Shown here: one piece after another, positions 1 through 64,000 of the stretch
Position numbering within the stretch: position 1 is the first letter of the stretch
How the letters are laid out: each line of letters starts with the position of its first letter
Assembly (NCBI RefSeq): GCF_040834005.1
Contig: NZ_CP162129.1
Location: 137,501-201,500 of the forward strand
Length of the DNA stretch: 64,000 nt
Reading direction: 5' to 3'
DNA from: Paenibacillus sp. PL2-23
GTDB taxonomy: Bacteria > Bacillota > Bacilli > Paenibacillales > Paenibacillaceae
Position numbers and translations under genes: made by a program
Notes under the pieces: generated by a model
What the model was told of the DNA's origin: nothing
Databases searched by the model: none
What the model saw: only the letters and a program-made list of their open reading frames with translations

Positions 1-943
1 TTAGACGCACAACGGTGCCATTGTGGAACTGAGTGACCTTCTCTACGAAGGTCTGCACATAAGCCGGGTCCAGCTTGCCGAACGAATCGCTCTGAAGCTG
101 CTCCAGGACGAGGTAAGGAGAAGCCGCTTTGCGATAGGACTTGTTCAGCGTCATGGAGTGGAAGATATCCGCTATGCTGACGATCTTGGCATAGGGATGG
201 ATTTTGGTCGCGTCGATACCAAGCGGGTATCCCGTCCCGTCCACTCGCTCATGATGCTGTAATGTCGCAAGCTTGACGCCCTCGTTCAACGCAGCTACAT
301 TCTTCAGCAGCTGATAGCCGTGTACGGTGTGGCGCTTCATCTCATCGTTCTCTTCGGCCGTAAGAGGAGTCGGCTTCGTTAGAATGCCTCTATCGATCCG
401 AATATTCCCGATATCCTTCAGAAGGCCGGCGAGTGCCACCTGCATCCAATCCTTCTGAGGCTGGGCCACCCACTGTGCGATCAGATAGGAGGTCATTGCC
501 GACATCACGCTTTTGTGGAGCAGATAGTCGCTTTCCTGGAATACCCTCGGTGAAAAGGTGAGAATCTTGTATTCCGAAATATGCTGAAGCAAACGCTCCA
601 GCTGTGTTCGGACATCCATAATCGGTAGTCCAGTGCCTGTAACGAAGGAGTTAAAAATGGTCCGCAGGAGCACGATCATTCTATCGTATTCCGTCTGCAA
701 CGGGTTTGCAGGAGGAATGGGTCTTCCCCCTGCCGCCGGTTCTTCCTTCTTCTCTTCGCCTTCTCTGGCATCGGCAGCCGGAGCTTCGATTGTCACCTTA
801 GCAATCAGAAACGCCTGCAAGATGTCCAATTCCTTCGGCGTAATGATCTTGCCCTTCTGCAGCAGGACACTCCCAAGCGAAGTGAGGACATCTTCTCCGA
901 TTTTGTCGCCTGGCTTTACTTGTGATACTCCAACTGTAACCAC
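1..943 (-). CDS. HD-GYP domain phosphodiesterase (partial, runs off left edge)
   Basis: This gene is read on the minus strand from a GTG at 943 (AAGGAGAGG 7 nt upstream) and is still open at base 1, so the C-terminus is missing. The translation shows a short N-terminal domain, an acidic linker (about residues 57-75), then an HD-GYP domain with HERVDGTGYPLGI near residue 230, the GYP signature that separates HD-GYP from plain HD domains. Proteins of this family hydrolyse cyclic di-GMP using a metal pair; the substrate here is inferred from the family. It follows gyrA by only 22 bases and is probably cotranscribed with it. The start is chosen on the strong ribosome-binding site, as no ATG fits. 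Confidence 0.88.
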   Translation of the reverse strand, partial: MVTVGVSQVKPGDKIGEDVLTSLGSVLLQKGKIITPKELDILQAFLIAKVTIEAPAADAREGEEKKEEPAAGGRPIPPANPLQTEYDRMIVLLRTIFNSFVTGTGLPIMDVRTQLERLLQHISEYKILTFSPRVFQESDYLLHKSVMSAMTSYLIAQWVAQPQKDWMQVALAGLLKDIGNIRIDRGILTKPTPLTAEENDEMKRHTVHGYQLLKNVAALNEGVKLATLQHHERVDGTGYPLGIDATKIHPYAKIVSIADIFHSMTLNKSYRKAASPYLVLEQLQSDSFGKLDPAYVQTFVEKVTQFHNGTVVRL

Positions 944-965
944 GGGAGTCCTCTCCTTGCGCTAG

Positions 966-3467
966 TTAGTCAGTGCTGGATTCTGTTGACGGAGGCGCCT
1001 CGCCAGGACCCTCTTCCTCCGCATCCACTTCTGCCTCGGCTTCTTCACTGCGCGCGACGCGGGTCACCGTGGCGACGGTATCGTCCTCACGCGTATTAAT
1101 CAGCTTCACGCCCTGTGTATTGCGTCCCATCGTGGAGATGCCTTCCATGCTGGTTCGGATCAGCGTACCCGATGCCGTCATGATCATCAGATCCTCATCG
1201 TTCTCGACGACCTTAAGCGATACAATCGGACCGTTCTTATCGGTCACGTTAAGCGTCTTAATTCCTTTTCCGCCGCGGCTTTGAATACGATATTCGCTGA
1301 TCGGCGTTCGTTTGCCGTAGCCCTTGGAGGTGACGATCAGCACGTCCTTGTCCATCACGACTACGTCCATATCGATGACAACATCGTCGTCATCCAGACC
1401 TATGCCCTTAACTCCTGTAGCGGAACGACCCATGGAACGGACATCCTGCTCTGGGAATCGAATAGACATGCCTTGCGCCGTACCCATAATAATCTCCTGA
1501 TTCCCGTCCGTCAGCTTCACGCCAATCAGATCATCGTCCTCGCGCAGCGAGATGGCGATTAGCCCTACCTTGCGGATGTTGGCGTAATCGTCCAGCGGCG
1601 TCTTCTTCACAACGCCTTGCCGTGTGGCGAAGAATAGATACTGCTCGGCATCGAACGCTTGAACCGGTATAACAGCGTTAACGGTCTCTCCCTGCTCAAT
1701 CTGGATCAGGTTAATAATTGGAGTGCCTCTCGCCGTGCGGCTGAGATCCGGAATCTCATAAGCCTTCAGCCTGTAGACCTTGCCCTTGTTCGTGAAGAAG
1801 AGCAGGAAGTGGTGCGTATTGGATACAAAAAGATGCTCTACGAAATCGTCGTTTTTGGTATCCATACCCACAACGCCCTTGCCGCCGCGCTTCTGGCTGC
1901 GGTAAGTGGATACAGGCAATCGCTTGATGTAGCCGGAATGCGTGATGGAGATAATGACATCCTCGCGAGGAATCAGATCCTCGTCCAGAATCTCTTCGTC
2001 GCTGGCCGTAATTTCCGTACGGCGCTCGTCTCCGAAGCGCTCCTTGATCTCCTCCAGCTCCGTGCTGATAATATCGAGAACAAGCTGCTCGTCCGCAAGA
2101 ATAGCCTTGTACTCCGCAATCTTGCGCAGCAGCTCCGCGTATTCCGCTTCGATCTTGTCCCGCTCCAGGCCTGTCAGGCGCTGCAGGCGCATATCCAGGA
2201 TGGCCTGTGCCTGCTCATAGCTGAGCGAGAAGCGACTGATCAGCCCTTCACGCGCTTCATCCGTCGTCTGGGAAGCGCGAATCAGCGCAATAACCTCATC
2301 CAGATGATCCAGCGCGATGCGCAGACCTTCGAGAATATGGGCGCGAGCCTCCGCTTTCCTCAGCTCGAATTCCGTACGGCGACGGATAACCTCGATCTGA
2401 TGCTGCAAGTAGTGATGCAGCATATCGCGAAGGTTCAGCGTCTTGGGCTCGCCGTTGACGAGCGCCAGCATATTAATGCCGAAGTTGGATTGCAGCTGTG
2501 TCTGCTTGTACAGATTGTTGAGCACCACATTGGGATTCACGTCGCGGCGAAGCTCAATCACCACGCGCATGCCGTTGCGGTCGGATTCGTCGCGAAGATC
2601 CGTAATGCCCTCGACCTTCTTCTCGCGAACAAGCTCGGCAATCTTCTCCACCAGCCTTGCCTTGATGACCTGATAAGGCAGCTCGTGCACAATGATGCGC
2701 GCCTTGCCGTTGTTCTCCTCAATCGTCGCCCGAGCCCGCATCGTAACAGAGCCGCGCCCCGTTAGATAAGCCTGGCGAATGCCGCTGCGTCCCATTACGA
2801 ACGCGGCTGTCGGGAAGTCCGGGCCTTTGATATATTCCATGAGCTCCAGCGGCGTCAAATCCGGATTGCGGATCAGCGCTTGAGCGCCGTCAATCACTTC
2901 GACCAGGTTATGAGGCGGAATATTCGTCGCCATCCCGACGGCAATGCCTGTAACCCCATTCACCAGCAAATTCGGGAAGCGCGAAGGAAGCACAACCGGC
3001 TCCTGCTCCTCGCCGTCATAGTTCGGCGCGAAATCGATCGTTTCTTTGTTGATGTCGCGCAGAAGCTCCATCGCCATCTTGGACAAGCGGGCTTCCGTAT
3101 AACGCATGGCTGCCGCCATATCACCGTCAATGGATCCGAAGTTGCCATGGCCGTCGACAAGCATATAGCGCATGGAGAAGTCCTGCGCCATCCTAACCAT
3201 CGATTCATATACCGCCGAATCGCCGTGAGGGTGGTACTTGCCGATTACTTCGCCTACGATCCTGGCCGATTTCTTATATGGCTTGTCCGGTGACATGCCC
3301 AGATCGGACATCGCATACAGGATGCGTCGATGCACCGGCTTAAGCCCGTCTCTTACATCAGGCAATGCGCGGCTGACGATGATACTCATCGCATAATCCA
3401 TAAAGGAATCTCGCATCTCCGTGCCGATGTCGCGATCTGTCACTGACATTCGTTGTTCTTCCGCCAT
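966..3467 (-). CDS. gyrA: DNA gyrase subunit A
   Basis: GyrA cuts and rejoins DNA in the A2B2 gyrase that introduces negative supercoils. The 833-residue product is full length. The catalytic tyrosine is Tyr123 in [14 protein letters not shown]. The quinolone-resistance region has Ser84 and Glu88 ([10 protein letters not shown]), the susceptible wild-type residues. The C-terminal pinwheel carries a GyrA-box QKRGGKG and a second QSRGGKG repeat, and the tail is acidic ([15 protein letters not shown]). Unlike the common gyrB-gyrA operon, an oppositely oriented ATP-grasp gene separates it from gyrB, so it needs its own promoter; one is visible at 3667-3695. Confidence 0.98.
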
Positions 3468-3666
3468 GCTTTACCTCCCTGACGTCATCTATCTGTGACC
3501 CAATGACTCATTCCTTATATTTGTTTCACAATTGAAGCGTATGTAAACCTTGCCATCTGCGCTTCCTCTGCTGCTCGGGACCTATCTAGGCCATCACAGC
3601 AAAAATAGGCCATCCACCATTCTCCATACCAAAAAAACAGTCATAAAGTAAAGAGACCCAACTTTT

Positions 3667-3695
3667 ATTATAGCATTCAATCCACAGTCTGTCTT
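3667..3695 (-). promoter_or_regulatory. Candidate sigma-A promoter of gyrA
   Basis: On the minus strand AAGACA (3695-3690) is followed after 17 bases by a perfect TATAAT (3672-3667). This would give gyrA a leader of about 190 nt. The -10 is consensus while the -35 is weak. It overlaps the TTG alternative start of the divergent gene. Confidence 0.55.
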
Positions 3696-3732
3696 GTATC
3701 CTGTCTCTCGCTATGGAGAAAAAATACACCGG

Positions 3733-4521
3733 ATGAGGAAGCGAGGTGAATGGACATTGGCCATCAGGCGAGTAAAAAGCAAATGGGCCAAAACGAAGGT
3801 GCTTCTTCGTTCTCGGGATGTGCGCCCCTATATTCCGTTAACGAAGCGATACAGCCGCGAAGCGCTGCGCGCCCTGCTGGAGCAATTCGGCATGGTGTAT
3901 GTGAAGCCCGTGAACGGCATGTATGGAGACGGTGTGATTCGTGTCGAGAAGCGGAGGGAAACCTCGAGCTATCACTATCAAATACAGAAGACGGGACATG
4001 ATGTCCCTTCCTTCGACGAGCTCTGCCAAGAGCTGCAGCGACATATTCAGGGTAAGAGCTACCTGGTACAACGAGGCATACACCTGCTGAAGCATCAAAA
4101 AAGAAGATTCGATCTGCGCGTCATGATTCAGCTGAATCCCCGCAATCGCTGGGAGACGACCGGCATCATCGGCCGGCTTGCCCATCCCCGCAATGTCGTC
4201 ACGAACTATCACAGCGGAGGAAAGATGGTGGCTTTCGAGAAGCTGATGTCCGGGCATCTGTCAGCAGCGGAATTATCCGCATATCGCCAGAAGCTGGAGA
4301 AGCTCGGCGAGGCCATTGGCAATCAATTGAGTGCGGCTTATCCCGGGATCAAGGAGCTCGGCGCGGACATTGCGATCGATACCCAATTGCATCCATGGGT
4401 GCTTGAGGTGAATACGAAGCCGCATCCTTATATTTTCAACAAACTGTCCGACAAAACGATGCACCGCAAAATTATGCGATACTTCAAGGCCTACGGAGGC
4501 GGCAGGAAGAAGCGTGCCTAA
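3733..4521 (+). CDS. YheC/YheD family ATP-grasp protein
   Basis: The product (262 residues from this ATG) has the ATP-grasp fold of the YheC/YheD family, known mainly as endospore coat-associated proteins of Bacillales; the substrate is not known. Visible ATP-grasp hallmarks are VYVKPVNGMYGDGVIRV (phosphate-binding lysine and glycine-rich loop), a central FDLRVMIQ strand and the C-terminal metal-binding WVLEVNTKPHP. It lies between gyrB and gyrA but on the opposite strand, converging on gyrB with a shared hairpin and diverging from gyrA. A TTG at 3694 would add 13 residues but has no ribosome-binding site; GGAG lies upstream of the chosen ATG, though at a long spacing. Confidence 0.8.
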   Translation: MRKRGEWTLAIRRVKSKWAKTKVLLRSRDVRPYIPLTKRYSREALRALLEQFGMVYVKPVNGMYGDGVIRVEKRRETSSYHYQIQKTGHDVPSFDELCQELQRHIQGKSYLVQRGIHLLKHQKRRFDLRVMIQLNPRNRWETTGIIGRLAHPRNVVTNYHSGGKMVAFEKLMSGHLSAAELSAYRQKLEKLGEAIGNQLSAAYPGIKELGADIAIDTQLHPWVLEVNTKPHPYIFNKLSDKTMHRKIMRYFKAYGGGRKKRA

Positions 4522-4538
4522 CTCCCGCAGAACAACAA

Positions 4539-4571
4539 AGAGCAGCCGACTGCACCGGCTGCTCTCCAAGG
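4539..4571 (-). terminator. Intrinsic terminator of gyrB
   Basis: A perfect 10-bp stem AGAGCAGCCG/CGGCTGCTCT (4539-4548 with 4556-4565, 7-nt loop) lies between two converging genes. On the minus strand it is followed by TTGTTGTT, so it ends the gyrB transcript. The plus side lacks a T run. Confidence 0.75.
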
Positions 4572-4572
4572 G

Positions 4573-6489
<1,917 letters not shown>

Positions 6490-6522
6490 TCACTGCTCCT
6501 CTCGACTGCTCTTCCTGGTTCA

Positions 6523-6774
6523 TTATCCATTCGCCACGAAATGATGGGCTCGTTTCTTAAGCGTAGAGGAAGATATAGGCGAATAATAAATTTTCTTCTG
6601 CGTGACGACTATGGATTTTGGTTCTTCCTCGCCGATTGTCTCAACGTCCTTGCGTCCCCGCGCGCCCGCGACGAACTGCTTGGACAGCTTGGAGGATTGC
6701 TCGATGGAAATATCGAAGATGGCCACCAGCTCTGCTGCCCGGATAATCTTCTCTCCGCCCAAGTGAATATACAT
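6523..6774 (-). CDS. remB: RemB-like protein (DUF370, formerly YaaB)
   Basis: A small protein (83 residues) starting MYIHLGGEKIIRAAELVAIFD, the signature of the RemA/RemB DUF370 family. In Bacillus subtilis RemB contributes to expression of biofilm matrix genes, and its gene lies between recF and gyrB exactly as here. The start is set at the ATG of MYIHLGG because AAGGAG lies 11 bases upstream; the in-frame GTG at 6783 is only 2 bases from that site. The positively charged tail (KKIYYSPISSSTLKKRAHHF) extends past the conserved core. Confidence 0.88.
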   Translation of the reverse strand: MYIHLGGEKIIRAAELVAIFDISIEQSSKLSKQFVAGARGRKDVETIGEEEPKSIVVTQKKIYYSPISSSTLKKRAHHFVANG

Positions 6775-6801
6775 CCCTCTCACTGCTCCTTAATCGCCCG
6801 A

Positions 6802-7911
6802 TTAGACCGTCACTTTGCCTTCCCGCACATAATAGATACCGGCGTCTTGGAGCTTGCTCATGTTGACGCTCTCCAGGCCGGTGGTTGTAATAAACGTTTG
6901 CACTTTGCTCTGAAAGGTTTCTATCAGCTGCGTCTGCCGGTTCTGATCCAACTCGGACAGAACATCGTCAAGCAGCAGCAGCGGATATTCGCCGATCTCT
7001 TCTCGGATCAGCTCAATCTCCGCCAGCTTCAGCGACAGCGCCGTTGTGCGCTGCTGCCCTTGCGATCCGAACACTTGCGCTTCCTTGCCGTTAATGAAGA
7101 ACGCCAGATCATCGCGATGAGGCCCCACAAGCGTGACTCCTCTCCGAATCTCCTGATCTTTCACCTTTGTTAACTTTATCATAAATTGATCAAATAAAAC
7201 AGATTCATCTTGCAGCGCGTCCGTGTCGAAGGAGGGACGGTATTCGATCGTCAGCTGCTCCGAGCCGTTAGTGATGCCGGAATGGATGTTCTCCGCGAAC
7301 ACTTGCAATTTATGTATAAAGTGTTTCCTTTTTTTCATGATTTTAACACCAAACTCTGCCAGCTGCATATTCCATACGTCCAGCATCGCATGATTCATGC
7401 CCCCGGGCGAGGCGGACTTCAAGTAATTATTCCGCTGCTGCAGCACTTTGCCGTACTGCGTGAGCGTATGCAAATAGCCGGGCTGCACCTGTCCGATTTC
7501 CATATCGAGAAATCTTCTTCGTACGCCCGGCGAGCCTTTGACGATCTCCAAGTCTTCGGGCGCGAACATGACGACGTTCACCGAGCCTATGAAATCGCTC
7601 AGCTTGCGCTGCTCCAGCCCATTGATCTTCGCTTTTTTGCCTTGGGAGGAGAACAGCAGATCCAGCGTGGCGTTGCCGTAACGCTTGCTCACCTCACCCG
7701 AGATGCGGGCGGAATCGCCCTGCCAGCCGATCAGCTCCTTATCCTTGGAGGTGCGATGCGACTTGGATAGCGCAAGGACGAATATCGCTTCCAGCAAATT
7801 CGTCTTCCCCTGGGCGTTCGGCCCCAGGAAGACGTTCACCTTGTTCGGCGTTGCGAGCGAGAGCTCTCCGTAATTGCGGTAGTTATGCAATTCAATGCGA
7901 TGTAAGAACAA
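6802..7911 (-). CDS. recF: DNA replication and repair protein RecF
   Basis: RecF is an SMC/Rad50-like ATPase that helps load RecA at single-stranded gaps. The 369-residue sequence has the N-terminal FLHRIELHNYRNY strand, Walker A GPNAQGKTN at about residues 30-38, an ABC-type signature region (GSQGQQRTTALSLKLAE) and Walker B YPLLLLDDVLSELD. The start is a TTG with GGGAGGG 8 bases upstream; no nearer ATG preserves the conserved N-terminus. It sits in the dnaN-yaaA-recF-remB-gyrB series. Confidence 0.97.
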   Translation of the reverse strand: MFLHRIELHNYRNYGELSLATPNKVNVFLGPNAQGKTNLLEAIFVLALSKSHRTSKDKELIGWQGDSARISGEVSKRYGNATLDLLFSSQGKKAKINGLEQRKLSDFIGSVNVVMFAPEDLEIVKGSPGVRRRFLDMEIGQVQPGYLHTLTQYGKVLQQRNNYLKSASPGGMNHAMLDVWNMQLAEFGVKIMKKRKHFIHKLQVFAENIHSGITNGSEQLTIEYRPSFDTDALQDESVLFDQFMIKLTKVKDQEIRRGVTLVGPHRDDLAFFINGKEAQVFGSQGQQRTTALSLKLAEIELIREEIGEYPLLLLDDVLSELDQNRQTQLIETFQSKVQTFITTTGLESVNMSKLQDAGIYYVREGKVTV

Positions 7912-7940
7912 TCTGTAAGCCCTCCCGCTCTATAAGAGCT

Positions 7941-8159
7941 TCACTTCTCGGCTGTGACAACAAACGCCCCAAAGCCCTCTACTTCGACGCGATCTCCCAC
8001 GTACAGCTTCCGGCCTCGGCGATTGTCCACATCGCCGTTGATGTGGATAATCGTTTCCTGGACAAAAAATTTGGCTTGTCCACCTGTGGATATGCAGTCC
8101 GCCAGCTTCAGAAACTTGCCGAGCTCAATATATTCCGTTCGAATGGCGATTTCCTTCAT
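7941..8159 (-). CDS. yaaA: S4 domain protein YaaA
   Basis: A 72-residue protein consisting almost wholly of an S4 RNA-binding domain (IELGKFLKLADCISTGGQAKFFVQETIIHINGDVDNRRGRKL pattern, spread over residues 11-53). This family (YaaA, renamed RlbA) lies between dnaN and recF in most Bacillales and is thought to act on ribosomal RNA or ribosome assembly; the exact role is not evident from sequence. It is close to dnaN upstream and recF downstream and most likely cotranscribed with them. Confidence 0.93.
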   Translation of the reverse strand: MKEIAIRTEYIELGKFLKLADCISTGGQAKFFVQETIIHINGDVDNRRGRKLYVGDRVEVEGFGAFVVTAEK

Positions 8160-8188
8160 CCCTTATGACTTCCTCTCTTCGAGCGTAA

Positions 8189-9331
8189 CTAGCCCGTTGT
8201 ACGATATGGCAGAATGACATACAAGCTGTAATCGTGATCCTCAGGTGAAATAATAATGGGTCTCATGGCTCCTGTGAAACCGAAGAACAGCCGTTCGCTG
8301 TCGATAACCTTCAAGACGTCAAGCATGTATTTCGAGTTGAACGAGATGCGCAGCGGTTCGCCCTTCATGCTGATGGCCTCCAGCTGCTCTGTCACTCGGC
8401 CCAGCTCCGTGGAGCTGGAGGATATTTCGATTGTGCCATCCTCGAAGGCGACCAACCGGACGATATTGGTCTTCTCCTCACGCGACATAAGGTAAGCGCG
8501 GTCGATCGCGTCCATGACCAGCTTGGTATCGAGAACGAGCTCCGTCTCGAATTGCTGTGGAATGATTTTGGACGTATCCGGGTAAGTGCCATCCAGAATC
8601 CGCGTGTAGAACAAGATATGATCCACCTTGAAGAGGACCTGGTTCTCGGCCACGACGATATCCACCAGCGTATTCTGATCCGGAATGAGGCGGGACAGCT
8701 CGCTTAAGGTCTTGGCGGATATGACGACATTGCTGAAGTGATAAGAGCTGTCCGCATTGACATTGGTTCTGCGGCTGGCGAGGCGATGGCGGTCCGTCGC
8801 CACGAATTTCAGCTCTCCCTCATGAAGATTCCAGAGAACGCCGGTCAGTATAGGCGTCTGCTCGCTTGTGGATGCGGCCATAATCGTCTGTTTGATCATG
8901 GATTTGATCAGATCGCCGGGAACCTGCAGCACATCCTTCTGTTCAACGTCGGGCAGAATCGGGAATTCCTCGGGATCCAGTCCCACCATCTGAATTTCCG
9001 TGGAGCCTGAGCGGATCGTCGTCTGGAAGCTGGCGCTCACCTCGATAACAACCTGGTCGGAAGGCAGCTTCTTGACGATCTCTGCAAAAAATTTGGATGG
9101 CAGCACCACGCTTCCAGGCTTATCTACCGTGGCGATAATGAGATCTCCTTGTTCTACGGTGATAAAGCTTTGAATAGATATATCTGTATCACTTGCGGTC
9201 AAGGTTACATATTGGTGGTTAACATCAATCTTGATGCCTCCGAGAATCGGAATGGCGGGTCTGGAGGAGGCCGCTTTCGCGACGTGTTGAATCGCTTCGT
9301 TCAGCTCGTTTTTGGAAATCGTCAGTTTCAT
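8189..9331 (-). CDS. dnaN: DNA polymerase III beta subunit (sliding clamp)
   Basis: The beta clamp is a ring-shaped dimer that tethers DNA polymerase III and other partners to DNA. The 380-residue length and the three repeated clamp domains fit; recognisable stretches are the N-terminal MKLTISKNELNEAIQHVAKA, SRPAIPILGGIKI, and the C-terminal GAMRPIIISPEDHDYSLYVILPYRT with the partner-binding pocket. It lies directly beyond the origin unwinding site, as in Bacillus subtilis. Confidence 0.98.
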   Translation of the reverse strand: MKLTISKNELNEAIQHVAKAASSRPAIPILGGIKIDVNHQYVTLTASDTDISIQSFITVEQGDLIIATVDKPGSVVLPSKFFAEIVKKLPSDQVVIEVSASFQTTIRSGSTEIQMVGLDPEEFPILPDVEQKDVLQVPGDLIKSMIKQTIMAASTSEQTPILTGVLWNLHEGELKFVATDRHRLASRRTNVNADSSYHFSNVVISAKTLSELSRLIPDQNTLVDIVVAENQVLFKVDHILFYTRILDGTYPDTSKIIPQQFETELVLDTKLVMDAIDRAYLMSREEKTNIVRLVAFEDGTIEISSSSTELGRVTEQLEAISMKGEPLRISFNSKYMLDVLKVIDSERLFFGFTGAMRPIIISPEDHDYSLYVILPYRTTG

Positions 9332-9360
9332 CTCGTCACCCGTTTCGGCGTATTTTTGAA

Positions 9361-9419
9361 GATATTTTTTAATAAATTATTAGTAGTCGTAGTAGTAGGG
9401 GCCCTGAATATGTGGATAA
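9361..9419. other. oriC: oriC unwinding region: AT-rich tract, DnaA-trios, GC block, DnaA box
   Basis: Going from dnaA towards dnaN the sequence shows, in order, a perfect DnaA box (TGTGGATAA, 9411-9419), a GC block (GGGCCC, 9399-9404), six consecutive DnaA-trios read on the plus strand as TAG TAG TCG TAG TAG TAG (9381-9398, one imperfect), and an AT-rich tract (9361-9380). This is the arrangement of the basal unwinding system defined in Bacillus subtilis, where DnaA spreads from the box over the trios and opens the AT-rich DNA. The position in the dnaA-dnaN gap is also the same. Confidence 0.9.
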
Positions 9420-9437
9420 CCCCGTCAAACAGGGATA

Positions 9438-9482
9438 AAGCAAGCCTATCCACATGTGCATAGCGTGTGCATAGGCTTGCTT
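9438..9482. repeat. Inverted repeat with embedded DnaA-box-like sites downstream of dnaA
   Basis: A perfect 12-bp inverted repeat (AAGCAAGCCTAT 9438-9449 with ATAGGCTTGCTT 9471-9482) lies just after the dnaA stop. The left arm runs into CTATCCACA (9446-9454, one mismatch to the DnaA box), and the loop contains TGTGCATAG. It could be both a DnaA-binding part of oriC and a partial transcriptional terminator or mRNA end structure for dnaA. No T run follows, so a terminator role is weak. Confidence 0.6.
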
Positions 9483-9488
9483 GGTTGT

Positions 9489-10841
9489 TCACATTTGGTT
9501 TTTAATTTTTTCTGTCAGGTTTTGCACAATTTTGTAGAGCTCCTGATCGGACTTTAGCTGCTGCGATATCTTCTCATGGGCGTGGATGACCGTGGTATGG
9601 TCTCTTCCCCCGAACGCTTCGCCAATCTTCGGCAAGGAGAACTCTGTCAGCTCGCGGGACAGGTACATAGCGATTTGCCTAGGGAAGGCGACGGCCTTGG
9701 TCCGTTTGCGCGCTTTGAATTCCTCCATCCGCAGCCCATAGAACTCGCCGACCTTCGCTTGAATGTCACCCATCGTAATCATTCTAGGGCGTCCCGACGG
9801 AATGATGTCCTTCAGCGCTTCCGCGGCCAGATGCGAGGTGATATCGGCATTGATAAGGGAGGAATAGGCGACGACGCGGATCAGCGCGCCCTCAAGCTCC
9901 CGAATATTCGTGTTGATCTGATTGGCGATATAGTTCATCGCTTCGTTCGGAATATCGAGATTCTCCGCTTTGGCTTTCTTGCGAAGGATCGCGATTCGGG
10001 TCTCCAGGTCAGGCGGCTGAATATCCGTAATCAGACCCCACTCGAAGCGGGATCGCAGCCGATCCTCCAGTGTCGGAATTTCCTTAGGGGGACGGTCGCT
10101 GGAGATCACGATATGCTTGCGTTCCTCGTGCAGCGCGTTGAAGGTATGGAAGAACTCCTCCTGCGTCTGCTCCTTGCCCGCCAGGAATTGAATATCGTCA
10201 ATGAGCAGAACGTCGATATTGCGGTACTTGGTGCGGAAGCTCTCGCCCTGGTTGTCCCGGATCGCGTTGATGAACTCGTTGGTGAATTTCTCCGATGAGA
10301 TATAAAGAACCCGAGTATTCGGGTTATGATCCATAATATAATGCCCGATGGCATGCATGAGGTGCGTCTTGCCGAGACCCACTCCGCCATACAGGAAGAG
10401 CGGATTGTATACCTTGGCCGGCGCTTCCGCGACGGCAAGCGAGGCGGCGTGTGCAAACCGGTTATTCGCGCCTACGACGAACGTATCGAACGTATACTTC
10501 GGGTTCAGCATATTGATATGCGGCTCCTCGACATTAACGGGCGCTTTGGGCGGCCTCGGCGGCTGCGCGACGCTCTGCTCCGAGTTTTTGGGCTCCCCGA
10601 TCGAAAATTTAACGTCGACCTGTCTTCCTAAAAAATCGAATAAGGTTGAGCGGATGAGCTTTGTATAGCGGCCCTCCAGCCATTCAGCCGCAAATGTAGT
10701 TGGCGCGGTAATCTCAAGCACGGAATCATCAACAAAAGAAGCCTTCGTTTCTTTGAACCAGGTATCGTAACTTGGTTTACTGAGCTTGGTTTGGATGATT
10801 GACAATACTTGTTGCCATAAATCGTAAGTATGGCTGTCCAC
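9489..10841 (-). CDS. dnaA: Chromosomal replication initiator protein DnaA
   Basis: DnaA is the AAA+ ATPase that binds DnaA boxes and opens oriC. The 450-residue product has the N-terminal helicase-loading domain (about 1-80), a proline-rich linker, an AAA+ domain with Walker [11 protein letters not shown] (151-160) and Walker B LLIDDIQF, and the C-terminal DNA-binding domain with the signature [15 protein letters not shown]. The start is a GTG with AAGGAG 9 bases upstream. DnaA boxes crowd its promoter region (10924-11254), consistent with autoregulation. Confidence 0.98.
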
Positions 10842-10923
10842 AGACTGTCACTCCTTATCATCAATCGCGCGGAACGCGGATGTACGCAGAAATATGTCGA
10901 ATTGAAAGGCGATGCGGATCCAA

Positions 10924-11254
10924 TCATCCACATTATTAAGAATGGCTTCCCGATCAGTTATAAATAGTGGATAAACTTGTTCACAATGTTATCCACAGCC
11001 TGTTAATAATATTGCACCGAACGGACCGCAGTCCACAACGAAAACATATCCATCATAGCAAATGGAGCCTTATATTTCAACGAGTTTGCGTATATTATCC
11101 ACATCCTCAATAACTTGTGTACAAAAGTTATCTACAACACTAGATATTGTTTATATCTTGTTGAGATTTCGACAAAGTTCGAAAAATGCCGATCTTTTTT
11201 ATCCACATGTTATTAATTTGCCGCGGGAGGTATGCCCTTATACATTTATCCACA
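10924..11254. other. oriC: oriC upstream region: DnaA-box cluster
   Basis: The gap between dnaA and rpmH holds four perfect TTATCCACA boxes at 10989-10997, 11095-11103, 11199-11207 and 11246-11254. One-mismatch boxes lie at 10924-10932 (TCATCCACA), 10966-10974 (inverted, AGTGGATAA) and 11128-11136 (TTATCTACA). Together with the boxes between dnaA and dnaN this makes a bipartite origin of the Bacillus type with dnaA between its two halves. The four perfect boxes all have the same orientation. Confidence 0.9.
10957..10986 (-). promoter_or_regulatory. Candidate dnaA promoter overlapped by a DnaA box
   Basis: On the minus strand TTGTGA (10986-10981) and TATAAC (10962-10957) are separated by 18 bases. 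A one-mismatch DnaA box (10966-10974) lies inside the spacer and a perfect box (10989-10997) sits just upstream of the -35. This placement would let DnaA repress its own gene. The hexamers are each 4-5 of 6 matches, so the call is moderate. Confidence 0.5.
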
Positions 11255-11312
11255 ACCTATAGAGGGGCGATGCGGGGCAGCATTTGCCAGCAAGGTGGAC
11301 CGGGGCTGTACG

Positions 11313-11341
11313 TTGACTTTTGCCCGCTGGCGTGGTTTAAT
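11313..11341 (+). promoter_or_regulatory. Sigma-A promoter of rpmH-rnpA
   Basis: TTGACT (11313-11318), a 17-base spacer and TTTAAT (11336-11341) lie about 75 bases before the rpmH start. The match to the vegetative consensus is 5/6 and 5/6. It drives the plus-strand operon leading away from oriC. Confidence 0.7.
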
Positions 11342-11418
11342 AGTAAAAGTGATTTTTACGGTGGTGCGGCCTTCAGGCCGAGTACACTTCTACATGGAAT
11401 ATAGGAGGTGCAGCATAC

Positions 11419-11553
11419 ATGAGACCTACATTTAAACCGAATGTTAGCAAACGCGCCAAGGTTCACGGCTTCCGTAAACGGATGAGCTCGAAGAACGGCC
11501 GTAAAGTACTGGCGGCTCGTCGTCAGAAGGGCAGAAAAGTACTGAGCGCGTAA
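11419..11553 (+). CDS. rpmH: 50S ribosomal protein L34
   Basis: A 44-residue, very basic protein beginning [18 protein letters not shown] and containing [24 protein letters not shown], the universal L34 sequence. L34 is a small large-subunit protein, and rpmH next to rnpA on the far side of oriC from dnaA is the near-universal bacterial arrangement. AGGAGGTG lies 8 bases before the ATG. It is too short for usual ORF thresholds but unmistakable. Confidence 0.98.
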
Positions 11554-11558
11554 GCAGA

Positions 11559-11586
11559 AGACCACGTCTGGTGGTCTTTTTTTTTG
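11559..11586 (+). terminator. Terminator/attenuator between rpmH and rnpA
   Basis: A 7-bp stem AGACCAC/GTGGTCT (11559-11565 with 11571-11577) is followed by nine T residues. It lies 5 bases past the rpmH stop and would give excess rpmH message over rnpA. Confidence 0.85.
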
Positions 11587-11637
11587 CTTTCCTGGCGATA
11601 CTGAATAGATTGAGGAAGGGAACGGTGGCGGACAACT

Positions 11638-11982
11638 ATGCGCAGAGCACTGCGTCTTCGAAATCGCGATGATTTCAATCGGATCTATAGAGGCGGCAAG
11701 TCGTTCGCAAACGGTCAATTTGTAGTATATTGGTCGAAGCAGAAGGCTGCTGAGCCGTTCCGTCTGGGCGTATCCGCCAGCAAGAAGATCGGGAATGCCG
11801 TTATGCGCAACCGAATGAGGCGGATGGTGAAGGAGATTGTTCGACATATGGAGGATCGGGTGCTGCCTCGCACAGACTTCATTCTAATAGTAAGAAAGCC
11901 GGCAACGGCAATGTCCTACAAGGAGCTGGAGAAGAGCATTCATCACGTGCTCAAGAAAGCCGGTCTGCTGAAGGAAAGATAA
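11638..11982 (+). CDS. rnpA: Ribonuclease P protein component
   Basis: RnpA is the protein cofactor of RNase P, which matures the 5' ends of tRNAs. The 114-residue basic protein has LRLRNRDDFNRIYRGGKSFANGQFVVY at its N-terminus and the family signature GVSASKKIGNAVMRNRMRRMVKE (residues about 44-66). The ribosome-binding site before the ATG is weak (GGAAGGG at a long distance), as is common for this low-abundance protein. It lies in the rpmH-rnpA-yidC order. Confidence 0.96.
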   Translation: MRRALRLRNRDDFNRIYRGGKSFANGQFVVYWSKQKAAEPFRLGVSASKKIGNAVMRNRMRRMVKEIVRHMEDRVLPRTDFILIVRKPATAMSYKELEKSIHHVLKKAGLLKER

Positions 11983-12083
11983 GGCGGAGGGACGAGCCGG
12001 GGCTTGTTTATTTGTAGTCTAAATTATGGTATAGTCAAACTTGGAATAGAACTAGGCTAACGGCTCTTTAGAGAGGAGATTAG

Positions 12084-12863
12084 ATGTTGCTTCGGAATAC
12101 AAATCGCAAATGGCTGCTCGTAGTCGGCTTGGTGATGGCGTTAGGCTTGCTTGCCGGCTGTGTGCCTGCAGACCATACCATGGACACCCCTGACTTATTG
12201 GAGGGCAACTTCTGGGAGAAAAACGTTGTTTATTATTTTGCCATTACGCTTGATACGTTCGCCAGCTGGATGGGCGGCTCTTACGTGCTTGCGATCCTGC
12301 TGCTTACGATTGTGGTGAGGACCTTGATTCTTCCGCTCACAATCAAGCAATTCCGCAGCTCCAAAGCGATGCAAGCGCTGCAGCCGCAGATGGCGGAGAT
12401 CAAGAAGAAATATAAGGATAACCCGCAGAAGCAGCAGGAAGAGACGATGAAGCTCTTCCAGACGCACCAGGTGAATCCGCTGGCCGGCTGTCTGCCGCTG
12501 ATCGTTCAGATGCCGGTGTTCATCGCACTGTATAACGCGATTTATTGGAACAAGGATATTCGGACGGAAGAAATTTTCGGCGTTGTTCTAGGTGAGCCGA
12601 GCCCATGGTACTTCCTGCCGGTGCTTGCCGCTCTGACAACGTTTATTCAATCCAAGATGATGCAGAAGCAGCAGACGCAGCAGATACCGGGCATGGCGAT
12701 GATTATGACGATCTTCCCGGTGCTGATCTTCGTGATGTCGCTGTCCTTCCCGGCAGCCCTGCCGCTGTACTGGGTATTCAGTAACACGTATACCATCGTC
12801 CAAAACTATTTCCTATACGTACGTTCCTCAGACAAGGGTAAGAAGGAGGTCCTTGCGAAATGA
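12084..12863 (+). CDS. yidC: Membrane protein insertase YidC/SpoIIIJ (lipoprotein)
   Basis: YidC inserts proteins into the cytoplasmic membrane with or without SecYEG; the Bacillus homologue SpoIIIJ is also needed in sporulation. The 259-residue Gram-positive form has a lipoprotein signal peptide ending LLAGC (Cys26) and five transmembrane segments. The hydrophilic-groove arginine is in TIVVRTLILPLTIKQF, and the conserved NPLAGCLPLIVQMPVFIALYNAI stretch follows. RBS AGAGAGGAG precedes the ATG. It overlaps jag by 4 bases (ATGA), the usual pairing. Confidence 0.96.
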   Translation: MLLRNTNRKWLLVVGLVMALGLLAGCVPADHTMDTPDLLEGNFWEKNVVYYFAITLDTFASWMGGSYVLAILLLTIVVRTLILPLTIKQFRSSKAMQALQPQMAEIKKKYKDNPQKQQEETMKLFQTHQVNPLAGCLPLIVQMPVFIALYNAIYWNKDIRTEEIFGVVLGEPSPWYFLPVLAALTTFIQSKMMQKQQTQQIPGMAMIMTIFPVLIFVMSLSFPAALPLYWVFSNTYTIVQNYFLYVRSSDKGKKEVLAK

Positions 12864-13480
12864 AGAAAATCGTTGCATCGGGCAAGACGATAGACGATGC
12901 GGTGCGGAATGGATTGGCCCAATGGCAAGTAACGGAAGATCGCGTGGAAGTTGTTGTATTGGAGCAGCCCTCCAAAGGACTGTTCGGATTGTTCGGCGCC
13001 AAGGAGGCGAAGGTAGAGCTGTCGCTTATACCGGATCCTATCGAGGAGGCCGAGCAATTCCTACATGAGGTAGCAGGAACAATGGGAATGTCCGTGCGTA
13101 TCGATCGCAATCATACAAGAGAGGGAACGCTGCTGTCCGTATCGGGCGGCGGGGACCTCGGCATGCTGATCGGACGGCGGGGCGGAACGTTAGACGCTTT
13201 GCAGTACTTGACTAATATTGTGGCCAATCGTTATGCAACCAGCCATCTTCGTATCGTTCTCGATGCAGAGGATTTTCGCGAGCGTCGGCGCAAGACGTTG
13301 GAGGAGTTATCCGACCGTCTGGCGGGACGCGTCATTCGCACGAGAAAGGAAGTTGTTCTCGAGCCGATGTCATCGCATGAGCGCAAGGTTATCCATTCGC
13401 AGCTTCAGAATCACCCCAAGGTGAAAACCTTCAGTAAAGGCGACGAGCCGAATCGGCGTGTCGTCATTGCACTGAGGTAA
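12860..13480 (+). CDS. jag: Jag/KhpB RNA-binding protein (SpoIIIJ-associated)
   Basis: A 206-residue protein with three domains in order: Jag-N (MKKIVASGKTIDDAVRNGLAQWQ, residues 1-50), a type II KH domain around GMLIGRRGGTLDALQYLTNIVANR (GxxG loop within GRRGG), and an R3H domain (ERKVIHSQLQNHPKVKTFSKGDEPNRRVVIAL). KH/R3H proteins of this family bind RNA and affect cell elongation in other Firmicutes. It is translationally coupled to yidC by an ATGA overlap. Confidence 0.95.
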   Translation: MKKIVASGKTIDDAVRNGLAQWQVTEDRVEVVVLEQPSKGLFGLFGAKEAKVELSLIPDPIEEAEQFLHEVAGTMGMSVRIDRNHTREGTLLSVSGGGDLGMLIGRRGGTLDALQYLTNIVANRYATSHLRIVLDAEDFRERRRKTLEELSDRLAGRVIRTRKEVVLEPMSSHERKVIHSQLQNHPKVKTFSKGDEPNRRVVIALR

Positions 13481-13512
13481 GCGAATCGAAATCCATCTAT
13501 ACCTTATAATCG

Positions 13513-13547
13513 CAGCAATGGCTTCTAATCGGGTCATTGCTGTTTTT
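13513..13547 (+). terminator. Intrinsic terminator after jag
   Basis: An 8-bp stem CAGCAATG/CATTGCTG (13513-13520 with 13535-13542, 14-nt loop) is followed by TTTTT. It separates the rpmH-jag unit from mnmE. Confidence 0.75.
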
Positions 13548-13584
13548 CCATTTTATGATTGGACCGGAAGAGGTGTGAGCAAGC

Positions 13585-14964
13585 ATGGTGCATGATACGA
13601 TAACGGCCATCTCCACAGCGGTGGGTGAAGGCGGCATTGCGATTATTCGCATTAGCGGACCGCAGGCGATCAGCGGGACGGATGCGATATTCAAGTCGAA
13701 AATAAGTCTAAAGGATGCGGATACGCATACCGTACATTACGGACATATTATAGATCCAGCCTCCGGCGAGAAGGTGGAGGAGGTGCTCGTTACGCTGATG
13801 CGAGGGCCGCGCTCCTTCACGGCGGAGGACGTTGTGGAGATTAACGCGCATGGCGGCGTTATTGCGGTGAAGAAGGTGCTTGACGCGGTGCTGCAGCAGG
13901 ATGGCATACGTACGGCGGAGCCTGGCGAGTTCACCAAACGAGCGTTCTTGAACGGACGAATTGATCTGATGCAGGCGGAGGCAGTTATCGATCTGATCCG
14001 CTCCAAGTCGGATCGGGCGTTCTCGGTAGCGAGGAAGCAGGCAGAGGGGGCTTTGTCGAAGCGGATTAAGGCGCTGCGGCAGACCGTTATCGAGCTGCTG
14101 GCCCATATCGAGGTCAATATTGATTATCCGGAGCATGATGTTGAGGAGATGACGAGCGCGTATATTCGCGAGCAATGCCAATCGGCCATCGGCGAAATCG
14201 ACAAGCTGCTCAAAACCGCAAGCGAGGGCAAAATATTGCGGGAAGGCATTATGACGGCCATCGTAGGCCGGCCGAATGTGGGCAAGTCATCGCTTATGAA
14301 CATGCTGACGCAGGAGAACAAAGCTATCGTGACGGATATCCCCGGCACTACACGGGATGTCATTGAGCAATTTGTTACGTTGAACGCTATTCCGCTTCGC
14401 TTGCTGGATACGGCCGGCATTAGGGAGACCAGCGACGTGGTGGAGCGAATTGGCGTGGAGCGTTCGCGGGACGCGCTGCAGGAAGCGGATCTGATCCTGT
14501 TCGTGCTGAATTATAACGAGCCGCTGGGCGAGGATGACCGTCAGCTGCTGGAGCAGCTGAGGGAGCGATCGGTTATCGTTATTATTAATAAGATGGATCT
14601 GCCCGGGCAGCTGGAGCTGTCAGAGGTGGAGAGGTATGTGTCCGCCGACTCCATCGTCAGGATGTCGGTGCTGCAGGAGCGCGGCCTGGACGCGCTGGAA
14701 GCGACGATCAGCGAGATGTTCTTCGAGGGCCAACTTGAGGCGAATGACTTGACCTATGTGAGCAACGTCAGGCATATTGCGCTCCTTAAGCGGGCGAGAC
14801 AATCGCTGTCTGATGCCATAGAAGCGACGCACGCGGGTATACCGATTGATGTGATTCAGATCGATGCGAGACAGGCTTGGGAGTCGCTAGGAGAAATTCT
14901 GGGCGATGAAGCGGGCGACTCGCTGATAGACCAAATATTTTCACAGTTCTGTCTTGGAAAGTAG
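13585..14964 (+). CDS. mnmE: tRNA modification GTPase MnmE
   Basis: MnmE, with MnmG, adds the aminomethyl-type group to U34 of certain tRNAs. The 459-residue protein has the N-terminal tetrahydrofolate-binding domain, a helical domain, an inserted G domain with GRPNVGKSS (about 226-234), DIPGTTRD, DTAG and NKMD, and the invariant C-terminal FCLGK. RBS GGAAGAGGTG precedes the ATG. It is followed by mnmG after 6 bases. Confidence 0.98.
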   Translation: MVHDTITAISTAVGEGGIAIIRISGPQAISGTDAIFKSKISLKDADTHTVHYGHIIDPASGEKVEEVLVTLMRGPRSFTAEDVVEINAHGGVIAVKKVLDAVLQQDGIRTAEPGEFTKRAFLNGRIDLMQAEAVIDLIRSKSDRAFSVARKQAEGALSKRIKALRQTVIELLAHIEVNIDYPEHDVEEMTSAYIREQCQSAIGEIDKLLKTASEGKILREGIMTAIVGRPNVGKSSLMNMLTQENKAIVTDIPGTTRDVIEQFVTLNAIPLRLLDTAGIRETSDVVERIGVERSRDALQEADLILFVLNYNEPLGEDDRQLLEQLRERSVIVIINKMDLPGQLELSEVERYVSADSIVRMSVLQERGLDALEATISEMFFEGQLEANDLTYVSNVRHIALLKRARQSLSDAIEATHAGIPIDVIQIDARQAWESLGEILGDEAGDSLIDQIFSQFCLGK

Positions 14965-14970
14965 GGATAA

Positions 14971-16860
14971 ATGATGGGATATATAGCAGGACAATTTGAT
15001 GTTATTGTCATCGGAGCGGGCCATGCCGGCTGCGAAGCGGCACTTGCTTCGGCGAGAATGGGCTGCGAGACGCTGCTTCTGACAATTAATTTGGATATGG
15101 TGGCGTTTATGCCGTGCAACCCGTCGATCGGCGGGCCGGCGAAGGGGCATGTCGTGCGCGAGGTCGATGCGCTTGGCGGCGAGATGGGCCGCAATATCGA
15201 CAAGACGTTTATTCAGATGCGCATGTTGAATACGGGCAAGGGCCCCGCGGTTCATGCTCTGCGCGCGCAGGCCGACAAATTCTCCTACCAGCATCTCATG
15301 AAGAAGACGATTGAGGAGACGCCTCATCTGACGCTTCGTCAAGGTATGGCGGAGGAGCTCATTGTCGAGGACGGCAAGTGTGTCGGCATCCTCACGAAGA
15401 CAGGCGCGGAATATCGCGCCAAGGCGGTAGTTGTGACGACAGGCACCTATCTGCGCGGCAAGATCATTATGGGCGAGCTGATGTATGAGAGCGGTCCGAA
15501 CAACCAGCAGCCTTCCGTGCGCTTGTCCGCAAGCCTCAAGGAGCACGGTCTGGAGCTGATCCGCTTCAAGACGGGTACGCCTCCGCGTGTTCATAAGGAC
15601 ACCATCGATTTCTCCAAAACGGAAATTCAGCCAGGCGACGAAAAGCCGAAGTTTTTCTCCCATGAGACGGAGGCATCCAGTAATGAGCAGCTGCCTTGCT
15701 GGCTGACTTACACATCGGAGAAGACGCATCAGATCATTAACGACAATCTCCATCGCGCTCCCATGTTCTCCGGCGCTATTGAGGGTACTGGACCTCGTTA
15801 TTGTCCGTCCATCGAGGATAAGATTGTGCGGTTCGCCGATAAGCCAAAGCATCAAATCTTCCTGGAGCCGGAGGGGCGTCATACATCCGAATATTACGTG
15901 CAAGGCTTGTCCACAAGCATGCCGGAGGATGTGCAGCTCGATATTTTACGTTCAATCCCAGGATTGGAAAAAGTTGAGATGATGCGCAACGGTTATGCGA
16001 TTGAATACGATGCAGTTATCCCCACTCAGCTATGGCCTTCGCTCGAAACAAAGAAGATTGACAGCTTATTCACAGCTGGACAAATCAACGGCACCTCGGG
16101 TTATGAAGAGGCGGCTGGACAAGGCATTATGGCGGGGATCAACGCGGCGCGCAAGGTGCAGGGCAAGGAGCCCGTTATTATTGGCCGCTCCGAGGGCTAT
16201 ATTGGTGTTATGATCGATGACCTGGTCACAAAGGGCACGAATGATCCTTATCGCTTGTTAACCTCGCGCGCTGAATATCGTCTGCTGCTTCGCCATGACA
16301 ATGCGGATCTTCGTCTGACGCCAATCGGCTACGATATTGGGCTCATTCCTGAGGAGCGCTATAACAGCTTCCTGCGGAAGAAGGAGCTGGTGGAGCGTGA
16401 GGTGGAGCGTCTTGCTTCGACGAAGATCAAGCCTGATGATGTAGCGGATATGCTCCAAGCAGCCGGCTCCGCACCGCTGACGCAAGGCGGCGATATTCTG
16501 TCTCTGCTCCGCAGACCTGAAGTAACGTATGCACACTTGGAGTCGGTATCGCCAAGCCCCTTCGAGCTGACGGACGAGATGAAGGAGCAGGTCGAAATTC
16601 AGATCAAATATGCGGGGTATATCGAAAAGCAGCTGCTGCAGGTGGAGCGCCTCAACAAGATGGAGAAGAAGCTGATCCCGGACGATATTCGATATGAGGA
16701 AATTAACGGCTTAGCCTCCGAAGCGAAGCAGAAGCTTAGCGTGATCCGCCCATTGTCGATTGGGCAGGCTTCCCGGGTTGCCGGTGTTACGCCAGCTGAC
16801 ATCTCCATACTGCTTGTCTACCTGGAGCATTACAATCGTGTGAAGGCGGCTAGAGGCTGA
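14971..16860 (+). CDS. mnmG: tRNA uridine-5-carboxymethylaminomethyl modification enzyme MnmG
   Basis: MnmG is the FAD- and NADH-dependent partner of MnmE. The 629-residue protein begins with a Rossmann FAD site ([16 protein letters not shown], glycines at 15, 17 and 20) and has the family signatures [30 protein letters not shown] and [17 protein letters not shown]. The C-terminal helical domain binds MnmE. Two ATG codons are adjacent at the start (14971 and 14974); the first is taken. rsmG follows after 3 bases. Confidence 0.98.
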
Positions 16861-16863
16861 GGC

Positions 16864-17586
16864 ATGGATACGACGACGACATGGTTTGTTGAAGCGCTGG
16901 CGGAGAAAGGCATCAACCTTTCTCCGCGTCAGCTGGAGCAATTCGAGCTGTATTTCCGGATGCTGGTGGATTGGAACGAGCGGATGAATCTAACGGGCAT
17001 CACAGAGCGTGACGCCGTGTATGAGAAGCATTTCTATGATTCGGTGTCGCTAGCCTTCTTCGTTGACATAGGCCGTGTGAAATCGCTGGCCGATATTGGC
17101 TCGGGGGCAGGCTTTCCTAGTATCCCTCTCAAAATTTGTTTTCCTCATCTGCAAGTCATGATAGTAGATTCGCTTAACAAACGAATTGGCTTCCTGAATG
17201 CTCTGGTAGAGCAGCTTGGCCTTGACGATGTAGCCTGTATTCACGGTCGGGCTGAGGATGTCGCAAGGCTGACTGCATATAGAGACGGCTTTGATCTTGT
17301 GACGGCACGCGCGGTTGCTCGTTTGAATGTGCTGAATGAATTTTGTTTGCCGTTTGTGAAGAAGGGCGGGTTATTCGCCGCCATGAAGGGCTCACAATCG
17401 GAGGAAGAAGTGAAGGAGGCAGCTACCAGCTTCCGGGAGCTGAAGGGTGTCTTGAAGGCTCAGCACGCATTCCGTTTGCCTCATGAGCAGTCGGACAGGG
17501 GGATTGTTCTGGTATCCAAGCGAGAGGCTACGCCTCGGCAATATCCGCGCAAAGCCGGAACGCCATTAAAGCAGCCTATCCTGTAG
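16864..17586 (+). CDS. rsmG: 16S rRNA (guanine527-N7)-methyltransferase
   Basis: RsmG methylates G527 of 16S rRNA using S-adenosylmethionine. The 240-residue protein has the RsmG N-terminal helix bundle and motif I (LADIGSGAGFPSIPLKI, about 76-92), then DSLNKRIGFLNALVEQL and VTARAVARLNVL. Length is usual. It ends the mnmE-mnmG-rsmG cluster, and a parS site lies 30 bases beyond its stop. Confidence 0.96.
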   Translation: MDTTTTWFVEALAEKGINLSPRQLEQFELYFRMLVDWNERMNLTGITERDAVYEKHFYDSVSLAFFVDIGRVKSLADIGSGAGFPSIPLKICFPHLQVMIVDSLNKRIGFLNALVEQLGLDDVACIHGRAEDVARLTAYRDGFDLVTARAVARLNVLNEFCLPFVKKGGLFAAMKGSQSEEEVKEAATSFRELKGVLKAQHAFRLPHEQSDRGIVLVSKREATPRQYPRKAGTPLKQPIL

Positions 17587-17615
17587 GGGAAGAGGAGCAG
17601 CACGCTATCCGCAAT

Positions 17616-17631
17616 TGTTCCACGTGAAACA
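17616..17631. other. parS: parS centromere site
   Basis: TGTTCCACGTGAAACA matches the Bacillus parS consensus TGTTNCACGTGAAACA at every defined position. It lies upstream of noc, 1.15 kb from parA. ParB spreads from such sites and recruits SMC near the origin. Confidence 0.95.
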
Positions 17632-17762
17632 TATAGAATTCCGTACACATAATGATCACGATTTGTACATGGGATAATATAAGTGTCAAGCAGGATTTCG
17701 GAGAAATGAAGTCGAATGGTTAGACATAACGAAATGTCCTCTCAAGGATGAGCGGGTCTTTC

Positions 17763-17779
17763 CTTTCGAAAGAAACCTA
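17763..17779. repeat. Short palindrome upstream of noc
   Basis: CTTTCGAAAG is a perfect 10-bp palindrome in the noc promoter region. It could be a regulatory protein site, but it does not resemble the Noc-binding consensus and no factor can be named. Confidence 0.25.
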
Positions 17780-17832
17780 AGCGGCAAGATTACGCTTAGG
17801 ATTTATCACATGATCGGGTGGTAGTCATCGAT

Positions 17833-18651
17833 ATGAAAGAATCATTTTCTCGTTTGTTCGGTTTGACTGAGCAGCGATCGGGACAAGAAGAAGTGCGGCA
17901 GATTCCTATAGGCGATATCGACACGAGTCCGTTTCAGCCTCGTACGATATTCGACGACGACCGTATTGAGGAATTGTGTCAGACCATTAAGACTCATGGT
18001 GTGATTCAACCGATCGTTGTTCGCATGCGCAATAATCGATATGAGATCATTGCAGGAGAAAGACGTTGGCGGGCCGTGACCAAATTAGGATATGAGACGA
18101 TACCGGCCATCGTTCGCGAGTTCAATGATTCACAGACCGCCTCCATTGCGCTTATCGAAAACTTGCAGCGTGAGAATCTAACCGCCGTCGAAGAGGCGAT
18201 TGCATACCAGAAGCTGATTGAGCTCCATCAATTAACGCAAGAGAGCTTGGCTCAACGTCTGGGCAAAAGTCAGTCGACCATTGCCAATAAGCTTAGATTG
18301 TTGGCTCTTCCGGAATCTATTAAGCTCGCATTAATGGAACGGAAGATTACGGAGAGACACGCTCGCGCATTATTGTCGCTGGATACCGAGGAGCTGCAGC
18401 TGAGGGTGCTGGAGGAGATTATTACCAAAGACCTGAATGTGAAGCAGACTGAGGTGCGTATTGCGTTTCTTAAGGAAACAACAAAACCGAAAAAGGCGAA
18501 ACGAATCTCATTCACCAAGGATGTGCGGTTGGCCTTGAACACCATTCGTCAATCCATTGATATGGTGTCTGGCTCTGGCCTTCAGATTAAGACGAATGAA
18601 AAGGATCACGAGGATCATTATGAGATTGTGATTCAAATTCCAAAGCGTTAG
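17833..18651 (+). CDS. noc: Nucleoid occlusion protein Noc
   Basis: Noc is a ParB-family CTP-binding DNA-binding protein that keeps the division septum off the nucleoid. The product begins with an amphipathic helix [11 protein letters not shown], the membrane-targeting segment typical of Noc and absent from ParB, followed by the ParB/Srx domain ([32 protein letters not shown]) and a helix-turn-helix ([24 protein letters not shown]). GGGTGG lies upstream of this ATG; an in-frame GTG at 17818 would put residues before the amphipathic helix. Its place upstream of parAB matches Bacillus. Confidence 0.93.
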
Positions 18652-18700
18652 CACTTATGCGTTATTCATGTTATTTCAACTAAATGCTATGAACTAGTGT

Positions 18701-18721
18701 GCCGCCTTCACTGAAGGCGGC
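18701..18721 (+). repeat. GC-rich hairpin between noc and parA
   Basis: GCCGCCTTC (18701-18709) and GAAGGCGGC (18713-18721) form a perfect 9-bp stem with a 3-nt loop. No T run follows, so it is not a typical intrinsic terminator. It could stabilise a 3' end or act in the parA leader. Confidence 0.45.
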
Positions 18722-18766
18722 GATGCCATTTGTACAAAAGCTTCACTCATGAGGTGAGAAAGAATA

Positions 18767-19540
18767 GTGTCGAAAATTATTGCAATTGCCAACCAGAAGG
18801 GCGGTGTCGGAAAAACGACAACGTCTGTTAATCTCGCTGCTTGTCTTGCTTCTCTGGGGAAAAAGGTTTTGTTAGTCGATATTGACCCACAGGGCAATAC
18901 AACGAGCGGTTTGGGCATCAACAAAGCGGATGTGCCGAACTGTATATACGATGTGTTAATCAATGATGTGCATCCCAATGATGCTATGGTAGAGAGCAGT
19001 GTGCCAGGTCTGAAGGTTATCCCGGCAACGATCCAATTGGCGGGAGCCGAGATTGAGCTGGTGCCGACAATCTCAAGAGAGCTGAGATTGAAGAAGTCGC
19101 TGCATATGGTTAAAAATCAATTTGATTATATTCTCATTGACTGTCCGCCATCGCTAGGCATCCTAACGATTAACTCATTAACAGCAGCCGATTCTGTTTT
19201 GATTCCGATTCAATGTGAATATTATGCCCTGGAGGGCTTAAGCCAGCTTCTGAATACGGTGCGTCTCGTGCAGAAGCATCTGAATACAACACTGCAGATT
19301 GAAGGCGTCCTCCTGACGATGCTGGATGCCAGAACCAATCTGGGCATTCAGGTTATTGAGGAAGTGAAGAAATATTTTCAGCAGAAGGTGTATCAGACCA
19401 TTATCCCGCGCAATGTGCGATTGAGCGAAGCGCCTTCTCATGGTCAAGCCATTATCACATATGATCCGAAGTCGAAGGGTGCAGAAGTTTATCTTGAACT
19501 TGCGAAGGAAGTGATTATGTATGAGCAAGCGGCTAGGTAG
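18767..19540 (+). CDS. parA: Chromosome partitioning ATPase ParA (Soj)
   Basis: A 257-residue ParA-type ATPase with the deviant Walker A KGGVGKTT (11-18), Walker A-prime [12 protein letters not shown], and Walker [12 protein letters not shown]. It works with ParB in origin segregation and, as Soj in Bacillus, also modulates DnaA. It starts with GTG after GAGGTGAG and overlaps parB by 20 bases. Confidence 0.97.
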
Positions 19541-20372
19541 AGGACTGGACGCGTTAATCCCATCCTTATCGGTGAATGATGATGACAAGGTTATCGAGGT
19601 GCCATTAAGTCAGCTTCGGCCCAATCCGTACCAGCCTCGGAAAACCTTCGATGAAGACTCCATTAAGGAGCTGGCGGAATCCATCAAGCAGCATGGCGTC
19701 ATTCAGCCGATCATTGTCCGAACGGTACTGAAGGGCTATGAGATTATTGCAGGCGAACGCCGTTTCCGTGCTTCGCAATATTGCGGCAACACAACGATTC
19801 CGGCTGTCGTTCGTACATTCACGGATCAACAGGTGATGGAGATTGCGCTCATCGAAAACTTGCAGCGTGAGGATCTGAATGCGCTGGAGGTTGCGGTAGC
19901 TTATCAAGCGCTGATGGACAAGTTCAGCTTAACGCAAGAAGAGCTGAGCTTGAAGGTAGGCAAATCACGCTCTCATATCGCCAACTTTGTTCGACTGCTC
20001 ACGCTGCCTGCTGAAATCAAGGATTATGTTTCACGTGGAACAATCTCGATGGGGCATGCCAGAGCGCTTGCAGGGGTGAAGGAGCAAAACATCCAGAAGC
20101 AGTTGGCTGAACAAACAGTGAACGCCGAATGGAGCGTTCGTGAGCTGGAGGATGCCATTCAGAAGCTGGATTCCCGCCAAACACCTGAACAGAAGTCGCA
20201 GAAGCAGAAGAAGCGTGATCCGTATATTGAATCGTTAGAGGAGACGCTTCGTGAACGCTTCAAAACGACGGTGAAAATTAAGCAGCAGAAGGATAAAGGG
20301 AAGATTGAACTGCAATATTATAATAAGCAGGATCTGGAGAGACTGCTTGATCTACTTCAATTATTGGCATAA
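19521..20372 (+). CDS. parB: Chromosome partitioning protein ParB (Spo0J)
   Basis: ParB is a CTP-dependent clamp that loads at parS and organises the origin. The 283-residue protein has the N-terminal ParA-stimulating motif [14 protein letters not shown], the ParB/Srx CTPase domain ([31 protein letters not shown]), a helix-turn-helix ([24 protein letters not shown]) and a C-terminal dimerisation domain. It overlaps parA by 20 bases and itself contains a parS site at 20027-20042. Confidence 0.97.
20027..20042. other. parS: parS site inside parB
   Basis: TGTTTCACGTGGAACA is the exact reverse complement of the parS at 17616-17631. It encodes the residues VSRGT within ParB. A parS inside spo0J is also known in Bacillus subtilis. 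Confidence 0.95.
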
Positions 20373-20497
20373 TGGAATGATATCATTAGATGCATGACAG
20401 CTTGTGGATGATGGCATATCAAAGTTGTAATCCCTCGGTTGAAGGATTAAACTAAGATATGCCATTGTTGATTTACAGGGTAGGAGAGGTGGACAAT

Positions 20498-21670
20498 ATG
20501 CACAAAGAGGAAGCACCATTCATCTATTTGGACCATGCGGCAACATCCTGGCCGAAGCCAATAGCGGTCACAGAGGCTGTCACGCATGCCATGCTGAATG
20601 ACGCCGCGAACCCTGGCAGAGGAAGCCATGCTATGGCTGTCAGAGCTAGCAGGGTGTTGTTCGATGCGAGAAAGCACTTGGCCAAGCTGTTCAATATTCG
20701 CAACCCTAATGATATAGCCTTCACATCCAACACCACCATGTCGTTGAATTTGGCTATCAAGGGATGGGTGAAGCCAGGGAATCATGTTATCGCTACGTCG
20801 GTGGAGCACAATTCCGTTCGGCGACCATTGTATCATTTGGAGCGGCATAACCAGCTAGAAGTTACCTACATCGAGTCGGACGCCACGGGTAAAATAAAGG
20901 TGGAGGATGTTGAAAAAGCCATTCAACCCCATACAACGATGATTATCGTCAATCACAGCTCGAACCTGCTGGGCACGATTTTGCCTGTAGCGGAGATTGG
21001 TGAAGTGGCGAGAAAGCATGGTGTGAAATTACTGGTGGACGCGGCTCAAAGCGCCGGTATTATGCCTATTGATGTGCAAGCGATGGGCATAGACCTGCTG
21101 GCCTTCCCCGGGCATAAGGGGCTGCTTGGTCCACAAGGGACAGGAGGTCTGTATATCGCTCCTGACATGGAGCTGGAGCCGCTCCTGCATGGCGGGACCG
21201 GCAGCCAGTCAGAGACGCCAGAGCAGCCGCTTGTGCGCCCAGACCGGTATGAGGCAGGCACCCAGAACACACCGGGCTTAGCGGGTCTCCGAGAGGGCGT
21301 TAAGCACGTGCTGAAGCTGGGAGTAGAGGCCATCTACGAGCATGAATGGAAGCTGGCGCAGCATATGATGGAGGGGCTTAGCGGTGTTAAAGGGGTACGG
21401 CTGCTGGGTCCTCCGCTGGGAGAGGCGAGAACGGGTATTGTCGCGCTGCATATGGATGGTGTTGATCCATCAGAGCTTTCATTTATATTGGACCAGCATT
21501 ATGGAATCGCCGTTAGAGCGGGATTTCATTGTACGCCGTTAGCGCACGCTGCAGCGGGAACCTCGTCAACAGGAGCGGTAAGGGCGAGTGTAGGGGCATC
21601 TACTTCTGTTGACGAAGCCGATGCATTTGTCCGGGCCATCAAGGAGATCAGAGAGCAATATCGTATATAG
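20498..21670 (+). CDS. Cysteine desulfurase-like class V aminotransferase
   Basis: A PLP enzyme of the class V aminotransferase fold (390 residues). It has FIYLDHAATSWPKP at the N-terminus, the Schiff-base lysine in FPGHKGLLGPQGTGGLYI, and a cysteine in the active-site loop RAGFHCTPLAH, which points to cysteine desulfurase-type sulfur mobilisation rather than simple transamination. The acceptor is not evident, since no IscU or tRNA-thiolation gene is adjacent. The ATG at 20498 follows GGAGAGGTGG; the longer ORF from 20459 would place residues upstream of the ribosome-binding site. Confidence 0.85.
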   Translation: MHKEEAPFIYLDHAATSWPKPIAVTEAVTHAMLNDAANPGRGSHAMAVRASRVLFDARKHLAKLFNIRNPNDIAFTSNTTMSLNLAIKGWVKPGNHVIATSVEHNSVRRPLYHLERHNQLEVTYIESDATGKIKVEDVEKAIQPHTTMIIVNHSSNLLGTILPVAEIGEVARKHGVKLLVDAAQSAGIMPIDVQAMGIDLLAFPGHKGLLGPQGTGGLYIAPDMELEPLLHGGTGSQSETPEQPLVRPDRYEAGTQNTPGLAGLREGVKHVLKLGVEAIYEHEWKLAQHMMEGLSGVKGVRLLGPPLGEARTGIVALHMDGVDPSELSFILDQHYGIAVRAGFHCTPLAHAAAGTSSTGAVRASVGASTSVDEADAFVRAIKEIREQYRI

Positions 21671-21685
21671 GGGATGGGAATAGAA

Positions 21686-22168
21686 ATGGACGAATGGTAC
21701 TTGGAACCAAGCTTTATCGCAATCGTCGCAGTCGCTTTTGTAACAGCTTTGCTCGTCATCTGGATAGCGGTGCTGGGCGTGCGACTGAAGAGACTGAGAA
21801 AGCAGTACGTTGCCGTGATGGGGAATACGGGCTTAACGAATATGGAAGATGTCATCGTAGAAATGAAGGGACAGCTGGAGGCGCAGCGTCAATACATAGA
21901 TACCCTGCAGCATGAGCTGAAGGACGTACAGGCTGCTCTGCCTCAGATGAAAGCAAAGCTCGGCATCATACGATACAACGCATTCTCGGATGGCGGCAGC
22001 GATCTCAGCTTTTCATTAGCCATTCTGAACGCAGAGAAGGATGGCGCCGTGTTCTCAGGCCTGCACAGCAGGGATAATACGTATGTGTACGCGAAGCCCG
22101 TTGAGAAAGGGCAATCGTCGTATACACTGACCCCGGAAGAGCGCAAGGCCATCGATGCGGCCAAATAG
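21686..22168 (+). CDS. DUF4446 family membrane-anchored protein
   Basis: A 160-residue protein with one N-terminal transmembrane segment (FIAIVAVAFVTALLVIWIAVL, about 8-28), a basic RLKRLRKQY border, a coiled-coil region (MEDVIVEMKGQLEAQRQYIDTL) and the conserved DUF4446 core IIRYNAFSDGGSDLSFSLA...HSRDNTYVYAKPV. It occurs beside parB in many Firmicutes; its function is unknown. The ATG at 21686 is preferred to 21674, which lies too close to AGGGG. Confidence 0.82.
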   Translation: MDEWYLEPSFIAIVAVAFVTALLVIWIAVLGVRLKRLRKQYVAVMGNTGLTNMEDVIVEMKGQLEAQRQYIDTLQHELKDVQAALPQMKAKLGIIRYNAFSDGGSDLSFSLAILNAEKDGAVFSGLHSRDNTYVYAKPVEKGQSSYTLTPEERKAIDAAK

Positions 22169-22184
22169 CCGCACCGCATAAGGT

Positions 22185-22787
22185 TTAATCCGAAGCAGCC
22201 GCTTGATCACGGGCGGCAGAGGTGATGTGGACATGATTGGCGATTGCAGTGAAGAGACTGGTCGCGATGACATCCGACATGCGAATGACAAGGTGCAGCC
22301 TGGTGTTCTGCAGGACAAAATATTCCATGAACCCGCCTACATTCACAATGCCGGTTACATGAATATCGCCAACGGGAGGGAGCTCCTTATTCACGCCTGC
22401 TCCAGGACGAACCGGTCCTTCTCCAATCTGAATGCAGCCTACACTGGAAACCTGGCCAAGGCAGGCGTCGATTCCGATGATGTAAGGGTTGGCATGCGAA
22501 GCTTGAATTGCCGCCAATGTATCCTCCAAATTCATGGCGTGCACAGGCTCCTCCAGCGTGCCATAGAGATGGAAGTGAGGGCTGCGGTACTTGAGCAGGG
22601 CCGTGCCAATCAGAGGGCCTAATGCATCGCCTGTAGAACGATCTGTGCCGATGCACACAACGACAATGGGACGAGTACTTGGAACCTCCATTAGAAAGCC
22701 GGAGAGACGATTGACAAGCATACCTACGATGCCTGATGTGGTATAGGGGACTTTGAATGTAGCTTCTTTCATAAATGGCAGTTTCAT
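22185..22787 (-). CDS. yyaC: YyaC family spore protein (germination protease-like)
   Basis: A 200-residue protein of the YyaC/DUF1256 family, related to the Gpr germination protease fold. Recognisable blocks are VVVCIGTDRSTGDALGPLIG, IIGIDACLGQ and PPVGDIHVTGIVNVGGFMEYFVLQNTRL. The gene is found only in spore formers and near parB in Bacillus, which supports the spore-former assignment. GGGAGGG lies 5 bases before the ATG. It is the only minus-strand gene in this stretch. Confidence 0.9.
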   Translation of the reverse strand: MKLPFMKEATFKVPYTTSGIVGMLVNRLSGFLMEVPSTRPIVVVCIGTDRSTGDALGPLIGTALLKYRSPHFHLYGTLEEPVHAMNLEDTLAAIQASHANPYIIGIDACLGQVSSVGCIQIGEGPVRPGAGVNKELPPVGDIHVTGIVNVGGFMEYFVLQNTRLHLVIRMSDVIATSLFTAIANHVHITSAARDQAAASD

Positions 22788-22889
22788 AGAATCCCTCCCA
22801 TTAACGCTTATATGATACTAGTATATGGATGGGACAACCAATTTATACTTGGCGGAGAAGGGAAAGTTGGCGGAAAGGACGAAAGGGAC

Positions 22890-23132
22890 ATGCTGCTTAT
22901 TGCATTCGATTCGACGCAACAGGCGCTGAGAGCGGAGATGCTGCTCGAATACGCAGAAATTGAAATCGATATTTGTCCGACGCCGAAGGAAATTACGGCG
23001 GGCTGCGCGTTGTCGATCCATTTTCCAGAGGAAGACCTTGCGACAGTGAAAGACGTAATTGTACAAGAGTCGGTAGAAATCAGAGGCATATTCAAACCCG
23101 CAGCGGAAGGGTATGAAGAGATAGAACGATAA
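22890..23132 (+). CDS. DUF3343 domain protein
   Basis: An 80-residue protein (MLLIAFDSTQQALRAEMLLEYAEIEIDICPTPKEITAGCALSIHF) of the DUF3343 family, ferredoxin-like small proteins that often accompany sulfur or selenium metabolism genes; the cysteine in TAGCAL is typical. The ATG at 22890 is chosen for its match to family length. The longer ORF from 22812 has no ribosome-binding site. It may relate to the cysteine desulfurase-like gene 1.2 kb upstream, which is an inference. Confidence 0.78.
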   Translation: MLLIAFDSTQQALRAEMLLEYAEIEIDICPTPKEITAGCALSIHFPEEDLATVKDVIVQESVEIRGIFKPAAEGYEEIER

Positions 23133-23162
23133 GGGACAGGCCAGGAATGGAGGGATGCGATC

Positions 23163-24017
23163 ATGATGGAGTGGTACAACAGCATGGTGGACATGCTGCC
23201 GGATGAGGTTATGTGGGAGAAGCTAGCAGTCGGGGCGTTAAGAATCATCATTATTCTAGTATTGAGCCGAGTGGCTCTATGGATTCTACATAGGATGATT
23301 GACAGAGTCATGCTGGAGCGTACGAGCAAGTACGTTCAGAAAAACGTGCGAAGAATGACGACTGTCGGCAAGCTGCTGCGCAACGTGACGGCGTATATCG
23401 TATATTTTATTACGGCGATGCTGGTGTTGTCGGAGGTTGGTATTAATCTTGGGCCGCTGCTAGCGGGGGCTGGCGTAGTGGGGCTGGCCATTGGCTTCGG
23501 CGCGCAGAGCTTGGTCAAGGATATTATTACAGGCTTCTTCATTATCCTGGAGGATCAATTCGCGGTTGGCGATGTTATACAGACAGGTCAATTCAAGGGT
23601 ACAGTGGAGGTCATCGGGCTGCGTACGACGAAGATATTAAGCTGGACCGGAGAAGTCCATATCGTGCCTAACGGCATGATTAATGAGGTGACGAATTTCT
23701 CTATCAACAACTCCTTGGCGGTTGTGGACGTATCTGTTGCGTTCGAGGCGGATGTGGATCAAGCTATGATGATCATCAAGGAGACTGCAAAGGAAATTCA
23801 GTATGATGACCTGGTGAAGGAGCCCGAGGTGCTGGGCGTTCAGATGATGTCGGCATCCGGCATAACGATCCGCGTCGTGGCGGAATGCAGACCGAACACG
23901 CAGCATGCGCTCGCCCGGAAGATGAACAAGGAGATGAAGGCGGCATTCGACCGTTATGGCATCGAAATTCCATATCCGCGCATGGTAACATACCAGAGGG
24001 GTATGAAGGAGGGGTAG
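23163..24017 (+). CDS. MscS-type small-conductance mechanosensitive channel
   Basis: A 284-residue channel of the MscS family. It has transmembrane segments around 22-42 and 68-90, the pore-lining helix LLAGAGVVGLAIGFGAQSLVKDIITGFFI (Gly/Ala packing), and the cytoplasmic beta domain (FAVGDVIQTGQFKGTVEVIGLRTTKI, VPNGMI). Such channels release solutes on hypo-osmotic shock. GGAGGG lies upstream of two adjacent ATG codons. DUF951 follows after 3 bases. Confidence 0.93.
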   Translation: MMEWYNSMVDMLPDEVMWEKLAVGALRIIIILVLSRVALWILHRMIDRVMLERTSKYVQKNVRRMTTVGKLLRNVTAYIVYFITAMLVLSEVGINLGPLLAGAGVVGLAIGFGAQSLVKDIITGFFIILEDQFAVGDVIQTGQFKGTVEVIGLRTTKILSWTGEVHIVPNGMINEVTNFSINNSLAVVDVSVAFEADVDQAMMIIKETAKEIQYDDLVKEPEVLGVQMMSASGITIRVVAECRPNTQHALARKMNKEMKAAFDRYGIEIPYPRMVTYQRGMKEG

Positions 24018-24020
24018 AGG

Positions 24021-24242
24021 ATGGAGCGTAAGCAGTTCGAGCTTGGGGATATCGTCATGATGAAGAAGCAGCATCCCTGCGGCACTAACGAGATGGAGAT
24101 TATCCGGATGGGGATGGACATTCGAATCAAGTGTGTAGGCTGCAAGCATAGCGTCTTGATCCCTAGAGCCAAATTCGAGAAAAACATGAAAAAGGTGCTC
24201 CGTTCCAAAGCAAGCGAGGAAGGCTCTGATGGGTCAGAATAG
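24021..24242 (+). CDS. DUF951 family protein
   Basis: A 73-residue protein with the DUF951 pattern FELGDIVMMKKQHPCGTNEMEIIRMGMDIRIKCVGCKHSVLIPRAKFEK. The cysteines in HPCG and CVGC suggest a small metal-binding site. In Bacillus this family (YyzM) lies between yyaD/E and the ychF-rpsF region, the same neighbourhood as here. Function is unknown. Confidence 0.85.
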   Translation: MERKQFELGDIVMMKKQHPCGTNEMEIIRMGMDIRIKCVGCKHSVLIPRAKFEKNMKKVLRSKASEEGSDGSE

Positions 24243-24279
24243 ACGGCATTTGGAGCGCTAAAAATTATGCGGGACACGC

Positions 24280-24308
24280 TTGCACAGAGGTTCGATATGT
24301 GATATATT
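24280..24308 (+). promoter_or_regulatory. Promoter of tRNA-Ser
   Basis: TTGCAC (24280-24285), a 17-base spacer and TATATT (24303-24308) end 10 bases before the tRNA. Each hexamer has 4-5 of 6 consensus bases. Confidence 0.65.
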
Positions 24309-24318
24309 ATTACTTACT

Positions 24319-24409
24319 GGAGAGGTACCCAAGAGGCCCAAGGGGGCTGACTCGAAATCAGCTAGGCGTGTCAAAGCGTGCGTGGGTTCGAATCCCACCC
24401 TCTCCGCCA
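24319..24409 (+). tRNA. tRNA-Ser (anticodon CGA)
   Basis: A 91-nt class II tRNA. The acceptor stem is GGAGAGG/CCTCTCC with discriminator G and encoded CCA (24407-24409). The anticodon stem GCTGA/TCAGC surrounds loop CTCGAAA, giving anticodon CGA at 24353-24355 (reads UCG). A long variable arm and the T-loop GGTTCGAATCC follow. Confidence 0.98.
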
Positions 24410-24426
24410 CTCTATAAACAATGAAC

Positions 24427-24454
24427 AGCGATCTCATCGGAGGTCGCTTTTTTT
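24427..24454 (+). terminator. Terminator of tRNA-Ser
   Basis: An 8-bp stem AGCGATCT/AGGTCGCT (one G-T pair; 24427-24434 with 24441-24448) followed by seven T residues, 17 bases after the tRNA. Confidence 0.85.
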
Positions 24455-24493
24455 ATGGGCATTTTAATGAAATTAGCGGGGGATGACATAGAA

Positions 24494-24730
24494 GAAGAGG
24501 ACTCCTGAGAGTCCTCTTCCTGACGGTGTTTGATCTGGTATTCGGTATTCTCGCACAACAGCTTCTTGAAACATCTGAGTGTAACCGGAGTTAACCCTCT
24601 CGCGCTTCATGACGCGGAGTTACCTAAAGTGTTCTTTAGCACAACGCCTCGCTTTAACGTGAAGTGGATGAAATACGCTTAGATCCTTGCACCAATGGGT
24701 CCAATGGAACCACACCTCTCTTCCACCGTC
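24494..24730 (-). ncRNA. Structured element copy 1 (candidate ncRNA, tandem pair)
   Basis: A 209-nt core (24522-24730) is closed by GACGGTG/CACCGTC and ends, on the minus strand, in a perfect 10-bp hairpin (24494-24519) followed by TTCTTCT, a likely terminator. Inside lies a conserved hairpin read on the minus strand as CTAAAG-AACA-CTTTAG. It is a diverged duplicate of 24810-25052. I see no coding potential; ORFs here break between copies. I cannot match it to SRP, 6S, tmRNA, RNase P or T-box motifs. The strand is inferred from the terminator side. Confidence 0.5.
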
Positions 24731-24809
24731 ATTTATAGAATGACCCCTTTGCGGTTTTCTTATTCGTACATCTTCATGAAATTTTAAAAAATAGCTCAGG
24801 GCAACAGGA

Positions 24810-25052
24810 AAAGAGGGCTCCTGAGAGTCCTCTTTCCTGACGGTGTTTGATCTGGCATTCGTGTATCCTCGCACAACAACGATCTGAAACATCTGAGCTT
24901 AAACGAAGTTAAGCTCTCGCGAATCAATGGAACGTGGAGTTACCTAAAGTGCTCTTTAGCACAACGCCTCGCTTTAACGTGAAGTGGATGAAATACTCAA
25001 GAGATCCTTGCACCCAGTAGGTCCAACGGAACCACACCTCTCTTCCACCGTC
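24810..25052 (-). ncRNA. Structured element copy 2 (candidate ncRNA, tandem pair)
   Basis: The second copy has a 214-nt core (24839-25052) with the same GACGGTG/CACCGTC closing stem and the same terminator-like hairpin at 24810-24835, here followed on the minus strand by TTTTCC. It contains CTAAAG-AGCA-CTTTAG and a perfect 8-bp hairpin GAGCTTAA/TTAAGCTC. The two copies share long identical blocks (for example GCACAACGCCTCGCTTTAAC on the plus strand) but differ in hairpin loops. Just outside the core both have ATTCTATA on the minus strand, possibly part of a promoter. Confidence 0.5.
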
Positions 25053-25108
25053 GAGATATAGAATAGCCCGAACGGAGATATGTTATTCACATTATCTCAA
25101 TAAATAAT

Positions 25109-25294
25109 TTAACGTTTCGGCATGCGGATCCACTTGCGCTCATGATTCGTATTCTCGGGGAAGCGTTCGCCCTTATGCAGCTTCACCTTCTTGGGATCCT
25201 CGATCCCCATGTGGAAATCATTGACGCCGGTCTCGATGTACGTGCCGTCGTTCGGAGCTTTGTCGCCTTGGTTAAACATTGTAAATTCACCCAC
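25109..25294 (-). CDS. YjzC family small protein
   Basis: A 61-residue basic protein: the core GDKAPNDGTYIETG, KKVKLHKGERFPENTNHERKW matches the YjzC family of Bacillales, whose function is unknown. The GTG start (25294-25292) is chosen because GGAGGTG lies exactly 7 bases upstream and the conserved region begins soon after; a longer ORF reaching 25420 has no such site. It is divergent from the rpsF promoter. Confidence 0.8.
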   Translation of the reverse strand: MGEFTMFNQGDKAPNDGTYIETGVNDFHMGIEDPKKVKLHKGERFPENTNHERKWIRMPKR

Positions 25295-25420
25295 TGCTAA
25301 GCACCTCCAGTCGAATTGGACAGCCGCGGTCAAGCGGTCACGTCCAATGGTTAGTATAGGCACGCCATGGGTGGCGCATGAGTGACAGATAACGGATGCT
25401 GGCCGATGTGGAACGGGCAC

Positions 25421-25449
25421 TTGTCATGCTGTACATAATTTGATATAAT
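25421..25449 (+). promoter_or_regulatory. Sigma-A promoter of rpsF-ssb-rpsR
   Basis: TTGTCA (25421-25426), a 17-base spacer and a perfect TATAAT (25444-25449). It lies about 75 bases before rpsF, leaving a leader of about 65 nt. Confidence 0.85.
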
Positions 25450-25458
25450 ATAGAGATG

Positions 25459-25505
25459 CGAGCCTAAGGCTCGTTCCTTGCTCCGCTTGCGGGGCCGTTA
25501 GTCCA
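25459..25505 (+). promoter_or_regulatory. Possible S6:S18-binding autoregulatory leader
   Basis: The rpsF leader contains hairpin GAGCC-TAA-GGCTC and a second stem GCTCCG-CTTG-CGGGGC followed by CCGTTAGTCC. Leaders of rpsF operons that bind the S6:S18 complex carry a CCG motif next to a stem. The resemblance is only by eye, so this is tentative. Confidence 0.35.
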
Positions 25506-25522
25506 AAAGGAGGTGAAACACA

Positions 25523-25807
25523 ATGCGCAAATATGAAGTGATGTACATCATTCGTCCAGAAGTAGAGCAAGAGAACGTTCAAGCTCTGGTTGAAAAGTTC
25601 AATGGCATCATCTCCAACGGTGGCGAGGTTACGAAAACAGACGTAATCGGCAAACGCCGTCTTGCGTATGAGATCAACAAGCTTCGTGACGGATACTTCG
25701 TTCTGGTACACTTCAACGCTACAACTGAAGTTGTTAATGAACTTGACCGTATCATGAAGATTTCCGACGAAGTCATTCGTTCGTTGATCGTCAGAGACGT
25801 AGCTTAA
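25523..25807 (+). CDS. rpsF: 30S ribosomal protein S6
   Basis: A 94-residue S6 protein beginning [22 protein letters not shown] and containing [26 protein letters not shown], the conserved S6 core. It binds S18 in the small-subunit platform. AAAGGAGGTG is a strong ribosome-binding site. It is first in the rpsF-ssb-rpsR operon. Confidence 0.98.
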
Positions 25808-25845
25808 GTCTAACGCAAGATTTGTTCAATGGGGAGGTCATGACA

Positions 25846-26406
25846 TTGTTGAACCGTGTAATATTGATTGGCAGATTGACGAGAGATCCGGAGCTTCGTT
25901 ATACGCCGGCAGGGGTTGCGGTTACGCAATTCACGTTAGCCGTGGACCGTCCGTTCAGCGGCGGCGAAGGGCGTGAGCGTGAAGCGGACTTCATTCCGGT
26001 CGTTACATGGCGTCAGCTGGCCGAGACGTGTGCCAATTACTTGCGCAAAGGCCGCTTAACGGCGGTTGAAGGTCGCATTCAAGTGCGGAACTACGAGAAC
26101 AACGAGGGCAAGCGTGTGTATGTAACGGAAGTTATTGCAGACAATGTTCGGTTCCTGGAGTCGAGCCGCGAAGGCGGAGGACAGCAGCGTGAGGATAATG
26201 GCGGCGGATATGGCAGCGGCGGTAATAGCGGCAATGGCGGTGGCGGCTACAGCGGAGGAGGAGGCAACTCTTCTTACGGTGGGAGCAATAACGGCGGCGG
26301 CGGTTACAGCGGCAATCGTTCGAATCAATCACGGAACGACAACAATGATCCGTTCAAGGATGATGGACGCCCGATTGACATCTCAGAAGATGATTTACCA
26401 TTCTAA
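25846..26406 (+). CDS. ssb: Single-stranded DNA-binding protein
   Basis: SSB coats single-stranded DNA at forks. The protein starts [29 protein letters not shown] (OB fold to about residue 105), followed by a long Gly/Ser/Asn-rich linker and the acidic partner-binding tip DISEDDLPF. Start choice: TTG at 25846 gives the canonical MLNRV start and sits 9 bases from GGGAGG; the ATG at 25840 is only 2 bases from it. The glycine-rich linker is written in imperfect GGCGGC-type repeats. Confidence 0.95.
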
Positions 26407-26431
26407 ATTTCAACGATAAGGAGGATGTACC

Positions 26432-26713
26432 ATGAGCTTCAGACAAAGAGAAGGCGGCGATGAGCGTCCAGAACGCAAATTCGGCGGTCGCAAAGGCGGT
26501 CGTAACAAGCGCCGTAAAGTTTGTTTCTTCACTGTGAACAAAATTACTCACATTGACTATAAAGACACAGATCTGCTCAAGAAGTTTATCAGCGAGCGTG
26601 GCAAAATCTTGCCTCGTCGTGTAACAGGCACAAGCGCGAAATACCAACGCTTGCTGACTATCGCGATTAAACGTTCCCGTCAGATCGCACTGCTGCCTTA
26701 CACGACTGAATAG
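26432..26713 (+). CDS. rpsR: 30S ribosomal protein S18
   Basis: A 93-residue basic protein with the S18 core [61 protein letters not shown]. The N-terminal extension ([25 protein letters not shown]) is Gly/Arg rich. RBS AAGGAGGATG. It ends the operon and is followed by a strong terminator. Confidence 0.98.
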
Positions 26714-26738
26714 TCGGATAAGCACAGCGAGAAGAAAG

Positions 26739-26762
26739 GCCTCCTTAGGAGGCTTTTTTTTA
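26739..26762 (+). terminator. Terminator of the rpsF operon
   Basis: Stem GCCTCC/GGAGGC (26739-26744 with 26748-26753, 3-nt loop) followed by nine T residues. Confidence 0.9.
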
Positions 26763-26781
26763 TGTGAACAAACGACCATAC

Positions 26782-26954
26782 TGTGGATAACTTTATGGAC
26801 AAGAGTGGGGCAGGATGTGTGGAGCCAAGCGGGATAATGGGGTTTACACACAGTTAACAAGAGAATATCCACATGTTTTCCACAGGTCACCTTAGGACAA
26901 GGCACCGCCTTATCCACATGTAGATAAATGCACCCCTTTGCGGGGTTATCCACC
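26782..26954. promoter_or_regulatory. Second DnaA-box cluster outside oriC
   Basis: Five DnaA boxes lie within 173 bases of non-coding DNA: TGTGGATAA 26782-26790 (perfect, inverted), ATATCCACA 26865-26873, TTTTCCACA 26876-26884, TTATCCACA 26910-26918 (perfect) and TTATCCACC 26946-26954; the other three have one mismatch. There is no AT-rich unwinding tract with trios. Bacillus subtilis has origin-proximal DnaA-box clusters that titrate DnaA; this looks similar. The stretch 26764-27157 holds no gene. Confidence 0.75.
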
Positions 26955-27157
26955 TATTTATTAGATTTATTAAGAATAGGTGCGAGAAAAGAAGAAAACA
27001 GGCGAAAAGGCAATAAGTATGCGCTTACTTCAAATTTGGTTCATGAGAAACCGTTCGTCAGACTGTGTATAATGTTGACCATTGGATATCGGCCCCGACC
27101 TTTCTGAGAGTGGAAGGTCAACTACACATTATCATACGAAAGAGAGGCTATTTTATT

Positions 27158-28609
27158 TTGCTTACCCAACTAAAAAACACATGGTTTTTTAACGTGCGCG
27201 GCGATTTGCTGGCTGGCATCACGGTTGCGCTGGCCTTAATCCCGGAAGCGATCGCCTTCTCCATTATTGCGGGAGTGGACCCGATGGTCGGTCTGCATGC
27301 GTCGTTCTGTATTGCGGTCATTATCTCGCTGGTGGGGGGACGTCCCGGTATGATCTCCGCTGCAACGGGAGCGATGGCTGTATTGATGGTCACGCTTGTT
27401 GCGCAGCATGGACTGGAATACCTGTACGCTGCGACGATCCTGACAGGTATTATTCAGATCATTATCGGATTGCTGAAGCTAGGCCGGTTCATAACGTTTG
27501 TGCCGCATTCCGTCGTCATCGGCTTCGTGAATGCCCTTGCTATCCTGATCTTTATGACACAGCTGGTGCAGTTCAAGGGCGTAACCTGGGTCACCTATGC
27601 CCTGGTAGCAGCCACACTAGTCATCATCTACGGGCTGCCGCGCCTGACGAAGGCTGTTCCTTCCGCCCTGATCGCGATTGTCGTCATTACGACGATAACG
27701 GTGCTATTCGGCATTAACGTCAATACAGTAGGCGATATGGGCAACATCGAACGCGCATTGCCGCTGTTCCATGTGCCGGATGTCCTGTTTAACTGGGACA
27801 CGCTGATGATTATCCTCCCTGTATCGCTGACGCTGGCGATTGTGGGTCTGCTGGAATCGTTGATGACGGCTACCATTCTCGATGAAGAGACGAATACAAA
27901 AAGCGATAAGAACAAGGAAGTGCGCGGTCAAGGCATCGCCAACACGGTAACGGGCTTCTTCGGCGGCATGGCGGGCTGCGCTATGATCGGCCAATCGGTC
28001 ATTAATGTGAAGTCGGGCGGCAGAGGACGATTGTCTACGATGACCGCGGGCGTGGTGCTTCTGTTCCTCATTATGGTGCTCAGCGATGTCGTGAGGATCA
28101 TTCCGATGCCGGCTCTTGTCGGGGTTATGATCATGGTGTCTATCGGTACGTTTAACTGGAGATCCATTCTGGACATTAAGAAAATACCGGTATCAGACAC
28201 GATCGTTATGGCCACTACCGTAGCTGTTGTTGTATATACGCACGATCTCGCCAGAGGCGTCATTGTCGGCGTCATTATGAGCGCGCTCATCTTCGGCTGG
28301 AGAATGGCTAAGCTGAAGGTGGAGATGAAGGTGACGGAGAACGGCACGAAGCATTATCTCATTCGGGGTCAAATGTTTTTCGGCACAATGAGCCACTTCA
28401 CGGAGCTATTCCAGCCGGAGCAGGACCCCGAGCATGTCGTGATCGACTTCTCCGCCTCTCACATCTGGGATCATTCAGCCGTTACCGCTATTGCGAAGGT
28501 GAACGCCAAATACGAGGCGCTGGGCAAGAAGGTAACGTTAGTGGGACTGAACGACGAAAGCCGCAAGCTGGTCGACCGAGTCGGGTTAGCCGCAGCGGGC
28601 GGGCATTAA
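27158..28609 (+). CDS. SulP family inorganic anion transporter
   Basis: A SulP/SLC26-type carrier (483 residues from this TTG). It has about 10-12 hydrophobic segments, the family start [28 protein letters not shown], and a C-terminal STAS domain ([22 protein letters not shown]...[14 protein letters not shown]). Substrates in this family include sulfate, bicarbonate and other anions; the substrate here is not evident. The start is uncertain: TTG 27158 lies 10 bases after AGAGAGG, and an open frame continues upstream to GTG 27065. It is preceded by the DnaA-box cluster. Confidence 0.88.
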
Positions 28610-28633
28610 GATCCGCAGCATTTGTATCATAGC

Positions 28634-28681
28634 AAAGGGCTCATACAGCAGACCAACGGGGTCGCTGCATGAGCCCTTTTT
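28634..28681. terminator. Bidirectional terminator between sulP-type gene and ktrB
   Basis: Stem AAAGGGCTCAT/ATGAGCCCTTT (28634-28644 with 28669-28679) with a 24-nt loop that can fold further. T-rich on the plus side (TTTTTG) and A/T on the other, between converging genes. Confidence 0.8.
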
Positions 28682-28691
28682 GTTTCTTCTC

Positions 28692-30089
28692 TTAACCGAT
28701 GAGGATATGATCCTCGGGATAGCCAATCTTGGATTTGGCTTTCTTCTGTGCCAGCGCGTAGGCCAGGGTTAGCGGACCCAGTCTGCCCAGATACATCGTA
28801 ATCGTCACGATGACCTTGCCGGCGTTCGACAGCTCTGACGTCAGACCCATCGACAGGCCCGTCGTGCTGAACGCGGACGTAGCCTCGAAGAGCACCTCCA
28901 GGAAATGATCCTCCAGCATGTTCTCCGTAATCGTCAGCAGAATAGTGATGAGAAGGACGAAGCACAGGGAGCTGATGACGACGGCCAGAGCGCGCATAAC
29001 GGTATCCTCCGAGATGCGCCGGTTGAAGGCATGGATTTGGCCGCCGCCACGGAACGTGTTAATGGTGGCCAGAATGAGCACAACGACCGTATTCGTCTTG
29101 ATGCCGCCACCTGTGCCGCCGGAGGCCGCGCCGATGAACATCAGAATGATGAGCAGGAACTGCGACACCGCCAGCATGCTTCCAATATCAATCGTATTGA
29201 AGCCGGAGCTTCGCGGCGTCATGCTCTGGAAGATAGCGGCCTGAATCCTCTCCCACAGCGTAAGCTGTCCGAAGGTTGCGCTGTTCCAGCTCTCCAGCAG
29301 GAACAGGAGCAGGAAGCCGATCACGAACAGGACGGAGGTAGCCAGCAGGACGATCTTGGAATGCAGTGACAGCTTGCGCCAGGACCGCTTGCGGAAGATG
29401 TCCACAACAACGATGTAGCCAAGGCCCCCCACAATGAACAGGATCAGAATGGTGAAGTTGACGATAGGATCGCCTACATAACGGCTCAGCCCGTCCGACC
29501 ATAATGCAAAGCCCGCGTTATTGAAGGCAGAGATGGAATGGAACAGGGCGTAGTAGGCGGCTTTGCCAAGGCCCATCTCCGATTCCCAGCGAAGGGTCAG
29601 CACGAGAGTGGCGATCGATTCGAATAGGAATACGATAAGAACCATGTACAGCGACAGCCGGACCAAGCCTTGGGCGGAGGTGGACTGCGTCGTCTGCTGA
29701 ATAATGAGACGCTGCTTCAGCCCGATTTTTTTGCCAAGCAGAATCGCAATCACGACACCCAGGGTCATGAATCCGATCCCGCCGATCTGGATAAGAATCA
29801 TAATAATGACTTGTCCGTACACGGAGAAAGCGGAGCCTGTGTCCAGCACCACCAATCCATTCACGCAGACGGCGGATACGGAGGTGAACAGGGCGTCCAG
29901 CAGGCCAATGGATTGCCCCGTGCTGGAGGCGAACGGCATGCTGAGCAGAATGGCCCCGACCGTGATCAATACCAGGAAGACGGCTGTAATAAGCTGAGGT
30001 GGGCTAATATTGTTCTTCAGGCGATAGATAAGCCTCTCGATGTATGAGGAATCGCCCCGGCGAGAACGAAAAGCCTTATTCATAATCAT
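28692..30089 (-). CDS. ktrB: Ktr/Trk potassium transporter membrane subunit
   Basis: KtrB is the K+-conducting subunit of a Ktr system (465 residues). The four pore-loop filters are visible: AVCVNGLVVLDTG, AFNNAGFALWSDG, TPRSSGFNTID and AFSTTGLSMGLT, each with the filter glycine. A GIGFMTLG and a glycine-rich ASGGTGGGIKT gate loop are also present. The ATG at 30089 overlaps the end of ktrA by 14 bases, implying translational coupling; the longer upstream ORF overlaps ktrA too far. Confidence 0.93.
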   Translation of the reverse strand: MIMNKAFRSRRGDSSYIERLIYRLKNNISPPQLITAVFLVLITVGAILLSMPFASSTGQSIGLLDALFTSVSAVCVNGLVVLDTGSAFSVYGQVIIMILIQIGGIGFMTLGVVIAILLGKKIGLKQRLIIQQTTQSTSAQGLVRLSLYMVLIVFLFESIATLVLTLRWESEMGLGKAAYYALFHSISAFNNAGFALWSDGLSRYVGDPIVNFTILILFIVGGLGYIVVVDIFRKRSWRKLSLHSKIVLLATSVLFVIGFLLLFLLESWNSATFGQLTLWERIQAAIFQSMTPRSSGFNTIDIGSMLAVSQFLLIILMFIGAASGGTGGGIKTNTVVVLILATINTFRGGGQIHAFNRRISEDTVMRALAVVISSLCFVLLITILLTITENMLEDHFLEVLFEATSAFSTTGLSMGLTSELSNAGKVIVTITMYLGRLGPLTLAYALAQKKAKSKIGYPEDHILIG

Positions 30090-30732
30090 TCTCGAGCTCT
30101 CGAATTTCTTCGTTGCTTCCGATAATAAGCAGAATATCGCCGGTGTGAATAGCGTCATCGGCTTTCGGCGATACGTTGATATGCTGGCCTTTCTTGATCG
30201 CCATAATGGTGCAGCCGTATTGGGCGCGGATGTCGAGCTCCTTCAACGACTTGCCGTTCATCGCTGCGGGAGCAAGAATTTCGGCGAGGTTGTAATCTGG
30301 CGACAGCTCGATATAGTCGATCAGCGTGTCGGAGCTTAGCTGGTTCCCCAGCCGCACGCCCATGTCACGCTCCGGATAGACCACATGATCCGCGCCGATC
30401 TTGCTCAGCACCTTGCCGTGCATCTCATTGCGCGCCTTGGCAGTCACCTTGGGCACCTTCAGCTCCTTCAGCAGCAGCGTCGTCAGAATGCTGGCCTGCA
30501 GATCGTCGCCTATAGCGACGATGCCATGCGTGAAGTTGCTGACGCCCAGCTCGCGGAGCACCTGCTCGTCCGTGCAGTCCGCCTGCAGCGCGTGTGTAGC
30601 AATGTTGGCCATCTCCTGAACGAGCTGCTCGCTCTTGTCGACGGCAAGCACCTCGTGGCCGTTCTGAATGAGTGTCCTTGTAATGCTGGAGCCGAATCGG
30701 CCCAGACCAATCACTAAAAATTGTTTTTTCAT
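30076..30732 (-). CDS. ktrA: Ktr potassium uptake regulatory subunit
   Basis: KtrA is the cytoplasmic ring that gates KtrB. The 218-residue protein has an RCK_N/TrkA-N Rossmann domain (FLVIGLGRFGSSITRTL, VLAVDKSEQLVQEM, LQADCTDEQVLRELGV) binding ATP/ADP, and an RCK_C domain (residues about 135-218). In Bacillus RCK_C domains bind c-di-AMP, and the window also has gdpP, the c-di-AMP phosphodiesterase. No c-di-AMP riboswitch is visible upstream. Confidence 0.95.
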   Translation of the reverse strand: MKKQFLVIGLGRFGSSITRTLIQNGHEVLAVDKSEQLVQEMANIATHALQADCTDEQVLRELGVSNFTHGIVAIGDDLQASILTTLLLKELKVPKVTAKARNEMHGKVLSKIGADHVVYPERDMGVRLGNQLSSDTLIDYIELSPDYNLAEILAPAAMNGKSLKELDIRAQYGCTIMAIKKGQHINVSPKADDAIHTGDILLIIGSNEEIRELENDYE

Positions 30733-30838
30733 AGAATCACATCCTGTTAGTAATAGAAATGAATGGGACGTGCATAATGTTGGAAGAAATGTGCGTGCTG
30801 TGTAACATGATAGGAGACTGCCTGCTATTTGTCAAAGG

Positions 30839-31084
30839 TTATTGAGTCGCTTCGCCTTGGGCGGGACGGATGATTCGAACGTATTCTCGCGGACGGTACG
30901 GAATGAACGTAAATCCGTTCTGGCTGCTGTCGAAATCATTGTAAATCCGATAGGCTCCGTCGGGAAGCGGCGGACGCATATCATAAGGGAATCGCTCTTG
31001 CTTCATTTGATGGTGCAGAAGCGCGCCTGCCACAAGCAGAGAGAGGCAGAGCAGGGCGCAGATCGCAGCTTTAAGCTTCAACAT
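30839..31084 (-). CDS. Small secreted or membrane-anchored protein, unknown
   Basis: An 81-residue protein with an N-terminal hydrophobic segment (LKAAICALLCLSLLVAGALL, residues 3-22) and a proline/tyrosine-rich extracytoplasmic tail (PPLPDGAYRIYNDF, FIPYRPREYVRIIRP). I do not recognise the family. The ATG at 31084 is 9 bases after AAAGGAG, a good site; an in-frame GTG at 31093 abuts it. It stands alone between ktrA and the divergent mrp promoter. Confidence 0.7.
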   Translation of the reverse strand: MLKLKAAICALLCLSLLVAGALLHHQMKQERFPYDMRPPLPDGAYRIYNDFDSSQNGFTFIPYRPREYVRIIRPAQGEATQ

Positions 31085-31154
31085 GGGTATCACTCCTTTG
31101 TTAAGAGTAATCCCCTTGGCGTCTCTCTTTCATTCCCGCTCTGCCATAATTCTT

Positions 31155-31183
31155 TTGACACCGCATAAATCCCAGTCTATAAT
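31155..31183 (+). promoter_or_regulatory. Perfect consensus sigma-A promoter upstream of mrp operon
   Basis: TTGACA (31155-31160), exactly 17 bases, TATAAT (31178-31183): a full match to the vegetative consensus. It is the only fully consensus promoter I see in the window. Transcription would begin near 31190 and meet the hairpin at 31225-31249. Confidence 0.9.
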
Positions 31184-31224
31184 AATAATGATTTAGAGAG
31201 AAGTGAATAGGCATCAATCGGAGG

Positions 31225-31249
31225 AGCCTGCCAACAGCGGGCTTTTTTT
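31225..31249 (+). terminator. Leader terminator (possible attenuator) upstream of mrpA
   Basis: Stem AGCCTGC/GCGGGCT (31225-31231 with 31237-31243, one T-G pair) followed by seven T residues, only about 35-60 bases after the promoter start. The GCCT of the left arm can instead pair with AGGC at 31208-31211, which would be an antiterminator arrangement. It is followed 100 bases later by mrpA. Confidence 0.65.
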
Positions 31250-31351
31250 GCGTTTTTTCGGAAAATAAGGAACCAGTAGCCGCTTGATTCCTGGGTAAAG
31301 TGGAAATACTGGTTAGAATTGCAAATGGATTGTGCTAAGGAGGCCTTTCAG

Positions 31352-34231
31352 TTGGTTTTTCTTCATTTCGCCATTATGATTCCTTTTTTGTTCGCGGTGC
31401 TCAGCCCCATCATGAAGAAGGCTGCGCCCAAAGTGCATACAGGCTGGTTCATGCTCCCGGCTCCCGCGGTGCTGTTCGCCTATATGCTGAGCTTGGTGCC
31501 CGGGCTGAACGGCGGCGGGGGCATTGTACAGGGCTCACTGGCCTGGATGCCGTCGCTTGGCGTGAGCTTCGACGTGTACGCCGATGGTCTGGGCATCCTG
31601 TTCTCGCTGCTCATTACGGGCATCGGCACGCTGGTTATTCTGTATTCCATCTATTATCTGGATCGCACGAAGGAGAAGCTTGAGCACTTCTACGTCTATC
31701 TCATGCTGTTCATGGGCGCTATGCTGGGGCTTGTGCTGTCCGACAATCTGATGGTGCTGTACGGCTTCTGGGAGCTGACGAGCATCTCGTCCTTCCTGCT
31801 CATTGCATTCTGGCAGGAACGGGAGCGGTCCCGTTACGGCGCCATGAAATCCATGGTTATCACGGTGGCTGGAGGCCTGGCGATGTTCGCTGGCTTCCTG
31901 ATGCTCTATGTGATGGCCGGCACATTCAGCATCCGCGAGCTGATCGAGGTCGCTCCGACGCTGCTGAACGAAGGGCTGTTCCTGCCGGCGATGCTGCTGG
32001 TGCTGCTCGGTGCGTTCACCAAGTCGGCGCAATTCCCGTTCCATATCTGGCTGCCAGACGCGATGGAGGCGCCGACGCCGGTCAGCGCGTACCTGCACTC
32101 CGCCACGATGGTCAAAGCGGGCATCTACCTGGTAGCGCGCCTCAGCCCCGTCTTCGCGATGGAGGAGCTGTGGCTGTGGCTCGTAACGGGCTTCGGCCTG
32201 CTTACGCTTATCTACGCGTCCTACCGCGCGCTGAAGCAGACGGATCTGAAGGCGATGCTGGCCTTCTCGACAGTCAGCCAGTTGGGTCTCATTATGAGCT
32301 TATTCGGTCTCGGCTCGGCGTCCGTCTTCTATGCCGGAACGGATCAAGCGTCCTTCTACAGCAAAGCGACATTGGCGGCGATCTTCCATCTGATCAATCA
32401 TGCGACGTTCAAAGGCGCGCTGTTCATGACGGCCGGTATCGTCGACCATGAGACAGGCACGCGGGATATCCGCAAGCTGGGCGGACTCATGTCGCTGATG
32501 CCCATTACGTTCACGATTGCCGTCATTGGCTCGTTCTCCATGGCCGGCATTCCGCCCTTCAACGGCTTCCTGAGCAAAGAGATGTTCTTCACGTCAGTGC
32601 TGAATATCAAGGACTCCGATCTTCTCGGCATGGACTTATGGGGTCTATTGATCCCTGCCATTGCGTGGACAGCCAGCGTATTCACGTTCGTCTACAGCAT
32701 GCTGTTCGTATTCCGGACGTTCGGGGGCCAGCGCAAGACGGAGGAGCTTGCGAAGCAGCCGCATGAGGCGCCGCTTGGCATGCTGCTGCCGCCTGTTGTC
32801 CTGGCCTCGCTGGTTATCCTATTCGGCCTGTACCCGAATCTGCTGTCCTACACGATTATCGAGCCCGCTATGGCGGCGGTGCATCCCGGCCTGCTGGGCG
32901 CGGGCGAGAGGTTTATGGTGTCCATCCATCTCTGGCATGGCTTCAATGCGGAGCTGTTTATGACCATCGGCGTAGCGGCGCTGGGCATTGTGCTCTTCCG
33001 AATGCACGAGAAGTCGGCGGTGCTTAACGCGCCATTGTTCAGCCGCGTGTCGCTGAACCGCGCCTACGACGGAGGTCTCAAGGGGCTGGACCGCGTATCC
33101 CGGCGGATTACGAAATTATATATGACGGGCTCCATCCGGCAATATTTGATTTATATTTTCCTATTCCTCGTGGCATCCATCGGCTGGACGCTGTATGGGG
33201 AAGGGGCATTCCTGATCGACACGACGGGCTTCGCGGAGATGTCCTTCTATGAAGGCATCATTATTGTCGCGCTAATTCTGTCAGCCATTGCGGTGCCGTT
33301 CGCGACCTCACGCTTGATGGCCATTATCTTGACCGGCGTGGCGGGCTACATGGTCACCTTGTTCTTCGTTATATTCCGGGCGCCGGATCTGGCGCTGACG
33401 CAGATGATTGTGGAGACCGTATCGGTCGCCCTGTTCCTGCTCTGCTTCTACCACCTGCCCAAGCTGAAGAAGGAGGTTGTGAAGCTGCGGCTGAAGCTGT
33501 GGAACATGCTGATTGCGGTCAGCGTCGGCGCAGTGATGACTCTTGTGGCGCTCAGCGCCAGCGGCAGTCCGTCGTTCGAGTCGATCTCTCATTATTTCCT
33601 GGAAAATAGTTATAAGCTCGCAGGCGGCAAAAACGTCGTCAACGTCATTCTCGTCGACTTCCGCGGCTTCGACACCTTGCTGGAAATCGTCGTGCTCGGC
33701 ATCGCCTCGCTTGGCATCTATGCGCTCATCCGCATTCGGCTGAAGGGGGACGAGGAGGAGCTGGCGGCGCCTCCGGGGGCGATGAAGCTGCTCCATACGG
33801 TGTATGGGCCGCGCAGCAACGACGTCATTCTGCGGACGGTATCCAAGCTGGCGATCGTCATTATTATGTGCTTCTCGCTCTACCTGTTCTATATGGGGCA
33901 TCATCACCCGGGAGGCGGATTCATCGGGGCGCTCATGGCGTCGTCTGCTCTGCTGCTTATGGCGATGGCGTTCGGTATGGACAAAGTGCGCCGCGTCGTG
34001 CCTATCGACTTCCGCAGGCTGACGGCGGTTGGCATTCTCGTCGCGCTGCTGACGGGCATGGGCTCCTTCCTGTTCGACGCGCCGTTCCTCAGCCATACGT
34101 TCGACTACTTTGATATTCCGCTGCTCGGTGAGCTGGAGCTGGCGACGGCCACCTTGTTCGACCTTGGCGTCTATCTGACGGTCATCGGCGTGACGATGAC
34201 GATTATATTCTCGATAGGGAGGGATCGATAG
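31352..34231 (+). CDS. mrpA: Na+/H+ antiporter subunit A fused to subunit B (MrpA-MrpB)
   Basis: MrpA is the large NuoL-like subunit of the Mrp cation/proton antiporter. The 959-residue product has the proton-pumping antiporter domain (FHIWLPDAMEAPTPVSAYLHSATMVKAGIYL, LKAMLAFSTVSQLGLI), the extra MrpA C-terminal helices, and then a full MrpB domain at about 840-959 (MGHHHPGGGFIGALMASSALLL). Bacillus subtilis encodes these as separate 801- and 143-residue proteins; fusion is known in other lineages. Start TTG 31352 follows AAGGAGG by 8 bases. mrpC begins at the next base after its stop, with no mrpB between. Confidence 0.95.
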   Translation: MVFLHFAIMIPFLFAVLSPIMKKAAPKVHTGWFMLPAPAVLFAYMLSLVPGLNGGGGIVQGSLAWMPSLGVSFDVYADGLGILFSLLITGIGTLVILYSIYYLDRTKEKLEHFYVYLMLFMGAMLGLVLSDNLMVLYGFWELTSISSFLLIAFWQERERSRYGAMKSMVITVAGGLAMFAGFLMLYVMAGTFSIRELIEVAPTLLNEGLFLPAMLLVLLGAFTKSAQFPFHIWLPDAMEAPTPVSAYLHSATMVKAGIYLVARLSPVFAMEELWLWLVTGFGLLTLIYASYRALKQTDLKAMLAFSTVSQLGLIMSLFGLGSASVFYAGTDQASFYSKATLAAIFHLINHATFKGALFMTAGIVDHETGTRDIRKLGGLMSLMPITFTIAVIGSFSMAGIPPFNGFLSKEMFFTSVLNIKDSDLLGMDLWGLLIPAIAWTASVFTFVYSMLFVFRTFGGQRKTEELAKQPHEAPLGMLLPPVVLASLVILFGLYPNLLSYTIIEPAMAAVHPGLLGAGERFMVSIHLWHGFNAELFMTIGVAALGIVLFRMHEKSAVLNAPLFSRVSLNRAYDGGLKGLDRVSRRITKLYMTGSIRQYLIYIFLFLVASIGWTLYGEGAFLIDTTGFAEMSFYEGIIIVALILSAIAVPFATSRLMAIILTGVAGYMVTLFFVIFRAPDLALTQMIVETVSVALFLLCFYHLPKLKKEVVKLRLKLWNMLIAVSVGAVMTLVALSASGSPSFESISHYFLENSYKLAGGKNVVNVILVDFRGFDTLLEIVVLGIASLGIYALIRIRLKGDEEELAAPPGAMKLLHTVYGPRSNDVILRTVSKLAIVIIMCFSLYLFYMGHHHPGGGFIGALMASSALLLMAMAFGMDKVRRVVPIDFRRLTAVGILVALLTGMGSFLFDAPFLSHTFDYFDIPLLGELELATATLFDLGVYLTVIGVTMTIIFSIGRDR

Positions 34232-34573
34232 ATGGAGCTCTATATGTCCTTGGCGATCGGCGTGCTGTTCACGGTGGGCGTCTACCTCATCCTGTCGAAG
34301 AGCTTGCTGCGCATCATTCTCGGCACCTCCTTCCTGACGCATGGGGTGCATCTGCTGCTGCTGACGATGTCCCGTCTGAAGACCGGCGCGGCTCCGCTGC
34401 TTGGGGAGAAGGCGGACGCTTATGTCGATCCGCTGCCGCAGGCGCTCATTCTGACGTCGATTGTCATCAGCTTCGGCGTCACGTCATTCTTCTTCGTGCT
34501 GGCCTACAAGGCTTACCGGAAGCTTGGCACGGACGATATGGAGCAGCTGAAGGGGGACAATCATCATGAATAA
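34232..34573 (+). CDS. mrpC: Na+/H+ antiporter subunit C
   Basis: A 113-residue NuoK-like membrane subunit with three hydrophobic segments; MELYMSLAIGVLFTVGVYLILSKSLLRIILGTSFLTHGVHLL and QALILTSIVISFGVTSFFFVLAYKAY are typical. It directly abuts mrpA and overlaps mrpD by 8 bases, so the genes are tightly coupled. Confidence 0.95.
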   Translation: MELYMSLAIGVLFTVGVYLILSKSLLRIILGTSFLTHGVHLLLLTMSRLKTGAAPLLGEKADAYVDPLPQALILTSIVISFGVTSFFFVLAYKAYRKLGTDDMEQLKGDNHHE

Positions 34574-36092
34574 CTGGCTGGTGCTTCCGCTGCTGGTTCC
34601 GTTATGCACGGCGGTATTGCTTGTCTTGGTCAAAAATCAAATCCAGCTGCAGCGCGTTATCAGCGTCATCAGCGCTCTGCTCAATATTGGCGTAGCAGCC
34701 TATATGCTGTACCAGGTGAAGACGGAGGGCATTCAGACGCTGTATATGAGCGGCTGGGTTCCGCCGTACGGGATTGTGTTCGTGGCCGATATGCTCGCCG
34801 CGCTGCTCGTCCTGACGACCACGATTATCGGCTTGTTCTGCCTGCTCTTCTCGTTCCGCAGCATTGGGGAGGAGCGCGAGCGCTATTATTATTATCCGCT
34901 GCTTCAATTCCTGATCGTGGGTGTATGCGGCTCGTTCCTGACCGGTGACATCTTCAATCTGTTCGTCTGCTTCGAGGTCATGCTGATCTCCTCATACGCG
35001 CTTATTGTGCTGGGCGGCACGAAGCTGCAGCTTCGGGAATCCATCAAATATATGCTCATCAACATTTTGTCCTCGGCGCTGTTCGTTGCGGCAGTGGCTT
35101 ATCTGTATGGCGTTACAGGAGCCCTCAACATGGCGGACCTGTCGGTTCGCGTAGCGGAAGCGGGGCAGGGGGGCGTGCTGAACGCGATCGCCATTCTATT
35201 CCTGGTCGTGTTCGCGCTGAAGGCGGGCTTGTTCCTGTTCTTCTGGCTGCCGGGCTCCTACGGGGCGCCGCCGACGCCAATCGCGGCGATCTTCGCGGCG
35301 CTCCTGACCAAGGTAGGGCTGTATGCGCTGCTTCGCACGTTCACGCTTATCTTCTATCATGACCAGGCCGTGACGCATAGCTGGATTGGCTGGATGGCGG
35401 GGGCGACGATGGCGCTTGGCGCGTTCGGCGCGCTGGCATACCGGGACGTTCCTCGCATTCTGAATTACAATGTCATTATAAGCGTTGGGTTTATCGCGTT
35501 TGGCCTGGCTGCTGCGACGAACGATTCTCTGGATGGAGCGGTATTCTACCTTCTTCACGATATGCTCGCGAAGGCGCTGCTCTTCCTGCTGGGAGGCATG
35601 ATGATAACCGCGGCCGGCACGAAGGAGCTGTCCGGCATGGGCGGCTTGATCCGCAAGCATCCTTATATGGGCTGGATGTTCTTCGTGACAGGCCTTGCCA
35701 TTGCCGGTATACCGCCGCTCAGCGGCTTCGCAGGCAAGCTGATGATCGTGCGCGGCGGTCTTGAGGACGGCCAGTACGCGCTGGCGGCGCTGTCCCTCGC
35801 CTCCAGCTTCATCGTGCTGTATTCGCTCGTCCGTCTGTTCATGGCGGCGTTCTGGGGCGAGGCGCGGAGCTCCTCTCTAGAGGGAGCCGCTCGCTCAAGA
35901 CTGCCGCTTGATGCGGCTGAACGCCGTCAGGCCGGCATGAGCCTCCGACTGCAGCTGCTGCCGGCAGCGGGCTTGCTCGTCCTGGTCATCGCGATGGGAC
36001 TTGGGGCGGAGTGGATCTACGGATTCGTCAGGGAGGCGGGAGATACGCTGACCCAGCCGTCTCTGTACATCGACGCGGTGCTAAAGGAGTAG
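34566..36092 (+). CDS. mrpD: Na+/H+ antiporter subunit D
   Basis: A 508-residue NuoN/NuoM-like antiporter subunit with about 14 transmembrane segments. Conserved stretches are FNLFVCFEVMLISSYALIVLGG (with the key Glu), FFWLPGSYGAPPTPIAAIFAALLTKVG and the lysine-containing helix before it. It forms the second proton channel of Mrp. The C-terminal part (ARSSSLEGAARSRLPLDAAERRQAG) is a variable cytoplasmic stretch. Confidence 0.95.
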   Translation: MNNWLVLPLLVPLCTAVLLVLVKNQIQLQRVISVISALLNIGVAAYMLYQVKTEGIQTLYMSGWVPPYGIVFVADMLAALLVLTTTIIGLFCLLFSFRSIGEERERYYYYPLLQFLIVGVCGSFLTGDIFNLFVCFEVMLISSYALIVLGGTKLQLRESIKYMLINILSSALFVAAVAYLYGVTGALNMADLSVRVAEAGQGGVLNAIAILFLVVFALKAGLFLFFWLPGSYGAPPTPIAAIFAALLTKVGLYALLRTFTLIFYHDQAVTHSWIGWMAGATMALGAFGALAYRDVPRILNYNVIISVGFIAFGLAAATNDSLDGAVFYLLHDMLAKALLFLLGGMMITAAGTKELSGMGGLIRKHPYMGWMFFVTGLAIAGIPPLSGFAGKLMIVRGGLEDGQYALAALSLASSFIVLYSLVRLFMAAFWGEARSSSLEGAARSRLPLDAAERRQAGMSLRLQLLPAAGLLVLVIAMGLGAEWIYGFVREAGDTLTQPSLYIDAVLKE

Positions 36093-36440
36093 ATGATGAT
36101 GATCGGCTATATAAGACGAGGCTGGGCTGTTGTGAAGCTGTTCGTGCTGTTCAACCGGGAGCTGCTGCTCTCAAGCTATGATGTGCTGGTCCATATTCTC
36201 CGGCCGCGGCTTACCATCCGCCCCGGCATTGTGGAGCTGAAGACCAAGCTCCGGTCGAACACGGAGATTACGCTGCTCTCCTGTCTCATCTGCTTGACGC
36301 CCGGCACACTGACGCTGGATGTGGGCAATGACGGAGAGACTCTGTATATTCACGCGATGGATATAGAAGACGCGGAGGAGCTGGCGGAGCAAATCAGGAG
36401 CACGTTCGAGCGTGCCATTATGGAGGTGACGAGGGCATGA
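36093..36440 (+). CDS. mrpE: Na+/H+ antiporter subunit E, short form
   Basis: A 115-residue MrpE. The conserved C-terminal half LRPRLTIRPGIVELKTKLRSNTEITLLSCLICLTPGTLTLDVG, LYIHAMDIEDAEEL is intact. Compared with Bacillus subtilis MrpE (about 158 residues) the first 40-45 residues, containing the first transmembrane helix, are absent. The start directly abuts the mrpD stop, so the short N-terminus is not a mis-called start. It overlaps mrpF by 4 bases. Confidence 0.92.
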   Translation: MMMIGYIRRGWAVVKLFVLFNRELLLSSYDVLVHILRPRLTIRPGIVELKTKLRSNTEITLLSCLICLTPGTLTLDVGNDGETLYIHAMDIEDAEELAEQIRSTFERAIMEVTRA

Positions 36441-36730
36441 TGAACGGACTGCTGCTGGCATCGCTTATTCTCTTGTCCCTCGCCATCCTAGGCAGCCTGT
36501 TCAGGCTGCTGGCGGGACCGTCCATTCCGGACCGTATCGCGGCGCTGGACACAATCGGCATTCTGCTGCTCGCGATGATCGCGGTGATCGGCATGCTGCT
36601 GAGGACGACGGCTTATTTCGACATCGTGTTGCTTATCGGCATTCTTGCCTTCATCGGAACGACAGCGTTTGCCCGATATATCGAAAGGGGGGTCGTGCTT
36701 GAATCCGGAGACGATCGAGAACATCATTGA
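36437..36730 (+). CDS. mrpF: Na+/H+ antiporter subunit F
   Basis: A 97-residue subunit with three transmembrane helices and the MrpF core RLLAGPSIPDRIAALDTIGILLLAMIAVIGMLL, IVLLIGILAFIGTTAFARYIERG. It overlaps mrpE by 4 bases (ATGA) and mrpG by 32 bases. Confidence 0.95.
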   Translation: MMNGLLLASLILLSLAILGSLFRLLAGPSIPDRIAALDTIGILLLAMIAVIGMLLRTTAYFDIVLLIGILAFIGTTAFARYIERGVVLESGDDREHH

Positions 36731-37082
36731 GCTCATTATGGGCTTGCTGGTCCTGCTTGGGGCAATAGTGGCTGTTATCAGCGTCATCGGCCTCATAAGG
36801 CTGCCCGACGTCTATCTGCGCTCTCATGCCGCGACCAAAAGCGCCACGCTTGGCGTGCTGCTAATCCTGAATGGCGCATTCCTGTACTTCTGGATCATGG
36901 AGGGCCACTTCAGCATCAAGCTGCTGCTGGGCATTGTGTTTGTATTCCTGACGGGCCCCGTCGGCGGCCATCTGAACGGACGCGCCGCTTACCGCTCGGG
37001 CGTGTCGCTCTGGAAGGGCAGCGTTCGCGATGACCTGAAGGAGGATTTGAAGCGGGAGCGGCTGGAGAGCCGTGAGGGCTGA
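36699..37082 (+). CDS. mrpG: Na+/H+ antiporter subunit G
   Basis: A 127-residue subunit with three transmembrane helices and the MrpG motif GLIRLPDVYLRSHAATKSATLGVLLIL and LTGPVGGHLNGRAAYRSG. Start TTG 36699 is chosen because AAGGGGGG lies just upstream and the conserved part begins here; the upstream frame is the mrpF coding region. It is the last gene of the operon. Confidence 0.93.
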   Translation: MNPETIENIIELIMGLLVLLGAIVAVISVIGLIRLPDVYLRSHAATKSATLGVLLILNGAFLYFWIMEGHFSIKLLLGIVFVFLTGPVGGHLNGRAAYRSGVSLWKGSVRDDLKEDLKRERLESREG

Positions 37083-37105
37083 GCTTGCGAGTCTGGTTAC
37101 AGAAA

Positions 37106-37133
37106 GAGGGCGTTGCAGAATGGCAACGCCCTC
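37106..37133 (+). terminator. mrp operon terminator hairpin, left copy of IS target duplication
   Basis: An 11-bp perfect stem GAGGGCGTTGC/GCAACGCCCTC with a 6-nt loop (AGAATG). The same 28 bases recur at 38690-38717 on the other side of the insertion sequence. This is the original terminator of mrpG duplicated by the insertion. Confidence 0.85.
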
Positions 37134-38689
37134 AGCCTGTTGATAAACCTCAACAGGCTTTTCTATTGCATTATTTCTTTATCGATTTACCGCGTTAATA
37201 TAGTGTAATATTATTAACTTACTTAAGGAGTTGTTAGGATGTTACGTTCTAATTCAAACATTCAAAATAGCTACGAATTTGTGTGCCTCGAGGATCTCGT
37301 TCCGCAGAATCACCAACTCCGAAAAATACATAAGCACGTCGACTTCTCCTTCATTCTCGAAAAGGTCAAACCCTATTATTCAGTAGATAATGGACGCCCA
37401 TCTGTCAATTCCATTATGCTCTTTAAAATGATGTTCATTGGTTATTTGTACGGGATCCGCTCTGAGCGCCAACTCGAACAAGAAGTGCAGCTCAACAATG
37501 CCTACCGGTGGTTTGTTGGTCTGGGACTTACGGATCGAGTACCCGACCATAGCACACTAAGCCTGAATCGGAAACGACTCGCGGACAGTAATCTTGTCCA
37601 AGAGATATTTGACCATATTGTCTTCAAAGCAATTGAACTTCGTATGGTGGCAGGCCGCGTCCTAGTTACGGATTCTACGCATCTTAAAGCGAATGCCAAT
37701 AAGCGAAAATTCGTCAAACAAGAAGTTGAGAAGAGTGTAAAAAACTATCTCGACGAGCTGGACGCAGCCGTTGAAGCAGACAGAGCATCGAACGGAAAAA
37801 AGCTCTAAAACCTCGAAAGGTGGTGACGGAAAAGAAGGAAACAAAGATAAGCACAACGGACCCTGAGAGCGGCTATATGGTGCGCGACGGTAAGCCAGAG
37901 GGCTTCTTCTATCTTGATCACCGCACGGTTGACCATAAATACAACATCGTTACGGATGTGCACATCACGCCAGGAAATGTCCATGATTCGACGCCTTATT
38001 TAGATCGCCTTGAACTCCAGGTAAAGAAATTCGGGTTTGAACAGTCGCTTGAAGCCGTTGCTTTGGATGCAGGTTACTTTACAGCTTCGATTTGCAGGAA
38101 ACTTCACAAAAAGAACATTTACGCTGTCATTGGTGGCAGAAGCTTTACCCCTGTAAAAGGATTAATTGCGAAATGGCGCTTTAAATATGATCCGGAACAC
38201 AACGTCTACATCTGTCCGCAGAAGCACGAACTGCCTTATTCCACAACCGACCGGGATGGATACCGCCACTACAAGTCTGACCCAAAGATATGCGCAGCGT
38301 GCCCCATGCTGCATGAATGCACGCGTTCGAAAAAGAAACAGCGAGTGCTCACGCGGCACGTGTGGCAAGACAGCAAGGAATGGGTCAAGCAGAACGGTCG
38401 CAGCCGTTCTGGCAAATATCTTTACCGATTACGATACCAAACTGTTGAGCGAAGTTTCGCGGATGCCAAAGAGCTCCACGGACTTCGCTATTGCCGGTTT
38501 CGGGGACAGAAAAAAGTCCTGGAACAGGCATTGATGACCGCCCTCGTTCAGAACGTAAAGAAGATCGCCAACCACCTAGCCAAGCAGGTAGGGTAAGGCG
38601 ATCTTCTTTGATTTCATATACGAATATTTAAATAAATAACCTTCTCTGTAGAACAAGGCCCCAGAAATCTGGGGCTTTGTCAACAGCCT
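37134..38689 (+). mobile_element. IS1182-family insertion sequence (about 1556 bp)
   Basis: The element is bounded by imperfect terminal inverted repeats AGCCTGTTGATAAA (37134-37147) and TTTGTCAACAGCCT (38676-38689), 12 of 14 matched, and flanked by a 28-bp direct repeat (37106-37133 and 38690-38717) that is exactly a terminator hairpin. The left end contains its own hairpin AGCCTGTTGA/TCAACAGGCT (37134-37159) followed by TTTT. The right end has a terminator-like stem GCCCCAGA/TCTGGGGC. It carries one transposase gene split into two frames. AT content is higher than the neighbours. Confidence 0.85.
37239..38596 (+). pseudogene. IS1182-family transposase, split by a -1 frameshift
   Basis: The first frame (37239-37808, 189 residues) has the family N-terminus LRKIHKHVDFSFI, NSIMLFKMMFIGYLYGIRSERQLEQEVQLNNAYRWFVGL and the first catalytic Asp in VLVTDSTHLKANANK. 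The second frame (to 38596) has STTDPESGYMVRDGKP, the second Asp in VALDAGYF, the CxxC-type CAACPMLHEC and the Glu region QTVERSFADAKELHGLRY. The frames join at A_AAA_AAG (37796-37802); a -1 shift there restores one protein of about 450 residues. It may be a decayed gene or programmed frameshifting; single-frame transposases are usual in this family. Confidence 0.85.
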
Positions 38690-38717
38690 GAGGGCGTTGC
38701 AGAATGGCAACGCCCTC
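38690..38717 (+). repeat. Right copy of the 28-bp hairpin target duplication
   Basis: Identical to 37106-37133: GAGGGCGTTGC, AGAATG, GCAACGCCCTC. It marks the right boundary of the insertion sequence. The following CCTTGTGT is probably the original downstream sequence of the mrp terminator. Confidence 0.85.
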
Positions 38718-38802
38718 CTTGTGTCCAGCGTACTGTGTCTCCGTTAATAAGCAGCTGGAGGTGTTGGTGTGAGCATCTTCGCGCGGTTCGGACGCCACAA
38801 CG

Positions 38803-38987
38803 CTAACGGACAAAAAATGCGCCTAGAGCTCGAATTTGGCGCTTTCCAGCCTGTAACGGTCACATTTGACGCTTAGCCCTTCTAAACGCACCGACTTTCC
38901 CTCAAGTGTCGTTCTAACGTTCGAAAATGTCTGTTACAATTTCGAGCGACCCATTAGAAGGGTGTAAAGTTTTTTTTTGTCCGTTAG
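38803..38987. repeat. Imperfect intergenic inverted repeat (MITE-like)
   Basis: CTAACGGACAAAAAA (38803-38817) recurs inverted as TTTTTTGTCCGTTAG (38973-38987). Between them both halves share further diverged blocks, for example GCTCGAATTT against the reverse complement GCTCGAAATT, and TGTAACGGTCACATTT against TGTAACAGACATTTT. There is no coding potential. It fills much of the 350-base gap 38718-39068. Such TAACGGAC-type intergenic repeats are probably dispersed in this genome, which cannot be tested here. Confidence 0.55.
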
Positions 38988-39049
38988 AAGCCTCAATGGT
39001 ACGGTTGGCATCGTCGAGACGATGGCAAGGGGGAAAATGTTGGTCAAGG

Positions 39050-39067
39050 ACGCCGTCAGGCGTTTTT
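39050..39067 (+). terminator. Small plus-strand terminator before DUF4870 gene
   Basis: Stem ACGCC/GGCGT with loop GTCA followed by TTTTTC. It overlaps the 3' end side of the converging DUF4870 gene; no plus-strand gene ends just before it. Confidence 0.45.
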
Positions 39068-39068
39068 C

Positions 39069-39422
39069 TTAGAAGCTGCTGCCCTGCTTCTCGATCCAGT
39101 CGCCGATGAGGGGGAGCTTGTACATGCGGCCCTGCAGCGCCAATAACATGAGGGCAATCCAGAGCAGGAATGAGAGCGGGCTGAGAATAAGAGCGAACAG
39201 CCAGCCGATGAGCGGCAGGCTTCCCAGGATAAGGCTGGCGACGATCAGCACGACGGAGATGACGATGGACTGCAGGGCGTGGAACTTCACGAAGCGGCTC
39301 TTCTTCTCCAGCATGAGAAACACAATTCCTGTAATAAAGCCGAACAAGTAGCAGAGCAAGCCTGCCACCTTGGGGTCCAATCCCGTGGAGGAGGGATCGG
39401 GGTTGACTTGTATCGGTTGCAT
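39069..39422 (-). CDS. DUF4870 domain membrane protein
   Basis: A 117-residue protein with three or four transmembrane helices and the DUF4870 pattern LDPKVAGLLCYLFGFITGIVFLMLEKKSRFVKFHALQS, WIALMLLALQGRMYKLPLIGDW. Its function is unknown; the family resembles Tic20-like membrane proteins. The ATG of MQPIQVNPDPS is preferred, with AGAGAGG about 12 bases upstream; an ATG 9 codons earlier is possible. Divergent from the LCP gene. Confidence 0.82.
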   Translation of the reverse strand: MQPIQVNPDPSSTGLDPKVAGLLCYLFGFITGIVFLMLEKKSRFVKFHALQSIVISVVLIVASLILGSLPLIGWLFALILSPLSFLLWIALMLLALQGRMYKLPLIGDWIEKQGSSF

Positions 39423-39636
39423 AAGGGCTGCACATCCTCTCTTGGACATCTTCTTGCCAAGATTGTATTCGGCAGCCCAGCGGGATAGACCAATGGCAGG
39501 AATGTAAATGGCGCTGGCAAGCTTTACCAGAGGATCCGTTGTAACGGCTTTGTAACCTGTACGCGGTTCGCTTCGTCTAGAATGGGTAGTGGTACGATAG
39601 AAGACGAATGAAGGCGGATTGGAGAGAACAAAGTCG

Positions 39637-40701
39637 ATGAAAAAAATCAAAAAATCGTATATATTCGGAATGATAGCGCTGGTGCTGCTGACGGCAGCCT
39701 ATATGAACCGCCAAACGCTGGCGATGGCGGGGTTCGATTGGTTCCTGCAAGGCGAGGTGGAGGACAGGCTGGCGGATACGTATAAGCCCGTTGATCGGGA
39801 TGTGAAGACAGTGCCAGTACCGGTGAGCGCTGCTCTGGAGGAGGACCCCTTCTCTGTGCTGCTGATCGGTGTCGATCAGCGCGACAATGAAATCGGGCGA
39901 TCCGACACGCTGATCTACACGGTAGTAAGGCCAAGCGATGGCAGCATGCTGCTCGTGTCGCTTCCAAGGGATCTGTATGTGGAGCTGGCAGGCAAGGGTC
40001 GCGCGGACAAAATCAATCATGCCTTCGCCTTCGGAGGAGCGGGCCTCACGATGGATACGGTGGAGCAGCTGCTGGACGCCCCCGTCGACCACTATGCCTC
40101 CATCAACTTCGAGGGCTTCCGTGAAGCCATTAACGCGATCGGCGGGATTGCGCTGCCCATCGAGGAGGATATCGTCAATGATGATCCCGGACATGAATAT
40201 TTTGTCATCGAGGGCGGGCAGGACCTGTATAACGGCACGGATGCGCTCAATTTCGTCCGCTACCGAGAGGATGCGGGCGGCGATGTAAGCCGAACAGAGC
40301 GACATCAGCAGTTCCTTCATGCTATGATAGAGAAGGCGAAGGGCATGAAGCAGTGGAGCCAAATTCCGGAGCTGATCGACATTATGGGCGACAACTTCAG
40401 CACGGACATGACTCCAGGGAAGCTGATTGACCTGGCCCAGAGGCTGATTCAAGCCGATAACCGTATGATGTACAGTCATACGCTGCTTGGATACGGGCAT
40501 CGCCTGGTTCAAGGCGGGGCGTGGTATTATTTTGCCGATGAAGAGGATCTGGCGAGTGTGCAGACCATGATTCGGAGCTGGCTGGATGCCGATACGACAC
40601 AAGCGAGCTTGCGGCTTCCCCCTAAGTATGAAGAGCTAGAGCTTCAACAGAAAGAGGTACAATCGCTCGCTATGGATGAAACGGCGAACGAAACGGAGTG
40701 A
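39637..40701 (+). CDS. LytR-CpsA-Psr (LCP) family cell wall ligase
   Basis: LCP enzymes transfer wall teichoic acids or other glycopolymers from undecaprenyl carrier to peptidoglycan. The 354-residue protein has an N-terminal membrane anchor (SYIFGMIALVLLTAAYM, 6-22) and the extracellular LCP domain with VLLIGVDQRDNEIGRSDTLIY, SLPRDLYVEL, INHAFAFGG and FVRYREDAGGDVSRTERHQQFL (conserved arginines). Which polymer it attaches is not evident. GGAGAG precedes the ATG. The CBS gene follows after 9 bases. Confidence 0.92.
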   Translation: MKKIKKSYIFGMIALVLLTAAYMNRQTLAMAGFDWFLQGEVEDRLADTYKPVDRDVKTVPVPVSAALEEDPFSVLLIGVDQRDNEIGRSDTLIYTVVRPSDGSMLLVSLPRDLYVELAGKGRADKINHAFAFGGAGLTMDTVEQLLDAPVDHYASINFEGFREAINAIGGIALPIEEDIVNDDPGHEYFVIEGGQDLYNGTDALNFVRYREDAGGDVSRTERHQQFLHAMIEKAKGMKQWSQIPELIDIMGDNFSTDMTPGKLIDLAQRLIQADNRMMYSHTLLGYGHRLVQGGAWYYFADEEDLASVQTMIRSWLDADTTQASLRLPPKYEELELQQKEVQSLAMDETANETE

Positions 40702-40710
40702 ACGATACCA

Positions 40711-41121
40711 ATGAATATTGCTTTTTTCTTGCTGCCCAAGCAGGAGGTCGTGTGCCTCCCGCATGATGCGACGCTTAGGCAGGCGCTGGAGCGGATGGAG
40801 TATCACCGCTATGCCGCTGTTCCGATTCTGAACGACGAGGGCGGCTACGTCGGGACAGTGACGGAGGGTGATCTGCTATGGTTCATGAAGAACCGGGCGG
40901 ACCTGACGTTCGAGAGCGCGAATAAGGTGCGGCTTGCCGATGTGCCGCTGCGCATGAGCAACAAAACCGTCAATATTGACTCCAATATGGACGACCTGAT
41001 CTCCCTGGCCAAAGTGCAGAACTTTGTTCCAGTGGTGGACGACCGCAATCATTTTATCGGCATTGTACGCCGCAGTGAAATTATTGATTATTGCCAGAAG
41101 GGATTGTCTCAACGAATCTAG
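40711..41121 (+). CDS. Tandem CBS domain protein
   Basis: A 136-residue protein composed of two CBS motifs: VVCLPHDATLRQALERMEYHRYAAVPILNDEGGYVGTVTEGDL and VNIDSNMDDLISLAKVQNFVPVVDDRNHFIGIVRRSEII. CBS pairs bind adenine nucleotides or related ligands. Stand-alone CBS proteins include DarB-type c-di-AMP receptors, and gdpP lies 1.1 kb downstream, so a link to nucleotide signalling is possible but unproven. Confidence 0.85.
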   Translation: MNIAFFLLPKQEVVCLPHDATLRQALERMEYHRYAAVPILNDEGGYVGTVTEGDLLWFMKNRADLTFESANKVRLADVPLRMSNKTVNIDSNMDDLISLAKVQNFVPVVDDRNHFIGIVRRSEIIDYCQKGLSQRI

Positions 41122-41224
41122 CTAGATTCGGCGGGACGTCCCTTCCCTGCGTTTCATGAGGGTAATGGGACAGGCTTGCCTTCATTTGGAGAGCGACATT
41201 GCGTGCGGCAGGCTGCTTTTATGC

Positions 41225-41230
41225 TATAAT
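41225..41230 (+). promoter_or_regulatory. Extended -10 promoter of yybS-gdpP-rplI
   Basis: TGCTATAAT gives a TGn extension plus a perfect TATAAT. No good -35 lies at the right distance. It is about 50 bases before yybS. Confidence 0.55.
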
Positions 41231-41278
41231 GGCTAATGAATGCCTATTAATTGACTGATTTCGTAAGAGGTGAACCGA

Positions 41279-42184
41279 TTGAAGACTGGGCCTAGACCCT
41301 TGTTATGGAGCGGGGCGGCGCTGCTGTTGCTGCTCATGCTTGCCGTCCCTGTATTGAATTTGCCTGCGCTGCTGCTTCTGATGGTGCCGTATGCGGTGCT
41401 GTACGCGACGTTGTCGCGAGGCGCCTTCCTGCTGCATCTGCTCCCTGTTTGGTTAATGGCTGGCTTGATCGCCGGTCCGGGTGTGCTTATATTTGGCTTG
41501 TTCTTCCTGCTGCCCGGCATTGCGATGGGACATCTGTACCGCAAAGCAGCACCCGCGTCCAAGGTCATTCGTGTTGTCACGCTGATCATGCTTGCCCAGC
41601 TTATGCTGGAGCTGCTGTTGTTCGAGATGATTCTGGACCTATCGCTGCTGGATGAGATGAGCAGCACGATCCGGGCGACGCTGGAATCGGTAGGCGCGGA
41701 ATATATGGCGGCAGCCGGCTGGAGCGATGAGCAGACGGAATTGCTTATTCAGATGATCATTCATATGATCCCGCTGACCTTCATTGTGATTTCGTTTATG
41801 GTGACGGTGCTCTCGCATTACATTGCCCGCAGGGCTGTGCTGCGCAGCGGCCTCGATGTGCCGGCCTTTCCACAGGCGAAGGACTGGCGCTTGCCGCGCG
41901 TCCTCGTTGTGTATTATTTGATCGCTTACGTCATTGATCTGGTAATGGCGGCAGGGGACGACTCCTTCCTCGCCGTAGCGGTTATGAATTTGGTGCCGCT
42001 CCTCAGCTATGTGTTCGCGATTCAAGCGGTTGGATTCTTTTTCTTCATCGCGCATGAGCGAGGATGGAACAAGGCGGTTCCGATTCTAATCGCCATCCCT
42101 GTGCTGCTGATTCAGCCGCTGAGCTTGATTGGCGTTCTGGATACTGCTTTTCCTATACGGAAATCATTTACCAAATCCAAATAG
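41279..42184 (+). CDS. yybS: YybS family (DUF2232) membrane protein
   Basis: A 301-residue polytopic protein with about eight hydrophobic segments, in the family that precedes gdpP in most Bacillales. Conserved parts include GLIAGPGVLIFGLFFLLPGIAMGHLYRK and NLVPLLSYVFAIQAVGFFFFIAHERGW. The family resembles S-components or MreD-like membrane proteins, but the role is unknown. TTG 41279 follows AAGAGG by 8 bases; the GTG at 41270 is too close. Confidence 0.86.
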   Translation: MKTGPRPLLWSGAALLLLLMLAVPVLNLPALLLLMVPYAVLYATLSRGAFLLHLLPVWLMAGLIAGPGVLIFGLFFLLPGIAMGHLYRKAAPASKVIRVVTLIMLAQLMLELLLFEMILDLSLLDEMSSTIRATLESVGAEYMAAAGWSDEQTELLIQMIIHMIPLTFIVISFMVTVLSHYIARRAVLRSGLDVPAFPQAKDWRLPRVLVVYYLIAYVIDLVMAAGDDSFLAVAVMNLVPLLSYVFAIQAVGFFFFIAHERGWNKAVPILIAIPVLLIQPLSLIGVLDTAFPIRKSFTKSK

Positions 42185-42202
42185 CACAGGAGCGAATGGG
42201 AA

Positions 42203-44164
42203 ATGCCTAAGTTTCTAATTACGAGATGGCACGGAATGCATCACATTGTCGCTCTTGCGGTTATGCTGCTGCTGTCTGCCGGGCTCGCCTGGTACGAATG
42301 GGTAGCCGGCGCAGTGGCTTTGGCGATGACGATTGGCGTGGCCGTCTATACCTTCTTCGCGGAGAAGGCCTTCCGCAAGGATCTGAAGGCTTATCTCGGG
42401 ACGTTGTCCTACCGCGTGAAGAAAGGCGGCAATGATGTTATCAGCGAGCTGCCGTTCGGTATTATTATTTATAATGAAGAACGTATTGTGGAGTGGCACA
42501 ATCCTTATATTGCCCAGCTGATGGAGCGGGAGAATGTGATCGGCACGCCGCTGACGGAGCTGTTCCCTACGCTGCAGCACGCCAAGGACCGGGAGGGCAC
42601 CGTGGAAGCCGCTGTCGGCAATCACATGTATCAGCTGATCTTCCGGCCGAAGGAGCGCATCCTGTATGTGAAGAACATTACCGATTTGTGGCAGCTGGGC
42701 CGCAAATATGAGGATGAGAAGCTGTCGCTGGGCGTGGTTATGATCGACAACCTGGAGGAAGTGACGCAGGGACTCGACGATCATCAGCGCGGGACGATGC
42801 TGTCCAAGGTGACGACGGAAATTACGGAGTGGGCGCAAAAGTACAAAATTTATTTGAAGCGCCTGACCTCTGACCGCTTCCTGCTCATTACCGATCACAA
42901 GACGCTGCGCCAGCTGGAGCAGTCGCGCTTCGTCATTCTGGATGAGGTGCGGGAGATGACGGGCGAGCAGAAAATTCCCGTTACGCTCAGCATCGGCTTC
43001 GCGGCCGGCGCCGAGCATGTGGTCGAGATTGGACAGTGGGCGCATACGAGCCTCGACATCGCGCTTGGCCGCGGCGGCGACCAGGCCGCCGTCAAGGTAG
43101 GCGGCAGACAGTCGTTCTATGGCGGCAAGTCCAACGCGGTAGAGAAGCGGACTCGCGTCAGAGCGCGCGTTGTCGCGCATGCGCTGCGCGATCTGATCCG
43201 CGAGAGCCACAACGTGATGATTATGGGGCATAAGCTGCCGGACATGGACTCTGTTGGCGCAGCGGTTGGCGTCCTGAAGGCGGCTCAGCTATTCGGCAAG
43301 GAAGCCTATATCGTGCTGGAGGGCCTCAATCCTTCTATCGAGAAGATGATGGAGCTGATCCGCGAGGATGAGAAGCTGTCCAAGCGGTTCGTGCATCCTG
43401 ACCAGGCGCTGGCGCTGATGACGCCGCAGACGCTGACGATCGTGGTTGATACGCATAAGGCGTCCATGCTGAAGGAGCCGAAGCTGCTCAGCCACTCCGA
43501 GCGAGTAGTGGTCATCGACCATCATCGCAGGGGCGAGGAGTTCATACCGAACGCGATTCTCGTGTACCTGGAGCCGTACGCTTCTTCGGCCTGCGAGCTG
43601 GTCACGGAGCTGCTGCAATATATTCACGAACGGGTCGGCCTGGATGTGCGCGAGGCAACGGCGCTGCTCGCCGGCATTACGGTTGATACGAAGAGCTTCT
43701 CGCTCCGCACGGGGGCGAGAACGTTCGAAGCGGCGTCGTTCCTGCGACGGAACGGCGCGGACACCATGATCATCCAGCGTATGCTTCAGGAGGACCTGGA
43801 TGAATACGTGAGCAAGGCGGAGATCATTAAGCACGCGCATGTATACTTCGATCATGTGGCAATTGCCGACGCAGAGAGCGGCAAGAGGTATCCTCAGCTG
43901 TTGATTGCGCAATCGGCTGATACGCTGCTGAATATGACGGATATTCTGGCCTCCTTCGTCATCGCGGAGAGACCGGATGGCCTTGTCGGCATCAGCGCGA
44001 GATCGCTCGGCGGAATGAATGTCCAGATCGTGATGGAACGGCTGGGCGGCGGCGGGCATCTGACGAACGCGGCGGCGCAATTCGAGGGTACCGTTGAGGA
44101 AGCCAAGATCAAACTGATGGAAGTGCTGGAACAAATAGAATCGGAAGAGGGGTTGTTCGAATGA
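42203..44164 (+). CDS. gdpP: Cyclic di-AMP phosphodiesterase GdpP
   Basis: GdpP (YybT) hydrolyses c-di-AMP, the signal that controls K+ uptake and wall stress. The 653-residue protein has two N-terminal transmembrane segments (about 10-52), a degenerate PAS domain, a degenerate GGDEF domain, then the DHH domain ([35 protein letters not shown]) and DHHA1 ([32 protein letters not shown]). All DHH metal ligands appear present. It overlaps rplI by 4 bases. Confidence 0.96.
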
Positions 44165-44604
44165 AAGTTATCTTCTTGCAAGACGTGAAGGGCCAGGGAA
44201 AGAAGGGCCAAGTAAAGGATCTGTCGGAGGGTTATGTACGCAATTTCCTGCTGCCTAAGGGACTCGCCAAGCTGGCGTCTGACGGCAACCTGAAGACGCT
44301 GGAGGTGCAGAACGCCTCCGAGCTGAAGCGCAAGCAGAAGGAGAAGGAAGACGCTCAGGCGCTGGGCAAGCGTCTTGAGGAGATGACCGTCGTCATCAAA
44401 GCAAAATCCGGCGAAGGCGGCCGTCTGTTCGGCGCCATTACGAGCAAGCAAATCGCCGAGGCGCTCGAAGCGCAGGGCATTAAGATCGACAAACGCAAAA
44501 TCGAGCTGGAGGATCCCATCCGCACACTCGGCGTCACGCAGGTGAGCGTCAAGCTTCACCCTGAAGTAAAAGCCAAGATGAGCGTCCAGACGGCAGAAGA
44601 GTAA
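44161..44604 (+). CDS. rplI: 50S ribosomal protein L9
   Basis: A 147-residue L9 with the N-terminal domain [36 protein letters not shown], the long central helix and the C-terminal RNA-binding domain ([16 protein letters not shown]). ATGA overlap with gdpP. The C-terminus is normal. Confidence 0.98.
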
Positions 44605-44634
44605 GCGACGAGACGAGCGAGGCAGCGAAGAGAA

Positions 44635-44764
44635 GAGGGTTGTTCCGTAGAAACGAAGTGTTCGCCTTTGCAGCCTCCATTCCAACCGCTTTGCGGGTAA
44701 AGTTGAAAGGAATGGAGCTGGAACAGCGATCGTAGGAATAACCCTCGCTCGCAGCGAGCTTCCG
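44635..44764 (+). promoter_or_regulatory. Large structured leader between rplI and helicase gene
   Basis: The gap 44605-44801 folds into nested stems: outer GAGGGTTGTTCC/GGAATAACCCTC (44635-44646 with 44735-44746, one G-U), inner CTCCATTCC/GGAATGGAG (44675-44683 with 44709-44717), a small apical CCGC/GCGG, then a separate GCTCGC-A-GCGAGC hairpin. No T run follows, so it is not a simple terminator. It may be a regulatory leader or processing site. Confidence 0.45.
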
Positions 44765-44801
44765 CGAAGACATGCAAGCGATACTTAAAAGGAGGCGCAC
44801 G

Positions 44802-46169
44802 ATGAGTACCCATACGGAACTGATGTTCGACCGCGTTCCGCCGCAGAACATGGAGGCGGAGCAAGCGGTCATTGGCGCGATCCTGCTTCAGCCGGAAGCG
44901 TTAATTACGGCGATGGAGCGGGTTCGCAGCGAGGATTTCTACAGCAGCGGACATCAACGTATCTACGAGGCGATGATCGAGCTGGCTGAGGCCAATCAGC
45001 CCGTCGACCTTGTAACCCTGACGGCGCATCTGCAAGACCAGGGCCTGCTGGAGGAAACCGGCGGCGTCAGCTACTTGGCCAAGCTGGCGAATGCCGTTCC
45101 GACGGCGGCCAATGTGGATTATTACGCGCAGATTGTGGAAGAGAAGTCCATGCTGCGCCGCCTCATTCGCACGGCTACTAATATCGTAACGGATGGGTAT
45201 GCTAACTCCGAGGATGTAGGGGTGCTGCTGAGCGACGCGGAGAAAAAGATTCTCGAAATCTCGAATCGCCGCTCCAGCAGCGGCTTCGTCTCGATCCGCG
45301 ACGTGCTGATGGAGGTATTCGAGAAGGTCGAATTCCTCTACTCCAACAAGGGAGGCTCCACTGGCATTCCCTCGGGCTTCGTGGATCTAGACCGCATGAC
45401 GGCTGGCTTCCAGCGAAGCGACCTCATCATCGTCGCTGCCCGTCCCTCCGTCGGCAAGACCGCCTTCGCGCTGAACGTCGCCCAGAACGTAGGCGTTAGG
45501 GCGAAGGAAACGGTAGCGATCTTCTCGCTGGAGATGTCCGCGGCCCAGCTTGTGCAGCGTATCATATGCGCCGAGGCGAATGTCGACGCGACGCGCATGA
45601 GAACCGGTACGCTGGAGGGCGACGACTGGGAGAAGCTTACGATGGCCATCGGCGCCTTGTCGGAGGCTGAGATCTATATCGACGACACGCCGGGCATTAC
45701 CGTCGCGGATATTCGCGCCAAGTGTCGCCGCCTGAAGAAGGAGCGGGGTCTCGGCATGATTCTGATCGACTACCTGCAGCTGATTCAGGGCCGGGGCAAG
45801 GCCGGAGAGAACCGCCAGCAGGAGGTATCCGAGATTTCCCGTACGCTCAAGATGATTGCGAGGGAGCTTGAGGTGCCCGTCATAGCACTGTCCCAGCTCA
45901 GCCGCGGCGTCGAGCAGCGGCAGGACAAGCGTCCCATGATGTCTGACCTTCGGGAATCGGGTTCGATCGAGCAGGATGCCGATATTGTCGCGTTCCTGTA
46001 CCGGGACGATTATTACGACAAGGAATCCGAGAAAAAAAATATTATCGAAATTATTATCGCCAAGCAGCGGAACGGGCCCGTCGGAACGGTCGAGCTCGTC
46101 TTCCTGAAGCAATATAATAAATTCGTCAGCCTGGACCGCACGCATATCGATCCATCACAGGCTTCTTAG
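44802..46169 (+). CDS. dnaB: Replicative DNA helicase (DnaB-type; DnaC in Bacillus)
   Basis: The hexameric fork helicase (455 residues). The N-terminal primase-binding domain (PPQNMEAEQAVIGAILL) is followed by the RecA-like motor with Walker A ARPSVGKTAFALN, MILIDYLQLIQG (Walker B) and the H4-type PVIALSQLSRGVEQRQDKRPMMSDLRESGSIEQDADIV. AAAGGAGG lies 6 bases before the ATG. In Bacillus the gene, named dnaC, has the same neighbours (rplI, purA). Confidence 0.97.
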   Translation: MSTHTELMFDRVPPQNMEAEQAVIGAILLQPEALITAMERVRSEDFYSSGHQRIYEAMIELAEANQPVDLVTLTAHLQDQGLLEETGGVSYLAKLANAVPTAANVDYYAQIVEEKSMLRRLIRTATNIVTDGYANSEDVGVLLSDAEKKILEISNRRSSSGFVSIRDVLMEVFEKVEFLYSNKGGSTGIPSGFVDLDRMTAGFQRSDLIIVAARPSVGKTAFALNVAQNVGVRAKETVAIFSLEMSAAQLVQRIICAEANVDATRMRTGTLEGDDWEKLTMAIGALSEAEIYIDDTPGITVADIRAKCRRLKKERGLGMILIDYLQLIQGRGKAGENRQQEVSEISRTLKMIARELEVPVIALSQLSRGVEQRQDKRPMMSDLRESGSIEQDADIVAFLYRDDYYDKESEKKNIIEIIIAKQRNGPVGTVELVFLKQYNKFVSLDRTHIDPSQAS

Positions 46170-46175
46170 AATTCC

Positions 46176-46214
46176 GAACAATTGCTGGGGGCACCTTGCA
46201 ATTGTTCGTTTTTT
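46176..46214 (+). terminator. Terminator of the helicase gene
   Basis: A perfect 10-bp stem GAACAATTGC/GCAATTGTTC (46176-46185 with 46198-46207) followed by GTTTTTTC. Confidence 0.88.
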
Positions 46215-46217
46215 CGT

Positions 46218-46246
46218 TTGACTTCCGCTGGGGAGACTGCTACACT
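46218..46246 (+). promoter_or_regulatory. Promoter of purA
   Basis: TTGACT (46218-46223), a 17-base spacer and TACACT (46241-46246). It leaves a leader of about 100 nt before purA in which I see no purine riboswitch. Confidence 0.7.
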
Positions 46247-46325
46247 AGTAGTGCTGTCTTCTGGCCATGCGACGCGTTAAAGAACGTGACTGTCGCCGCA
46301 AGACGGTAATTTTCGATGCACATGA

Positions 46326-47639
<1,314 letters not shown>

Positions 47640-47655
47640 TATTCATAAGCTGCAA

Positions 47656-47689
47656 AGAAGCCGTTCCTCCAGGTCGAGGGACGGCTTCT
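47656..47689 (+). terminator. Terminator of purA
   Basis: Stem AGAAGCCGT/ACGGCTTCT (47656-47664 with 47681-47689) with an inner CCTC/GAGG stem. The tail is moderately T-rich (GTCGTTATATTT). Confidence 0.7.
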
Positions 47690-47859
47690 GTCGTTATATT
47701 TCCTGCTAGACTGGGAGTGCCCGCGCTGATGCCTGTAATTATTTTCATCCCCATCCTCATGAATGGAATGCTTGCCACTATCGTTGACCATAATGGTAGA
47801 GAGAAGAGTGGACTGGCGTATAGAGAGGATCGTTATTTCGGGATAGGAGATGGTTCATC

Positions 47860-48561
47860 ATGTGGAGAGGTCTAGCGTGGATCAGCAGGCTGGTGGCTGC
47901 AGGGCTTATTATCAGCTTTCTGTCGATTTGGACGACGGGATATATTGTAACCAGCTATGTAGAGACTCTATTGAAGCAATTCCAGCTTCCAATAGAAGTG
48001 CCGCCTATGGCTATGTCGGGCGTATGGGGGCATCTGTGGGGCAGTGATCCGTTGCTCGTGTCCGATGTAGACGGGCGGGAAGCATTGACAGACAGTCGTA
48101 TAGAGGAGGGAGCCGACTCGGCAGAGCAGCCGGAGGCGGAGGAAGCGTTCAACTCGATAGAGGACGGAGGAGCGCCGTTAACGGACATCGGGGGCGGAGC
48201 AGGCAGTCACGCGACAGGAGCAGGCGAAATCGGTGGAGGCAGCTCCGTAGAGGAAGGCACGGCTGGCGGGAGCACGGCGCATGGCGATGATCACGGCTCG
48301 ATAGAGGGTCTGGACGGCACGGAAACGGCGGTGACAACCGACGAGATCGAAGCGGCCAAGGAGGAGATGAGCGAGGCGGACAAGGCCCAATTGTTCGAGC
48401 TGCTCATGGCAAAGCTGCCGCAGGAAGCGTGGCAGCAGATATCCTCCTATGTCGAAGGCGGCTTGACGGAGCAGGAGTTGTCCAGCGTCCAGCAGATCAT
48501 GGCGCAGCATCTCGACGACACGGAGTATCAGCAAATGATGGAGATTCTGAAAAAATATTAA
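47860..48561 (+). CDS. Membrane-anchored acidic protein of unknown function
   Basis: A 233-residue protein with one transmembrane segment (LVAAGLIISFLSIWTTGYIV, about 11-30). After it comes an extracytoplasmic low-complexity region rich in Gly, Glu, Asp and Ser (about 75-165; GGGAGSHATGAGEIGGGSS), then a helical acidic C-terminal domain (MSEADKAQLFELLMAKLPQEAW, LTEQELSSVQQIMAQHLDDTEYQQMMEILKKY). I do not recognise the family. GGAGATG precedes the ATG. It lies between purA and a wall peptidase. Confidence 0.75.
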   Translation: MWRGLAWISRLVAAGLIISFLSIWTTGYIVTSYVETLLKQFQLPIEVPPMAMSGVWGHLWGSDPLLVSDVDGREALTDSRIEEGADSAEQPEAEEAFNSIEDGGAPLTDIGGGAGSHATGAGEIGGGSSVEEGTAGGSTAHGDDHGSIEGLDGTETAVTTDEIEAAKEEMSEADKAQLFELLMAKLPQEAWQQISSYVEGGLTEQELSSVQQIMAQHLDDTEYQQMMEILKKY

Positions 48562-48702
48562 TATTACGTTATGAAGGCAAAGGTTGCCCCAATAATTAAC
48601 GCTGTGTTAAAGTATTAGGCGAGTGATCCGACGGGAGAATTCGTCTTTTTTCATGTTCGGAGCATGCAAATCTCTCGGTAAGAGTGCGAAAAGGAGACTA
48701 TC

Positions 48703-50286
48703 ATGACCGTTTTCAGGGACATGAGTCGTATGAAGAAGGTATGGGAGCAGGCGACCCGGTACTTCAAGCGTACGCGCTCGCAAGATTTGAAAGAGCAGCA
48801 AGAGGCGGCAGAGGTGATTGTGTCTCAACCGCTGTGGCGCAGGAGGTCGACTCAGCTTATAGGCGGAGCGGCGGTCCTCGTAACGGTTGCCGGCATCATT
48901 GGCTACCAGCAATATACAGATTATGTAGAACGCAATACATTCGAATTCTATCATGTATATATAAACGGTGAAGCAGTAGGAACAGTAGGTGCGCCGGAAG
49001 AGGTCGACCGCTTGATCGCGGCGGAGACGGCGGAGATGGGGCAAGCCAATCCTGAGATCCATATGGTGCTGGATACGGGCGAGATTACATACGAGCTCGA
49101 CAGCGGCTTCAAGGTGGTTCCCGAGACAGAGACGACATTATCGAAGCTTGAGGGCTTGTTCACGACTCACGCGCTTGGCGTGGAAGTGAAGATTGACGGC
49201 AAGCTGATGGGCGTCGTGAAGGATCAAGCTACGGCGGACAGCATCCTGCAGCGCGTGCAAGCGAAGTTTGCACCGGAGCTCGCAGCTGCAAGCAAGAGTG
49301 TAAAGTCCGTTACGACATTATCTTACACACAAGACGGCAAGGTTGAACCATCCGGCGAGGAACAATCGACGGAGCTGACGGAGCCGGGACGCGTCGTGAC
49401 AGAGGTGGACTTCGTCGAGGAGGTCCAAGTAACGAGCGTCGATGTGGAGCCTTCGGCAATTGCTGAAGGCGAGGATATTTACAAGAGAATTATCGAAGGC
49501 AGCACGAAGCCAACCAAATATATCGTACAAGCCGGTGACTGTGTCGGCTGCATCGCGCAGAAATTCGATATCTCCCCACAAGTCATCTATGAGAACAATC
49601 CGTGGATTGTGGATGACAAGATTACAGTCGGGGACGAGCTGGACTTGACGGTGCTCATGCCAGAGCTTACCGTACGCACGGTCGAGACGCTGGTTGAGCT
49701 GGAGAGCATCGCGCCGCCCGTGGAGGTCCGCAAGAATGACAAGGTCCGCGTGGGCGAGCAGAAGATTATCCAGGAAGGCGTCGATGGCACACAGCGTCTG
49801 ACGTATCGCATTGAGAAGCAGAACGGCTACGTGATGGCCGAGGAGCTTGTGAACAAGGAAGTTGTCTTAGAGCCGATTACCGAAATCGTCGAGAAGGGCA
49901 CGATGGTCGTGCTGGGTGAAGGCACGGGCAAATTCATGATTCCGGTGAAGAACTACCGCATCACCAGCACATACGGCCAGCGTTGGGGCCGCCTCCATAG
50001 CGGCATTGATTTCGTCGGCAGCTCATCCATTCTGGCTTCCGATTCCGGCAAGGTCGAATACGTCGGCTATCGTACAGGAACGGGCAAGACGATTGTCATT
50101 AACCATCAGAATGGCTACAAGACGTTGTACGGCCACTTGAAATCGTATAGCGTAAGCGAAGGCGACAAGGTTCAGAAGGGCGACAAAATTGGCGTCATGG
50201 GCAACACGGGCAACTCGACCGGTACGCATCTGCATTTCGAAATTCACAAAAACGGCGTTGCGCAAAACCCGATGAAATATCTGTAA
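48703..50286 (+). CDS. M23 peptidoglycan endopeptidase with LysM and G5 domains
   Basis: A 527-residue membrane-anchored wall enzyme. Order: cytoplasmic N-terminus, transmembrane helix (about 50-68, STQLIGGAAVLVTVAGIIGY), an extracytoplasmic region, a LysM domain (YIVQAGDCVGCIAQKFDISPQVIYENNPWI, about 266-305), a G5 domain (about 320-400) and a C-terminal M23 metallopeptidase with zinc ligands RLHSGIDF and HLHFEIH. It probably cleaves peptide cross-links. Immediately upstream of the sigma and wal genes, it may be part of wall control. RBS AAGGAG. Confidence 0.93.
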   Translation: MTVFRDMSRMKKVWEQATRYFKRTRSQDLKEQQEAAEVIVSQPLWRRRSTQLIGGAAVLVTVAGIIGYQQYTDYVERNTFEFYHVYINGEAVGTVGAPEEVDRLIAAETAEMGQANPEIHMVLDTGEITYELDSGFKVVPETETTLSKLEGLFTTHALGVEVKIDGKLMGVVKDQATADSILQRVQAKFAPELAAASKSVKSVTTLSYTQDGKVEPSGEEQSTELTEPGRVVTEVDFVEEVQVTSVDVEPSAIAEGEDIYKRIIEGSTKPTKYIVQAGDCVGCIAQKFDISPQVIYENNPWIVDDKITVGDELDLTVLMPELTVRTVETLVELESIAPPVEVRKNDKVRVGEQKIIQEGVDGTQRLTYRIEKQNGYVMAEELVNKEVVLEPITEIVEKGTMVVLGEGTGKFMIPVKNYRITSTYGQRWGRLHSGIDFVGSSSILASDSGKVEYVGYRTGTGKTIVINHQNGYKTLYGHLKSYSVSEGDKVQKGDKIGVMGNTGNSTGTHLHFEIHKNGVAQNPMKYL

Positions 50287-50328
50287 GCAGCTATTATGTA
50301 TAACGATCATTTATAATAAGACGCAAGA

Positions 50329-50363
50329 AGCACAGCCTGGCATTTTGGGGTTGTGCTTTTTTT
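50329..50363 (+). terminator. Terminator after M23 endopeptidase gene
   Basis: Stem AGCACAGCC/GGTTGTGCT (50329-50337 with 50349-50357, one G-T) followed by seven T residues. Confidence 0.85.
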
Positions 50364-50420
50364 GCCTATATAAGGAACCTATCGCTGACATGCGGTGTCT
50401 AATTGGTGAGAGGTGATGGG

Positions 50421-50966
50421 ATGGAGCAGGATTACTGGAGATACGTTGCACGGTTTACCCCGGAGACGCTTGGGGAGCTGATGAAGCAATATGGCCAAGA
50501 AGTATGGAACTATGCCTACTGCTTGACGGGTCGAACGGATCAGGCGGACGACATCTCGCAAGAGGTGTTCCTTAAGGTGCTTCGAAGTACAAACGGATTC
50601 CGCGGGGAATCGTCGATACGGACATGGCTGTTTGCTATTGCTCGTAACTGCGCCATTAATCTGCGAAGGTCCGCTTTTCTAAGACGTGTCACGCTTATGG
50701 ACCTAGTCGAGCGGCGAGAGCTGTCACCTTCAGCCGAAGCTGAGGCAATGGCAAATGTATTCGCCGATGATTTGTGGGAAACGGTAATGGCTCTGCCTGC
50801 CAAATATCGCGAGCTTCTCGTACTCGACGCCAAATATGAGATGACGCTCAAGGAGATGGCTCAGCTGACGGGGTTGTCGCTTGGGACGGTCAAGTCACGA
50901 CTGTCGCGCGCAAGGCGCAAAGCCGCTGAGGCTTGGGAAGGAGGAGACGCGTATGAGCGAGCCTAG
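50421..50966 (+). CDS. ECF-type RNA polymerase sigma factor
   Basis: A 181-residue group IV sigma factor. Region 2: LMKQYGQEVWNYAYCLTGRTDQADDISQEVFLKVLRS, FRGESSIRTWLFAIARNCAINLRR. Region 4: LPAKYRELLVLDAKYEMTLKEMAQLTGLSLGTVKSRLSRARRKA. The target promoters are not evident. The ATG at 50421 follows AGAGGTG. It overlaps the next gene by 14 bases, the usual arrangement with a cognate anti-sigma factor. Confidence 0.93.
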   Translation: MEQDYWRYVARFTPETLGELMKQYGQEVWNYAYCLTGRTDQADDISQEVFLKVLRSTNGFRGESSIRTWLFAIARNCAINLRRSAFLRRVTLMDLVERRELSPSAEAEAMANVFADDLWETVMALPAKYRELLVLDAKYEMTLKEMAQLTGLSLGTVKSRLSRARRKAAEAWEGGDAYERA

Positions 50967-52359
50967 ACCGGAGTGGTATAAACGTTTGAAGCAAGGACCC
51001 TTCCGCGAGCCTTCATTCACGGAGGAGCATATGCAGAAGATTATGATGCGCGGACGAAGCGGCGGGAGCGGAAGGGGACATTTCGGGGTTTATAGGTGGC
51101 TAGGATCAGCTGTGGCTGTGGTTGTTGTGCTTGCCATTCTTATAAATACTCAGCTTATATGGCGGTTGGAGAAGGAGCCAGTGCATGCTGTGGTAACGGA
51201 GAAGCCGGAGCCTACCCCTGCTCCGACGCCGACGGAGGGCCCACAGCTCACCAGCGAACGGCATTATGTGAAAGGAGCGGCAGAAGCATATGAGGAGCCA
51301 GATTATTTTCCCATGAATGAGCCCGTGTTTACGGTACAGCCAGGCATGAAGCTTGAGGTCATGGAGATCAAGGCCGGCTTCGCACGCGTAGAGCGGGACG
51401 GGGAGTCAGGATGGATCAACGAGTGGTATCTCACAGCGGATTCAGAAGATCGGTCGGTTACAACGATAGAGCCTTATGTGATGCTGATTGGTCAGCCTAT
51501 ATCGATCCGATCTCACCCTGGGGGTAATGAATGGCCTCCATACAGGCTAGAGCCTGGCAAGGTTGTTCGTGTAATGAAGGAGTATGAGAATTGGGTCAGT
51601 ATAGACATCGTAACCTATGATCAACCATTTGGAGGCGAGATGTGGGTAGAGAAGGCAGAGCTGGACCCTTGGCATCCCGATCTGGCGAAGGAAGGTATCC
51701 TCCGCCAGGGAGCGATGGTGTTCAATGAGGATGGCAGCACGGAGGAGCTTTCCCTCTTCAATGTGGTAATGGTGGAGGAGAAGCTGAGCAACGGACAATA
51801 TCGGATATCTGCGCCAGGGGGCTTGAACGGGTATATGGATGCGCGGGACTTTGTGCCGAATCCGTTCCTGGCGGAGAGCGAGATGCTGCGACTATTATCC
51901 TCGGCCATGCAGGAGCGCTGGCAGATGACATCCGCAGAGATGGCGAATTATGAGGCGTTCGCGGCAGACCGTGATCCGAAGAGACTGCGGGGACTGTCGC
52001 CCATTGAGATCTTTCGGTATTATGTACAGGCAGAGGAGAAAGGCGATTTTGAGACGTTATATGCGTTGTACATGGACGATCCCGGGCATGGTGTTCCCGA
52101 CTATGCGACGTATAAGGAAGACATTCCGCGTTATGAAGCGGAGTTGGAGCGGATCTGGCAGAAGTGGGCGAAGCTGAGAATGGGGTATCGTCTGACAGAG
52201 GAGTTAGAGCTAAGCGACAAGGACCACGCCCTGATTCGAATAACGCCTGTGAAGGTTGGCGATCGAAGCGGGCAGGCTGTCTCCGAAGAGGAGTACGGCT
52301 TCCAATTGCTCCGGAGCGGGGACGGCATTTGGAAGGTTGCTTGGATGCCGATGCAGTAG
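50953..52359 (+). CDS. Putative anti-sigma protein with extracytoplasmic SH3-like and C-terminal domains
   Basis: A 468-residue protein with a 48-residue cytoplasmic head (FTEEHMQKIMMRGRSG) and one transmembrane helix (WLGSAVAVVVVLAILINTQLIW, 49-70). A proline-rich linker (EKPEPTPAPTPTEGPQ) leads to two SH3b-like modules (about 110-165 and 175-225; LEVMEIKAGFARVERDGESGWINEWYL). The C-terminal region (about 330-468) resembles a ligand-binding/NTF2-like fold. The overlap with the sigma gene and the topology point to an anti-sigma factor sensing the wall; the head is not a recognised ZAS domain, so this is inferred. Confidence 0.75.
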   Translation: MSEPRPEWYKRLKQGPFREPSFTEEHMQKIMMRGRSGGSGRGHFGVYRWLGSAVAVVVVLAILINTQLIWRLEKEPVHAVVTEKPEPTPAPTPTEGPQLTSERHYVKGAAEAYEEPDYFPMNEPVFTVQPGMKLEVMEIKAGFARVERDGESGWINEWYLTADSEDRSVTTIEPYVMLIGQPISIRSHPGGNEWPPYRLEPGKVVRVMKEYENWVSIDIVTYDQPFGGEMWVEKAELDPWHPDLAKEGILRQGAMVFNEDGSTEELSLFNVVMVEEKLSNGQYRISAPGGLNGYMDARDFVPNPFLAESEMLRLLSSAMQERWQMTSAEMANYEAFAADRDPKRLRGLSPIEIFRYYVQAEEKGDFETLYALYMDDPGHGVPDYATYKEDIPRYEAELERIWQKWAKLRMGYRLTEELELSDKDHALIRITPVKVGDRSGQAVSEEEYGFQLLRSGDGIWKVAWMPMQ

Positions 52360-52370
52360 GTTCATTGGCG

Positions 52371-52403
52371 GGACCCATGATCATCATCATGGGTCCTCTT
52401 CTT
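52371..52403 (+). terminator. Terminator after the sigma/anti-sigma unit
   Basis: An 11-bp stem GGACCCATGAT/ATCATGGGTCC (52371-52381 with 52386-52396) with a T-rich tail TCTTCTTATT. Confidence 0.75.
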
Positions 52404-52456
52404 ATTGTGGCCAGCCAGAATGAGGGAAGTTTCACTGTGTAGCCAACATCGCAGTA

Positions 52457-52465
52457 TGTTAAAAT
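52457..52465 (+). promoter_or_regulatory. Extended -10 promoter of the wal operon
   Basis: TGTTAAAAT (TGn plus TAAAAT) lies about 38 bases before walR. The -35 region is poor. Confidence 0.5.
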
Positions 52466-52503
52466 AGGGACATGACTTAGCATAATCGACGGGCGGTGGA
52501 ACG

Positions 52504-53247
52504 ATGCACGGGAAAATACTGGTGGTCGACGACGAACAACCGATCGCGGATATATTGAAGTTCAATCTGGAGAAGGAAGGTCATCAGGTGATCTGCGCCT
52601 TCGATGGCGGAGAGGCGGTCCGTCTGGCCTTCGAGGAGCAGCCGGACCTCATTCTTCTGGATCTTATGCTGCCGGTGAAGGACGGCATGGACGTCTGCCG
52701 CGAGGTGCGGACGAAGCTGCATATGCCGATCATTATGCTGACGGCCAAGGATACGGAAATTGACAAGGTGCTTGGCCTGGAGCTGGGCGCTGACGATTAC
52801 GTCACGAAGCCGTTCAGCACCCGCGAGCTGCTCGCCCGGGTGAAGGCGCATCTCCGCCGCCAGAATAAGAGCGGACAAGCTGATGGCGCGGATGGCGGGG
52901 CGCCTCAGGAGCAGGAGCAGCAGGGGCTGCGCCTGTTCAATCTGTTCATCGACACGAACATGTATGTCGTGTACAAGAATGGCGAGCCGCTGGACCTGAC
53001 GCATCGGGAGTTCGAGCTGGTCCATTATATGGCGCGCAACAGCGGCAAGGTGATGACGCGGGAGCATCTGCTGCAGGCGGTGTGGGGCTTTGAATATTTT
53101 GGCGATGTGCGTACGGTGGACGTGACGATCCGCCGCCTGCGGGAGAAGATCGAGGATGATCCCAGTCGGCCGGAATACATAATGACGCGGCGCGGACTTG
53201 GCTACATGATGCGCAATGCGAAGTCGGGAGGCTTCGGTTACGGATGA
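52504..53247 (+). CDS. walR: Response regulator WalR (YycF)
   Basis: WalR is the OmpR-type regulator of the essential WalRK system that controls wall hydrolases. The 247-residue protein has a receiver domain with phosphoacceptor Asp53 ([13 protein letters not shown]), DD at 9-10, Thr/Ser and Lys (TKPFS), and a winged-helix domain ([53 protein letters not shown]). The linker ([19 protein letters not shown]) is longer than in Bacillus subtilis. ATGA overlap with walK. Confidence 0.96.
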
Positions 53248-55094
53248 AGGGAAGGAACTTCTTCCGCACCATTCAGGTGAAGCTTGTCATTATATATTTG
53301 CTGCTCATTCTCGTGGCGATGCAGCTGATCGGCGTGTACTTCATCAGCACGGTGAAGAACTCGCTCATTACAAGCTTCACCAACAATCTGAAGGAGCAGG
53401 CCGGCATGCTGGCCCAGTTCTCCGCGCCCAGTCTGCTGCCGAAGCTGGAAGCGGGCGACGATTCTGCCGTCAACACGACGGAGGATCTGAATCTCGTGGT
53501 GCGTAATCTATTCAGCATCAGCGGCGCAGAGGTGCAGGTGCTCGACGCCAACGGCACGGTTGTCGCGACATCGCTGCAGGTGCATCAGAGCTACATTGGG
53601 CAGAAGAACAAGTCGCTGGCGGTCAGCCGGGCGCTGCAGAACATTCCCGATAACGAAGAGGAAATTATTGACGAGGACAATACGCGCAAGAAGATGATCG
53701 CTTTGCCCGTTACCTATAACGAGAAGGTTGTCGGCGCTGTCTATGTGGTCGCCTCCATGACGGACCTGTATGAGACGGTGAACCGGGTCAACCAGATTTT
53801 TTTCTCGGGGACGCTGATCGCGCTTGGTCTGACCGGCGTGCTGGGCATTCTGCTGGCGCATACGATTACGAATCCCATTCAAGGGCTGACCCGGCAGGCG
53901 GAGGCGGTTGCGGATGGGCGGTTCGATCTGAAGGCGCCCGTGCTGGGGGATGACGAGATTGGACGGCTCAGTATGGCGTTCAACGAGATGACGATCCGGC
54001 TGAAGGAAGCGTTGTCCGCGAATGAGGAGGAGAACGAGAAGCTGGTGTCGGTGCTCTCCAATATGAGCGACGGAGTGGTAGCGGCGGATGAGCGAGGCGT
54101 CATCATCGTCTGGAACCGGCGCGCGCTGGAGCTGCTGGACGCGGAGACCTTCCAGGATGTGAAGCTGTCGGAGCTGCTGGAGCTCTCGCCGGAGAAGATG
54201 GCGGAGCTGCAGACGGGTCGCGGGCGCACCCTCCTGATCAAGCGGGAGCCGACTGATCCCGCGCTGCGAGGCGCGGAGCATGAGGGCAGCCTGCTGCGCG
54301 TCACCTTCACGCCGATTCACCGCAGAGGTAAGGGCATGACGGGCACGATAGCGGTGCTGCAGGACTTCACCGAGCAGGAGAAGCTGGAGCAGTCGCGCCG
54401 GCAATTCGTCGCGAACGTCTCCCATGAGCTGCGCACGCCGCTCACCACGATCAAGAGCTACGCAGAGGCGCTTGGTGATGGAGCGCTGGAGGAGCGTGAG
54501 CTGGCGGAGCGGTTCGTGGGGGTTATCAGCAACGAGACGGAGCGGATGATTCGGCTGGTCACGGACCTGCTTCATCTGTCGCGCTTGGACTCCAACCAGG
54601 CGCCGCTGCGCCGCCGCCAGACGCAAATCCACGAGATGCTGGACGAGGTGGCGGACCGGTTCTCATTCCAGCTGCGGCAGAAGTCGATTGGCGCGACCGT
54701 ACAGGTGGAGCGCGGGCTGAAGAAAGCTTGGCTGGACCGCGACCAGATTGATCAGGTACTGGATAATCTGATCTCCAACGCGATCAAATATACGCTGGAC
54801 GGCGGCACGATACAAATCGCCGCTCGCAAGGCGGGAGACGGAAGCCTGCTGGAGATTAGCGTCAAGGATACCGGCATCGGCATTCCGAAGAAGGACCTGA
54901 CGCGCATCTTCGACCGATTCTACCGGGTGGACAAGGCACGCTCGCGCAATATGGGCGGGACGGGTCTGGGCCTGTCGATTGCCCGGGAAATCGTGAAGGC
55001 GCACGGCGGCACAATCGCGCTGCATTCCGAGCTGAATGAAGGCACCACCGTGTCGTTCACGCTGCCGCTGCTGCAGGAAGGGGGCGAGGCGTAA
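53244..55094 (+). CDS. walK: Sensor histidine kinase WalK (YycG)
   Basis: WalK (616 residues) has two transmembrane helices (about 14-34 and 183-203) enclosing an extracellular Cache-like domain, then HAMP ([42 protein letters not shown]), PAS, HisKA with the phosphorylated His394 ([23 protein letters not shown]) and the HATPase domain ([46 protein letters not shown]). Architecture is that of Bacillus WalK. The operon continues with walH and walI. Confidence 0.96.
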
Positions 55095-56791
55095 TGATGG
55101 AGAAGGCGAAGACGGGCATTCTCATTGTGATGGTTGCCCTCAGCCTGCTGCAGAGCTACTTGCTGGCGTACAGCATGCCCGGTCTCGGCGCGGCGGTGCG
55201 AAGCGAGCAGAACTACGTGAACGCAGAGCCGCTGGGGACGGCGTCGAGCGTGGAGGGCGTTATTTTTCCCGATGAGCTTATTCTTCACAAAGGCGGGGAC
55301 AAGCACACGGTTATCTATCCCGGCACGCAGTTCTACGAAATGATCCTGAATCAGCGTATCGTCGGCCGGGAGTTCAAGGGCTTCCAGCGCAGCACGGCGG
55401 CGATTCTGAATTGGGACGAGGTACGTAAGAACGACATGGGGATTGAGCTTCGTTTTGCCGAGGGGATCTCCATTGAGCTGCTGCAGAAGCTGCTGAAGCT
55501 GGAGGGCGATCTCCTGTTCCTGAATGAGAAGATCGACAACATCTGGATTCTGAAGACGGAGGGAACGGAGGAGATCCGGACGTTCTTCTTCAGCAGCGAG
55601 GAGGACGTGGTGTACGAGTCGGTGCGGGCCGATCTGACGGTGCGCGATGTTCAGGACTATGTCGGCTTCGGCGAGCATCTGCCGGAATACCGGATGACCG
55701 CAGACGGGTTGTATATCCCGGCCGAGCCGTTCATGGCGACGGAGATGATCTTCCCGTTCGAGACGTATACGCCGGAGCAGATGCAGCGAAGCCTGTTCTT
55801 CGACTCCAGTACAACGCGGGCGTTCGTGGACCGGAGCGGCTCGCAGATCTACACGGACGGCAAGCGGGGACTGAAGGTGGAGCAGGGCGGTATGTGGATT
55901 AACTACACGAACCCGGCCGCAACGACCAGCGGCAATACGCCGCTAAGCGAGAATGTGTACGCATCGGTCGATTTCATCAATCAGCACGGGGGCTGGGACG
56001 GCACGTACCGGCTCATGAGCGCGACGCCTGAGGATGAGCAGAAGCATGTCACCTTCCGAAAATATATCGAGCAATACCCCGTGGTCGATTCCACGGTGTT
56101 CCAATACGGGTATATGAGGCTGACGCTGCAGAAGGGCGTCGTGACGGAATATGCGCGCTCGCTCATTACGCTCGGCTCCCGCACGGAGTCCAGGACGCCG
56201 CGCTGGCTGCAGGGCGGCAGGACGCTGGAGGAGATGCTGGAGCGGTATCCGCGCCGCGGCGAGGTGACCGCGCTGTTCCCGGCGCTGAAGTCCGTCCTGC
56301 TGGAGAATGCTCGGATGATGTTCGTGCCGGTCTGGGTCGTTCGGCTTGCCGGCGGCACAGAGGAGGTGCTGCTGGAGGCGTACCCGGCAGGCTATGAGCC
56401 TCCGCCGGAGCTGCCGGCGGCGACAGAGCGGACCCAGCAGACGGAGGAAGCGGGAGATACGGGGAGGGGCGGCCAAGCTGGCATTGCGGCTGCTGCTGCC
56501 GGGCTCGGCGGGCGGCAAGCAGCGGCCATAGCGGAGCAGGATAGGGAGACAGCGGCTTCCTGGGCTGGAAGCGGTGGCGATCCGCAAGGCGATGTGCCGC
56601 AGCCTCCCGCAGTCTCGGGAACGGGGAGCGGGAATGATGTCAGGGAGGATGCCGACCCCTATAGGCAGCAGGAGTCGATCGTGGCGTGGACGGACGACGC
56701 GAAGCAGGAGCAAGCAGTGGATGAGGAAGCGTCAGCGCTTGACGAAGGACCGGCGGACAATCGGACGCAGAACGGGTCAGCGCTGGAGTAA
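55094..56791 (+). CDS. walH: WalK regulatory protein WalH (YycH)
   Basis: A 565-residue protein with an N-terminal membrane anchor (GILIVMVALSLLQSYLLAYSM) and YycH-family extracytoplasmic domains (SVEGVIFPDELILHKGGDKHTVIYP; VEQGGMWINYTNPA). In Bacillus, YycH and YycI form a membrane complex that restrains WalK. It overlaps walK by 1 base (TAATG). The last about 120 residues are low-complexity (rich in Gly, Ala, Gln, Glu, Asp; GRGGQAGIAAAAAGLGGRQ) and extend past the usual family end; they look like a lineage-specific tail. Confidence 0.9.
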   Translation: MMEKAKTGILIVMVALSLLQSYLLAYSMPGLGAAVRSEQNYVNAEPLGTASSVEGVIFPDELILHKGGDKHTVIYPGTQFYEMILNQRIVGREFKGFQRSTAAILNWDEVRKNDMGIELRFAEGISIELLQKLLKLEGDLLFLNEKIDNIWILKTEGTEEIRTFFFSSEEDVVYESVRADLTVRDVQDYVGFGEHLPEYRMTADGLYIPAEPFMATEMIFPFETYTPEQMQRSLFFDSSTTRAFVDRSGSQIYTDGKRGLKVEQGGMWINYTNPAATTSGNTPLSENVYASVDFINQHGGWDGTYRLMSATPEDEQKHVTFRKYIEQYPVVDSTVFQYGYMRLTLQKGVVTEYARSLITLGSRTESRTPRWLQGGRTLEEMLERYPRRGEVTALFPALKSVLLENARMMFVPVWVVRLAGGTEEVLLEAYPAGYEPPPELPAATERTQQTEEAGDTGRGGQAGIAAAAAGLGGRQAAAIAEQDRETAASWAGSGGDPQGDVPQPPAVSGTGSGNDVREDADPYRQQESIVAWTDDAKQEQAVDEEASALDEGPADNRTQNGSALE

Positions 56792-56827
56792 AGGGCTGAT
56801 GAACAGCGATGAGGGAGGTGTGTTGGG

Positions 56828-57604
56828 GTGGATTGGGGCAGAGCCAAAAGCGTATTGATCATCTCGTTCCTCATGCTGAACGTGCTGCTTGGCTATCAGC
56901 TGTGGGTCGACATTCGGGAGCAGCTGAATGCCAATGTTAATTCTGCGGAGCTGCCGCCGGACAAGGTGCAGCTGATGAACCAGAAGAGAATATCGATCTC
57001 GGCGAATACGAATCTGCCCGTCAGCACGCCCAAGCTCAGCGATCTGTCGTATCTGCTCAAGGCGGACAGCCGCAAGCTGGAGAAGCCTGCGCTGCTGGAG
57101 AAGCCGGTGGACAGCGCGCTGATCTTCTCCAAGACGGAGCTGATTCGGGGGCTGGAGGAGCAAATTCCGGATATCGCGTCGTATACGTTCGATCTTCACA
57201 GCAGCTCGGAGAGTGTCGCTGTCTTCCACCGGATGGTGGAGGGACGGCCGATGTTCAACGTGAAGCTGGAGCTGTACATCAGCAATTTGAAAATTACAGG
57301 CTTCAGGCAGGATCGTGTCGACGACATTAAGCTCGGCGAGGAGCAGCAGGTCATTCCGGCGGCGAAGGTCGTCGCCTCCTTGATTGAGACGTATCTGGAG
57401 CCAGGCTCCGTGATTACGGATATTCAGCTGGGCTATCACGGACAAATCTTCGACTCCGAGGAGCAGGTGTCCGCGCCCTCCTGGCGCGTTATGCTGGAGG
57501 ATGGCGAGGTGTTCTACGTTCATGCCATCAGCGGCGAGGTGGCGACGGACGGCAGCAGCGACCAGCTGACTGTTGGTCCGTCCGGGGTGCCGGTCGGCGA
57601 GTAG
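56828..57604 (+). CDS. walI: WalK regulatory protein WalI (YycI)
   Basis: A 258-residue protein starting VDWGRAKSVLIISFLMLNVLLGYQLWVDI, the single N-terminal helix of the YycI family, followed by an extracytoplasmic domain with EEQQVIPAAKVVASLIETYL and IQLGYHGQIFDSEEQVSAPSWRVMLEDGEVFYVHAISGEV. Starts with GTG after GGGAGGTG. Partner of WalH. Confidence 0.9.
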   Translation: MDWGRAKSVLIISFLMLNVLLGYQLWVDIREQLNANVNSAELPPDKVQLMNQKRISISANTNLPVSTPKLSDLSYLLKADSRKLEKPALLEKPVDSALIFSKTELIRGLEEQIPDIASYTFDLHSSSESVAVFHRMVEGRPMFNVKLELYISNLKITGFRQDRVDDIKLGEEQQVIPAAKVVASLIETYLEPGSVITDIQLGYHGQIFDSEEQVSAPSWRVMLEDGEVFYVHAISGEVATDGSSDQLTVGPSGVPVGE

Positions 57605-57776
57605 AGTGCTAGAGTGATGGAATGGAAGCATAGAAGAGGAAGAGGCTGGCCTGGTCAGGACAGCATTGGTCCAATGCTGGACCAGCAGGCAGAAAACAAC
57701 AGAGGCAATTTGCGCTCTGCAGAGGTACAATGGGGATAGCAAGTACAGCGTGGCAAGCGGGAGAGGACTGGACGTT

Positions 57777-58583
57777 TTGGGACTTCGATTTACGGTATTG
57801 GCCAGCGGGTCGACAGGCAACGCGACGATCGTGCAGGGCACCGAGAAGACGGTAATGGTGGATGCGGGCTTAAGCGCCAAAAAACTGGAGGAGCTGATGC
57901 GCGAGCGAGGCGTCGCCGGTCATGAGCTGGACGGACTGTTCGTCACGCATGAGCATTCCGATCATATTAAGGGACTTGGCGCTTTCGCGAGAAAGTACGA
58001 GCTTCCGATCTACGCGAATGAAGCGACATGGGCGGCGATGGAACGGCATGTCGGTAACATAGAGGCAGAGAAGCGGGTTGTGATGGAGACGGGAGAGAGT
58101 ATGGACTTCGGTCCGCTGCGCGTGCAGTCGTACCCCATCTCGCATGATGCCGCCGAGCCGGTAGGCTACACGTTCGAGGAGCATGGCGAGAAGCTGAGTC
58201 TGGCAACGGACCTTGGTTATGTAAGCGAGAGGGTCAAGCGGCAGATTATCGACTCCGACGTGCTGGTGCTTGAATCCAATCACGATACGGAGATGCTTCG
58301 CATGGGGCGTTATCCCTGGAACATCAAGCGCCGCATCCTGAGCGATGTAGGCCATCTGTCCAACGTGGCGGCGGGCGAGGCGCTGATCGAGCTGATGACG
58401 GACCGCACGAAGCGGGTGTATCTGGCTCATCTCAGCCTGGACCATAATCAGATGGACCTGGCTATGCTAACCGTCAATTCTATATTGGAGAATCACGGAA
58501 TATTTTATAAGCAGGATGAGTTTCCGCTTCGCAAGACGTTCTATGATCGGCCTACGCCATGGGATGAAGTGAGGCGGAAATAA
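57777..58583 (+). CDS. walJ: Metallo-beta-lactamase fold protein WalJ (YycJ)
   Basis: A 268-residue MBL-fold hydrolase with the metal motif THEHSDHIKG, ASGSTGNATIVQ near the N-terminus, SHDAAEPVGY and a VLESNHDTEML block. It has been linked to DNA repair or wall-division coordination in other Firmicutes, and its substrate is not settled. The TTG at 57777 is 8 bases from GGGAGAGGAC and gives the expected length; the ORF from 57666 would add 37 unrelated residues. Gap 57605-57776 holds no gene. Confidence 0.88.
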   Translation: MGLRFTVLASGSTGNATIVQGTEKTVMVDAGLSAKKLEELMRERGVAGHELDGLFVTHEHSDHIKGLGAFARKYELPIYANEATWAAMERHVGNIEAEKRVVMETGESMDFGPLRVQSYPISHDAAEPVGYTFEEHGEKLSLATDLGYVSERVKRQIIDSDVLVLESNHDTEMLRMGRYPWNIKRRILSDVGHLSNVAAGEALIELMTDRTKRVYLAHLSLDHNQMDLAMLTVNSILENHGIFYKQDEFPLRKTFYDRPTPWDEVRRK

Positions 58584-58779
58584 GAGATTCCAGCTGCTCG
58601 TCAAGCGCTTCGGCCTTGGCCGCAAGCTCCTCGCGAGTGATGATGCCCTTGTCTACGAACAGCTCCAGCATGGCGCTCAGCGTTAGCACGGTGCGATAGT
58701 GGTCATCCTTCAGATCGGCGAGCTTGGCGGCTAGCTGAACGTGCTCCCAGACGGGAGAGGGCTTGGCATTGGATTTCAT
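58552..58779 (-). CDS. Small soluble protein of unknown function
   Basis: A 75-residue, mostly helical protein: WEHVQLAAKLADLKDDHYRTVLTLSAMLELFVDKGIITREELAAKAEALDEQLESLI. The ATG at 58779 has AAAGGAG 11 bases upstream. The IITREELAAKAEALD stretch resembles the hinge seen in nitrile hydratase beta-like and SHOCT-like short proteins, but I cannot assign a family. Its 3' end overlaps the walJ 3' end by 32 bases in convergent orientation. Confidence 0.7.
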   Translation of the reverse strand: MKSNAKPSPVWEHVQLAAKLADLKDDHYRTVLTLSAMLELFVDKGIITREELAAKAEALDEQLESLISASLHPMA

Positions 58780-58894
58780 CAGAAATATCGCTCCTTTGGC
58801 TTTGAATCTATTATTATTGTAGTCAATTCTTCCGAAAACATTCCTAGATGATGAATGTAGCCTAAGTTCCGCAGCAAGGAGAGGAGCGTTTCCG

Positions 58895-60232
58895 ATGAGC
58901 ATTTTCGATGACGATTTTTATTCGACGAAGGTATCGAGACGAACGGTACGCAAGAGCCGGCGTGAAGACGGCAGCCGGATGTCCTCCTTCAGCGGAGACC
59001 GCAGGTGGTCCAGCCTGAGGATCGCCCTCGTGTCTTCCTTCACGAGCGCGATAGCGGCCACCGTGTTGTTCGGACTGTTCATGGGCGGCTTTGGCCTGGA
59101 CTTGGGCGGCGGCGGCGGCAAAGCGCCGGGGAATGCGGCAGTGTCGGCCGATCCATCGGAGCGGACGATCAATGCGACGGCGAAGGTGAGGCCGGCCGTG
59201 GTCAGCGTTATCAACGAGCAGACCTTCGAGCTGGGCCTGGGCGGAGAGCTGCTGGAGGAAGGGGCGAAGGGCTCGGGCGTGCTGCGTGAAGCGGGCGTTG
59301 GCTCGGGCTTTATTATACAGAAGAAAGCCGGCAGGGCGTTTGTGGTGACGAACTACCATGTCGTGGCGAATGCCGAGAAGGTGAAAACCGTGCTAACCAC
59401 CGGCGAGGTGCGGGACGCGCGCGTCGTTGGTCTGGATCAGATTACGGATCTGGCGGTGCTGGAGATTGACGCCAAAGGGATCGACACGGTTGCGGAGATC
59501 GGCGATTCCTCCGCGCTGCAGGCGGCTGAGTTCGTCATGGCGATCGGCAATCCGCTCGGCATGGGCGAATCCATTACGATGGGCGTGGTCAGCGTCATCA
59601 AGGAGACGGTGCCGGTATCGCTGAATCAGAACGGCGTGATCGACTGGGAGCAGGAGGTCATACGCGTCGATGCCGCAATTAACCAAGGCAACAGCGGAGG
59701 GCCGCTGATCGACCTCGACGGCCGTGTGGTCGGCATTAACAGCATGAAGATTGCCGACTTCGGCGTGGAGAGCATCGGCTACGCCATTCCGATCAACAAC
59801 GCTATGCCCATCGTGGAGAGCTTGATGGAGAAGGGCTTCGTGCCTCGTCCGTATCTCGGCGTCTATACGCTGGATCTGGCGCAGTATTGGGAGCAGCAGG
59901 ACCTGGAGGAGCTGTACGGTGAAGAGGGCAAGAAGGACCGCTCCGAGGATAAGGATGGTCTGGAGGGCTCCGCTGGCGACATTAAGCTGCCCGACGAGGT
60001 GCTGTCGGGGGTGATCGTGCTGGAGGCTGTTGGACCGGCGCTGGATGCGGGCCTGCAATTCAACGACGTCATCGTGAAGCTGGATGACAAGCGGATTGGC
60101 AGCACGATGGAGCTGCGGAAGTATCTGTACGAAGCCAAGTCTGCAGGCGACGAGCTTATCGTGACGTATTACCGTGACGGCAAGCAGCAGACAACGAAGC
60201 TGAAGCTTGGGGAGACCGGAGCGGAGGAGTAG
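58895..60232 (+). CDS. HtrA-like serine protease (S1C, PDZ)
   Basis: A 445-residue membrane-anchored protease: cytoplasmic basic N-terminus, transmembrane helix (IALVSSFTSAIAATVLFGLFMGGF, about 48-71), trypsin-like domain with catalytic His (VVTNYHVVANA), Asp (DQITDLAVLEI) and Ser (NQGNSGGPLIDLDG), then one PDZ domain with an inserted acidic segment (EGKKDRSEDKDGLEGSAGD). It degrades or refolds damaged exported proteins. The YycK/HtrC position next to the wal operon is as in Bacillus. RBS AAGGAGAGGAG. Confidence 0.93.
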   Translation: MSIFDDDFYSTKVSRRTVRKSRREDGSRMSSFSGDRRWSSLRIALVSSFTSAIAATVLFGLFMGGFGLDLGGGGGKAPGNAAVSADPSERTINATAKVRPAVVSVINEQTFELGLGGELLEEGAKGSGVLREAGVGSGFIIQKKAGRAFVVTNYHVVANAEKVKTVLTTGEVRDARVVGLDQITDLAVLEIDAKGIDTVAEIGDSSALQAAEFVMAIGNPLGMGESITMGVVSVIKETVPVSLNQNGVIDWEQEVIRVDAAINQGNSGGPLIDLDGRVVGINSMKIADFGVESIGYAIPINNAMPIVESLMEKGFVPRPYLGVYTLDLAQYWEQQDLEELYGEEGKKDRSEDKDGLEGSAGDIKLPDEVLSGVIVLEAVGPALDAGLQFNDVIVKLDDKRIGSTMELRKYLYEAKSAGDELIVTYYRDGKQQTTKLKLGETGAEE

Positions 60233-60250
60233 GGCTTGTGGAAAACAAAA

Positions 60251-60292
60251 AGCCGGGAAGGCGCTTGTGGGCGCTGTTCCTGGCTTTTTTTT
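60251..60292 (+). terminator. Terminator of the htrA-type gene
   Basis: A 9-bp outer stem AGCCGGGAA/TTCCTGGCT (60251-60259 with 60277-60285) with inner GGCGC/GCGCT-type pairing, then eight T residues. Confidence 0.88.
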
Positions 60293-60360
60293 GTGATGAG
60301 ATGGGGGTGGGGGCTTGGGGGGCTGCTGTCGCGGATGGCGGAGAAAAGCTTGGTTCAGGT

Positions 60361-60480
60361 GCTATGACGGAAATTGTGGATCGGACCATTATAATCGGGG
60401 TCCTTTTTATACACATTATGAGAACAAGGAAGCGCTGCTGGGCGAGGTGTGGAGCGAGCTGATTGAGGGGAAACCAGAAT
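60361..60480 (+). pseudogene. TetR-family regulator remnant
   Basis: One frame reads GAMTEIVDRTII and the next reads NRGPFYTHYENKEALLGEVWSELIEG after a single-base shift near 60397-60402. NRGPFYTHYENKEALL is the classic recognition helix and following segment of TetR_N domains (compare NRGTFYLHYxxKxxLL). There is no start, no ligand domain and a frameshift, so this is a decayed fragment of about 40 codons. Confidence 0.7.
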
Positions 60481-60577
60481 CTAGGAGGAAAAAGGTTCAC
60501 AGCCATCGACATTTTCTGCTATTCTGGACATAGACGTTAAGACTTATAACTAACTGTAGAATAGGAAGCGAAACCAT

Positions 60578-60745
60578 ATGTATTGTGTATGCAAACCGTG
60601 TATTGAACATGCTTTGGAACGATTCGTGGACGAATATGAGGACGCCCCGGATGTGGTCGACCTGAAGGAGACGCAGTTCGCGGACTGGGACCCTCCGAGA
60701 AAATGTGATTTCTGCGACGCGGCGGCGGAGTTTTTGGTCGTTTAG
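60578..60745 (+). CDS. CxxH/CxxC microprotein
   Basis: A 55-residue protein: MYCVCKPCIEHALERFVDEY at the start and PPRKCDFCDAAAEFLVV at the end. It has CxxH (CIEH) and CxxC (CDFC) pairs spaced as in the CxxH/CxxC family (BA_5709-like) that Bacillales carry directly next to rlmH. These four ligands suggest a zinc site. AGGA lies upstream of the ATG. It is too short for most ORF callers but its family and position next to rlmH are recognisable. Confidence 0.85.
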   Translation: MYCVCKPCIEHALERFVDEYEDAPDVVDLKETQFADWDPPRKCDFCDAAAEFLVV

Positions 60746-60796
60746 AGGATGGGGCGAGGTCGGGGCTTGGGAGAAGGAGTTGCGATAGAAAGAATA

Positions 60797-61062
60797 GTGA
60801 ATGAAATGAACGTGAAAGAAAAACATGAATGAAGCAAGAGTGAATGAAGCAGCTGTGAATGATACGAGCGTAAAAGATGCAAGAGTGTAAGAAATCGTGA
60901 AAGAAGCAAGCGTGAATAAAACGAACGTGAAAGAAACAGATATGAATGAAACAAGCGTGAATGAAGCAGGCGTGAATGAGACAGACGTTAATGAAACTAC
61001 CTTGAATGAAACAAACGTGAATGATAAAAATAAATACGCGAATGAAAATCAAAGCAAAGAAT
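60797..61062 (+). repeat. Degenerate 15-nt tandem repeat (minisatellite)
   Basis: About 17 imperfect copies of GTGAATGAAACGAAC run head to tail. In one plus-strand frame they read as NEASV / NETNV / KEASV pentapeptides with GTG, ATG or TTG repeatedly at the unit start, interrupted by a stop (near 60888) and indels; the last uninterrupted run ends NVNDKNKYANENQSKE then TGA. On the minus strand the same repeat is open as CFIHA-type repeats. It may be a decayed pentapeptide-repeat gene or a non-coding satellite. Confidence 0.7.
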
Positions 61063-61131
61063 GAAAAGATTTCATGCCATGTCGTCGGAGAGAGTCGACG
61101 ATTAGGCTGAAGGATAGAGGATGGGTCGGCT

Positions 61132-61611
61132 ATGCATATTCAGATTGCGACCGTAGGGAAGCTGAAGGAGAAGTACCTGGTACTTGGCATCGCGGAATAT
61201 GCCAAGCGTCTCGGGCCTTACGTGAAGCTTACGCTCACGGAAGTGCCCGATGAGAAGGCGCCGGAGACGATGAGTCCGGCGGAGGAGATGATTGTTCGCG
61301 AGCGAGAGGGGGAGCGGCTTCTGGCGCAGCTGAAGCCGGACGCCCACGTCATCGCGCTCGCGATCGAGGGCGAGCTCTGGTCCAGCGAGGATCTCGCGGA
61401 CCAGCTCGATAAGTTAGCCACATATGGGCGGAGCCACGTGGCTTTCGTCATTGGCGGGAGCAACGGGCTCGCTCCCGTTGTCTTGAAGCGCGCCCAGCAG
61501 AAGCTGAGCTTTGGGCGCATGACCTTGCCGCACCAGTTGATGCGGCTGGTGCTGGTGGAGCAGATTTATCGGGCGGTGAAGATCAATCGGGGGGAACCGT
61601 ATCACAAATAG
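61132..61611 (+). CDS. rlmH: 23S rRNA (pseudouridine1915-N3)-methyltransferase RlmH
   Basis: RlmH (OrfX in staphylococci) is a SPOUT methyltransferase acting on 23S rRNA helix 69 in the assembled ribosome. The 159-residue protein starts [30 protein letters not shown] and has the trefoil-knot motif [12 protein letters not shown] and the C-terminus [33 protein letters not shown]. The last codons GAACCGTATCACAAATAG form the attachment-like sequence that is nearly repeated at 62972-62989. Confidence 0.97.
61594..61611 (+). repeat. Attachment-like direct repeat, left copy (3' end of rlmH)
   Basis: GAACCGTATCACAAATAG encodes EPYHK-stop of rlmH. Its near copy GAACCGTATCATAAATGA lies at 62972-62989. 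The staphylococcal SCC attachment site is the same part of the same gene (GAAGCATATCATAAATGA). Confidence 0.75.
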
Positions 61612-61621
61612 TGGTAAAGCG
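61611..61621. repeat. Inverted repeat, left end of cassette
   Basis: GTGGTAAAGCG directly follows the rlmH stop. Its exact reverse complement CGCTTTACCAC is at 62950-62960, just inside the right attachment-like copy. Confidence 0.8.
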
Positions 61622-61714
61622 GAAAGTTGAGTTAACCATTGCGATAACTACACTAGAAGTTCAAAGGGGGGGAATAACCCAGTGATTTGAGAGGATGTAC
61701 TTTTATAAAATGGG

Positions 61715-61743
61715 TTGACTTTCACATAGGCACATGCAATAAT
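61715..61743 (+). promoter_or_regulatory. Promoter of the tandem structured RNA
   Basis: TTGACT (61715-61720), exactly 17 bases, AATAAT (61738-61743): 5/6 and 5/6 matches. Transcription would start near 61750, about 60 bases before the first RNA domain. Confidence 0.75.
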
Positions 61744-61749
61744 AAGAAC

Positions 61750-62048
61750 AAACGTTCCTATTTATTTTCAAGTGTATCATCTTTTGTTCTTTTGCATAAG
61801 ATATATCTAAGGACGCGGCAGGTCACATTGAGCGCAAGCTCCTTAATATGTGGCAGTTCCCAGTTGGGAACGGGCTCCTCCCGCGTCTGATCGAGGCTTG
61901 ACATTCTAAGCAGTAAACTTTATTATTTAATCTAGGCGGCAGGTCACATTGAGCGATGAGCTCCTTTCTTGTGGCAGCACTCAGTAGAGTGTGGGCTCCT
62001 CCCGCCCTCGAACAAAAAGTTAAAGTAGCCTATAGGCTACTTTTTTTT
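61750..62048 (+). ncRNA. Small RNA with two tandem three-way-junction domains
   Basis: Domain A (61812-61887) has outer stem GACGCGG/CCGCGTC, an arm GTCACAT/ATGTGGC capped by GAGC-GCAA-GCTC, and a hairpin GTTCCC-AGTT-GGGAAC. Domain B (61935-62006) has GGCGG/CCGCC, GTCACA/TGTGGC, GAGC/GCTC and GCACTC-AGTA-GAGTGT. Between A and B the hairpin stem changes in several positions but stays paired, and an outer C-G becomes G-C, which is covariation. Single-stranded parts (CAG before the arm, GGGCTCCT after the hairpin) are conserved. A promoter precedes it and a palindromic terminator with eight T residues follows, so it is an independent unit. The 5' part has an extra AAGAACAAA/TTTGTTCTT pairing. 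RNA motifs associated with DUF3800 genes have been proposed; which one this matches is unknown. Confidence 0.72.
62022..62048. terminator. Bidirectional terminator shared by the RNA and the DUF3800 gene
   Basis: AAAGTAGCC/GGCTACTTT (62022-62030 with 62035-62043, loop TATA) followed by T residues on the plus strand and, on the minus strand, by TTAACTTTTTG. The DUF3800 stop codon overlaps its edge (62047-62049). Confidence 0.85.
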
Positions 62049-62853
62049 ATTGTGGTATGAATATGTGCTTATAGTTATCCTTGTTTGTGTATGGATGATA
62101 AAGTAGCCCTTTCCAATCCCATTTCGGAAATTGATAGTAGCAAGAGTCCACAACATTTTTGAAGCTTCTATAGTATGAGAAATTTGATGTGGTACAAGAA
62201 TAAATACCATAGTCTTTATTACATACTTTACAAGCAGTGCTTACATTATCTTGATAATCTGTCAATGAGCGAAGCGTAACACCAGACATAAAATCGGATA
62301 AGCCGAGGATTGAATGTGTTTCAGGATTAATCCACTTAGGTTTTGAATGTCTTGGGTGTTGCCCAGTTTGATATCTGGAGACGCTAGCAATATATTGTCG
62401 CAACGATTCTTGAGCTAGGGTGTCGGTATTACGGTCAATAAATAATTGAGCTCTGGAATTGGTTGACTTAAGAAATACGGATAATCGTTTAAACATTAAT
62501 CCGTACAAATAATTCATGAATTTTGTTCTGTCTATCATCCCAGCACCATTAGTTTCATGTTTGTTACATATCACTTGGGATACGATGTAGTTAGGACCGT
62601 GATTGTCGATACTACGAAGGAATTTACTAATAATTTTATCGTCTTTCTTTTGTGCTGATGAAAGTTTTTTCCACTCAAGTGGAGCTTTCATTCTCAACAC
62701 TTTATATTTATAAGTATCAATAGTGTTTACAAGCGAATTTACATCTTGTTCCAAAACGAGCACAGAAGTTACTATATAGAAATGGGAAGATCCAGGTATC
62801 CACGGTATGCCTTTATCTCCTGATTCTTCACAGAAAATATGCCAATTTGCCAT
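62047..62853 (-). CDS. DUF3800 domain protein (RNase H-like)
   Basis: A 268-residue protein starting MANWHIFCEESGDKG. The DUF3800 family has an RNase H-like fold with acidic residues in an N-terminal DESG motif (here CEESG, so Glu replaces Asp), a central ...FIDRNTD and a C-terminal ...LSDFMSG. All three are present (residues about 9-10, 150 and 198). A CKVCNKDYGIYSC stretch near the C-terminus could bind zinc. Function is not established; the fold and acidic triad suggest nucleic-acid cleavage. ATG 62853 has AAGGAG 7 bases upstream. Codon use is much more AT-rich than flanking genes. It converges on the structured RNA. Confidence 0.82.
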   Translation of the reverse strand: MANWHIFCEESGDKGIPWIPGSSHFYIVTSVLVLEQDVNSLVNTIDTYKYKVLRMKAPLEWKKLSSAQKKDDKIISKFLRSIDNHGPNYIVSQVICNKHETNGAGMIDRTKFMNYLYGLMFKRLSVFLKSTNSRAQLFIDRNTDTLAQESLRQYIASVSRYQTGQHPRHSKPKWINPETHSILGLSDFMSGVTLRSLTDYQDNVSTACKVCNKDYGIYSCTTSNFSYYRSFKNVVDSCYYQFPKWDWKGLLYHPYTNKDNYKHIFIPQ

Positions 62854-62949
62854 TAATATTCTCCTTAACATTTGCCTTTCTTTCAATTATAGTGTGTTAC
62901 CAAAATCTAGGCAACAAATAAAGTAAGAGTATAGAACCAAGAATGCAAA

Positions 62950-62960
62950 ACGCTTTACCA
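62950..62960. repeat. Inverted repeat, right end of cassette
   Basis: CGCTTTACCAC is the exact reverse complement of 61611-61621. It lies 11 bases inside the right attachment-like copy. Confidence 0.8.
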
Positions 62961-62971
62961 CGGACTTGAAC

Positions 62972-62989
62972 TGAACCGTATCATAAATG
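62972..62989 (+). repeat. Attachment-like direct repeat, right copy
   Basis: GAACCGTATCATAAATGA reads EPYHK-stop, a second copy of the rlmH end without the rest of the gene. It differs from the left copy by a C/T and in the stop codon. It agrees with the staphylococcal attB core at 16 of 18 positions. Confidence 0.75.
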
Positions 62990-63056
62990 AACCGAATTTT
63001 ATAATAATTAACGCACCACTTTGAGTGTCTACCCATATTATGCGACCCCCAACTTC

Positions 63057-63093
63057 AACAACTTCGCTGACAGTAGATGTCAGTGAAGTTGTT
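63057..63093 (+). terminator. Strong hairpin upstream of the DJ-1/PfpI gene
   Basis: A 16-bp stem AACAACTTCGCTGACA/TGTCAGTGAAGTTGTT (one G-T pair, loop GTAGA), then TTTATAAT. It may be the original rlmH terminator pushed away by the cassette, or a leader structure. The rest of 62990-63171 shows nothing else. Confidence 0.55.
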
Positions 63094-63171
63094 TTATAAT
63101 GATGACAATCATGAATTACCGATGGATAGTTGGGATCACTTGATGAATCGTACAATAGGGAGAGATTGCAA

Positions 63172-63798
63172 ATGAAGAATACGGTATATCTTTATGTGTT
63201 TGACACAATGGCAGACTGGGAAATAGGTTACTTAACGGCCGAACTGAACTCGGGAAGGTATTATAAGAAGGGGCTGGCGCCCTCCAAAGTAGTTACTGTG
63301 GCAGTGGAGAAGACACCTGTAACGACAATGGGCGGATTGAAAATACAACCTGACATGAAGCTGGATGAGTGCAGCATGGAAAGCATAGATGCATTGATTT
63401 TACCCGGTGGAAATACATGGACAGAACCCATTCATCAGCCCATCTTAAAAACCGCTCAGAGGTGTTTAGAGGAGGGTATACTGGTTGCAGCGATTTGTGG
63501 CGCAACAATGGCACTTGCCCAGGCAGGATTGCTGAATGCACGCCCGCATACAAGCAATGATCTGGAATACCTTAAAATGATCTGTCCCACTTACACGGGT
63601 GAAGAGTATTACAGAATGGAGTCTGTTGTTACGGATGGAAATCTGATTACTGCATCTGGAATAGCTCCATTGGAGTTTTCTGTACATGTCCTGAAAGCTC
63701 TAGGCGTGTTTTCTTCACAAGCATTAGATGCTTGGTATAGTCTTAATAAGACTCAGGAATCCAAACATTTCTATGAGCTGATGAATGCCATTCAGTAA
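63172..63798 (+). CDS. DJ-1/PfpI family protein (type 1 glutamine amidotransferase-like)
   Basis: A 208-residue protein with the DJ-1/PfpI fold: VYLYVFDTMADWEIGYLTAEL at the start, IDALILPGGNTW, and the nucleophile elbow VAAICGATMALAQAGLLN with the catalytic cysteine. These proteins act as peptidases, glyoxalases or chaperones; the substrate is unknown here. GGGAGAG is 8 bases before the ATG. A HTH/WYL-type regulator follows closely and may control it. Confidence 0.9.
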   Translation: MKNTVYLYVFDTMADWEIGYLTAELNSGRYYKKGLAPSKVVTVAVEKTPVTTMGGLKIQPDMKLDECSMESIDALILPGGNTWTEPIHQPILKTAQRCLEEGILVAAICGATMALAQAGLLNARPHTSNDLEYLKMICPTYTGEEYYRMESVVTDGNLITASGIAPLEFSVHVLKALGVFSSQALDAWYSLNKTQESKHFYELMNAIQ

Positions 63799-63841
63799 TC
63801 TTGAGAAAAGGAGGGGGCTTCCGATAGCGAAATGGGATAAC

Positions 63842-64000
63842 ATGCTTTCAATGCTTTGGATACTTAGAAGCGGAAGGAAGCTCACCGCCACACAGATCGC
63901 GGATAGCTTGGAGATCAGCGTTCGCACCGTGTACCGATATATCGACGCATTATGCGCCAGCGGTGTGCCGGTCGTTGCGGAATCGGGCCATGACGGAGGC
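63842..64000 (+). CDS. HTH (DeoR/YafY-type, WYL family) transcriptional regulator, partial
   Basis: The frame is open to the right edge and reads MLSMLWILRSGRKLTATQIADSLEISVRTVYRYIDALCASGVPVVAESGHDGG, the N-terminal winged helix of YafY/HTH_11-WYL regulators. In this family the protein usually begins MAKWDNMLxxLW. Here the matching codon at 63824 is ATA, with AAGGAGG at ideal spacing; the first standard start in frame is ATG 63842, far from that site. It probably regulates the preceding PfpI gene or itself. Confidence 0.82.
   Translation, partial: MLSMLWILRSGRKLTATQIADSLEISVRTVYRYIDALCASGVPVVAESGHDGG

Follow-up and report, generated by a model that had tools for sequence, protein, structure and literature searches.

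DUF3800-associated RNAs form several families in Rfam, the motifs of which were reportedly described in 2017, and to our knowledge no function has been assigned to them. DUF3800-I, DUF3800-VII and DUF3800-VIII were met in the present analysis, and DUF3800-IX is named in a passage of a published paper. Other described systems offer points of comparison. The criteria for type III toxin-antitoxin systems include RNA repeats located upstream of the toxin gene and co-transcribed with it (PMC8860590). In the AbiF/RCd22 pair of a C. difficile prophage, an RNA with two motif copies binds a toxic protein directly and thereby neutralises it (PMC12373285). TisB/IstR of E. coli is a LexA-linked toxin system with a constitutive RNA (PMC9040746). 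Finally, the att sites of SCC and ECC are centred on TATCATAA (PMC6222049).

The locus described here belongs to a 64,000-nucleotide stretch of Paenibacillus sp. PL2-23 (the window, taken at its full length) and combines two structured RNA domains with a DUF3800 gene that is convergent to (i.e., tail to tail with) the RNA pair (Table 1). As in AbiF/RCd22, which lies in a phage lysis region, a non-coding RNA carries two copies of one motif, but AbiF belongs to an unrelated protein family (Abi_2) and its RNA precedes the gene; neither LexA nor SOS is mentioned in the main text of that paper (PMC12373285). AbiF/RCd22 shows that an RNA-neutralised-protein design exists, in an unrelated family. TisB/IstR can be likened to the scheme proposed for the locus for its LexA link and its constitutive RNA, but in that system it is the toxin gene that LexA represses, and the target of the RNA is the toxin mRNA (PMC9040746).

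Table 1. Features of the RNA–DUF3800 locus (window positions; a dot marks a feature given without strand).
Feature	Position	Strand	Remarks
Left SCC-type att-like repeat, 3' end of rlmH	61594..61609	+	15/16 nt identical to 62973-62988
Promoter-like site of domain A, TTGACT-17-AATAAT	61715..61743	+	10/12
LexA/DinR-type box GAACAAACGTTC	61746..61757	.	GAAC-N4-GTTC; overlaps the point where transcript A is expected to begin
RNA domain A, three-way junction	61812..61887	+	R1 89.9 bits, itself a row of R1
Promoter-like site of domain B, TTGACA-17-TATTAT	61898..61926	+	11/12; 0/300 shuffles equal
RNA domain B, three-way junction	61935..62006	+	R1 81.3 bits, also a row of R1
Palindromic terminator	62022..62048	.	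terminator-like on either strand; separates the RNA from the convergent gene
DUF3800 protein, 279 aa from TTG	62047..62886	-	predicted RNase HII-like fold
Promoter-like site of the DUF3800 gene, TTGCCT-17-TATAAT	62886..62914	-	without LexA-type box
Right att-like repeat, contains TATCATAA	62973..62988	+	matches the left repeat

Domains A and B (72–76 nt) are homologous and each folds alone into a three-way junction, as a sequence-only reading of this DNA had proposed; the changes from GTTCCC/GGGAAC to GCACTC/GAGTGT and from C-G to G-C, to which that reading had drawn attention, are also present. The folding energy of domain A is -33.5 kcal/mol (z -3.47), and that of domain B, at -28.0 kcal/mol (z -1.07), lies within chance when domain B is taken alone. 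Since two copies in one locus yield little covariation, the case for the fold rests on relatives: the selected fold claimed by the sequence-only reading is borne out by them. When 11 domains were aligned with MAFFT and analysed with RNAalifold, 12 of the 20 pairs showed double changes and 98.2% of 220 cells held standard pairs, a value that fell to 31–54% in controls with slid partners. Four of the five measures of a shuffle test attained the observed value in 0/500 shuffles, and the fifth (further pair types) did so in 9/500. With two domains of a phage contig added, which were located with a sequence pattern, the 13 domains had standard pairs in 98.5% of 259 cells and double changes again in 12 of 20 pairs, the same four measures giving 0/500 and the fifth 19/500; the stems are therefore kept in the homologues, as the earlier reading had suggested checking. 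The P2 apical hairpin, which lies outside the pair counts, likewise keeps its pairing through changes. Because 11 of the 13 domains are rows of the RNA model R1, their R1 scores are no test; the remaining two, from the phage contig, did not enter the model, and their scores of 79.5 and 81.5 bits do provide one. A coding reading of a 67-aa frame over domain A was set aside, since covariation argues for RNA. Altogether, these sequence comparisons strongly support a real and selected two-domain structured RNA.

Copies of the cassette turned up in a small number of other bacteria and in a phage fragment. The convergent protein occurs in 3 of 295 genomes of the family and in 5 of 398 genomes of the class (E ≤ 1e-3), the window's own genome being included in both counts; the other class matches are an open copy in Peribacillus acanthi, a gene remnant in genome G343 (a match over 44 residues with an internal stop) and two distant DUF3800 genes (L008 and L009), in the vicinity of which R1 gives no match. 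A collection in which each of 84,980 species is represented by a single genome yielded four loci, all carrying two domains; that of Oceanobacillus halophilus is new, and the other three are copies already met in the family and class searches. From viral contigs, a DNA pattern scan returned 97 stretches, only one of which holds true domains, two in tandem, with a DUF3800 gene (64% identical) just beyond them. A profile scan of viral contigs recovered that same phage contig alone, and there was no find in a single-sequence protein search of viral contigs, in a protein search of plasmids and phages, or in a blastn search of the window RNA against plasmids and phages. Over 398 genomes of the phylum, R1 matched one, the window's own; among the matches listed for further viral loci (one further viral set comprised at least 120 stretches), scores were 15–19 bits with E ≥ 0.19, which we took as chance. 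The total is seven loci: six have two domains beside an open gene, and G343 has the gene remnant together with only one domain, which is incompletely paired in its outer stem and is possibly an A/B recombinant.

At the gathering threshold, Rfam matches nothing in the window but a tRNA. Below it, domain B aligns with the DUF3800-VII RNA (RF02967) at 15.4 bits (E 0.84), short of the gathering score of 36.2, and the junction letters AGG, CAGC and GUGGG(A/C)UCCU coincide; domain A is not listed for RF02967, nor is there a row for loci L003-L007. Both RNAs have in common the core AGG-P2-GGCAGC-P3-GUGGGAUCCU-P1. Moreover, R1, which was built without DUF3800-VII, gives its two best hits in 8.8 kb exactly at the DUF3800-VII RNAs of L438 (22.6 bits, E 1.9e-4) and L437 (21.4 bits, E 3.9e-4), and all 11 of its hits (E ≤ 1) in 100 viral loci are DUF3800-VII RNAs at gathering score, these loci not being independent as a pattern of the common core had served to select them. 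RF02967 exceeds its cut-off in 2 of 199 genomes of the phylum, in both of which the RNA is convergent to a DUF3800 gene; a DUF3800 gene was also detected near 3 of the 11 viral RNAs, and again all three are convergent, so that the arrangement of the window recurs in 5/5 DUF3800-VII loci with a gene found, out of 13 examined. DUF3800-VII departs from the window RNA in its single domain, in its longer lower stem and in the LexA-type box, found in 0/13 loci (with several near-copies) when the upstream 250 nt were searched, or 143 and 23 nt in two loci. Eight viral loci (L371, L340, L350, L351, L357, L422, L426 and L430) carry a DUF3800-VII RNA with no DUF3800 gene detected by profile, where the gene may be cut off by the stretch ends or missed by the profile. 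Two of them also have a Twister-sister ribozyme match (L350:1077-1147 and L351:11397-11467; 61.1 bits, gathering 34), which is on the other strand and some 1.4 kb away from the DUF3800-VII RNA.

Genes of PF12686 are present in 22 of 200 genomes of the class, and among 20 such loci scanned, three carry DUF3800-I (RF02969) and three DUF3800-VIII (RF03075). These too are small RNAs adjoining a DUF3800 gene, but they belong to other families and lie, in 5/6 cases, downstream of the gene and on its strand; of 24 DUF3800 loci, those with DUF3800-I and DUF3800-VIII included, none is matched by R1 up to E 10. In a tree of 33 proteins (with L172 entered as the longer piece of a broken frame), each of the four RNA types corresponds to one supported protein group, and a single clade of window-type and DUF3800-VII proteins is neither supported nor rejected (p-AU 0.16). 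Judged by sequence, RNA type follows protein clade, and the window RNA is a two-domain relative of DUF3800-VII lying below the Rfam thresholds. The hunch that Rfam DUF3800 motifs would be relevant was a good one, the neighbour being DUF3800 by its relatives and the RNA sharing the DUF3800-VII core.

As for the protein, the PF12686 gathering score of Pfam (21 bits) is reached neither by the window protein itself nor by L004, and it is reached by the 56% and 60% identical relatives L005 (34.7 bits) and L006 (32.4 bits), through which the window protein is assigned to DUF3800 by sequence. Its likelier start is the ATG at 62853 (MANWHIF), behind AAGGAG. The predicted structure is of medium quality, with a pLDDT of 69.5 and, by query, a Foldseek TM of 0.49, and is poor over residues 220–279; the model shows an RNase HII-like fold, with Argonaute PIWI domains as the next-ranking matches. 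Identity to the RNase HII / RNase H2 structures 1eke and 3puf is 11% and 6%, the Pfam HMM of the RNase HII family gives no match up to E 10, and a search by sequence for solved relatives returned none that was convincing. Acids occupy both positions 20 and 21 in 9/9 rows, and D151 and D198 are invariant; these residues may correspond to the four catalytic acids of RNase HII. At E 1e-5, PADLOC models match neither the window protein nor L006, and a word search of a literature collection found no paper naming DUF3800 with RNase HII. On this structural model, the DUF3800 protein is probably a nuclease.

The sequence-only reading had described one complete unit of about 300 nt, framed by the TTGACT-17-AATAAT promoter and a palindromic terminator. 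Both of these elements are there (the palindrome itself at 62022-62043, followed by the T run), but the single unit does not hold, as a stronger promoter stands directly before domain B, and the account had overlooked the GAAC-N4-GTTC box. In all six two-domain loci, domain B is preceded by TTGAC(A/G), a spacer of 16–18 nt and a -10 element ending 5–9 nt before the outer stem; equally good sites arose in 0, 33, 13, 1, 2 and 1 of 300 shuffles, the weak scores being those of C. panacarvi (33/300) and C. thermotolerans (13/300). No close promoter was seen before domain A in the seven loci, where 45 to 277 of 300 shuffles were as good. What stands upstream of domain A, at 37–96 nt in 5/7 loci, is GAAC-N4-GTTC, the LexA operator of B. 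subtilis (PMC4234289). These five boxes, all within 120 nt before A, are the only such sites in the 100.8 kb around the seven loci; none precedes domain A in P. acanthi and O. halophilus (2/7 loci), so that LexA control is not universal.

The genome of the window has 63 palindromic GAAC-N4-GTTC sites in 5.48 Mb. Two boxes precede the lexA gene of this genome, one of them having the 12-mer of the window box, and an impB/mucB/samB-family polymerase gene has two boxes as well; in G343, the 12-mer of its own box is likewise identical to one of two before its lexA, and C. panacarvi has a LexA-type box at recA. As a sequence feature, the LexA-type box in 5/7 loci is a well-supported novelty of this kind of RNA–protein pair. 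The promoter and box sequences further suggest that the RNAs are transcribed and that domain A may be under LexA control; together, the domain B promoters and the boxes before domain A would give an SOS-dependent A and a constitutive B in the window, two Cohnella species and the phage contig, G343 being left aside for its single domain. Near other DUF3800 genes, six LexA-type boxes occur in 5/24 loci (83.2 kb), more than the approximately one expected at the rate of the window genome. One of them, with a second near-box, precedes a YolD gene (Pfam) adjoining a DUF3800-I locus (L163:2374-2701), and none of the others was seen upstream of a recognised RNA.

In the window, a second copy of the rlmH 3' end lies 1379 bp downstream, and the RNAs and the DUF3800 gene are enclosed between the two. 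Such a repeat, with TATCATAA, is also found in SCC and ECC (PMC6222049), but unlike these the unit has no ccr recombinase and measures only about 1.38 kb. Among ORFs of at least 60 aa, none between the repeats is of ccr serine recombinase size, the DUF3800 gene being the largest, so that the unit is either a remnant or moved passively. In the genus, 23 of 51 genomes, the window's included, have the right flank; no empty rlmH site came to light, the stretches of five relative loci examined hold no rlmH frame, and the other five two-domain loci are not surrounded by direct repeats (14 nt, at most one mismatch). Since a second, different DUF3800 gene, that of L180 (G462:C1:1434508-1435083), also directly follows rlmH (end GCCGTATCATAAGTGA), cassettes with DUF3800 genes may have used rlmH as an insertion point more than once. 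Degenerate repeats of about 12 nt (AATGAAAC.AACGTG-like) were noticed by eye upstream of rlmH in the window (60780-61060).

Among the relatives, defence-like neighbours, picked by eye and without a control set, include an adjoining nSTAND3-Mrr gene, a SIR2-HerA pair within 5 kb, an adjoining N6-methyltransferase with a type I specificity protein and an adjoining PD-(D/E)XK nuclease with a serine recombinase; phage endolysin and holin genes are also found nearby. Near the C. panacarvi copy, the nSTAND3-Mrr protein (L010:9721-12063) is the PADLOC candidate PDC-S73, and a 477-aa protein (L010:13253-14686) has a weak PDC-M36A match. In P. acanthi, a long near-perfect inverted repeat (L006:1337-1390) separates the serine recombinase from the DUF3800 gene and gives sub-threshold microRNA matches in Rfam.

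Considering what is directly visible, i.e., the conservation of the fold, the gene pairing, the promoters and the box as sequences, the predicted protein fold, the att-like repeats and the neighbours, we propose, with confidence evenly divided between right and wrong, a two-component mobile cassette in which a structured RNA binds and restrains a DUF3800 nuclease, B being constitutive and A raised by SOS. A DUF3800 protein with an RNase HII-like fold would be paired with its own structured RNA: domain B would be a constitutive small RNA made from a sigma-70 promoter and starting at the outer stem, while domain A (or A and B by read-through) would come from the promoter under the LexA-type box, its level going up on DNA damage. 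The RNA would bind the protein via the conserved junction (AGG, CAG, GGG(C/A)UCCU) and keep the nuclease in check in the manner of RNA antitoxins, SOS induction raising the RNA under conditions of damage or prophage induction in which the nuclease would otherwise be set free. We infer the RNA–protein binding, the nuclease activity and its target, and an inhibitory sign of the RNA is suggested by analogy. An SOS rise of the inhibitor only would be an odd design for a suicide system, as the gene is without a LexA-type box of its own. A narrower version, to which we incline less than to its negation, would have the nuclease held by the constitutive RNA B and re-set by the LexA-controlled paralogous RNA A, in a minimal cassette moving between defence islands, the rlmH att site and phage.

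The main rival to an RNA-restrained nuclease is that the RNA is an obligate cofactor or guide, activating or aiming the RNase H-fold nuclease as in RNA-guided nucleases. The RNase HII-like fold, for which Argonaute PIWI domains rank second, the agreement between RNA type and protein clade, and the DUF3800 accessory proteins of some CRISPR loci (PMC10910872; PMC12669027) all speak for it, but no variable guide stretch is apparent in 82–85 nt that are mostly paired or conserved, with short hairpin loops, and each locus has two similar domains; we hold this role to be unlikely, if the strongest of the alternatives. Improbable in our view is that the domains are SOS-linked trans-acting small RNAs for mRNAs of the host or the element, with the DUF3800 gene as a passenger or processing enzyme: promoter-like sites and a terminator of their own and the LexA-type box would suit such RNAs, but their joint presence and joint decay with one protein clade would not, and apart from the junction letters no long single-stranded stretch is conserved as a seed. 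Antisense pairing as a means of controlling the DUF3800 mRNA in cis, to which the convergent genes and shared terminator might point, was rejected as very improbable, because transcript overlap is expected at the terminator alone and the duplex energy with the mRNA start resembles that of shuffles in 5/6 loci (87–156 of 200 as low), C. thermotolerans being the sole locus with a low value (4/200 shuffles as low). Lastly, a true type III toxin-antitoxin system, as the sequence-only reading had been reminded of by a repeated structured RNA next to a nuclease-like protein, is scarcely credible as membership, since the RNA lies on the opposite strand with its own promoter-like sites instead of being co-transcribed upstream in an operon, the protein is DUF3800 by its relatives L005 and L006 and not a ToxN/CptN/TenpN-type endoribonuclease, and the repeat is about 82 nt long with a three-way junction; by analogy, the pair may work like type III, the RNA restraining the nuclease.

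Returning to the RNA-restrained nuclease, RNA–protein pairing of this kind is already known, and to it the two-domain version described here adds the LexA-type box as a novelty. We know of no earlier SOS-controlled RNA partner of a DUF3800 protein; if the narrower version is true, the locus would be the first, and a test case for the role of DUF3800-associated RNAs. The LexA-type box on one of the two RNA copies is a regulatory clue to the timing of the system's action. In this compact form, the RNA is linked to a single protein clade with a concrete predicted biochemistry (RNase HII-like), and the whole system fits a 1.4-kb piece of DNA, open to bench testing.
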